A stretch of 43,274 nt of DNA from Methanobacteriota archaeon (GTDB lineage: Archaea > Thermoplasmatota > Poseidoniia > Poseidoniales > Poseidoniaceae), in the NCBI GenBank assembly GCA_002729095.1, contig PBWC01000045.1, positions 23,519 through 66,792 on the forward strand. Direction: 5' to 3'. The notes under the pieces were generated by a model. That model did no database searches. It had not been told where the DNA came from and worked only from the letters and a program-made list of their open reading frames with translations. This document shows, in pieces, positions 1 to 43,274 of this stretch (the stretch's first letter is position 1; the number at the start of each line of letters is the position of its first letter). Made by a program: the position numbers and the translations under genes.

Positions 1-2549
1 ACCTCTAATTCAATATCTCCACTGGTTCCAGTTTCGAAAGAAAACAATACTGATACATTGTAACTTGCTCCACTAGGGATAATAGGTGTTTGATCTTGCC
101 CTACAAGATTTGTAAATTCTGCATTCATTCCGTTTGGAATATTCATCGACATAGAGAATGAGTCGTCTAAATTGCCGTTGTTGAATACCTCGAAAGTCAT
201 TGTTTGCGCAATGTCTCCAGGAATATAAGATTGCTCGGATTCTCTCGTTTCAACAAATACTGCAGCAGTGTCTAAAATATCGACTTCAATGGTATAACTA
301 ACTTGGATGCTAGGGTCATCGACATTTGTAGCAATGACCTTCACATCATAATAACCGGGCTCAATACCGACCGTCATCGGCAAATGGAGGAAGAAATTGT
401 ATGTCTCACCCCATTCAGCCATAAGAGGAGTTGATTGTTCTGATTCATCTACATATGCTCCTAACAAGAAAATCGAATTGACTACACTTATTTCGTATGA
501 CTCTTGGCTATTTCCATTATTGGTCAAAGACATGAATATCAATTTTGAATTACCATTTGCATAGCCTTCAATAAATTCTCTACCGCCCTCATTGGAAAAC
601 TGGGATGTATCGGCAGAAAGAGCAAAGTCTTTCAAAATTGGAACTTCAATATTTCTAGACATTGTAGTAACTCCTACAATTTCTCCGCTAGTCCTGGTGG
701 CTCTGATTAGGACAGAAACCAATTCAGGCGCTGCTTGTGAATCAGCAGTTACATTTAGCGTTAGATCTACATACTCACCTTTAGTTAGGAACTTAGAAGT
801 AATTACTGATCCTGAATCATCATAAATCAAACCTGTCCATCCATCTCTAGAAAATGATGTTGTTAGTATAAATGTAGCATCTAAATTTCCGGTATTAGTA
901 AACTTGAATGGTATTGTTCCAGATTCACCGGGATTCAATGTCAAAGCGTTCAAACCTGTGCTTGAAGTCAGAGAAATACTGTACTGTGACTGGATTGAAA
1001 TTGTTGAAGACACTCTTGCTTTTTCACCACTGTTCTGACTGCTTGCATCAGTGAACCAAAGATCCCAAGTCTGTTGCTGAACATCGGTTCCGGGAGGTAT
1101 TGAAAGATTTGCCCAAACTTCTGTCGTTTCACCTGGACCAACTGGTGGGATAACTACATTGAAATCATTATCATTAGGATTGTCTGTATCTAGCCTAAGT
1201 TGGGGATTCATAGGATTCATCCAACTTTCGTTACTCACACTAGTTTCTACCTTGAACTGGACATTCTTATACCCATTATTGGTGACCATACATTTCCAAG
1301 AAAGAAGCCCTCCGGGGTACCCGTCAAAACCATTTGATGGATTATCACAGTCAGCAGTAAGGGTGTAGTTGTCTACTTTTGAAACCCCAAACTGAATAAA
1401 GTCATCAAAGTGCATACCTTGAGTCGCTCCAGAACTATCCGATTTGAAAACTAGTCCAAAAGTCCATGAGTTGCCACCTAAAAACAAATCAGGATTAGCC
1501 AAGGTTGGTATTTGAGACCACACATCCTGCGGATCCCACGAGAAATTTTTCCATTGGTTAGGAGCCGGGCTTGGATTTCCATTAGCCAAATCCCAATGAA
1601 CCGATGACATTGCATCAGAGAAATTACCATTATTTCTCCAAAATTCGAGATATGCAGCATCTCCTGCTCCCATTGTACCCCATGCTTGAACATGAATTTG
1701 TGATGAGATATAGTTAGTCGATTGGAATAATGTTCTACATACTGGAATTCCATATTGATTAGTCATTCCGGTATCAAGTTGATCAGTACCACAATTAACT
1801 GACGGATTGTAATAAGATTGTACAAGTCTATCAAAAGCGCTAGATGGATAGGTGTTTCCTGAAGTGGACATTCTCCAGTGAGAAGAACCTACTGCGCCGC
1901 CAGTAGTATCCTCTGACCAGGAACCGATTGCGTTAGCATCTCCCCCTCCTACAGGATATCTAGCAGAGCGGAAGGTTTCTGATGAGCCAGAGGCTGTTCC
2001 ATCAAAAATATCTTTAGAAACTGCAACTGGAACTACTTTTGATTTTACATCATTGTCGTTACGATCATCAGCAGTAAAGTTAACAGATGCTCTAAGAATT
2101 ATTCCTCCTGTTAGTTCATTAGTAGTCGTATTCAATATCGAATGTGCTTCATTGGCAGTCCAAAGAATAACATTGGTATCTTTAGCTTGTCCAGCCATAT
2201 CTCCAGTAACCCAATAAAAAGTCTCGATTACAAAACCAATAGGGTGAACAATTTCCAGTTTAGCTTGGGTCTGTTTTGGAGGAGATGTTGGTTGTCCATC
2301 CCTGAAAACTTTAATTTCAACTTCTAATCTTTCTCCTTGCATTACATAATCAACTACTGAACCATCTGGTTGAACCCATTGCTCAGGACCAACCGATTCA
2401 TTACCAACTACTATACTAAAAATACTAAAATCATCTTTTGAACCACCTTTGGCGGAGGCTGCTTCTGCTGGAGTAGCGTAAAATGCTGAAAGCGAACTAA
2501 ACAAAAAAAGAGCAACTAGAGTCAAAGAAGTCAGGCGGCGCATCTGCAT
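1..2549 (-). CDS. Large secreted/surface protein with signal peptide and repeated CARDB/NEW3-like beta-sandwich domains (partial, C-terminus off the left edge)
   Basis: Open minus-strand frame running off the window edge (so absent from the ORF track); translation starts MQMRRLTSLTLVALFLFSSLSAFYATPAEA..., then repeated 'NPGESGTIPFKFTNTGNLDATF' and 'SLTNNGNSQESYEI' type segments. Confidence 0.8.
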   Translation of the reverse strand, partial: MQMRRLTSLTLVALFLFSSLSAFYATPAEAASAKGGSKDDFSIFSIVVGNESVGPEQWVQPDGSVVDYVMQGERLEVEIKVFRDGQPTSPPKQTQAKLEIVHPIGFVIETFYWVTGDMAGQAKDTNVILWTANEAHSILNTTTNELTGGIILRASVNFTADDRNDNDVKSKVVPVAVSKDIFDGTASGSSETFRSARYPVGGGDANAIGSWSEDTTGGAVGSSHWRMSTSGNTYPSSAFDRLVQSYYNPSVNCGTDQLDTGMTNQYGIPVCRTLFQSTNYISSQIHVQAWGTMGAGDAAYLEFWRNNGNFSDAMSSVHWDLANGNPSPAPNQWKNFSWDPQDVWSQIPTLANPDLFLGGNSWTFGLVFKSDSSGATQGMHFDDFIQFGVSKVDNYTLTADCDNPSNGFDGYPGGLLSWKCMVTNNGYKNVQFKVETSVSNESWMNPMNPQLRLDTDNPNDNDFNVVIPPVGPGETTEVWANLSIPPGTDVQQQTWDLWFTDASSQNSGEKARVSSTISIQSQYSISLTSSTGLNALTLNPGESGTIPFKFTNTGNLDATFILTTSFSRDGWTGLIYDDSGSVITSKFLTKGEYVDLTLNVTADSQAAPELVSVLIRATRTSGEIVGVTTMSRNIEVPILKDFALSADTSQFSNEGGREFIEGYANGNSKLIFMSLTNNGNSQESYEISVVNSIFLLGAYVDESEQSTPLMAEWGETYNFFLHLPMTVGIEPGYYDVKVIATNVDDPSIQVSYTIEVDILDTAAVFVETRESEQSYIPGDIAQTMTFEVFNNGNLDDSFSMSMNIPNGMNAEFTNLVGQDQTPIIPSGASYNVSVLFSFETGTSGDIELE

Positions 2550-2623
2550 CAACAATTACGCGATATGCATTCGACATATGAACTTCATTGATTATTGAGC
2601 CTCCAATTAGACGCGTTTTATCG

Positions 2624-3883
2624 CTAATTTTTCTCTAAGCCTGTAATCGAAGGCTCATCATAGGAAGGTTTAGAATTTTCATATGATTCATCTTCGAAGA
2701 ACATGTTTGGATCAAAAATATTAGATTCTTCAGCAATTTCAGTAGCATCAATTTCTTCTAAATCGTCGTTTAATCTTTGATTAAACTGCTCATTATCAAA
2801 GGATTGTGAGACAATTTCTTCACCTAATTGTTGTTGAGGTAAGTCAACCATTGCTACTTTATTTACCGCTGCAATACTTGCTGCTGCAATGGTTTGAGCG
2901 CCTTTGATAACTATGCTACTAGGGGATGTTGATTCTTCAATTTCTTTTTTATTTTCACCTTTCTGGACTTCCAGCATCCATTCAGGCGGCTCTCCTGAAC
3001 CTGCGCCCAGTACAGCAAGAGTTGTAAAGGTTGCAAGAGGAATTACCGCCAGTGCTGCTATTAAATCTAAAAATGATGTTTCAGGAATGGAACCTATATC
3101 CAATGTAGATTGAAAGAATGTTTTTTCCAAATCTATATTTAATTCTAAATCTGAACCTAACCATCCTATTACCACGACACTTGCAATTCTTCCCATCAAC
3201 CAAAGTATCAATACTGGAGCTAGCCAAGAAATCTTTGTCATTGAAATCAACCATTTTCTGGTGAATGACGCAATTCCAATGTAACGCTTGGCAATAATCG
3301 GGAAGTATTTCATTATGACCATCAATATCGCTAAGTATAAAATTAAGGCCAATTCTAATTTTCTACTTTCATGCATGAATGATTCTGGTATCAATAAAAC
3401 CATTGCTAAAGGGACCGTTGCTAACATTACCTGGAAAGGTACGGCCAAAAGTATAAGTCCGCCGTGTGTAGAAATTATTGAATGACCATCCAACCACCGG
3501 TTGTGTGCCAAGACAGATATCTGTCCATGGGGGGATTTCGAATATTGAATTCTCGATGAGCGCCTTTCAGCTGCACTGCCTGGTGACCTTGAGAAACCGA
3601 AATACTTCCTCCAACCTCCCTTTTCAACAACTGAAACCGGAGTGAAACCCCCTAATATTAACGCCAATAGTAATGCAATCATACCATATATCAAGGATGC
3701 AGTTCCAATCCAAGGCATCATTTCTTTATCGAAGGACATTGTGACATTATCATCTGAAAAATCAAACTTGACTAAATATGTTAAAGAAAAAGCAACCAGT
3801 GGTGTAAGAAAAACTTGACACATCGCAACAAATGTCAACCAAATTCTGGCGCTCATCGGTTTTCTCCTCGAATAACGCCCCAT
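2624..3883 (-). CDS. Polytopic membrane protein of unknown function with acidic cytosolic C-terminus
   Basis: 419-aa ORF with several hydrophobic segments; no family recognised. Confidence 0.75.
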   Translation of the reverse strand: MGRYSRRKPMSARIWLTFVAMCQVFLTPLVAFSLTYLVKFDFSDDNVTMSFDKEMMPWIGTASLIYGMIALLLALILGGFTPVSVVEKGGWRKYFGFSRSPGSAAERRSSRIQYSKSPHGQISVLAHNRWLDGHSIISTHGGLILLAVPFQVMLATVPLAMVLLIPESFMHESRKLELALILYLAILMVIMKYFPIIAKRYIGIASFTRKWLISMTKISWLAPVLILWLMGRIASVVVIGWLGSDLELNIDLEKTFFQSTLDIGSIPETSFLDLIAALAVIPLATFTTLAVLGAGSGEPPEWMLEVQKGENKKEIEESTSPSSIVIKGAQTIAAASIAAVNKVAMVDLPQQQLGEEIVSQSFDNEQFNQRLNDDLEEIDATEIAEESNIFDPNMFFEDESYENSKPSYDEPSITGLEKN

Positions 3884-3959
3884 AGGGTTACGGATATTTC
3901 ATCTATTGACAAAGATTACTCTAGATAAAACTAAGAAAAAACCCATTTGAGAGTGAAAT

Positions 3960-4577
3960 TTACTCTTCGGAATCATCTATTCTTGTTTCTTTTTTGTTAA
4001 ATTCTGCATCAAACATTGGATAACCGTCTGTAGAAAGTAATCGAATAGTTCCCATTAAAAATCCGTCACTTCTTTTTCGACCTAAATCTGGCCTAAACAG
4101 ATCATCTAATTTCTTCTCGCATGAGATACAATATATGCCGCTCAGCATCCAACTTGGAGATGGATATTCACAACATTTAGAATCCGATTTACTTTCATTA
4201 ATCACTAACTGAATCCTCTCGGCCATTTCTAAAGTCCACGGAGGCTTAGGCCCACCAATAAAAACCTGTAAACGTGAAAGTAAAAACCAACCTGATGAAA
4301 TCCATAACCCAAAACCAAAAGGAACATTACCCCACCTAACAGAAACAAGACCGAAGGCTAAGGGTACAATACTAACAACCAATCCAAGCCAGTAAAACAT
4401 TCTCATGTGAAGAATTCTCTGTGTTAGATATGGTGAAAGCGGAATAGGCTCAGGATGAGGTGGGAAATTAGTATTGAAGCCTTTCCCTCTAGTAATTAGG
4501 ATTCCGGGTAGACGTGGAAAGATGAATGCAATAATGAATCCAGCAACAAAATATAGAGTAGATGATAGAATTGACAT
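3960..4577 (-). CDS. Small membrane protein of unknown function
   Basis: 205-aa ORF, N-terminal hydrophobic helices, CCEYP...CISCEKK cysteine pairs. Confidence 0.7.
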   Translation of the reverse strand: MSILSSTLYFVAGFIIAFIFPRLPGILITRGKGFNTNFPPHPEPIPLSPYLTQRILHMRMFYWLGLVVSIVPLAFGLVSVRWGNVPFGFGLWISSGWFLLSRLQVFIGGPKPPWTLEMAERIQLVINESKSDSKCCEYPSPSWMLSGIYCISCEKKLDDLFRPDLGRKRSDGFLMGTIRLLSTDGYPMFDAEFNKKETRIDDSEE

Positions 4578-4586
4578 AAAATCACA

Positions 4587-5735
4587 TCACTTACTGTTCA
4601 ATCTCTTCAGAGTCCGTTCTAATTTATCCATTCCCCTGGAAATCTCATCTTTAGATATGGTATAGGCAAATCTCAAATGTCCTTCGCCAGATGGCCCGAA
4701 AGCTGAACCAGGTGAGCATAGAACGCCATCTTTAAGAATTTCTAGGGCAAGTTCTTCGGAATTAAAACCCTCAACCTTGATCCTTGGAAATACGTAAATT
4801 GCACCTTTTGGTTTATGACACTCAACACCCGGCATTGAATTCAGACGTTCTACAATTAATTCACAGCGTTCCTTGAATTCATTAGCAATCTCATCTGGAT
4901 AGTCGGATGCTTCATTCATTGCTTCAAGAACTGCATATTGCATCGCATCATTGGAACATGCAGTGATGTAGTATTGCATTTTAATTATCTGATTCATCGC
5001 TTCAAGATTTGTAGAAATAATGTATCCAATCCTCCACCCTGTCATAGCGAAGGTTTTGGAAAAAGAGTTAACAAGCAACGTTTTATGATAATTAGTCCCC
5101 ATAAATGAAACATGCTTTCCTTCAAACACTATTCGATCATATACTTCATCTGAAATTATCCATAAATCATGTTTTTTGGCAAACTCTAGTAACTCATCTC
5201 TTTGTAGTTTATTTAGGGTACCTCCCGTTGGATTACTAGGGAAATTATACAATATTGCAACGGTATTTTCGTCAACTAACTGTTCAAGTTCATCAACTTG
5301 AGGAATGAATTCATGCTCGAATTTACATGGATAATAAAGTGCCTCTCCTCCTGAAATGGATACATCAGGTCCATACAATGGGAAGTACGGCTCGGGCAGT
5401 AAAACATTATCTCCTGGGTTGACTATCGTCAAGAATATATTTAGTAGGGCATTAGTTCCTGACATTGTTATACAAACATTATCAGCACCCATTCCTGTTT
5501 GATAATCATTCCAAGATTGGGCTATCTTTTCTCTAAGTTTTGGAAGGCCGGCTGTTGTAGTATATTTGTTATGACCTTCTAACATAGCGTTGTAAAATGC
5601 TTCAATTGCTTGCTTTGGCGGTTGGAAATCGGGTTCTCCTAAACCGAATGAAATTACATCATCGCCAGCGAGGTCAAACATTTTTCGAACGCCAGTTGGC
5701 TGTATCGATAATGCTCTATCACTAAATGTCCTCAA
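4587..5735 (-). CDS. Class I/II PLP-dependent aminotransferase (aspartate aminotransferase-like)
   Basis: Fold type I motifs: YNFPSNPTGG, ISDEVYDRIVFEG, VNSFSKTFAMTGWRIGY (PLP Lys). Confidence 0.93.
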   Translation of the reverse strand: MRTFSDRALSIQPTGVRKMFDLAGDDVISFGLGEPDFQPPKQAIEAFYNAMLEGHNKYTTTAGLPKLREKIAQSWNDYQTGMGADNVCITMSGTNALLNIFLTIVNPGDNVLLPEPYFPLYGPDVSISGGEALYYPCKFEHEFIPQVDELEQLVDENTVAILYNFPSNPTGGTLNKLQRDELLEFAKKHDLWIISDEVYDRIVFEGKHVSFMGTNYHKTLLVNSFSKTFAMTGWRIGYIISTNLEAMNQIIKMQYYITACSNDAMQYAVLEAMNEASDYPDEIANEFKERCELIVERLNSMPGVECHKPKGAIYVFPRIKVEGFNSEELALEILKDGVLCSPGSAFGPSGEGHLRFAYTISKDEISRGMDKLERTLKRLNSK

Positions 5736-5746
5736 GTTATCACAAC

Positions 5747-7936
5747 CTAACTTTTCTTATCCTCTATCAATTCAGCATCTACAACTAAAGCCATTTCATA
5801 GTCCTTGTCAAGTACTTCATCAATGGTCTCGTCAGAAGTGGAGATTAGTAGGGATGGCTTTTCTGTTTTAGAGTTGAATAGTAACACCATAATTAGTACA
5901 ATAAGCATTGAACTTGCAACAAGAATGAACGTGTTGTAGCTCATCGAAGAACTTTCCTCAATACCATTTCCTTGGACTGTTAACATGATTGGAAGAGATT
6001 GCCCCTCATCACTCAATCCACGTATTTCAATAACGACGTCTCTTTCAGGGAGTTTATCTAAATCAAGTCCGATTGTCCATTCAAATCTTTCCAAAGGACC
6101 TAGAGGGTTTTCTGACTGATTGAAAGACGCGCTCATCCATTCACCGCCGTCAATTCGATATTCTACTGCATTAACTGAACCCATTTGATTCCATGCTAAT
6201 CCGGTGATTATGTACATCCCAGAATCCGTATTCGAAGTATTATTGGTAACTGTTGGTAGAGTGGCATGGACTTGAGTATAAACATCAATTTGGTCAGTTA
6301 GGTTTTGTTCTTTTAGTTGTATTGCAAGTTTTGTAGCCTCATAGGCATCAACAAGCCCCCAGCCAAAATCTCTATTCCAGAAAGGATCTACATCGGGCTG
6401 AGTTGGTTCTCCCTTTCTTTCAGCAGTAAATTTGATTATTTCCTTCATTTGTTCGGGACTAAGGTCTTCATTTGCTTCAATCATCAATGCTAATATCCCA
6501 GAAACTGAGGGAGTTGCGTAAGATGTTCCAGAACCTCGGCTGGTATACGTATTTTCAGAGGCGTCACCTCCGGCTGAGTTACTACAGCCTCCTGAAGTTA
6601 CACAGCCTTCAGCTTGAATGATATTTGTTCCCGGAGCAGATATCTCCGGCTTGAGTTCATCGAGTGGATTGCTATCCCCATTATCCTTTCTTGGGCCTCT
6701 AGATGAATAGGATGCAACTGTATCATCGCTTCTATCTACGGTATTGCCATCATCAGATGCTCCAACAGTGATAGATAACGAAGAGGAACCCATTCCGGAT
6801 AACCCATCATTACTTGGACCATCATTACCCGCAGCAACACTTACTACAACTCCTTCTTCCATAGCAACATCAAGAATCATACTGTGCATGTCTGTACCGT
6901 CTGAGCCACCGTCTTCATGTGAAGTAATTCCCCAAGAAAGTGAAATTATGTCTATTCCGTGCAGACTTTCATCTACTCCTTCCCAAGCCGTATCTTTGTT
7001 ATCGATAATCCATTGTAATCCATTCATAGCGGATTCATATGCTTCTTGCTCAACTAGATAATTTTCGAAAGGCCCTGCTCCAACGTCAGTGCCTATTCTA
7101 ACATCGATAAGTGAAGATTCGGGTGCAGAACCATAAAATTCACTTTGACTACCGTCTGCTTCCAAGCCAGTTGCCGAAGACATACCTATGCACGCTGTTC
7201 CGTGTTGATTACCATCATCAGGGTCAAACGAACCATCATCTTGTCTAGCACCTGCGCCAGCAAGAATACATCTAGGCACGTCTGTGTGCATGTAACATAC
7301 TGGATCATATCCTGCAACAAACTTTCCAGCTAAACCTGGATGCTCATTATCGACTCCAGTATCAACCATTGCGATGTTTACTCCTTTACCAGTAACTCCA
7401 AAATCCCAAGCACCGTTAGGGTAAACTGAAGAGTTTCTTGCTTTGACATTTTGAGTTTGAACATCGCCGTAAAACACCACCATTCCATATCTGTGAACCA
7501 TAACAACATCTTCTAGAGAAGCAATAGTCGTTGCTAATTCGGGGTCAACAAAACCGATTAGAACTCCGTTAACCGATTCGATAACATCTCGAACTTCTAG
7601 ACCAAGCGATTCTAAATCTTGTATATGTTTGTCATTTACTTCTTCTGAATACGAAATTGCCATACCAACAGGTTCGGTTTCAAATTCTATAGAGTCGTGA
7701 ATATAGTTGTTGTTTTTATCTAACGAAGAACTTTCCCACCAAGGTGTGTCATCGCTTACCCAAGTAGGCTCAAGTTGTTGAGGGACATCAAAAGTAGAAC
7801 CTATTGGGTGCCATGATTGTTGATAGGGATCAACAGTAAACCATTTACTATTCTCAGATTTATTATCCAGTGTTAGTGAGCCAGTAATTGGGCTCAACAT
7901 CAGTGTGAAAAGAAAAAATGCAATCAAACGCTTCAT
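5747..7936 (-). CDS. Secreted membrane-anchored subtilisin-like S8 serine protease
   Basis: Signal peptide; catalytic motifs VDTGVD, HGTACIGMSS, GTSYATPSVSG; C-terminal TM (TFILVASSMLIVLIMVLLF). Confidence 0.93.
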   Translation of the reverse strand: MKRLIAFFLFTLMLSPITGSLTLDNKSENSKWFTVDPYQQSWHPIGSTFDVPQQLEPTWVSDDTPWWESSSLDKNNNYIHDSIEFETEPVGMAISYSEEVNDKHIQDLESLGLEVRDVIESVNGVLIGFVDPELATTIASLEDVVMVHRYGMVVFYGDVQTQNVKARNSSVYPNGAWDFGVTGKGVNIAMVDTGVDNEHPGLAGKFVAGYDPVCYMHTDVPRCILAGAGARQDDGSFDPDDGNQHGTACIGMSSATGLEADGSQSEFYGSAPESSLIDVRIGTDVGAGPFENYLVEQEAYESAMNGLQWIIDNKDTAWEGVDESLHGIDIISLSWGITSHEDGGSDGTDMHSMILDVAMEEGVVVSVAAGNDGPSNDGLSGMGSSSLSITVGASDDGNTVDRSDDTVASYSSRGPRKDNGDSNPLDELKPEISAPGTNIIQAEGCVTSGGCSNSAGGDASENTYTSRGSGTSYATPSVSGILALMIEANEDLSPEQMKEIIKFTAERKGEPTQPDVDPFWNRDFGWGLVDAYEATKLAIQLKEQNLTDQIDVYTQVHATLPTVTNNTSNTDSGMYIITGLAWNQMGSVNAVEYRIDGGEWMSASFNQSENPLGPLERFEWTIGLDLDKLPERDVVIEIRGLSDEGQSLPIMLTVQGNGIEESSSMSYNTFILVASSMLIVLIMVLLFNSKTEKPSLLISTSDETIDEVLDKDYEMALVVDAELIEDKKS

Positions 7937-7994
7937 GACTCTCCCTCATACCAAGCAATAACCTCTTACTCATCAAGATATTCATGGTTTGTTA

Positions 7995-8180
7995 TGGTGG
8001 GAGCAGAGGGATTTGAACCCCCCCCAGCGGATTTCTTCTGAAACCACCCAGTTTTCATGGGCAAGGTCTGCAGGATGCAACAGGTCGGCGCTCCAGTTGG
8101 TCATCAACTTCAGCAAACCCACTCGTCTTCATTCCTGTGCAACTGGAGCCCGCGATACTACCAAGCTATACTATACTCCC
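7995..8180 (-). tRNA. trnW: tRNA-Trp(CCA) with a 110-nt intron at 37/38 (exon 1 8180-8143, intron 8142-8033, exon 2 8032-7998, genome-encoded CCA 7997-7995)
   Basis: Acceptor GGGAGTA/TGCTCCC, anticodon stem GCGGG/UCCGC, loop CU-CCA-G^A, T-arm GGGGG-TTCAAAT-CCCTC. Confidence 0.93.
8076..8142 (-). ncRNA. Box C/D guide sRNA embedded in the tRNA-Trp intron, predicted targets Um39 and Cm34 of tRNA-Trp
   Basis: C box AUGAAGA (8132-8126), 12-nt guide CGAGUGGGUUUG, D' CUGA (8113-8110), C' UUGAUGA (8107-8101), 12-nt guide CCAACUGGAGCG, D CCGA (8088-8085), terminal stem ACAGG/CCUGU; 5th nt upstream of D' pairs with U39, 5th upstream of D pairs with C34. Confidence 0.88.
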
Positions 8181-8197
8181 TCGGTTCACCTTCAGAA

Positions 8198-8305
8198 TCA
8201 GTTCTTAGCCTGTCGGCGTGCACGCTTTCTACGTCGCAATTTCTTCTTGCGCCACTTCCAACGTTGATTACCAGTTTTCTTCCAAGCACGGGAGCCTCTC
8301 TTCAT
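8198..8305 (-). CDS. eL41-like ribosomal microprotein, 35 aa
   Basis: Uninterrupted ATG..TGA: MKRGSRAWKKTGNQRWKWRKKKLRRRKRARRQAKN; resembles the eL41 core [25 protein letters not shown]; below the ORF-track size cutoff. Confidence 0.75.
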   Translation of the reverse strand: MKRGSRAWKKTGNQRWKWRKKKLRRRKRARRQAKN

Positions 8306-8332
8306 GGTGAACAAGCATGCCACCAACATGCC

Positions 8333-8338
8333 ATATAT
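8333..8338 (-). promoter_or_regulatory. TATA-box-like element upstream of the eL41-like ORF / tRNA-Trp
   Basis: 'ccatatatga' centred ~30 nt upstream of the ATG at 8305, as expected for a leaderless or short-leader archaeal transcript. Confidence 0.4.
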
Positions 8339-8401
8339 GAGAGCATCGGGTAATCTAAATTGAAAATTTGATCAAAAAGTGTGCATCAAGTTAGATTTGA
8401 G

Positions 8402-8477
8402 TGGCGGACGTACCAGGATTCGAACCCGGGTCGCCGGCTTAGAAGGCCAGAGTGATATCCAACTACACTATACGTCC
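8402..8477 (-). tRNA. trnR: tRNA-Arg(UCU), CCA encoded
   Basis: Cloverleaf GGACGTA/TACGTCC, anticodon stem CTGGC-CTTCTAA-GCCGG, T-arm CCGGG-TTCGAAT-CCTGG, encoded CCA. Confidence 0.95.
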
Positions 8478-8523
8478 AAGCCTGCCCAAAAGAAACTCTT
8501 TGATGAACTTTGAGGAAGAATTA

Positions 8524-9078
8524 CTACAAAGGTCGAGCACATTTATGACATCTAGTGGGTTTCTTAACAGTGGTCCTATTCCATGTATAACCACAATGTT
8601 TACACTCCCAATGCTGAACTTTTAGTCCTCCAAGCACCGAATCTCGCATTCTTTGTAATAAAGGTGAATCACGTAACTTGGGCATCGGTGCAACTAATTT
8701 TGTTAGTTCATCATGTTTTTTTGAATGTAAAGTTAAGCCACTGGCGTGAAGGAATTCATGGACAAAAGTATGTTTGTATAACATTTCATCCTCAAGTAGT
8801 GCTGGATGTAAGCCAATGGTAACTTCTCCTGGATCTAACCTAAGCCTCTTCCTACGATTCAATTCACCAGAACCTTCTTCAAAGCGAGTCATTCCTAACC
8901 TGTCATCATTTGAATCAAGCCAAATCAGTTTAATTCGATCTTCGATCCATGGCATAAAAACCGCTTCGGTAATTCCAGAAAGAGCAGCCAATGATTCTAC
9001 AATTGCCCCCTCAGGGATATGTGGGGGTTTTTTGGGGATTTCAATATCTCCCAAAAGTCCACTGTTTTTCTCGGCCAT
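8524..9078 (-). CDS. SprT-like zinc metalloprotease domain protein with C-terminal zinc ribbon
   Basis: HEFLH motif (HExxH-type) ...GLTLHSKKH; C-terminal CKHCGY...CHKCARPL. Confidence 0.75.
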   Translation of the reverse strand: MAEKNSGLLGDIEIPKKPPHIPEGAIVESLAALSGITEAVFMPWIEDRIKLIWLDSNDDRLGMTRFEEGSGELNRRKRLRLDPGEVTIGLHPALLEDEMLYKHTFVHEFLHASGLTLHSKKHDELTKLVAPMPKLRDSPLLQRMRDSVLGGLKVQHWECKHCGYTWNRTTVKKPTRCHKCARPL

Positions 9079-9172
9079 GAGTGGTCCAATTAGTGGCCAC
9101 TCATCAACCCTTAGATGATTGAAAATGCTTATGATGCCGATTGAGTTGGAGTGTCTGCGAAAGCACCCTTTT

Positions 9173-9248
9173 GGGCGTGTAGATCAGCTGGAAGATCGCT
9201 ACCTTGGCATGGTAGAGGCCACGAGTTCAAATCTCGTCACGTCCACCA
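9173..9248 (+). tRNA. trnA: tRNA-Ala(GGC), CCA encoded
   Basis: GGGCGTG/CACGTCC acceptor, CTACC-TTGGCAT-GGTAG anticodon arm, T-arm CACGAGTTCAAATCTCGT.., encoded CCA. Confidence 0.95.
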
Positions 9249-9302
9249 TATTCACTCAAGGTTTTGACAAATGATTAATAATGTAGGCTACGGCCTTGGA
9301 CT

Positions 9303-10334
9303 ATGGCAAAGAAAGGCGTTCTTTTGATTAATGTTGGAACACCTGATGAGCCTACAACTAAATCTGTCAAAAAATACCTACGAGAGTTTCTTTTAGATCC
9401 AGACGTAATAGACATACCAGCCCCAATAAGACACCTATTAGTTCGTGGAATTATACTTAGAGTAAGACCTAAAAAAATTGCACCTCTTTACAAGAAAATA
9501 TGGATGGACGAAGGTTCACCACTCAGAGTATATTCAGACCGGATAACAAAATCCCTGGATTCCAGATTAGATGATATCGAATTCGAATTTTCTATGCGCT
9601 ACGGAAATCCAAGTATCTACGATGCCCTCAACAAATTAAAAGATAGAGGTGTTGAAGATTTATTGATACTACCAATGTTTCCTCACTATGCCCAGGCAAC
9701 TACTGAATCTTCTCTAAAGCATACTTACAAGCAATTGAAAAAAATTGATTGGAACCCAAGAATAATTGAAATGGGTCACTTCGAAACTGATGAAGAATAC
9801 GTAGTTCCGCTAGCAAATTCTATTAGTTCTCAATTAGATGACGATACCCACTTATTATTTTCATATCACGGTCTTCCAGTTTCACACGTAAAAAGAATTG
9901 ATAGTTCGAAAAAGCACTGTCAAAAAATAAATGATTGCTGTTCAATTAAATCCGAAGCAAATTCTCTGTGTTACGGGCACCACTGTACGGAAACAACAAA
10001 AATTGTAGTAGGATTATTAGGACTTGATTCAAATCGTTGGTCGATTAGTTATCAGAGTAGAATTGGGCCGGTAAAATGGTTAGAACCTTCAACAATGAAT
10101 AAAGTGGAAGAGTTAGTTAATCGGGGAGTTAAGAAATTAGCTATAGTTGCTCCTGCTTTCCTTGCAGATGGCCTAGAAACTCTAGAGGAATTAGATATTG
10201 GAATAAGGGAACATTTTATTGAATTAGGTGGCGAGGAATTGACCGTAATAAAATGTCTCAATGATAATGAAGATTGGGTTGAAGGTCTTGGAAAAATGAT
10301 TACAAGAAAATTCAATGCAGAAGCAGTAGCCTAG
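9303..10334 (+). CDS. hemH: Ferrochelatase
   Basis: LLINVGTPDEP, active-site LLFSYHGLPVSH, C-terminal Cys-rich segment CQKINDCCS..CYGHHCTETT. Confidence 0.95.
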   Translation: MAKKGVLLINVGTPDEPTTKSVKKYLREFLLDPDVIDIPAPIRHLLVRGIILRVRPKKIAPLYKKIWMDEGSPLRVYSDRITKSLDSRLDDIEFEFSMRYGNPSIYDALNKLKDRGVEDLLILPMFPHYAQATTESSLKHTYKQLKKIDWNPRIIEMGHFETDEEYVVPLANSISSQLDDDTHLLFSYHGLPVSHVKRIDSSKKHCQKINDCCSIKSEANSLCYGHHCTETTKIVVGLLGLDSNRWSISYQSRIGPVKWLEPSTMNKVEELVNRGVKKLAIVAPAFLADGLETLEELDIGIREHFIELGGEELTVIKCLNDNEDWVEGLGKMITRKFNAEAVA

Positions 10335-11587
10335 AATAACTCTGCTATTCTCTCCGCCTCACAAACCACGTGTGTGATTGAAACACCACTTACAGACCAA
10401 CCAACTAAATTTCTTTCATTATCCAAATTTGAAATCTTACTCATATATCCTGGCTTGTACATAGGAATTGTCCTTTCACCTATCTTTGTGAATAAAACAT
10501 GTTTGTCACCGAGTAATTTTTTTGCATTAATCAAAACAGTTTCTTCATTTCCATCCCATCGATTATGCGGCACCATAAGTCTGAATAAACGGTGCCCTTC
10601 TGGACAACGCTTTGAATTGTGTAAATCACTCTCATTAAGTATTCCACTGATTGGAATATTTCTATCGGGAATTAACGTTCCATATCCAACTTCAATATTT
10701 GATACGTCTTTTTCTTTGAATCCTATTGCGAAAATGGATAATTCAGTAAATTGATAATCATCTTGTATTCCAGGAGCAGACCAAATTATTGATGATTTGG
10801 GGACATCAAATTCAGAGGACATTGATTCATAGGACTGTGCGCTATGATTAAGTTTAACGGTCACATTTTTACTTTCATCTAACTTTTTACTGATTGATTT
10901 GGTTAAGGTTTCCATCCCGCCTTCCAATGAAGCAATGCTTCCTTTTTTGGGGGTGAAGATAGGATATGTTTGGAGGATTTTTTTGTTCAATTTTGACTTT
11001 TTAATTGGAGGTTTAGGCCCAAAATCAGTCATTGCTGGCATCAAAAAGTCAGCATCTACATTTTCAGCAGTATCGTTAACTATGCCCAAGGTGAGCGCGT
11101 CTGCAATCTCTTTATTTGGAATCAATTGTGCGACAGATAAACCTCCTTTTCGCGATTTTTTAATTGATTTAAGTAACTTAAAAAACCCAATCTTGAAAAT
11201 TGTAAAAAAGGATAATCTGTGTTTTTTACCATCATGATAGATCCATCTTGATTTAGCACTCTCATTGGAAGGTTTGAACGAATCTGACAATCCTAAATCG
11301 TCAATTAATCTCCAAAAAGCAGGGTGTGGCCGAGTTGCATTTACCGCTAAATCACAAATCCATTCGTCTTGCTCCCATGTCGCTATTACCCCACCAAGTG
11401 AACTTTTTTGCTCTAGTAATATTATCTCTAAATCTGGTCTTTTTTGTGATAATCGAAAAGCAATACACATGCCAGAAAGCCCACCTCCTACAATTACAAC
11501 TTTTTTTGAATCTGCTAATTTAGGATTAATGACTAGAGGCCTTCTCATCTCATCTCCATAGTTTATCCAACTTTGCAAGTCAGCCAT
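10331..11587 (-). CDS. hemY: Protoporphyrinogen oxidase, FAD-dependent (HemY/HemG type)
   Basis: VVIVGGGLSGMCIAFRLSQ..IILLEQKSSLGG dinucleotide-binding motif; amine-oxidase-like C-terminus; position in heme cluster. Confidence 0.85.
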   Translation of the reverse strand: MADLQSWINYGDEMRRPLVINPKLADSKKVVIVGGGLSGMCIAFRLSQKRPDLEIILLEQKSSLGGVIATWEQDEWICDLAVNATRPHPAFWRLIDDLGLSDSFKPSNESAKSRWIYHDGKKHRLSFFTIFKIGFFKLLKSIKKSRKGGLSVAQLIPNKEIADALTLGIVNDTAENVDADFLMPAMTDFGPKPPIKKSKLNKKILQTYPIFTPKKGSIASLEGGMETLTKSISKKLDESKNVTVKLNHSAQSYESMSSEFDVPKSSIIWSAPGIQDDYQFTELSIFAIGFKEKDVSNIEVGYGTLIPDRNIPISGILNESDLHNSKRCPEGHRLFRLMVPHNRWDGNEETVLINAKKLLGDKHVLFTKIGERTIPMYKPGYMSKISNLDNERNLVGWSVSGVSITHVVCEAERIAELF

Positions 11588-11601
11588 ATTAACATCTCAA
11601 T

Positions 11602-12513
11602 TTAATTTTCTAGCCAGTCAGCAGGTTTACGAAGTAGTTTGACCAATCTTTCTTCTTCACTACCAACCTCTACTTCGTGACAATATTCCCACCTGGATGT
11701 TAGTGGTAGTGACATCAAAATACTTTCAATCCTGCCATTAGTAGTCAAACCAAATGTGGTTCCTCTATCATAAACTAGGTTGAACTCAACATACCTACCG
11801 CGCCTAATTTGTTGCCATTGCTTTTGTTTTTCAGAATATTCTAAATCTTTTCTTCGATTCAGAATTGGCAAATAGGATTCAAGAAAAGATTCAGCACAAT
11901 CGGTAACAAAGTCAAAACATTCCTCTCTAGATGCACCGTTAATATCATCAAAAAATATTCCTCCAAGCCCTCTTCTCTCTTCTCTATGTTTTATGAAAAA
12001 ATAATCATCGCACCATTTTTTGAATTTATCATAATCGGCAACTTCATGGCGTTGACAAACATTCTTGTGAACTTGATGGAAATGTATTGCATCCTCCTCA
12101 AACAAATAACTCGGGGTTAAGTCTGCACCGCCACCAAACCACCAACTTCCAGGTTTTTGTCCTTCGCCTCTCTCAAAATAACGATAATTTGCATGAACTG
12201 TAGGCGCCATAGGATTTTTTGGATGCAAAACAAGGCTGATTCCAGTAGCGAAGAAATCTAGATCAGTTCCTTTCAATTCATGTCCTCCTCCCATGCTTTT
12301 TGCAGCTTGAGGACTCAAAGTTCCGTAAACAACACTAACATTAACCCCTGCTTTCTCAAATACCCGGCCTCCTGAAAAAACACGACTTCTGCCTCCACCA
12401 CCTTCTTCTCTAGTCCATTCATCCTGACGGAAGTCAACCCCATCAATTACTTTCAATGCATCACATATCTCATCTTGAATACGATGAACCATGTCAGACA
12501 TTTTCTGACGCAT
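11602..12513 (-). CDS. hemF: Oxygen-dependent coproporphyrinogen III oxidase
   Basis: Motifs MAPTVHANYRYFE, WWFGGGADLTP, RRGLGGIFFDD, RRGRYVEFNLVYDRGT. Confidence 0.97.
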   Translation of the reverse strand: MRQKMSDMVHRIQDEICDALKVIDGVDFRQDEWTREEGGGGRSRVFSGGRVFEKAGVNVSVVYGTLSPQAAKSMGGGHELKGTDLDFFATGISLVLHPKNPMAPTVHANYRYFERGEGQKPGSWWFGGGADLTPSYLFEEDAIHFHQVHKNVCQRHEVADYDKFKKWCDDYFFIKHREERRGLGGIFFDDINGASREECFDFVTDCAESFLESYLPILNRRKDLEYSEKQKQWQQIRRGRYVEFNLVYDRGTTFGLTTNGRIESILMSLPLTSRWEYCHEVEVGSEEERLVKLLRKPADWLEN

Positions 12514-13556
12514 TACTTCTCACCTGTAATCTCACGTAGCACAGTTTCTACACACTCTATCCTTGCAGATGGGGCGAAGCCATGACCAAGATTGAAAATG
12601 TGTCCCGGAGAATCTCCAGCCGCATTGAGTACTTGTCTAGTAGCAATCTTTGCCATTTCTGTTGAGCCATGTAACAATGAAGGATCTAAGTTTCCTTGAA
12701 ATGCGAATTTATCACCAAACTGTTTACGATTATACGATAAGTCATCTCTCCAATCAAGAGATATAGCACTTAAATCTAATTTTCTGATCTCAGAATGCAA
12801 ATGACCTGATCCTTTAGCATAGTGGATTAGTGGTACATCGTGTCCTACTTTTTCCCTAAAGACTTCAATTGTCTTCATGGTTGCAGGCATGGCAAATTCA
12901 CGATATGTTTCAGGAGATAGCAGTCCTGCCCAGGTATCGAACAGCTGTACTCCATCAGCACCACCATGCAATACCTGATCGGCTAATAAGTCACCAACAA
13001 TTTCTCCCATTTTGAGAAGTAAACTATTGGCTTCTTTTGGATTAGAATAAACCTTAGCCCTAGCATTGTGGAAATCTTTGTCGCCAGTTCCGCCAGAAAG
13101 TAAGTACATACAAATTGTCCAAGGTGAACCTACAAAACCTAACCTAGCAATTGAATCACCCGTTTGCTCACCCACTGACTTCAATCCATCAGCGGCCCAG
13201 GGAGCGTGTTTTCTAGCACTAAAGTTAGTCCAATCGTCTACATCTGAAAAATCAAAATCACTAATTCTAATTCCACCACCATATTCAACATCATATCCGA
13301 GACTGGGCAAAGGTGTTAAGATGTCACTAAAAATAATCGCGGCATCAATTTTCTTGTATCTTTCAATTGGTTGCAAAGTAATCTTCGTACACAAATCTAC
13401 ATCCATACATCTTTCCCAGAATGAATGCTCTGCCGCTATTTTTCTATATTCTGGTAGATGTCTTCCGGCTTGCCTCATAAACCAAACTGGAGTCCTATCA
13501 ACTGGTTCGAGATTTAGAGCGGACACTATTCTCTCTTTACCATTCATTATTACCAC
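12513..13556 (-). CDS. hemE: Uroporphyrinogen decarboxylase
   Basis: RTPVWFMRQAGRHLPEYR, FSDILTPLPSLG, VQLFDTWAG, NLGHGFAPSA. Confidence 0.97.
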   Translation of the reverse strand: MVIMNGKERIVSALNLEPVDRTPVWFMRQAGRHLPEYRKIAAEHSFWERCMDVDLCTKITLQPIERYKKIDAAIIFSDILTPLPSLGYDVEYGGGIRISDFDFSDVDDWTNFSARKHAPWAADGLKSVGEQTGDSIARLGFVGSPWTICMYLLSGGTGDKDFHNARAKVYSNPKEANSLLLKMGEIVGDLLADQVLHGGADGVQLFDTWAGLLSPETYREFAMPATMKTIEVFREKVGHDVPLIHYAKGSGHLHSEIRKLDLSAISLDWRDDLSYNRKQFGDKFAFQGNLDPSLLHGSTEMAKIATRQVLNAAGDSPGHIFNLGHGFAPSARIECVETVLREITGEK

Positions 13557-14839
13557 TCCAAATCTTCTAAAGCTTCGTCAAGTGCTTTTACCATCCCTAA
13601 GATATGCATCTCATCATGTACTGTCGCAATGAATCCTATTTCATAAGCAGAGGGTGCCAACATATATCCTTTCTCAAGTAAAGATCTGTGTAGGTCAGAA
13701 TATAATTTACCTGCATTTGATGGAATTAAATCTGCTCTAGCCGGTGGCTCATCACTACCAGGGGAGAACCAAAACAAACTACCAAGTCTAACTAATCTCA
13801 TTGGGAATCCATGTTTCTCAAGAATTGGTTCTACTGAATCTTGTAATAGTTTACCTAATTCCTCTAGTCGGTCGTAGGCTTCTTCGTCAAGTAAATCAAG
13901 TGTTTTGATGCCTGCAGCCATAGCAAGGGGGTTACCTGAAAGAGTTCCTGCTTGATATACCGGGCCTAGTGGAGATAAATTTTCCATTATTTCGCTGCTT
14001 GCGCCATACGCCCCAACAGGCAATCCTCCGCCAATTACCTTGCCAAGTGCCGTGATATCTGGAGTAACTCCCGAAATATCACCATAGCTTCCTTGCTTAA
14101 ATCTAAACCCACTGATGACCTCATCAAAAATTAATAATGAGCCATGTTTATCACATAGTTCTCTCAATTTTGATAAAAATTCTTTGCTTTGAACCAGTAG
14201 ACCATTATTCGCTGGAAGAGGTTCTATGACAACCGCAGCAATATCATCACCGTGCTCACTAAATAGATATTCAACTGCTTCTATATCATCTAGAGGAGCA
14301 ACTAGTGTTGTTGCAACAGTGTCGTTAGGAATACCCGGGCTACTGGCAATACCAAATGTAGCAAGTCCGCTTCCGGAATTAACCATCAAAGAATCTACAT
14401 GACCGTGATAGCATCCCTCAAATTTCACCAAGTAATCTCGCCCAGTATAACCTCTAGCGAGCCTAACCGCACTCATAACGGCCTCAGTCCCAGATGATAC
14501 AAATCTAACTTTATCCATGTGAGAAAACCTTTGCTTGACACGTTTAGCGAGTTCTATCTCTCCTATGTGTGGAGCGCCAAATGAGGTCCCATTTTGCATT
14601 TTTTGTGCAACCATGTCTATAATCTGTGGATGAGAATGACCGTGAATTAGAGGACCCCATGATTGTACGAAATCAACTAAATTATTTCCGTCAACATCTG
14701 TAACGATTGCACCTGAAGCTTTTTCGAAATATATCGGGTTTCCATGTACTGATTTAAACGCCCGAACTGGGGAATTAACTCCTCCAACTAAGTGATTCTG
14801 TGCTTCCTCGTGTAGGGAATTAGACTTGTTTCTCTGCAT
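13550..14839 (-). CDS. hemL: Glutamate-1-semialdehyde 2,1-aminomutase
   Basis: GGVNSPVRAF, VSSGTEAVMSAVRLARG, FEGCYHGHVDSLM, IFDEVISGFR, TALGKVIGGGLPVGAYG, QAGTLSGNPLAMAAG. Confidence 0.97.
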   Translation of the reverse strand: MQRNKSNSLHEEAQNHLVGGVNSPVRAFKSVHGNPIYFEKASGAIVTDVDGNNLVDFVQSWGPLIHGHSHPQIIDMVAQKMQNGTSFGAPHIGEIELAKRVKQRFSHMDKVRFVSSGTEAVMSAVRLARGYTGRDYLVKFEGCYHGHVDSLMVNSGSGLATFGIASSPGIPNDTVATTLVAPLDDIEAVEYLFSEHGDDIAAVVIEPLPANNGLLVQSKEFLSKLRELCDKHGSLLIFDEVISGFRFKQGSYGDISGVTPDITALGKVIGGGLPVGAYGASSEIMENLSPLGPVYQAGTLSGNPLAMAAGIKTLDLLDEEAYDRLEELGKLLQDSVEPILEKHGFPMRLVRLGSLFWFSPGSDEPPARADLIPSNAGKLYSDLHRSLLEKGYMLAPSAYEIGFIATVHDEMHILGMVKALDEALEDLEW

Positions 14840-14848
14840 ATATTCACC

Positions 14849-15820
14849 TCAAAGCCAATCCTTTGTTACAGCCTCGCGAGTATGGTAACTCACTATAACG
14901 TCGGCGCCGGCCCTTTTGAAGGAATGGAAAATTTCACGAACCATTTTCTTTCTTGAAGCATCGTCTGGGGTAGCTGAGATAACCATTGAATATTCACCAC
15001 TAACATTGAAAATTGCAACAGGCCTTGAAACGACATCGGAAACTTGTCTAACCACATCTAGATAAGTCAATGATGGTTTTATCATTATGATATCTGCTCC
15101 CTCTCCTTCATCAGTAACTGCTTCAAGAATCGCTTCAGGATACCCTGATCTGACATCCATTTGATGGCTGCCCCTGTCACCAAAAGAAGGTGCTGAGCAT
15201 GCTGCATCTCTAAATGGACCATAAAATGATGATGCATACTTAACAGAATATGCAAGAATACCTGTTTTAACAAAACCTTCTGATTCAAGCACTTCTCTTA
15301 TTGCTTGAATTCTGCCGTCCATCATGTCTGATGCTGAAACATAATCTGCTCCGGCTTCAGCATGTGATAGAGCAATCTTACATAATTCAGAAACCGACAT
15401 TTCATTATCTATTTCATGCTCATGTATTATTCCACAGTGACCGTGGTCAGTAGCAGTACACAGGCAGACATCTGTGAATAAAACAATGTCATTTCCGTAC
15501 ATTTTTTTCAACTCTTTAACTGCAATTTGTAATGGCATATTCATGTCTGATGCTTTACTTGCATACGAGTCCTTATCATGTTCGTCGACTACTGGGAAAA
15601 GCATGTGAGAACAAATTCCCAATTCCATATCATTAGAAATAGTTTCAATTAACTTATCGACTGATTGCCTATTTATTCCAGGCATACTAGAAATAGGTTC
15701 ATCTATTCCTTCTCCGCTTACAATAAAATGGGGTTGGACTAGAGATGATTTGATGCTTAAATCAAAAATTAAATTTCTTCTAGATTGTGTCCATCGATTA
15801 ATTCTAGGCCTAACGTTCAT
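14849..15820 (-). CDS. hemB: Delta-aminolevulinic acid dehydratase (porphobilinogen synthase), zinc type
   Basis: DVCLCTATDHGHCG, AYSVKYASSFYGPFRDA, DIIMIKPSLTYLD, FNVSGEYSM. Confidence 0.97.
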   Translation of the reverse strand: MNVRPRINRWTQSRRNLIFDLSIKSSLVQPHFIVSGEGIDEPISSMPGINRQSVDKLIETISNDMELGICSHMLFPVVDEHDKDSYASKASDMNMPLQIAVKELKKMYGNDIVLFTDVCLCTATDHGHCGIIHEHEIDNEMSVSELCKIALSHAEAGADYVSASDMMDGRIQAIREVLESEGFVKTGILAYSVKYASSFYGPFRDAACSAPSFGDRGSHQMDVRSGYPEAILEAVTDEGEGADIIMIKPSLTYLDVVRQVSDVVSRPVAIFNVSGEYSMVISATPDDASRKKMVREIFHSFKRAGADVIVSYHTREAVTKDWL

Positions 15821-15821
15821 T

Positions 15822-17513
15822 CTAATCGCTCCTATTTTCTTTCCACCATTTTGAAACGTATTCTGCTGTAGGGCCCTGTAAAATTTCTACTGTTGAATTT
15901 GAGAAATAACCCAGTGAATTTATCTCCTCTTGTGATGCTTTGCCCATGCACAGTATATTTCTAGGTATGGGTAATGAATTTTCCACCCAAGATCTCGCGG
16001 AAGAGGGTGAAGACAATAATAGAACGTCATCTGCGTCCATATCTATAGAATTAATAATCCTAGATTTATTCTCATATCCAATCCAAGAATCAACACTAAA
16101 TCCTAGGTCATTCAACCTATTTACTAAATCATTGGAAGCAACATTTGAACGTGGAATCATAAGTCTGATATCTCTAGATATTTTTTCATCAATAAAATCA
16201 ATAAGTTCAGAGGAATTTCTAGATTTTGCACATATTGATACTGTTACACCACGCATGAAACAAGCCCTTGCTGTTCCCTCTCCTATTGCAAGCCATTGTA
16301 TTCTATTTATGTTATCATTTGTCTTGGCTACTTCAATAGCACACTTGGCAGCAAATGGGGAAGTCAAAACTAGGTAGGGCCAATTAGATCTAGAAGTTTG
16401 ATCATCAAGAAAATTTGATGGCCAGTTTTTCTCAAGGGAAACTAATTCAATCACTGGTTGATTGAAAGTATTGATTCCTTCGTTACTTAGCACAGTAGCG
16501 AGTCTATCAGAGTTTAATGTCGATACCAACTTAGGACCATCTTTTTGGGTATCATCCTCTAAAATATCTTGTTGTGGTAATTCAATCTCTAAATTATCAA
16601 CTGCACCGTTATATTTGAAACTACCAAAATTCAAACCTTTGCAGAAAATTTGTTTCCAATTCTTGGGAGATATTTGAACAAAAACTTCTTTCTTGCTTAC
16701 TTTTATCCCAGCAGGGTACAAGCATCCGCCGCCTACTGATGACAAAATTTCACGTTCTTTAACAACGTCATTCTCTGTTTCATCATGGTTCAAAATTTTC
16801 CTAATGTCATCTAATGATTCAAGATCTTCTTTCCTACAATGAACTGAGATAGAACCTTGTCCTGGAGCAGTTGGCCATTCAGATTCTGTAATCCTGACTG
16901 CTGAAAAATCCAAAATCCAAGTTGCTAAGGCATTTATTTCAAATAAACGTTTGAGACCTATCTCTGCTAGTATTATTCCATCTACTCTACCCTCTCTTAG
17001 TCGCTTCAATCTAGTTTCAACTTGGCCCCTTACAGCAATTGGGATAATATCTGGACGCTTACCTAACACAAAAGATTGTCTTCTTCCTGAAACTGTACCG
17101 ACCATTCCAGATTTAGGAATTATACTTAATGCCTCATCAAGCGGTGTTTCATTATTTGAACTAAGTAAAGTTTCAAGATTCATGAAGGCTTTATTCTTGG
17201 GGAAGATGAGTAAATCGCTTGTACATCCACGTTCAAGATATGCTAGATTCGATAGTAGTGGACTTATTTCGACAGGAACGTCCTTGCTTGAATGGACTGC
17301 AAGATCAATATTATTGCTAATCAACTCATTATCAACTGCGTGTATAAATTGTCCTACTGATGAAGATAAATCACCGCCAAGGGATTTGTCTCCTGAAGAA
17401 GATATCCCGACGATTTCAGTCTTAAAACCTGAATTTTCGAGCTTCTCTTTGACTTTGTTAGCCTGCCACATCGCAAGATTAGAAGTCCTAGTCCCGATTC
17501 TAATCAATTTCAA
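15822..17513 (-). CDS. hemCD: Fused porphobilinogen deaminase - uroporphyrinogen-III synthase
   Basis: N-terminal HemC (IGTRTSNLAMWQ, HSSKDVP, cofactor Cys SSVGGGCLYPAG) followed by a HemD-like domain (VLTSPFAAKCAIEV..LAIGEGTARAC..LLLSSPSSARSW). Confidence 0.93.
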   Translation of the reverse strand: MKLIRIGTRTSNLAMWQANKVKEKLENSGFKTEIVGISSSGDKSLGGDLSSSVGQFIHAVDNELISNNIDLAVHSSKDVPVEISPLLSNLAYLERGCTSDLLIFPKNKAFMNLETLLSSNNETPLDEALSIIPKSGMVGTVSGRRQSFVLGKRPDIIPIAVRGQVETRLKRLREGRVDGIILAEIGLKRLFEINALATWILDFSAVRITESEWPTAPGQGSISVHCRKEDLESLDDIRKILNHDETENDVVKEREILSSVGGGCLYPAGIKVSKKEVFVQISPKNWKQIFCKGLNFGSFKYNGAVDNLEIELPQQDILEDDTQKDGPKLVSTLNSDRLATVLSNEGINTFNQPVIELVSLEKNWPSNFLDDQTSRSNWPYLVLTSPFAAKCAIEVAKTNDNINRIQWLAIGEGTARACFMRGVTVSICAKSRNSSELIDFIDEKISRDIRLMIPRSNVASNDLVNRLNDLGFSVDSWIGYENKSRIINSIDMDADDVLLLSSPSSARSWVENSLPIPRNILCMGKASQEEINSLGYFSNSTVEILQGPTAEYVSKWWKENRSD

Positions 17514-18892
17514 AGTGTGGCCTCCGCAAGAGATGACTTCCCATTAATTTGAATAATGGTTTCAGTAACTTCACTAGCCACCCTCTTGAGAAGAATTGGA
17601 TTTATTTTCCTTTCAGTAGAAAGAACCATATCACTGAGTTGATTTGATGAAAACGGTCCTTCACGATTACATATCCAAGTAGCGATTTCCCTCGAAAAAG
17701 CACCTAACTGCACATTTTCCTCATTTGAATTTTCATTACTAGACCATTGTTCAGATAATTGTTCCAAAGTTCGGTATATGAATGCTCTAAACATGCCTTG
17801 GTTTCTATCTGTCAATGCTGACATAAATTTCTTTTCGATATTGGAAATAAGTTCTTCACTTCTCAAAATTGTATTTTCATAGTCCCATTCTACACCTAGT
17901 TTATGGGCGACCTTTATCCAATACTCCATTCCTAACAATTCTTGGCGATTATTTATTCCAGAAGATTCGATTGAAGGAGGCCAAGAAAAATCCATAATTT
18001 TCACTGGTTCGGCGATTGGAATAACATTGGTGGAGTTAAAGGTTGGTTCTATATTCCTAATCGTCGATATGATTAGTGAGGGGCTAATATCCTGCTTTTC
18101 CCATTGATCAAATGATAAGAGATTAACACGTGAGGATAATTCTAAATCTCTTTGTGATGCAGTCGAAGGATTTCTAGAGAAAACAGTGATATTTTCCTGC
18201 CCCTGTGAGAGGAGAACTTCAACTGCCTTACGACCCATATCCCCGAAACCAAGAACTACACAATGGGGGTCTTGTTCTTTTGACAAAACATCTTCGATTG
18301 CGTTGGATGCTAAGTTTAGCATAGACTCAGTTGTTTGATTAAATCCAAATTCCTTTCTCAGGAGACGGTTTGCGGATATGATATGATTGAAAAACGATGA
18401 GTTGATGTCGCTTATTAATCCATTTTCATTGTGCATAGAAATAGAACCCCTAAATTGTGACATTACTTGTAATTCTCCAATAATAAACGAATCTAAGCCG
18501 CTGCAAACTTTGACAAGATGACGCCAAACATCAATGCCTTGGTACCTATCGAAAAGCGCTTGTTCTTGGTTGAAAATATTCATAACGCACTTTTCTAGTT
18601 CATCGCAAGTTACTCCAAACCCAACATAAAGCACCCTGTTACATGTAGAAAATTCAAATACATCCGAACCGAGTGAATCTCTAAGTTTTCTTATCAGTTC
18701 AATTCTTGATTGTTTCGACAATCCCTCGGAAGTGAATTTTTTTACATAATCAACATTTGAGGAATTAATTTTCATAGAAATCATGCTGATGCTATTGATT
18801 AATGATTCAGTATCATACGATTTTCCGCCAATCAGGTGGGAGGAATTAGACAACTTGGTCAAATCAATATTAGGGTCACCTAAATTTGGCAA
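17510..18892 (-). CDS. hemA: Glutamyl-tRNA reductase
   Basis: FEFSTCNRVLYVG catalytic Cys motif, SGLDSFIIGELQVMSQF, VVLGFGDMGRKAVEVL. Confidence 0.95.
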   Translation of the reverse strand: MPNLGDPNIDLTKLSNSSHLIGGKSYDTESLINSISMISMKINSSNVDYVKKFTSEGLSKQSRIELIRKLRDSLGSDVFEFSTCNRVLYVGFGVTCDELEKCVMNIFNQEQALFDRYQGIDVWRHLVKVCSGLDSFIIGELQVMSQFRGSISMHNENGLISDINSSFFNHIISANRLLRKEFGFNQTTESMLNLASNAIEDVLSKEQDPHCVVLGFGDMGRKAVEVLLSQGQENITVFSRNPSTASQRDLELSSRVNLLSFDQWEKQDISPSLIISTIRNIEPTFNSTNVIPIAEPVKIMDFSWPPSIESSGINNRQELLGMEYWIKVAHKLGVEWDYENTILRSEELISNIEKKFMSALTDRNQGMFRAFIYRTLEQLSEQWSSNENSNEENVQLGAFSREIATWICNREGPFSSNQLSDMVLSTERKINPILLKRVASEVTETIIQINGKSSLAEATL

Positions 18893-19025
18893 GTAATTCC
18901 CTCCGCATGGTGTGAGATGTCGTCCTTTATGAACTTGGATGTTTTTTGACTAAATTAAATCATAGCAGAGGTAAAATACTAACCTATAATGAAAAATAAT
19001 TTATTATTTCCAAAACCTAAACGCT

Positions 19026-20111
19026 TTATTTTTCTACAAAATTTTTCCAGCGTTTCATATACTCGATAAATACAGGACTAAGTTCAACATTTTCTAGATG
19101 CTCTACACTGAAAGGTGGTCTTTGAGGCTCATAATTTTCATCTATCAAATGTTTAGGCCAATCAGGGTGTGCAATTCCAACCCGAGCAACTCCAACAATA
19201 TCTGCGCCTTCGTCCATTAGCCATTTAGCGTCTCTAGAAGTCCAGACGGCACCGGTAGAAATTAGTGGAATATTATTACGCATAACTTCTCTAAATCTTT
19301 TAGTCAAACTTGGACCTAATTCATCTCCTTCGACTGGCTGGAAAACATCCCAGCAAGAAATATGTAACATATCTATCTCCATACCACATAATATTCTAGC
19401 TAACTCCAGACTATCATCAAGATAAATTCCAGCCTTTTCAATTATCGGAGAAATCCTTACTGCGATAAGGAAATTGGGATCTGTATTTTTTCTTATTGAA
19501 CGAATAATTTCTCTTAGGAATTTACTCCTGGAATGAAGATCTCCGCCCCAATCATCAGTTCTACGGTTCGTTTTACTACCAAGAAATTGGCATATCAAAT
19601 AGGTATGAGCACCGTGTAATTCCACACCATGGAATCCTGCTTTTTGACACCTCAAGGCTGATTGTGTAAAGGATTCTATCATAGAATGTATTTCATCTTC
19701 TGACATTTCTCTGGTATGTACCCCATCCATTCCGGGTTCGGTGTTTTCACTTGCTGAAATTGGTTGGACTTCGTTTATGCTGACCGGAGCACGCATTCCA
19801 CCGTGAAATAATTGAACAAGACTGATTGTCTTGGTTTCATTTAATTGATTAGCCAAATTGGTGAGTCCGGGTAATTGGTGATCTCCCCAAACACCCATCT
19901 CTCCTTCCCAACCACGTCCAGTTTCAGTAACATTAGCAGCGGCCGTAGTGGTTATGCCAAAACCGCCTTTTGCTCGTCTTACTAACCAATTTATTTCTTC
20001 ATTAGATAATGTTCCGTCTTCGTTACTTTGTTTGTTAGTCATAGCAGCAAGTAGACTACGATTCTTCAAGACGAAACCTCGACCTATTTCTAGTGAGTCA
20101 GTGGGTTTCAT
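19026..20111 (-). CDS. NADH:flavin oxidoreductase / Old Yellow Enzyme family
   Basis: LFHGGMRA, GFHGVELHGAHTYLICQFLGSKTNRRTDDWGGDLHSRSKFLREII, GADIVGVARVGIAHPDW. Confidence 0.92.
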   Translation of the reverse strand: MKPTDSLEIGRGFVLKNRSLLAAMTNKQSNEDGTLSNEEINWLVRRAKGGFGITTTAAANVTETGRGWEGEMGVWGDHQLPGLTNLANQLNETKTISLVQLFHGGMRAPVSINEVQPISASENTEPGMDGVHTREMSEDEIHSMIESFTQSALRCQKAGFHGVELHGAHTYLICQFLGSKTNRRTDDWGGDLHSRSKFLREIIRSIRKNTDPNFLIAVRISPIIEKAGIYLDDSLELARILCGMEIDMLHISCWDVFQPVEGDELGPSLTKRFREVMRNNIPLISTGAVWTSRDAKWLMDEGADIVGVARVGIAHPDWPKHLIDENYEPQRPPFSVEHLENVELSPVFIEYMKRWKNFVEK

Positions 20112-20247
20112 GATATCACCGAGTAGGTCTCAACTAATGAGTTAAACTCATTTGACTGGATGAATAATCTTGATTTTTATTCAATGCTGAAAGGATTTAG
20201 TTACACTTGCATAAATATGAAATTTAACAGATGTTTAAAACTTTTAT

Positions 20248-21795
20248 ATGCTACATTCGTTCATGGTCGTTGCTGTTGTTTGGTTCCGTAACTCGTTACG
20301 CATCCATGATAATCCGGTATTGTCTTGGGCTTATGAGTCAGAGAATGTCGATTCAATCCTTCCCATATACATCTTTGATGAGGAAATTCAACAGAAGAGT
20401 ACACTGACAATGGGAGAGCAAAGGTTACGATTTCAGTTTGATTGTGTGGATAATCTACATCAAAATTTGAAGGATAAATTAGACCTAGACTTACATGTTT
20501 TCTTAGGCGATAGCATAGATGTTTTAGAGTCAATCAAACAACAACTACAATCATTTGAGGTAATTTTACTCAACGAATATTCGACAAACCCCCGAGATAG
20601 AAAACAATCCGAATCAATTGAAAAAAATTTCTTCAGCACAAACCAAAATTGGTCTGCTAAATCATTACCTGCAAGTCAAACAATTCTTGATATTGAAGCA
20701 ATCGTCAACTCTTCTGGCTTCAAATCACCTAAATCAATGAAAGACATGGTTCGATTGTTCAAAACAGAATTCGGAGACTTCGATAATATTGTGTTCGCAA
20801 CAAGTGAGCCAAATCCTTCAGTTGGTAAACCAAAGCAAGCCCTATCAGTGAATTCTGAGTATCAAATTTCACTCGACAAAATCCGGCCATTACTAAGTAA
20901 GCCTACTTATTTCATCGGCGGGGAAAGTGAAGCAATTGCCAGATTGGAAAATAAGGTTATATCGCAGCAAGATTACGTAAATAGTTTCAACAAACCTAAG
21001 TCAATCTCAACAAATACCAAAGACAATCCTATGGAACCTACAACAACTGGATTATCGCCGTACATTAGTACGGGTTGTCTATCAATACGGCGTTTGTGGA
21101 ACTCATGTTCAAAAATTCAACAATCCGGTGAACATACTGTGCCTCCGGTTTCACTGCACGGGCAAATTTTGTTCAGAGAAATGTTCTATCTTCTCTCAAG
21201 ATCGGTCGAAAATTGGGACCAAGATTCAGGCAATTCTCAGTGTAAAGAAATTGAGTGGGGAGAATTAAATCAGGTCCAATTAGAGGCTTGGGAATTGGGT
21301 CAAACTGGATTTCCGCTCATTGATGCCATGATGCGTCAATTGGACGCTACGGGCTGGATGCATCACCTCGGAAGACATGCTGTCTCATGTTTTCTAACTC
21401 GTGGACAATTATGGCAAAATTGGACACACGGTCGAGACATATTTGAGCGCAAATTAATTGATAGTGATTGGGCGCTTAATAATGGAAATTGGCTTTGGTT
21501 AGCTGGAGTTGCGCCGTTTTCAATGCCCTACTATAGGATATACAATCCATGTCCCGATTCCAAGTCTAGTTTAAACGTTGAAACTAAGGATGCAGAATTT
21601 ATCAGACATTGGATTCCAGAGCTTGCTGAATTCCCATCAAAATACATCTTTGAGCCACACCTTGCTCCGTTGCACATCCAAGAATCAGCGGGATGTTTGA
21701 TTGGCAAAGACTATCCAAGTCCAATAATAGATAGAAAAGAAGCGCGTAAAAGGAATTTGCAATCATTCAAACTCAGTCTTGAAAAATTACGATGA
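20248..21795 (+). CDS. Photolyase/cryptochrome family, (6-4) photolyase / animal-cryptochrome-like
   Basis: VVWFRNSLRIHDNP; FAD domain GFPLIDAMMRQLDATGWMHHLGRHAVSCFLTRGQLWQNW..LIDSDWALNNGNWLWLAG; true start may be the internal Met of MVVAVVWFRNS. Confidence 0.9.
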   Translation: MLHSFMVVAVVWFRNSLRIHDNPVLSWAYESENVDSILPIYIFDEEIQQKSTLTMGEQRLRFQFDCVDNLHQNLKDKLDLDLHVFLGDSIDVLESIKQQLQSFEVILLNEYSTNPRDRKQSESIEKNFFSTNQNWSAKSLPASQTILDIEAIVNSSGFKSPKSMKDMVRLFKTEFGDFDNIVFATSEPNPSVGKPKQALSVNSEYQISLDKIRPLLSKPTYFIGGESEAIARLENKVISQQDYVNSFNKPKSISTNTKDNPMEPTTTGLSPYISTGCLSIRRLWNSCSKIQQSGEHTVPPVSLHGQILFREMFYLLSRSVENWDQDSGNSQCKEIEWGELNQVQLEAWELGQTGFPLIDAMMRQLDATGWMHHLGRHAVSCFLTRGQLWQNWTHGRDIFERKLIDSDWALNNGNWLWLAGVAPFSMPYYRIYNPCPDSKSSLNVETKDAEFIRHWIPELAEFPSKYIFEPHLAPLHIQESAGCLIGKDYPSPIIDRKEARKRNLQSFKLSLEKLR

Positions 21796-21901
21796 TGTCT
21801 TTACTAAAAACTACAAGAAATTAAGAATGAATCGTTGGAAAAATTCACTTCGTCAATCATGTTGTGAACTGACTATCAGGGATGACAAACCCCCGTTTTG
21901 A

Positions 21902-23155
21902 TTACAGATTTTGGAGTCTTGAATCGTCAACCCATTCATCCCAACTAGAATCAAACCCTACATAATGGATTAGATAATTATCTCCTTGAACTTCGCGAAT
22001 AAGTCCATCCCACCAACTTCCTTTCCATTCAACCTTAACCTGTTGCCCTGCATTAAATTCGGTTTTGTTGAAAGGATGGTCGTGAGGTCTATTTTGCCAA
22101 CCTGTTGGGCCAACAATGTAGATTGTATTCTTTGTCTCTACCCTAGCAGTAGCTCTGTCGTCATAAGTCAATTGTATTATGTTTGTAGTATTGACATTAG
22201 TATCACCCAGTTTAGGATGGCCGTATACGAAACCATGTAACTTGCCATCAATTATTTGTGCATCTTGGATTATAACTTCTGGCTTTGCTTCGAAAGGTTG
22301 AACCATTATTTTAGCAAGATCCTTGTAATTCAATTCAGAATCTAAGGAGATTCCCATATCAGTAAACATCTCCTGTACCTCTGAAATCTCCAACGGGTCT
22401 CCCATCTGTGTTAAGATTTCAAACAATTTACTTGCGTGAATGGTCCCAGTGTTGTTTTCATCAAATACTTTGAACGATTCAATTAGTTCATTTTCCTCTT
22501 TTGAGATTAGTTCGACATAGGCTTGAGTAGCTTCTGAATCAGGTTGTTTGGCTATTCTCGATGGAGGTACACCAGACTCCACATCACCATCATCAAAATG
22601 AATCATATATGTGTGATGCGGTTGAACTTCTGCAATTCTCCCAGGGAAAAATGTACCATAATTTTTCCAATTTACTAAAACTCTGTCACCTTTACTAAGC
22701 GCATCATCGGCTCTACGTATATTTCTTGGATGTTCACCTATGACTACAGAATGCTTCGTTTGTACCACTGAATTTTGGTAAGGTACTTCGACATCATAAC
22801 TTCCGTCATCATTTACCTTTGTAACAGTGCATCTATCTAGCCAGCGTTCATTTGTTGGACTGAAATATTCAACATGCATCCCAACTTCTAATTCGGGTAT
22901 AATTGGCGATTGTATAATTTCTTCGATTTGAACACTGGTTTCATTTTTATTAACCATTCCCAGTCGTTCCAAAGCAGATATCACTGCGGTTGTTACTGCT
23001 TCAACATCATTATTAATCACAGTATTATGAACAACATCTCCGCCAATTACTGAATCTTGTAAATTTACAGTCTGACTACTTTCGGGCGGAACAGGAATCC
23101 ATTCCGAACCGGTCCACAAAAATTTCCCATCTGGGCTGTAAACTGGTTCTGACAT
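21902..23155 (-). CDS. Multidomain protein with EF-hand pair and several Tudor/chromo-barrel-like SH3 barrels
   Basis: FKVFDENNTGTIHASKLFEIL (EF-hand); GDRVLVNWKNYGTFFPGRIAEVQPHHTYMIHFDDGD and GQQVKVEWKGSWWDGLIREVQGDNYLIHYVGFDSSWDEWVDDSRLQNL (Tudor-like). Start taken at MSEPVYSPDGK; ORF extends to 23200. Confidence 0.8.
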   Translation of the reverse strand: MSEPVYSPDGKFLWTGSEWIPVPPESSQTVNLQDSVIGGDVVHNTVINNDVEAVTTAVISALERLGMVNKNETSVQIEEIIQSPIIPELEVGMHVEYFSPTNERWLDRCTVTKVNDDGSYDVEVPYQNSVVQTKHSVVIGEHPRNIRRADDALSKGDRVLVNWKNYGTFFPGRIAEVQPHHTYMIHFDDGDVESGVPPSRIAKQPDSEATQAYVELISKEENELIESFKVFDENNTGTIHASKLFEILTQMGDPLEISEVQEMFTDMGISLDSELNYKDLAKIMVQPFEAKPEVIIQDAQIIDGKLHGFVYGHPKLGDTNVNTTNIIQLTYDDRATARVETKNTIYIVGPTGWQNRPHDHPFNKTEFNAGQQVKVEWKGSWWDGLIREVQGDNYLIHYVGFDSSWDEWVDDSRLQNL

Positions 23156-23241
23156 GGCGTGTCTAAAACGACTACTTAGAAAGAGATTTTGAAATATCAC
23201 GTCGGTGTAAATTTTTTACCATTGAATGAATAGGGTTATCC

Positions 23242-26200
23242 ATGAACAGTGGCAAGTTTTTGCCTATTGGGTTAGTTTTTCTTTTCCTATTCTCATTCCT
23301 TTCTCCGACAGTTGAAGCCTTTGATTGGGACAATGATGGCATAGACGATTCAGTTGATACAGATGATGACAATGACTCGGTATTGGATATTGATGACCAA
23401 TGCACACCAGGGCAAGTAAATAGTTACTCACTAGGGATGAGCGACCATGATTCTGATGGTTGTGACGACCATTTGATGTTCATTTCAAATGCTTTTCTTG
23501 AAGGAGATGATACCGATGTAATTACAGATATATTCTTCGACAGTAATGATAATCAAATTATATCAGGATATTCTTTAGGAAATTATTCAAAATTTGAGAA
23601 TTATAATATTACAACCGATCCAAATCATGAAGGGTATTCATTTGTTGCAAAAATGAATAGTACAGGTAATATTGATTGGTTAATCTATACATTCAATGAT
23701 TACTACATAAAAATTGCATTATCTAGTGATGATTCTATTTATTTGTCTAGTTCTTTACTTACCAATTTAACTTGGCATACTCCAAGCGGAAATTTTGCTA
23801 TCAGTGATACGAATAATTTCGTCGACCCGTATGTAATGAAAATATCTAATCAAGGAAATATTGAATGGATTGAACATAATGAAAATTTAGGAGATCAAAG
23901 ATTTGAAGCAATCGCAATAGGCGAACAAAATAATGCAATAATTTCAATTTTCAATTACAATGGAAGTATCTTATCTTATGGTAGCCAAACTTTTACCCTT
24001 AATTCTATTGAAGGTTTTGTCCTTAACATTTCTTCTAACGGAGATTGGGGTTCAGATATCATTTCAATAGAATCGCCAAACCCAGTTGCTAATAATGGAG
24101 CAATTTTCGATTATATTTCCAATATAGACAACGGGTATATGGCAATTGTTTCTTATCAAGATATCCCAAGTGTGAACATAAAAAAGAATGGTATTTTCCA
24201 ATGTTCGATTAGTAAAAATAATTCTCAATCGAATTATGATATTTTATCTATTACAGTATTTCATGATTGGAATTGTCAAGATTCGATAAATGTTGAAGCT
24301 AATTATGGATATGCTGAGGCTTGGGTAAATGATATGATTGTCGAATTTAATACAACTAGTAATAACCTTAGTATTGTAGTTGCAGGAGCTATGGAGGCTG
24401 ACACATACAACTATTCTACATTAGAATTCGGAAATTGGGGAGTCATAACACCTCTCGGCGAATATACTAATGAGGGAGCAAAGGCATACGTTGGACAGAT
24501 TTATTTTGATACAAATGTATCCGGAAATAGTTTAAATTGGGATTATTTGATGTGGGATGATTCGTATGGTTATTTCTCATCATTTAATGATATCACTTAT
24601 TCCGAACATGCATTTGTATTATGTGGTTACTTTTATTCATTTATGAATTTAGTAGATGGTATATCACTGCCGAATATACTCACACTTTATTCAATTACTA
24701 ATTCTGATTATGATTCAATGTGCCTCCTTGATTATGAAAGTGGAAGTTCGCAAGTATTCGGAAGTTTAGGTTATATCTACCAACAATTTGGTTTCTATAA
24801 TAGTGACATATTAACAGCGATTGATTTAGATAAAACCGGCAGAGCATCGATCGCCATTGCTTCTACATCGACATATGTTACCTTTAACAATACCAATATT
24901 ACTACCAATGGTTCGAGTTATGATACTCATTTGTTCAATGTATTATTTGAAGAAGATTACGATGATGATAACGATGGAATACAAGATTACAATGATCAGT
25001 GCCCATTAGGAGATATTAATTGGAATGCAAGTAATAGTTCTCAAGACTGGGACTGGGACGGTTGTAAAGACTCCACAGAAGATTTGGATGATGATAATGA
25101 TGGCTTAGAAGACACATTAGATGCATGCCCAAGGGGTCTAACTAACTGGTCTAGCTCGAATTACTATGAGGATTATGATGGTGATGGTTGTAATGATTAT
25201 TCTGAAGATCTTGATGACGACAATGATGGAGTTTTGGACTCAGATGATTTATGCTCAGCCATTAATTCAGTTCTAGGATGGACAAGCGATTCCACCACCG
25301 ATTATGACGGTGATGGATGTCAAGATATTACTGAAGATTGGGATGATGATAACGATGGTCTTGATGACACATATGATAACTGTCCAACTGGATTGCTAAA
25401 TTGGCAATCAGGAGATCCTAATACTGATTGGGATGGCGATGGATGCGAAGATTCGGTAGAAGATGATGATGATGATAACGATCAAAGAAATGATGTTGAT
25501 GATACTTGTCCGAAAGGAGAATTAAATTGGAATTCGCAAAGTACCCAATATGATTTCGATATGGATGGATGTAAGGATGGTGTTGAGGATTGGGATGACG
25601 ACAACGATGGAGTGTACAATCAAAATGACGATTGTACCCCTGGTGAAATGTCTTGGATTTCAAGTAATTCTACAGACTATGATAGCGACGGGTGTAGAGA
25701 TTTAACTGAAGATTTTGATGATGATAATGATGGTAAGGAAGATGCTATCGATGATTGTTTATTGGGCGATTTAGGATGGATTTCAACTCCTTTTACTGAC
25801 TATGATTCTGATGGATGTCGAGATTCTACAGAAGATTTAGATGACGACAATGATGGTGTTGAAGATTTAGATGATTTGTGTCCACTCGGAGAAGTTGGCT
25901 GGATTTCAACTGAATTGACTGATTATGATGGTGATGGATGTAAAGATGCTCAAGAAGATGATGACTATGATAATGATGGCGTTATAAATCAAAATGATTC
26001 ATGTAAGAGAGGAGACACTTATTGGAACTCAAATTCAACAACCGATTATGATTATGACGGGTGTAGAGATTCTACCGAGGATTTAGACGATGATAATGAT
26101 GGAGTTCCTGACATTTCAGACTTATGTAGTGTTGGTCTATCATATTGGTATTCAAATTCCGAGACAGACTATGATTCTGATGGATGTTATGACCAGGAAG

Positions 26201-27522
26201 AATCACTATCCACTAAACCTTGGAACTTATCCGAAGATTTAGACGATGATAATGATGGAGCGCTTGATATTTATGATGATTGTGTGAAAGGAACACTAGG
26301 TTGGAATCAATTCGAAACTTTAGACCATGACATGGATGGATGTTTCGATGGAGATGAAGATATTGATGATGATAATGATGGAATTTTAGATTTAGCAGAT
26401 TCATGTAGTACTGGTGTTATTAATTGGACATCTAATTCATTGAATGATTATGATAACGATGGATGTTTTGATTCCAGTGAAGATGAGGATGACGATAATG
26501 ACTTAATCTTAGATGCTATTGACCTTTGCCCAATTGGAGATTTAGGTTGGATATCATTCCAGAGCAGCGATTATGACAATGATGGATGTAAAGATTCAAC
26601 TGAAGATTTTGATGACGATAATGATAATATTACTGACTTACAAGATTTATGCCCAACTGGAAAGAAAAATTGGATATCTAGTAATATTCTAGATTATGAT
26701 GAAGACGGTTGTTATGATGCTAGTGAAGATGAAGATGATGATAATGATTTGATAAATGATAATTATGATAGTTGCCCTAAGAATCTACTAAATTGGACTT
26801 CAAATTCTGATACTGATCATGATAGTGATGGTTGTAACGATCAATTAGAAGATGATGATGATGATAATGACGGGATGGAGGATTCAATAGACCAATGTCC
26901 ACTAGGTGACCTAGGTTGGATTTCTACTCCAGAAACTAACTTTGATAACGATGGTTGTCAAGATTCGGAAGAAGATTATGATGATGATGGAGATGGAGTA
27001 ATTGATTCCCAAGATATGTTTCCCCTAAATCCGGCTGAATCGTTTGATTCTGATGGAGATGGAATCGGAAATAATGCGGATGCTTTCCCAAAGGATTCTA
27101 GTGAAACAGAAGATTCTGATGGAGATGGTGTTGGAGATAACACAGATATTTTTCCATCCACCTCTTGGCTTGGTTCAGGAACATCTTTCACAATAATTGC
27201 AATTATAGTTATTTCAATAATTGGAGGTATAGTAATTATTCTAATTAGGAAAAATAACGCTCCTATCCCTGAAGAACAAACCAAATCATTTAGACAACAA
27301 GAAGAATTCTTTGAAGAGGTTTCCTCTGAAGCTTTAAGTCTTGCAGGAATGGCTCCAATTCTAACAGAAGAGCAAATAAAAAGCCAAACTATGCCACCTA
27401 GTAATGATTTGATTGGCGAAATTGATGAAGATGGTTACGAGTGGATAGAACATCCTGAAGGAAGCGAAATTTGGTATTGGAAGGGTTCTGATTCAAATGA
27501 TTGGGAACTGTATGAAGAGTGA
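23242..27522 (+). CDS. Giant cell-surface protein: signal peptide, propeller-like N-domain, ~16 Cys/Trp-containing TSP3-like calcium-binding repeats, C-terminal TM and acidic Trp-rich tail
   Basis: Repeated DDDNDGxxDxxDxCPxGxxxWxSxxxxDYDxDGCxDxxED; TM SFTIIAIIVISIIGGIVIILI; tail DEDGYEWIEHPEGSEIWYWKG. Confidence 0.92.
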   Translation: MNSGKFLPIGLVFLFLFSFLSPTVEAFDWDNDGIDDSVDTDDDNDSVLDIDDQCTPGQVNSYSLGMSDHDSDGCDDHLMFISNAFLEGDDTDVITDIFFDSNDNQIISGYSLGNYSKFENYNITTDPNHEGYSFVAKMNSTGNIDWLIYTFNDYYIKIALSSDDSIYLSSSLLTNLTWHTPSGNFAISDTNNFVDPYVMKISNQGNIEWIEHNENLGDQRFEAIAIGEQNNAIISIFNYNGSILSYGSQTFTLNSIEGFVLNISSNGDWGSDIISIESPNPVANNGAIFDYISNIDNGYMAIVSYQDIPSVNIKKNGIFQCSISKNNSQSNYDILSITVFHDWNCQDSINVEANYGYAEAWVNDMIVEFNTTSNNLSIVVAGAMEADTYNYSTLEFGNWGVITPLGEYTNEGAKAYVGQIYFDTNVSGNSLNWDYLMWDDSYGYFSSFNDITYSEHAFVLCGYFYSFMNLVDGISLPNILTLYSITNSDYDSMCLLDYESGSSQVFGSLGYIYQQFGFYNSDILTAIDLDKTGRASIAIASTSTYVTFNNTNITTNGSSYDTHLFNVLFEEDYDDDNDGIQDYNDQCPLGDINWNASNSSQDWDWDGCKDSTEDLDDDNDGLEDTLDACPRGLTNWSSSNYYEDYDGDGCNDYSEDLDDDNDGVLDSDDLCSAINSVLGWTSDSTTDYDGDGCQDITEDWDDDNDGLDDTYDNCPTGLLNWQSGDPNTDWDGDGCEDSVEDDDDDNDQRNDVDDTCPKGELNWNSQSTQYDFDMDGCKDGVEDWDDDNDGVYNQNDDCTPGEMSWISSNSTDYDSDGCRDLTEDFDDDNDGKEDAIDDCLLGDLGWISTPFTDYDSDGCRDSTEDLDDDNDGVEDLDDLCPLGEVGWISTELTDYDGDGCKDAQEDDDYDNDGVINQNDSCKRGDTYWNSNSTTDYDYDGCRDSTEDLDDDNDGVPDISDLCSVGLSYWYSNSETDYDSDGCYDQEESLSTKPWNLSEDLDDDNDGALDIYDDCVKGTLGWNQFETLDHDMDGCFDGDEDIDDDNDGILDLADSCSTGVINWTSNSLNDYDNDGCFDSSEDEDDDNDLILDAIDLCPIGDLGWISFQSSDYDNDGCKDSTEDFDDDNDNITDLQDLCPTGKKNWISSNILDYDEDGCYDASEDEDDDNDLINDNYDSCPKNLLNWTSNSDTDHDSDGCNDQLEDDDDDNDGMEDSIDQCPLGDLGWISTPETNFDNDGCQDSEEDYDDDGDGVIDSQDMFPLNPAESFDSDGDGIGNNADAFPKDSSETEDSDGDGVGDNTDIFPSTSWLGSGTSFTIIAIIVISIIGGIVIILIRKNNAPIPEEQTKSFRQQEEFFEEVSSEALSLAGMAPILTEEQIKSQTMPPSNDLIGEIDEDGYEWIEHPEGSEIWYWKGSDSNDWELYEE
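24955..26985 (+). repeat. Tandem ~123-bp coding repeats (about 16 units of ~41 aa)
   Basis: Read directly from the translation; units diverged at nucleotide level but in register, e.g. 'gatgatgataatgatgg' recurring about every 123 bp. Confidence 0.9.
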
Positions 27523-29868
27523 TTAATCGTCAGTTGTATCGTCTTTAGCGTTGTACTTCTTCACTGGAAATAGCTTGTCTATCCATTTTGGCGACCACCA
27601 GTTTGCCTTGCCCATAAGCCTCATTGTTGCTGGAACCACCAGTGCTCTAACTATTGTTGCATCTAGAAGAATTGCCAGTGCTAAACCAAATCCTATTTGC
27701 TTCAAAATTACAACAGAAGATAACCCGAATGCACTGAATACTACCACCATAATGGCTGCCGCACCAGTAATCAAACGACCAGTTTTCTGGAGTCCATTTG
27801 CGACTGCGAGGGTATTGTCTCCTGTACGCTCCCATTCTTCATGGATCCTAGAAAGCATCAACACTTCATAATCCATAGATAAACCAAATACTATACAAAA
27901 TAGAATTATCGGATTTGTTGTTTCAATTGGTTGAGGTGTAAAGTTTAGTAATTCGGCTCCATTGCCCCATTGGAACACAAATACTAGCATACCGAATGAC
28001 GCTGATACGGATAAAATATTCATGATAATAGCCTTAATTGGAATTATCACACTTCTAACTTGAATGAATATCAGTAAAATGGTTGCTACAAGAATAAATG
28101 TTAATGCAATCGGCAGATTTTCGATAATTGCGTCTAAGACATCCAAACTGTAAGCCGCAAATCCAGCAACCATCAGAACTCCATCTTCTCCAGTGTTTAA
28201 TTCAGATAGTAATTCTACCCTTTCTGATCTGACGTCCGATACAAAATCCCTGCTGCTTTCTCCAGTGATAGTACCTGTCAGTGAAAATATGACAAATGTC
28301 ACATTTTCCGATATGAACTGGTCTCTAAGATATTCACGGCTGGCAATGGTATCGTTATCTAAAAATTCATCAGGTGTTTGCCAAAACTGTATGACCTCTG
28401 ATTCACTCATATTTTCGCTTGGTAAAGCATATCCTGAAGCATTAATTACTCGATCATCGTCTAGATAATTCTTCATCCAACGGTACATTGTAATCAGATT
28501 ATTTTCTTCTAGAGGATCTTCTCCATCAAAGTCTATCACAATCATTGCACGATTTACAGCACCCTCCGGCCATTTTTCGTCTATTAACTCGTAGCCTATT
28601 CTAGTTTCGTCATCCGGAGGTAGTGCGTCTCTTGAAGCAATTGAAAAATCAGCCTGCAAAAATGGTAATCCCGCTCCTAATAGTATGACAAGCGTTGGAA
28701 TCAATACTGCCCATGGACGTTTCATAACGAAATTTGCAATTCTTGCCCATGCACCATCTTCCTTCTCGTTTTCTACACTGAAGGAAAAAGGGATTTTACC
28801 CTTGAATACTTTATTGCCCATTAATGCTAAAATTGCGGGTAGGACAATTACTGAAAACACCATTGCAATACTGACCGCCAGTGTTCCACCTATTCCTAAA
28901 CTTGGCAGACCAGTATTCTCGAAAAATAACATGCCCATCAAACCTATTGCCACAGTTATTCCTGAGAAGAATACTGCTTTACCAGCTGTTGCAACAGTAA
29001 TGGCTATCGACATTCGGATATCACGACCATTATTCAGCTCTTCTCTAAACCTATTTACCATAAAAAGAGAATAATCCACTGATACACCTATACCAATTAA
29101 TGTAATGATATTCAGTGCATACTGAGTTACATCGGTGGTATTTGATAACCAAATAGTTACTCCCATTGCTGAAATTACTGTCAGTACTGCTACCCCGATA
29201 GGTAATAGAGCAGCAATAATTGTTCCAAAAACTATACCTAAAATAATCAGTGATAAAGGCCCGGAAATGAGTTCAGCTTTGATTAGATCATCTTGGATTC
29301 TTGAATCAAAAATAACATCTATGGCTAAGTCTCCAGTTCTCCAAGAATTAAATTCTGAATCTACATCAATGTCTTCCCAGTTTTCATCATAAATTTGCTT
29401 CGCTTCTTTCCTTTCTATAGAAATCTTTACTTTATTTTTAGCCCAAAAGCCATCTTCATCTTGGTATACAAAGCTTTCACGCTTCTCTCCAGAAGTTTCC
29501 CAAGAATACTGAATTGTAACATTATCCATTACGGCAAAATCAGCAAGTGCCGAAGTAACTGCTGCTTGCCATTCAGGGGAAGAGTCGTCAAGGCTAGGGT
29601 GGTTAATCAATAGAATGAAGTTCTCAGACTTGTTACTCTCATCTTCATCAGCAAATGCGCTCTTTCGTAAATCACCTGCTTCAACAGATTCTAAGTCACC
29701 CTCTCCCCAAGATTCAGCCCAGTTGGGTCCTAGTGAAATCAATGATCCTAAAATCATACAAGATAATACGCCAATGACTAAAACTTTCTTTTTATGGTCA
29801 AAAATAGATTCACCTAATTTGTAGAATGATCTGTTTTCAAGCATTTTCGGGTCTGTCGACCAGTCCAT
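27523..29868 (-). CDS. MMPL/RND-family transporter
   Basis: 781 aa with two repeated halves; GIGVSVDYSLFMVNRFREE and VFGLSMDYEVLMLSRIHEEWERTGD motifs. Confidence 0.92.
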   Translation of the reverse strand: MDWSTDPKMLENRSFYKLGESIFDHKKKVLVIGVLSCMILGSLISLGPNWAESWGEGDLESVEAGDLRKSAFADEDESNKSENFILLINHPSLDDSSPEWQAAVTSALADFAVMDNVTIQYSWETSGEKRESFVYQDEDGFWAKNKVKISIERKEAKQIYDENWEDIDVDSEFNSWRTGDLAIDVIFDSRIQDDLIKAELISGPLSLIILGIVFGTIIAALLPIGVAVLTVISAMGVTIWLSNTTDVTQYALNIITLIGIGVSVDYSLFMVNRFREELNNGRDIRMSIAITVATAGKAVFFSGITVAIGLMGMLFFENTGLPSLGIGGTLAVSIAMVFSVIVLPAILALMGNKVFKGKIPFSFSVENEKEDGAWARIANFVMKRPWAVLIPTLVILLGAGLPFLQADFSIASRDALPPDDETRIGYELIDEKWPEGAVNRAMIVIDFDGEDPLEENNLITMYRWMKNYLDDDRVINASGYALPSENMSESEVIQFWQTPDEFLDNDTIASREYLRDQFISENVTFVIFSLTGTITGESSRDFVSDVRSERVELLSELNTGEDGVLMVAGFAAYSLDVLDAIIENLPIALTFILVATILLIFIQVRSVIIPIKAIIMNILSVSASFGMLVFVFQWGNGAELLNFTPQPIETTNPIILFCIVFGLSMDYEVLMLSRIHEEWERTGDNTLAVANGLQKTGRLITGAAAIMVVVFSAFGLSSVVILKQIGFGLALAILLDATIVRALVVPATMRLMGKANWWSPKWIDKLFPVKKYNAKDDTTDD

Positions 29869-29961
29869 ATACTCCCCGTTACAATTCGGTATATGAAACA
29901 GTGTTTTACAATTAAGTAATTTAAAAACATAAAAACGAGATTTGATAAAATAGAATACTGT

Positions 29962-30489
29962 ATGTTTGCCATGGAACGAGCTCTGTTAGGTGGTGGATGC
30001 TTTTGGTGTACGGAAGGAGCATTCAAGCAAATGAAAGGTGTTGATTCCGCTCTCCCTGCATATGCGGGAGGTCCCGATAAGTTTCCTAATTATGATTCAG
30101 TTTGTTCAGGAAAAACTGGCCATGCTGAAATTGTAGAAGTTATTTTTGATCCAGATATAATCTCTTTTGAGACTATTTTACAGGTTTTTTTTACAGTTCA
30201 TGACCCCACCCAACTTAACCGTCAAGGAAATGATATTGGCACCCAATACAGGAGTTGTATAATGCCAACCAGCGATACTCAGGAGCAAATATCAAAAAAG
30301 GTGATTAAAGAAATGCAACAATTTTTCAATTCAGAGATCGTAACAACTATCGAACAACCCACTAATTTCACAATTGCTGAAAAATACCACCACGATTACT
30401 ATGCTAGAAACCCATATCAAGGATACTGCATGGCAGTTGTAGGTCCAAAGTTATCTAAATTGAGGAAAAAATTAGCGCACCTATACTAG
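29962..30489 (+). CDS. msrA: Peptide methionine-S-sulfoxide reductase
   Basis: ALLGGGCFWCTEGAF, YAGG, GHAEIVEVIFDP, FFTVHDPTQLNRQGNDIGTQYRS. Confidence 0.97.
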   Translation: MFAMERALLGGGCFWCTEGAFKQMKGVDSALPAYAGGPDKFPNYDSVCSGKTGHAEIVEVIFDPDIISFETILQVFFTVHDPTQLNRQGNDIGTQYRSCIMPTSDTQEQISKKVIKEMQQFFNSEIVTTIEQPTNFTIAEKYHHDYYARNPYQGYCMAVVGPKLSKLRKKLAHLY

Positions 30490-30526
30490 CGAGATATTGA
30501 AGAAGTCTCTTCTGTAGCGTTGTTAC

Positions 30527-32161
30527 ATGGTGAATAATGTTCCACGACCCCCAACTCCTGTTAATGAACCAGTTCTTGGCTATCTCCCCGGAAGCCCTGA
30601 AAGAATTGCATTGAAGGAAGAACTGACAAGACAATCTAATGAAATAGTTGAGATTCCTTGTATTATCAACGGGGTTGAGGTTTACACTAATGATGTTGTA
30701 GAACAGGTAATGCCTCACAACCACGGCCATGTCATCGCAAGAGTACACATGGCAGGAAAAAACGAAGTCGATGACGCAATTAAAGCTTCTTTGGATGCTC
30801 ATGATGCTTGGTCTAGTATGGCTTGGGAAGCAAGGTGTGCAATTTTCCTCAAGGCGAGTGAATTACTCAGGGGAGAATACCGCGCCAAAATTAATGCTAG
30901 TACTATGATTAACCAGTCTAAAACCTGTCATCAAGCCGAGATTGATTCAGCTTGTGAATTAATCGACTTTTGGAGATTCAACACATTCTATGCTAGACAA
31001 ATATACGAAGATCTACAACCTTCTGTTTCTCCATCCAGCATGTGGAATTCAAGTGAAGTGAGGCCTCTAGAGGGATTTGTTTTCTCTGTTACACCTTTCA
31101 ATTTCAGTAGCATTGCTGCAAATCTTCCATCCTCTGCTGCGATAATGGGTAATACCGGTGTTTGGAAACCAAGCAGAAACTCCTACCTATCAAATTACTA
31201 TTTGATGAGGTTAATGATGGATGCTGGATTACCAGATGGAGTTATTAATTTCATACCAGGAAAGGCTAGTTTGGTGGGAGAAATTTGCTTATCGCACCCT
31301 ATGTTAGCAGGTATTCACTTCACTGGATCAACCGCTGTATTTAGAAAAATGTGGAAGGATGTTGCAGATAATCTTCCCAATATGCGATCCTATCCTAGAA
31401 TTGTAGGAGAAACCGGAGGAAAAGATTTCATAGTTGCTCACCCAAATTGTGATGAAAAAGCATTAATTGTCGCTCTAATAAGGGGTGCTTTTGAATTTCA
31501 GGGACAGAAATGTAGCGCTGCAAGCCGAGCATATATTCCTAAATCTGTTTGGGAAAATATCAGTGAAGAATATTGCGCCGAGGTTTCAAAAATTTCCGTT
31601 GGAGACCCCAAAGATTTCTCTAATTTTATGTCCGCAGTAATTGATAGAAAATCATTCGATAATATATGTGGATATATTGACCGTGCTAATTCAGATAGCG
31701 GTTGTGAAATAGTGACAGGAGGAGAATATGATGACTCCCATGGATATTTCATAAACCCAACAACTATTATCTGTTCAGACCCTAAATATGAGTCGATGAG
31801 CGAAGAGATTTTTGGCCCTGTTTTATCGATTTACATTTATCCTGATAATGAATTTGAAGAAGTCCTAAAGTTGTGTGATGAAACTTCTGAATATGCTTTG
31901 ACTGGCTCGATATTTGCTACTAAGAGAGAAGATATTGTAACTGCTCAAAAAGCACTAAAGTATTCATCCGGAAATTTCTACATCAATGACAAGCCAACAG
32001 GTGCAGTGGTTGGTCAACAGCCATTTGGTGGAGCCAGAGGTAGCGGAACAAACGACAAAGCTGGTTCTCCACTAAATCTTCTTAGATGGGTCAGCCCACG
32101 TTCCATTAAGGAGACTTTCGCACCTCCGCATGATTGGACTTACGGCTTCCTAAATGAGTGA
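30527..32161 (+). CDS. 1-pyrroline-5-carboxylate dehydrogenase (ALDH4A1-like)
   Basis: ALDH motifs FTGSTAVFRKMWK, GETGGKDFIVAHP, FEFQGQKCSAASRAYIP; extended similarity to ALDH4A1 from memory (NEPVLGYLPGSPER, FYINDKPTGAVVGQQPFGGARGSGTNDKAG). Confidence 0.92.
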   Translation: MVNNVPRPPTPVNEPVLGYLPGSPERIALKEELTRQSNEIVEIPCIINGVEVYTNDVVEQVMPHNHGHVIARVHMAGKNEVDDAIKASLDAHDAWSSMAWEARCAIFLKASELLRGEYRAKINASTMINQSKTCHQAEIDSACELIDFWRFNTFYARQIYEDLQPSVSPSSMWNSSEVRPLEGFVFSVTPFNFSSIAANLPSSAAIMGNTGVWKPSRNSYLSNYYLMRLMMDAGLPDGVINFIPGKASLVGEICLSHPMLAGIHFTGSTAVFRKMWKDVADNLPNMRSYPRIVGETGGKDFIVAHPNCDEKALIVALIRGAFEFQGQKCSAASRAYIPKSVWENISEEYCAEVSKISVGDPKDFSNFMSAVIDRKSFDNICGYIDRANSDSGCEIVTGGEYDDSHGYFINPTTIICSDPKYESMSEEIFGPVLSIYIYPDNEFEEVLKLCDETSEYALTGSIFATKREDIVTAQKALKYSSGNFYINDKPTGAVVGQQPFGGARGSGTNDKAGSPLNLLRWVSPRSIKETFAPPHDWTYGFLNE

Positions 32162-32466
32162 AGTGGCAACTTCTTACTTTTATCGACTCTACTTACAGAG
32201 TCTACCAGTAACCTAGGTTTCATTCCATTACTTATCAAAGATATAAGCCACCATCCCAGAGATAGTAACGGTGTTGAAATTAACATAGTTAGACAAAGAA
32301 AAACAATGATGTTTGATTTTGAAAGGGACCAAGAATAAATTATTGTGAATAACATTACAATCACAAAATAAATTCTAGATGCCTCGCTTGGAGTTTGCCA
32401 TCCCCTGTGGTCAAGCCTTGGAGCAAACAGAAATTCAAACACGCCCATGACAAAAAGTCCCTGCAA
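32140..32466 (-). CDS. Small predicted membrane protein
   Basis: 108 aa with hydrophobic helices; no family recognised; overlaps the 3' end of the preceding convergent gene. Confidence 0.5.
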   Translation of the reverse strand: MQGLFVMGVFEFLFAPRLDHRGWQTPSEASRIYFVIVMLFTIIYSWSLSKSNIIVFLCLTMLISTPLLSLGWWLISLISNGMKPRLLVDSVSRVDKSKKLPLHSFRKP

Positions 32467-32480
32467 TCAAATAAAAAGTT

Positions 32481-32523
32481 CTGTTAGTAAGCATACGATG
32501 ATTTCATCAAATAAGACTAACAG
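32481..32523. repeat. Inverted repeat CTGTTAGT...ACTAACAG (8-bp arms) with inner dyad GATGATTTCATC
   Basis: Arms 32481-32488 and 32516-32523 are perfect reverse complements; loop contains a second short dyad. Confidence 0.7.
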
Positions 32524-32530
32524 GATAGAC

Positions 32531-32598
32531 CCCGCTGTGATGACTGCTTTAGCCGAATGCTGAAAATTCAGTGACGAGTGATGGGCGAACTGAGCGGG
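32531..32598 (+). ncRNA. Intergenic box C/D guide sRNA (candidate)
   Basis: Stem CCCGC/GCGGG; C box GUGAUGA (32537-32543); D' CUGA (32560-32563) or CCGA; C' GUGACGA (32571-32577); 12-nt guide GUGAUGGGCGAA (32578-32589); D box CUGA (32590-32593). Confidence 0.75.
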
Positions 32599-32649
32599 AC
32601 CTTAATTCAAAATAATCTTCAATAGATTGATTATTATCTAATATGTGGC

Positions 32650-33045
32650 ATGTACATGAGCAAGAGTATATTCATCAAATTTGTATCAGAACCTAGAAAT
32701 GATCCGATTAAATCCATCGTCGGGTTAGCATGTGCTGCCCAAGCAATAAACGATGGGCATAATGTGAGTGTTTTTTTCGCTGCGGCAGGAACAAGATTAC
32801 TGGATTCTAACTATCTTGAAGAATTGGAAAAAGAGCTCGGAGCGGACGTTCCTATGGTTGCTAATTTCATGAATACTATTAGCTCTGGAGCTACACTATA
32901 CTGCTCTTTTGCATCAGTCAAGGCAGTACTAGGATATAGTGAAGGTGATGAAGCACTAGTAGTATCTGATGATCAAATAAAATGGAGTGGCCCACCTGGA
33001 GTGATAAGTTTGGCAACCGCTTCTGAAATTCAACTTACTTACTAA
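32650..33045 (+). CDS. DsrE/DsrF-like family protein
   Basis: IVGLACAAQAINDGHNVSVFFAAAGTRLL..GATLYCSFASVKAVLG typical of the DsrE fold. Confidence 0.65.
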   Translation: MYMSKSIFIKFVSEPRNDPIKSIVGLACAAQAINDGHNVSVFFAAAGTRLLDSNYLEELEKELGADVPMVANFMNTISSGATLYCSFASVKAVLGYSEGDEALVVSDDQIKWSGPPGVISLATASEIQLTY

Positions 33046-33096
33046 GTTAATACATAATTACGGTTGATTTGAAAACTCAGACGGATTAGGAAGTCC

Positions 33097-34539
33097 ATGC
33101 AGGGATTAATGAAGACGCCGCTGTCTCCTGCACCGAATAATATTTATTTATCACAAAAATCTTCTAGATGGAGAACTATTGGCTCAATGCTAGGGTTAGT
33201 AACCGTAATTTTCTTCTACGTAAACACTGCATTATTTATTGTAAGTGGATTTATTGATTCAAACCTGAATGGTATTCTAGGCCCTAGTGACCCTTTACAA
33301 GTGATGATAGGAACCCTATGCTCTACTCCATTTCTACTCGCTTTCATACTTCTTAGGAAACCCAAACTAGCCCACGTAGTTAGAATTGAACCATCTAATC
33401 AAGGAACCAATACCCATCTGATTGCTCCATCTACACTAATCCAAACGCCAATGCAAACATCGCTCAAACACCATTTAGTTCACAATACTGCACCTCTACA
33501 AATTCCGCCATTGAAGCAGTTATGGTTGATTTTTTTCTTCGGAACATTAATTTCAACAATTTGTATGATTCCTATATTGATCAGTTCAACAATATGGGCA
33601 GTTTTACTTTTCTTATTGATTGCAATACCAGCATGGATAATTGGTTTTTCAACACCAGTATTTGCTTGGTGGGCTACATCAAATGAGTACTTTGGACTTC
33701 AAACTACTAAGAGACAAGGCGAGTGGATGTTAATTGCAGGAATGCTATCTACTTTCCCAGCATTGGTAATTAACTCATTAATTTCCCCAATCATAATCAC
33801 TTTCTTAGGAATAAGTATGGATGGTGTTGAAAGCCTTGGTTATGGTATGATTCTGTTCCTTTCTGCTCCAATAGGAGAAGAGTTGAGCAAAGCATTAGCG
33901 ATTTTATTCTTATCTAGATTCATTGATTCAGGAAAAAGAGGTTTCCAAATAGGGTTCTCTGTCGGACTTGGATTCGCCCTTTTAGAAAATATGTCATACA
34001 TTCTTGGAGCACTACTTTCTGGGGAGAGTGCTGCACTGAGTTTTATTTTAACCACTGTATTAAGGGCTATAGGTTCAATTCCTGGCCATGCAACATGGAC
34101 TGCAATTTCTGGGTTTGCAATAGGACATCATATTTCAAAAAATAATCATTCCAAATCTTTAATTGATGGAATTTATGTAAAGAAAAAAATCACTAAACAA
34201 GAAAGTCAGTGGGCATTATTTGACAATAAAACTGGAGAATTGATTTCCAGTTCAAGCATCAAACCTCAAACTGTTTTGCCTAAATGGCTTAGTGCTGGTA
34301 AAGATAAAGAAATTAAAATAACTAAATCACCTACATTAGCAATTTTTATTGCAATTTTTTGTCATGCAATATGGAATGGGACACTTTGGATATCTGGAAG
34401 AATATTCATTGATAGCCCAATACTAATTAAGATTGTAATCGATCTTGTTCTAGTTACCACGTTAATAGTCATACTTTGGTTTATTCTAAGACGGTTAATA
34501 CCTTATGCTGTAGATGACCGAAATTCGTTATTAAGTTAA
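33097..34539 (+). CDS. PrsW-like intramembrane protease family protein
   Basis: Motifs APIGEELSKALAILFL, GLGFALLENMSYIL, PGHATWTAISGFAIGHH, CHAIWNG in TM segments. Confidence 0.8.
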   Translation: MQGLMKTPLSPAPNNIYLSQKSSRWRTIGSMLGLVTVIFFYVNTALFIVSGFIDSNLNGILGPSDPLQVMIGTLCSTPFLLAFILLRKPKLAHVVRIEPSNQGTNTHLIAPSTLIQTPMQTSLKHHLVHNTAPLQIPPLKQLWLIFFFGTLISTICMIPILISSTIWAVLLFLLIAIPAWIIGFSTPVFAWWATSNEYFGLQTTKRQGEWMLIAGMLSTFPALVINSLISPIIITFLGISMDGVESLGYGMILFLSAPIGEELSKALAILFLSRFIDSGKRGFQIGFSVGLGFALLENMSYILGALLSGESAALSFILTTVLRAIGSIPGHATWTAISGFAIGHHISKNNHSKSLIDGIYVKKKITKQESQWALFDNKTGELISSSSIKPQTVLPKWLSAGKDKEIKITKSPTLAIFIAIFCHAIWNGTLWISGRIFIDSPILIKIVIDLVLVTTLIVILWFILRRLIPYAVDDRNSLLS

Positions 34540-34613
34540 AAAACTGTATTTTTAACTAATTAAAGGGCATTACATTTTAAGAGGAATTATTACGAGTACT
34601 TTTTGGGAATTAC

Positions 34614-35375
34614 ATGGATGTCTTGACTGGAGGTTTCAATCAAGGTAATTTGATTGTTACTGGAATGATAATCCTGGGGCTGATTGTTGGCTCGTCCAAG
34701 GCTAAAATGTTAGATTCCGCAGGGGTTGCTGCTGCCACATTCATTGGACTAGTGGTTGGCGGAATGGGACATTGGACTTGGCTGCTAATTTTACTCGCTT
34801 TTTTATTGGCATCACACAAAGCCACAAAATGGCGTTTTGAGGAAAAAAAAGCTCGTAATATGAGTGAATCTGATGATGGTCATAGAGGCTGGGTCAATGT
34901 ATTGGCAAATGGAGGACTACCTGCTTTAGTCGCAGTTATGGCCTTTTTTCAGGAAGACTGGGAATTCGGCATTTGGATGTTCAGTGCAGCGGTTGCTGTT
35001 GCAACAGCCGATACTTTTGCTAGTGAAATAGGATGCCTTGATGATAACGTGAGAATGATTACTACTCTAAAACCATGTGATGCGGGACTGAACGGTGGAT
35101 TTTCCTCAACAGGTCAAAAAGCGGCGTTACTAGGATCAGCATTAATTGGTTTACTGGCTTTCATAGCCTGGTATACTACTAACCTAGATTCAGTAATTAT
35201 TGATGGTATCATTCTCTCATTGGTAACTTGTGTTATAGGGTGGATTGGGTGTCAGGTAGATAGCCTTCTAGGAGCATTATTTGAGAATAGAGGATACCTA
35301 ACAAAGGGCGGCGTGAACACTCTAGCCATTACATCCGGAATGATGTTTATGTGGGCTTGGCTTAGATTCATTTAA
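34614..35375 (+). CDS. DUF92/TMEM19 family membrane protein (VTE6 phytyl-phosphate-kinase-like)
   Basis: TADTFASEIG..VRMITTLKPCDAGLNGGFSSTGQKAALLGSALIG. Confidence 0.85.
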   Translation: MDVLTGGFNQGNLIVTGMIILGLIVGSSKAKMLDSAGVAAATFIGLVVGGMGHWTWLLILLAFLLASHKATKWRFEEKKARNMSESDDGHRGWVNVLANGGLPALVAVMAFFQEDWEFGIWMFSAAVAVATADTFASEIGCLDDNVRMITTLKPCDAGLNGGFSSTGQKAALLGSALIGLLAFIAWYTTNLDSVIIDGIILSLVTCVIGWIGCQVDSLLGALFENRGYLTKGGVNTLAITSGMMFMWAWLRFI

Positions 35376-35418
35376 TTTCACAAATCGTCGGCGAGTTCTT
35401 CAACCAAAACCTATTGGT

Positions 35419-37731
35419 TTGTTCATGCGCAAGCATAGCATGCCTATTCTATTACTGGTTCTTATACTAGGAATGGGTCTTGCTAGTTCAGTTTCTGCTT
35501 TTGAAGAACCAGTTTATGAAGCAGGATATGTCGATTGGGAAATAAATCCTATTGAAAGGCTATATGTTGAAGGATTGGATGAAACAGAAGCTGTTTTACA
35601 AAGACAAAAATCGGATAATGCTCCGGGCGGCATAAGCGTCAATTCTGGATTCAGCGGTCAGATTTTAAATCTCAATAGCGAACCAATACAAAATGGATTT
35701 AGTGCAACTGTGAACATGAGCGTCTTCTTTTCTGTATATTTAGACCAAGGCGCTGGCCCACAAACCTGTGTTAGAGAAGAGCAATTCAACTTAGATGGAA
35801 CAACTACTCTAATTTACTCTGTTGATGCAGGAGGAGTTCCGGTTTACGATTCTGTCATAACTCAAGTTGTAGATAAAGTAAATTCTAACGAGGCTATGAA
35901 TTTCTCTGGCGAACTAAATGAAATCAACTTAACTATGCAAGAAGGAGATGTTTTTACCCTCACAGTTTCAGTCGAACATCAATGTACTGCTAGAGCCAGA
36001 GTTCAATGGGGTGCTCTGGAGCAAAATGGTGGTGGAATTCTAATCAAAGGCGAGATATACGAACCTAAAGGAAAAATCATTGTAGATGAGTCGAGAAGAG
36101 CGCACGTAGAATTTGAACCATTATTCCCATGGGGTGGCGATGACGTAAAAGAAGTGAAGTGGGAAATTTGGGGGCCGCTTGAAGATTACGAAAGAACACC
36201 ATATAGTCTAGAAGGTATGATGGAAAACTCTATTGGAAGAACCATGACAATTAGAGAGATAGATGAAAACCAGTCTTTATGGACTTGGTCAGGACAAAAT
36301 GAATTGACTCCAGGATTGACAAACCTACAATTCTGTATTACCACAATTTCTGGAGATTCAAATAGTCAATGTCATGCATTCGGTATAATCAAATTTGACG
36401 TTGAAAGAGATAACCAAGGATTTGCCAATGCTAAACTATTCCTTACTTTGTCTTGTTTTGTTGCTCTTGGAATTTTCCTATGGAATATTTTCAACCAGGG
36501 ATTGATGCTACCTCTACCTATTTTGGGTGCTTTAATTGTTATGACGTTGTTATTTATTCCAACAGTATTTGATCAAGCCAACTTAGGAGCAGATGCAGCT
36601 ATTGATGAAAATACAAGAGTGAGTAATTCTGAATTAATCGACGAGAATGGTGAAACATTCACCATTTCGGAACTAATTGACGGAAAGGATGCGCTTGTAA
36701 TTGGAATTGGTCTTCCAGCATCTGAAAATCTTGTCGACCAATCCAATCAATTTAATCTGACAATCGAGCATTTCGGTGAAGATATAGCGGTAATTCACAT
36801 TCTATCTGGAATGGATCCCTTGTCTAGTGACATTACTCAACTCAAACAACAAATAAATTCATCATGGCCCATTTTAATAGATACTGACGAAGCTTTTGCC
36901 AGTGGTTTACCTAATGGTGTTTCTGATTCTGTTGTTGTTGTTGACCCTGCTATGCATGTTACATACAGTAAAGCACCTGTAGCATTTTCTAAGGAGATAA
37001 TTGAATCGATTGAAGATATTTCCTCGGGAGGAAGTCAGAATTCCGGAGCCTACTTCAGTCTTCTATTGGGACCTGGATTGTTCTTGATTTTCCTAGCATT
37101 GCCAAGAGAAGATTGGACACCGCCTGAAAAACCGCTACCACCAGGAACATTATGGGCTTCTATAGTTGGTGCATCAGCACTAGGAATATTTGTTGTTAAT
37201 CTACCACTGTTAATCGCTACATTATTACCAATAAGTAGTAATATTTTATTTTGGATTGATATTGTAATCATGTTATGGTTTGTTGAGATGAGTTTCGTTA
37301 CTGCCAGAAAAGGAAAGCCATTTGAGGCCACTATTTTAGCCAAATCATTACATAAATTATTCCCCGAATCCTTCCAAAACTGGAGACCTCTAGAGGATAT
37401 GGAAAGGGACGTTTTACTAGGAATTTGGTTTGCTTGGTTCGGAATTCTAGCATTCCCAGCACTATTTACGCAAGGAATTGGCGCCTCTATGCTAAGTGGT
37501 GTTGGAGGAATTTTTGGCGGATTAATTAATCTAATTTTATACCTATTCCTAGGAGGGCTCTCGATTCTATTGCTTAGATTAATTGCTGCAATTGGGGGTC
37601 CAATATCGAGAGTATTTGGAAGATACGGGGCTGAATCATTTACTCAATTTGTTGGTTGGTGTCTAGTACCTATTTCATTATGGGTAACTACTAATGTAAT
37701 TATTACTAGTTCTCTATTTGGTATAGCTTAA
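35419..37731 (+). CDS. Secreted/membrane protein with extracellular domain, thioredoxin/redoxin-like middle domain and polytopic C-terminus (Yip1-like?)
   Basis: Signal peptide SMPILLLVLILGMGLASSVSA; GKDALVIGIGLPASENLVDQ..IAVIHILSG..WPILIDTDEAFASGLPNGVSDSVVVVDPAMHVTYSK; several C-terminal TMs. Confidence 0.7.
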   Translation: MFMRKHSMPILLLVLILGMGLASSVSAFEEPVYEAGYVDWEINPIERLYVEGLDETEAVLQRQKSDNAPGGISVNSGFSGQILNLNSEPIQNGFSATVNMSVFFSVYLDQGAGPQTCVREEQFNLDGTTTLIYSVDAGGVPVYDSVITQVVDKVNSNEAMNFSGELNEINLTMQEGDVFTLTVSVEHQCTARARVQWGALEQNGGGILIKGEIYEPKGKIIVDESRRAHVEFEPLFPWGGDDVKEVKWEIWGPLEDYERTPYSLEGMMENSIGRTMTIREIDENQSLWTWSGQNELTPGLTNLQFCITTISGDSNSQCHAFGIIKFDVERDNQGFANAKLFLTLSCFVALGIFLWNIFNQGLMLPLPILGALIVMTLLFIPTVFDQANLGADAAIDENTRVSNSELIDENGETFTISELIDGKDALVIGIGLPASENLVDQSNQFNLTIEHFGEDIAVIHILSGMDPLSSDITQLKQQINSSWPILIDTDEAFASGLPNGVSDSVVVVDPAMHVTYSKAPVAFSKEIIESIEDISSGGSQNSGAYFSLLLGPGLFLIFLALPREDWTPPEKPLPPGTLWASIVGASALGIFVVNLPLLIATLLPISSNILFWIDIVIMLWFVEMSFVTARKGKPFEATILAKSLHKLFPESFQNWRPLEDMERDVLLGIWFAWFGILAFPALFTQGIGASMLSGVGGIFGGLINLILYLFLGGLSILLLRLIAAIGGPISRVFGRYGAESFTQFVGWCLVPISLWVTTNVIITSSLFGIA

Positions 37732-37766
37732 CAACTTTAACTAACATTGAAGTAAATTTTTGAAAT

Positions 37767-38684
37767 ATGAACCAGTTACAGACTATGTGGAGTATTAGTA
37801 GGAGAAAATCATTGATTAATTGTCCAAGAGAATATGTTTTAAGATATTCAAGTAACCAAACCCAATACAATAAACAGAATATTAAATCTAACAAAAAATC
37901 ATTAGAAGATATTCTTGTAACCTGTTTACGAGAAGTAATGATTGAGAGATTGGAAGACCAGAAAAATGGAATAATTTGGTCTAAAAAAATGATTCTGCTT
38001 AAACTTAAAATGAGTCTGGAATTTGAAATAGGCAAAAAGGGGCTAGCGAAAATAAAAGCCTCGCTTCCTAAGTTTTTTGATAACCTAATTTTGAGTGCAA
38101 AGAAACAATTAGAATTGTTATGGAATACTAACATATTTCGTAGAATAAGTAATTCAAAAATAAAAAGATGGTCTTGTCTAGATAGAAAAAAATCGGCACC
38201 TAACGAGCATATAGACATTTATTGTTCGCCAGACCTAGTTTTTCAGATTCAGAAAAAGTGGAATCTACTAAGGATAGATTTTCTCGGAGAAAAATCAAAT
38301 TATTTCGAAGATTTAGAAGCACTAGCAATGGTAAATTGGTCGATTGAGAATGGTAATTTACCTGATTTAATAGACAAATTCCAGGTGCACGTATTGAAAT
38401 TTAGAAACGGAAAATGGCTATATCAAAAGTTCATACCTAACAAAAATCTATTGCAGCAATCCAAACAGTTATTGGAAAAGGATGTAATTCAAATGAATAA
38501 TTTGGTTGAAAAAATGGGACCAATGAAAAATTTATCTTTAATTCCACTGTCAAACAACCCTCATTTTTGTAAAAAATGTAGTTTCAAAAAATCATGTCCT
38601 GCAAAAAATGGTTTGGAAAAGGCAAAAAATGAGCAGTTTTTGTTGGAGTATAACTTAGTCAAGGAAAGGTTCTTGTCAAATTAA
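37767..38684 (+). CDS. PD-(D/E)XK/Cas4-RecB-like protein with four-Cys Fe-S signature (possibly degenerate nuclease)
   Basis: N-terminal SLINCPREYVLRYS and C-terminal HFCKKCSFKKSCPAKNG (1+3 Cys as in Cas4/AddB); core PDLVF..LLRIDFLGEKSNYFEDLEALAMVNW. Confidence 0.6.
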   Translation: MNQLQTMWSISRRKSLINCPREYVLRYSSNQTQYNKQNIKSNKKSLEDILVTCLREVMIERLEDQKNGIIWSKKMILLKLKMSLEFEIGKKGLAKIKASLPKFFDNLILSAKKQLELLWNTNIFRRISNSKIKRWSCLDRKKSAPNEHIDIYCSPDLVFQIQKKWNLLRIDFLGEKSNYFEDLEALAMVNWSIENGNLPDLIDKFQVHVLKFRNGKWLYQKFIPNKNLLQQSKQLLEKDVIQMNNLVEKMGPMKNLSLIPLSNNPHFCKKCSFKKSCPAKNGLEKAKNEQFLLEYNLVKERFLSN

Positions 38685-39358
38685 GAGGATAAATCGTCCA
38701 AAACTGCGTTGACATCCTCTGCTTTTGTAACTCCACTAGCGAGAAGGACTCCTTCAGCGCCCAATTCTATCGCTTTTCGAACATCTGAACCATTTTTCAC
38801 ACCTGCTCCACAAAGAACTCTAACATTCGAATTAACAGATTTAACCGCTTTTACGGTGTCTGTAACAATTGAAGGATCGGCAGTTGTCACAGAAATATCT
38901 CCGCCAATTAATTCTGGAGGTTCGACAGCAATAAAAGTAGGATTCAGTTTTGCTAACTCAATTGCTTCACTTACATCCGCTGCACAGGCACATATAGGGA
39001 AGTCACTTGGAAGCATTTCCATTAGCTCCTTGACATGTTTAATACTAACCTTATGCTCTGCATGATTGATTATTGTCCCTACTGCTCCACGATAAATAGC
39101 TGATTCCGGTTCAAGCCATCCAGTATAACTTCCTTTACCGACTGGGTCAAGATGCTGAGACCAAACCTCTAAATTTGTGGAATTTGATGCTATGGAATGT
39201 AGGTCAAAAGCAGAAACTACTGCAATCATTCTAAAATTTCTATTTGTGAATTTTTCCATTGAGGCTGCAAGATCTTCAGCAGATTGACCACTTGCTGATT
39301 CATAGGTTTTGAAATTCACAACTATCAATGGTTTGTCCATAAATTTGGCATAAAGCAT
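38681..39358 (-). CDS. tpiA: Triosephosphate isomerase, archaeal type
   Basis: IVVNFKTYESASG; AVEPPELIGG; VRVLCGAGVKNGSDVRKAIELGAEGVLLASGV. Confidence 0.95.
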   Translation of the reverse strand: MLYAKFMDKPLIVVNFKTYESASGQSAEDLAASMEKFTNRNFRMIAVVSAFDLHSIASNSTNLEVWSQHLDPVGKGSYTGWLEPESAIYRGAVGTIINHAEHKVSIKHVKELMEMLPSDFPICACAADVSEAIELAKLNPTFIAVEPPELIGGDISVTTADPSIVTDTVKAVKSVNSNVRVLCGAGVKNGSDVRKAIELGAEGVLLASGVTKAEDVNAVLDDLSS

Positions 39359-39392
39359 TTACATTTTAGTTCTTCCATCAAAAAATAAATTT

Positions 39393-40397
39393 TCAATCGA
39401 TTAATGGCCATTTACTATCTGTGAGAACTGTATCATCAGGTATTGTTGAATTATGATTTATTATTGAATTAGAAATTATACAATTCTTACCAACAACCAC
39501 ATTGTTACCTATCAAACTGGATTGCAGATGAACATTTGAAGAAATTTTACTTCCTGATAAAATTGTAGAATTCTCAATCTTGGATTTCTTAATATCTGTA
39601 TTCTTTTCAATCATTGAGTTTGATATTATTGAACCTAACTCGACTTTACTATTTGGGCTTTCAAACCACGATTTACCACAAATCTCTCCACTTGTAAATC
39701 TATTATTTTCAATACATGTTCGAACTGCATCACACCAAGATTTACTTGTTCCTGAATCGATAAAGAAACCGCTAAAGGGTAAGCCATTTAGTAATCTGTC
39801 TTCAGCTAAATGAGGAAATACTTGCCTTTCTATAGAATTTTTACCTGAAGGAATATAATCAAAAATGTCTTCTTCAAAGATATATGAACCTGCATTAATT
39901 AAATTTGAAAAAACTTCATCAGGTTTGGGTTTTTCCTTGAATTTAGTAATTTTTGATTCTTTATCTAATCCAACAATTCCGAATCTAGAAGGATCCTTTA
40001 CATTCCACAGTCCTAAGGAACCTATTCCTCCGTTTGATCTATGCAAATTAAGTAAATCTTCAACATTTAGGGAGGAAATTATGTCTCCATTAAAGCAAGC
40101 AAATGTGCCACTGACAACATCACTACAATTTCCTAATGCACCTCCTGTACCAAGTGGTTTTTCTTCTGGAACAATTGTAATGTCAAAATCAAAATGTGAA
40201 TCTGAAAAATATTTTTTTATTTGGTCTACTTTATACCCCCCAGCAACAACCACTTCATCGATTAAATTGTTTGGGACAGCTGAAATTACCTGCTCGAGTA
40301 GAGTTTTGTCCAGCATAGGAAGAAGGGGCTTTGGAATTTCTTGCGTCCATGGACGAAGCCGTGAACCGATTCCTCCAGCAAGAACAACTACCTGCAT
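39393..40397 (-). CDS. NDP-sugar pyrophosphorylase / sugar-1-phosphate nucleotidyltransferase with left-handed beta-helix C-terminus
   Basis: VVLAGGIGSRLRPWTQEIPKPLLPMLDK; GTGGALGNC; hexapeptide-like C-terminal repeats. Confidence 0.93.
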   Translation of the reverse strand: MQVVVLAGGIGSRLRPWTQEIPKPLLPMLDKTLLEQVISAVPNNLIDEVVVAGGYKVDQIKKYFSDSHFDFDITIVPEEKPLGTGGALGNCSDVVSGTFACFNGDIISSLNVEDLLNLHRSNGGIGSLGLWNVKDPSRFGIVGLDKESKITKFKEKPKPDEVFSNLINAGSYIFEEDIFDYIPSGKNSIERQVFPHLAEDRLLNGLPFSGFFIDSGTSKSWCDAVRTCIENNRFTSGEICGKSWFESPNSKVELGSIISNSMIEKNTDIKKSKIENSTILSGSKISSNVHLQSSLIGNNVVVGKNCIISNSIINHNSTIPDDTVLTDSKWPLID

Positions 40398-40439
40398 AAA
40401 TCAGGCTGATATTAGTCGCCTTTCAAATAATGCGGTGAT

Positions 40440-40562
40440 TTATGATTCTGGAGGCTGTTCAACAGAGTCTTTCTCTTTTTCATTCGGATCTGAGTAATCA
40501 ATCCCACAACTACGACAAACCATATTTTCGTCCCAGTCACACTGTCTTCTACATCCGGTCAT
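40440..40562 (-). CDS. 40-aa zinc-ribbon-like microprotein
   Basis: MTGCRRQCDWDENMVCRSCGIDYSDPNEKEKDSVEQPPES; CX3C-X7-CX2C; directly downstream of the redoxin gene; below the ORF-track cutoff. Confidence 0.6.
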   Translation of the reverse strand: MTGCRRQCDWDENMVCRSCGIDYSDPNEKEKDSVEQPPES

Positions 40563-40570
40563 ATTTACAC

Positions 40571-41113
40571 CTAAACTTTCCATTTAACCGAACAGCCTAT
40601 AGATTCTGTAAATCCAATCTCGGGCTTATCACCGTTAAGCAATGAATCAATAGCGTCTCTCAACTCGTTAGTACTAACTTTATTAGGATCTTTAGGAGAG
40701 TCATCCATTCGTCCACTGTAGATCAATTTTCTGTTTGAATTGAACAAAAAGAATTCTGGAGTCCTCTTTGCTCCAAATCTATGTGCAATTTCTTGGGTTT
40801 CGTCAAATAAATAAGGGTAAGGCATTCCTTTTTCGGCTCTTTTCACCATATTTTCATATGAATCTGAAGCATATACGCTGGCATCGTTGGAATTAATCCC
40901 AACGAATCCTATTGAATTAGAATTTGCGTATTGTGATATTTGGTTAATTCTTTCAATGCTTGCGATAACATAAGGACAGTGATTACATTCGAAAACAACA
41001 ATCAATCCATTTTCACCGAAATAGTCACTCGAATTTACGTATTCGCCCCCGAGGGATTTGTTCGCATTTAGCAGGTTAAACTCAGGTACACCATCACCTA
41101 AACTTATCGACAT
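40571..41113 (-). CDS. Thioredoxin-fold peroxiredoxin-like (AhpC/TSA-type) protein
   Basis: LIVVFECNHCPYVIASIERIN..KRTPEFFLFNSNRKLIYSGRMDDSP..GCSVKWK. Confidence 0.88.
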   Translation of the reverse strand: MSISLGDGVPEFNLLNANKSLGGEYVNSSDYFGENGLIVVFECNHCPYVIASIERINQISQYANSNSIGFVGINSNDASVYASDSYENMVKRAEKGMPYPYLFDETQEIAHRFGAKRTPEFFLFNSNRKLIYSGRMDDSPKDPNKVSTNELRDAIDSLLNGDKPEIGFTESIGCSVKWKV

Positions 41114-41157
41114 AGGTTGGGCTACCTCTCAATGGTTAAAATTTCTTGTATATATTT

Positions 41158-41835
41158 TCAAAAAATTGGCCCTGTAATAAAACCAGCAATAATCACAATA
41201 CTTGAAGCTATTACGATAAGAATATTATCATCAATTACACCAAATTCATATCTTTCCACGAAAGAAGCAACAGATGCTGAAATTAGGCCCCATACGGGTA
41301 TTGATGGGTCAACAGAATTGCCAATAAAAAATCCCAATGGCAGACATACAATTGCCATTCCCAAATTACCCCAAGCACTTTTTGTTCTTTTTTTGAACAA
41401 TTTATTTCTTATAATTCCAGTAACACCGTCTCCAAATGCCATATATAGTGATGGAAGAATTGCTAACCATGGTTCATTTGTGTATTCCCAAATCAAGTAT
41501 ACTGATGTACCTAACATCAAAGCAAAGGTTGCATCATTGACGTTTTGTTCTGTTTGCATCCACCATAATCTTCTATCAAGAAGGTGAGTACTAAGTAGAG
41601 CAAAAAAACCCAATATTCCGCCGATTAATGGCCATATGGGGCTTTCAAAAACAATTGGAGAAAGAATAATTGGAACTCCTCCTGCAAGCATGTGTGCAAT
41701 CTTACGATTATAGTAAACAGCAACCATATTTTCACTACCATTCTTGACCATGTATGAATGGACTGGTTTAATGGCAAAAACAATCAATATTGACCACAAT
41801 CCGAGTACAAAAAACCAAACTAGATCACTTTCCAT
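41158..41835 (-). CDS. Dolichol/phytol/DAG kinase-like membrane protein (SEC59/VTE5-like)
   Basis: RKIAHMLAGGVPI; LYMAFGDGVTGIIRNKLFKKRTKSAWGNLGMAIVCL; VERYEFGVIDDNILI. Confidence 0.75.
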   Translation of the reverse strand: MESDLVWFFVLGLWSILIVFAIKPVHSYMVKNGSENMVAVYYNRKIAHMLAGGVPIILSPIVFESPIWPLIGGILGFFALLSTHLLDRRLWWMQTEQNVNDATFALMLGTSVYLIWEYTNEPWLAILPSLYMAFGDGVTGIIRNKLFKKRTKSAWGNLGMAIVCLPLGFFIGNSVDPSIPVWGLISASVASFVERYEFGVIDDNILIVIASSIVIIAGFITGPIF

Positions 41836-41965
41836 GGTACATGCTTGTTAATTAAGCGTTTAGTGGTTGAGGTTATATCTAGATATTTTTTATGAATTCA
41901 TAAAATATTGAATTGAATCAAAGTATTCAAAGACGGTCTTTTTCTGGAGGTATTTGGAGAGACAC

Positions 41966-43174
41966 ATGAACATACATGAATATCAAGGAAAATCGCTACT
42001 CAAGTCAAATGGTGTACCTGTATTGGAAGGCGTTCATTGTACATCTGTGGAACAGGCTGTTGATGCGTATGACAAGTTAGGGTCAAAAATAGTTGCTGTA
42101 AAATCTCAAATCCATGCTGGTGGAAGAGGAAAGGGTACTCTTTACAATCCTGAAACCAGAGAGCATATTATGGATGGAGGTGTGAAAATTGCATTTTCAA
42201 AAGAGGACGTAGAAACATATGCATCAAATATTTTAGGAAATTTATTGGTAACAATCCAAACCGGAGATGAAGGAAAGGTAGTCAACAATTTATACATCGA
42301 ATCTGGTTGTGAAATTGCCCATGAATATTATCTCGCTTTACTCGTTGACAGGGATAACAAGTCGGTTATGATTATGGCATCAACTGAAGGCGGGATGGAT
42401 ATTGAAGATGTTGCTCACAACACTCCTGAACTAATTCACAAAGTATCAGTAGATCCTAATTCTGGACTTCTCGGATTTCAAAAGAGAGATTTAGGGATGG
42501 CACTAGGTCTTTCTGGTACTGCACTAAAATCATTTTTCAAGATGCTGGGGAGTATGTATAATATGTTTGTAAGTAATGATTGTGCAATGGTTGAAATTAA
42601 CCCGCTGGTAAAAACGGCTGATGACCAGATAATCGCACTTGATTCAAAAATTTCATTTGATGAGAATGCAGAATTTAGACATAAAAACTGGGATGAACTG
42701 AGAGATTTATCCGAAGAAGAAGACGTGGAAATTAGAGCGAAGGAAACCGGCCTTTCATATGTCAAGCTCGATGGAAATATTGGTTGTTTAGTTAACGGAG
42801 CTGGATTAGCAATGGCTACAATGGATGTAATCAAGTTATACGGCGGAGAGCCTGCAAACTTCCTAGACGTAGGAGGAGGGGCTAATGAAGAGCAAGTCAA
42901 GACCGCCTTTTCAATTATTCTTGAAGACCCTAACGTCAAAGGAATCTTGGTAAATATTTTCGGTGGAATAATGAGATGTGATATTATTGCCCGGGGGGTA
43001 ATCGCTGCTACTGAAGCATTATCTCTTGAAGTTCCTTTAGTAGTCCGTTTAGCAGGAACTAATGTCGACGAGGGTAAGAAAATTCTAGCCGCTTCCACAC
43101 TAAATATTCATCCTGCAGACGACTTAGCAGAAGGTGCGCAAAAGATAGTTTCTCTAATTGGAGGTGAGGCTTGA
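41966..43174 (+). CDS. sucC: Succinyl-CoA synthetase (ADP/GDP-forming) beta subunit
   Basis: [60 protein letters not shown] track uses an upstream TTG at 41954. Confidence 0.97.
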
Positions 43175-43274
43175 TGGCTATTTGGATTGAAGAAAACGCT
43201 AAAGTTTTGGTTCAAGGAATAACTGGAAAGCAAGGACAGTTCCACGCTGATAAAATGGTTGAATATGGAACAAA
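43174..43274 (+). CDS. sucD: Succinyl-CoA synthetase alpha subunit (partial, runs off the right edge)
   Basis: TGATG overlap with sucC stop; [33 protein letters not shown]. Confidence 0.95.

Follow-up and report, generated by a model that had tools for sequence, protein, structure and literature searches.

A predicted box C/D sRNA of Poseidoniaceae that probably guides 2'-O-methylation of 16S rRNA C1402 and possibly also of 23S rRNA C2558

In Escherichia coli, C1402 of the 16S rRNA carries m4Cm; the nucleotide is modified by RsmI and RsmH, which are stand-alone proteins without a guide RNA. In eukaryotes, the equivalent nucleotide of the 18S rRNA is served by guide RNAs, namely snR70 for Cm1639 in yeast and U43 for Cm1703 in human. 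Cm at this site is documented for yeast, human, and Arabidopsis, where AtU43 guides Cm1645 (PMC11542601). The 16S rRNA of Pyrococcus abyssi is 2'-O-methylated at the same nucleotide, listed as Cm1376 (PMC7005279), which can be equated with C1402 because it lies two positions before the modified C1378, i.e., position 1404 according to PMC2584109. Position 1378 of P. abyssi corresponds to that of an unknown modification in other archaea (PMC7005279), and a numbering that differs from that of PMC7005279 gives the P. abyssi equivalent of C1402 as Cm1369 (PMC11542601). In Haloferax volcanii, a modification of C is reported at 1404, with 1402 unmodified (PMC2584109), which counts against the C1402 reading. 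According to PMC4644070, C/D sRNAs are few in mesophilic archaea, with 7 in Methanococcus maripaludis compared to more than 100 in some hyperthermophiles; the literature searched contained nothing on C/D sRNAs in Poseidoniales.

The window, i.e., the entire stretch of 43,274 nucleotides that was analysed, contains an intergenic element that is strongly supported as a predicted box C/D sRNA gene (32531–32598, + strand); its source is an uncultured marine archaeon of the family Poseidoniaceae (Candidatus Poseidoniales). The initial annotation had located the terminal stem of 5 bp, the spacings, and every box except D' correctly. Guide positions are numbered upstream from box D. The features are as follows:

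32531–32598, + strand: predicted core of the box C/D sRNA transcript; single copy in 33 of the 36 genomes of the genus
32531–32535, + strand: 5' arm of the terminal stem (CCCGC), pairs with 32594–32598; covaries in relatives
32537–32543, + strand: box C (GUGAUGA); RUGAUGA in every aligned copy
32544–32552, + strand: C–D' spacer of 9 nt (CUGCUUUAG); variable within the genus, without a consistent rRNA target
32553–32556, + strand: box D' (CCGA); invariant in the genus
32557–32570, + strand: D'–C' loop with a weak CUG/CAG stem; most Thalassarchaeaceae copies have a longer hairpin instead
32571–32577, + strand: box C' (GUGACGA); nearly invariant in 30 genus copies
32578–32589, + strand: D guide of 12 nt (GUGAUGGGCGAA); positions 2–11 the same in 46 of 46 copies; pairs with 16S C1400–A1408 and 23S 2554–2564
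32590–32593, + strand: box D (CUGA); invariant
32594–32598, + strand: 3' arm of the terminal stem (GCGGG), the partner of 32531–32535

The full layout thus reads CCCGC U GUGAUGA CUGCUUUAG CCGA AUGCUGAAAAUUCA GUGACGA GUGAUGGGCGAA CUGA GCGGG. It combines the hallmarks of the class: boxes C (RUGAUGA) and D (CUGA) bordered by a terminal stem (k-turn), internal boxes C' and D' that are conserved in the genus, and a C'–D spacing of 12 nt, with rRNA complementarity that places G32585 opposite the N+5 target position in a Watson-Crick (G-C) pair at both sites. At the position of the U.U pair, D' (CCGA) and C' (UGACGA) each have a C. When both strands of the window were scanned for the consensus layout of a C box, a C' box followed after exactly 12 nt by a D box, and a stem of at least 4 bp, this site was the sole match; 300 order-2 Markov copies gave no match. 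The CTGA at 32560–32563, originally taken for box D', was ruled out by variation among the copies, many of which read CTGT; the CCGA at 32553–32556 does not vary in the genus.

The C/C'/D'/D layout and the 12-nt D guide are shared with the C/D sRNAs of Pyrococcus (the sR families of Rfam, snoPyro_CD), but the sRNA of the window falls below every Rfam cut-off. No family exceeded its gathering cut-off in the window, the top match being sR2 (23.1 bits against 42), and an assignment to a known Rfam family of C/D RNAs was dropped. The eukaryotic guides of the C1402-equivalent site resemble the present sRNA as box C/D guides directed to the equivalent nucleotide; the latter differs in its archaeal size and box layout and in a second possible target in 23S rRNA. 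With its wide conservation, the sRNA adds a new member to a guide RNA class that is well known.

The element is conserved as an RNA across the relatives. With the 68-nt element as query, it was found once in each of the 33 genus genomes, with partial matches in the sister family. Among 30 genus copies, the mean frequency of the majority base is 0.935 for the element and 0.996 for the stretch comprising C', guide, and D, as opposed to 0.62 and 0.51 for the flanks. The initial annotation had proposed conservation in relatives as a check; boxes and guide are indeed kept while the flanks drift, and the element is more than a product of chance. The terminal stem is paired in 105 of 105 cells, and two of its five pairs have changed on both sides. 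Variation in the guide is confined to positions 1 and 12; the intervening positions 2–11 (UGAUGGGCGA) are the same in each of the 46 copies, which is consistent with the reported recognition limit of about 10 nt. A covariance model based on 21 copies detected the element in 267 of the 347 genomes in the class, 266 of them in Poseidoniales, and in 22 of 25 genera; the named records with the element are overwhelmingly Poseidoniales (marine group II). Most copies from Thalassarchaeaceae have a hairpin in the D'–C' loop and degenerate C' and D' boxes, but the 12-nt D guide is exact.

The partner proteins of the class are encoded by the relatives. Fibrillarin is present in all nine high-quality relatives and in 18 of the 21 genomes that comprise these and further relatives and the MAG of the window, and nop5 adjoins the fibrillarin gene in the loci read from the relatives; the MAG of the window (83.7% complete) had no match to fibrillarin. 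The gene upstream of the sRNA encodes an aldehyde dehydrogenase in 28 of 30 genus loci; in the window, its 3' end is overlapped on the opposite strand by a 108-aa ORF (32140–32466, − strand). Downstream lies a 131-aa ORF (32650–33045) described earlier as DsrE-like; Pfam gave no match for it, and among the genus loci checked, just one other has it after the sRNA. In family f5 (L239–L252), a TTTAATTA/TTTATTTT-like motif lies about 25–30 nt upstream of the sRNA and is possibly an archaeal promoter; no equally clear motif was seen upstream of the window copy.

Since the MAG of the window lacks both 16S and 23S rRNA, targets were sought in the rRNAs of close relatives. Their 16S rRNA reads ACACACCGCCCGUCAAACC and pairs with guide positions 3–11 at C1400–A1408, with a U.G wobble at position 8 (U8.G1405) and a mismatch of A2 with C1399; the N+5 rule points to C1402, as the initial annotation had proposed. 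The predicted site and its single G.U pair were borne out, but the duplex comprises 9 bp instead of the 10 bp expected, because the 16S rRNA of the clade reads CGCCCGUCAAACC (CGCCCGUCAA rather than the anticipated CGCCCGUCAC). The alternative site beside the A-loop of 23S rRNA likewise proved to be present. The 23S rRNA of the relatives reads UUCGCCCAUUAAAAGG (or AAAGGGG) and pairs with guide positions 1–11, with a G.U at position 10, which gives a duplex of 11 bp with N+5 at C2558. The clade sequence (UUCGCCCAUUAAAAGGG or UUCGCCCAUUAAAGGGG) contains the UUCGCCCAU proposed in the initial annotation.

The C1402 and C2558 sites rank first for the guide in 16S and 23S rRNA, respectively. The 16S score was attained by 112 of 3000 shuffled guides and the 23S score by 16, with no guide attaining the two together, although the results for the two sites are not independent because both share CGCCC. 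RNAduplex energies for positions 2–11 are −16.6 (16S) and −15.2 kcal/mol (23S), and duplexes of 8–10 bp suffice for high activity, with about 10 recognized nucleotides as the limit (Yang 2016, as cited in PMC7089733). Opposite guide position 8, 16S has G and 23S has A; opposite position 10, 16S has C and 23S has U. The U8 and G10 of the Poseidoniales guide pair with both targets. We estimate the probability that the sRNA of Poseidoniaceae guides 2'-O-methylation of 16S C1402, and possibly also of 23S C2558, at roughly three in four. In this mechanism, the C/D and C'/D' motifs would serve as assembly sites for L7Ae, Nop5, and fibrillarin; with the guide (UGAUGGGCGA) paired to helix 44 of 16S rRNA (C1400–A1408, E. 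coli numbers), fibrillarin would 2'-O-methylate C1402, a nucleotide of the decoding centre. The same guide, which should pair about equally well, may also direct the methylation of C2558 beside the A-loop. Expression of the sRNA, assembly of the RNP, and methylation are predicted here from sequence.

A comparison across Thermoplasmatota helps to weigh the two sites. The guide pattern (Y8, R10) occurs in 203 of 394 genomes and 77 of 157 genera, in some cases with one mismatch, whereas the reversed control pattern had no matches in the same search. The inspected loci are mostly canonical C/D sRNAs; matches in bacteria (L131, L188) and one without a C box (L254) were excluded. The genomes are mostly MAGs, and the family labels (f1, f2, etc.) are those of the genome search tool. 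A guide with U8 and G10, which fits both targets, is found in nearly all listed Poseidoniales, in f4, f5, f7, f11, f37, f45, f49, and part of f6, and in others. C8 combined with G10, which fits only 16S because C8 forms a G-C pair with G1405 and mismatches the A of 23S, characterizes f17, f24, f27, f30, f33, f35, f38, f47, f48, f50, f51, and one genus of Poseidoniaceae. A10, the better fit to 23S, occurs in f16 and part of f6.

The most informative case is found in two families outside Poseidoniales, f47 (G573) and f35 (G436), whose 16S rRNA reads CGCCUGUC (C1404U) and whose guide reads GACAGGCGA (G7A), while the CGCCC of 23S is unchanged; a second genome of f47 (G566) has a guide like that of G573, but no 16S rRNA was recovered. 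This covariation is a compensatory change of guide and 16S rRNA, in what may be one or two events, as would be expected of a Cm1402 guide. Because the guide change follows 16S while 23S stays, C1402 is the better-supported target. The same covariation at guide position 7 makes it very improbable that the sRNA is directed to a tRNA or mRNA or that its RNP is chiefly a chaperone of rRNA folding, even if such targets and roles are described for archaeal C/D sRNAs (PMC7994747, PMC4644070). It also speaks against 23S C2558 as the main target with a secondary pairing to 16S. The 23S duplex is the longest, as it includes positions 1–2, and has the lowest chance rate (16 of 3000), and the A10 of f16 breaks the pairing with 16S and keeps that with 23S, with a D' guide that pairs with the adjacent 23S CGUGAGAUG, as does that of f7. 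However, in the literature consulted, C1402 has a precedent and C2558 has none, and a primary role of the 23S site seems unlikely.

Whether the 23S pairing matters alongside C1402 is more finely balanced. At slightly less than even odds, the sRNA guides only the modification of 16S, the complementarity to 23S being coincidental and U8 an inherited wobble. In Archaeoglobaceae, the guide of L178 is identical (U8/G10) but mismatches the local 23S (UUCGCCAAUU) at position 7, so that only 16S fits, assuming that it is of the standard type; U8 can apparently do without a partner in 23S. In L158 and L178, the guide occupies the opposite half of the sRNA, before the D' box, in the order AUGAUGA (box C), guide, CUGA, GCG, GUGAUGA. 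The loss of the 23S match via C8 in many families and the lack of reports of Nm at 2558 in the archaeal literature consulted (PMC12605026, PMC2584109, PMC4644070) point in the same direction. By contrast, A2 and G10 are invariant in the examined Poseidoniales copies although A2 pairs with 23S alone, and U8 is retained although C8 would pair better with 16S (−18.4 against −16.6 kcal/mol). The listed Poseidoniales have kept both U8 and G10, with G220 (C8) as the sole exception, which fits selection for both targets but may also reflect inertia, as in L178. A selection of the single 12-nt guide for both helix 44 of 16S (C1402) and the flank of the 23S A-loop (C2558) is accordingly a tentative proposition, somewhat less probable than a guide for 16S alone. 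The accompanying idea that sister lineages specialized to a single target (C8 to 16S, A10 to 23S) is conceivable but doubtful to a similar degree.

The second half of the sRNA presents a different picture. The upstream guide had been proposed to pair with a 23S sequence (UUAAAGCGG), which is absent from the 23S rRNA of the clade; the 9-nt spacer (CUGCUUUAG), shorter than the usual 12 nt, varies and has no consistent target in the 16S and 23S rRNA of Poseidoniaceae. It is probably not a working guide in the window copy, where the D' side is probably structural. This does not bar membership in the class, because accepted archaeal sRNAs include some with empty D' guides (PMC4644070). Thus, the initial interpretation as an archaeal box C/D sRNA with two candidate targets of the D guide stands, and that of the upstream guide falls. 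Across families, the D' guides differ and the D guide is the retained half. The partner in f7 and f16 is 23S CGUGAGAUG, which lies downstream of the C2558 site by a few nucleotides; in f30 it is 23S AGCUGGGUUUA (11 bp, by inspection), and in f5, f24, f27, and f47 it is 16S AAGGCUGAA, using Poseidoniales rRNA as proxy. Several families of Thermoplasmatota share a D' guide that recurs as UUCAGCCUUA or UUUAGCCUUA (L284, L286, L287, L288, L246, and L249) and also pairs with 16S AAGGCUGAA.

The retention of the guide throughout the phylum suggests that Cm1402 belongs to a type of site that is kept when most rRNA methylation is not. The C1402 site is served by proteins in E. coli and by an assigned snoRNA in Arabidopsis, and an archaeal guide would extend this comparison. 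The variation between U8 and C8 and between G10 and A10 provides a natural test of how guides gain, share, and switch their targets.
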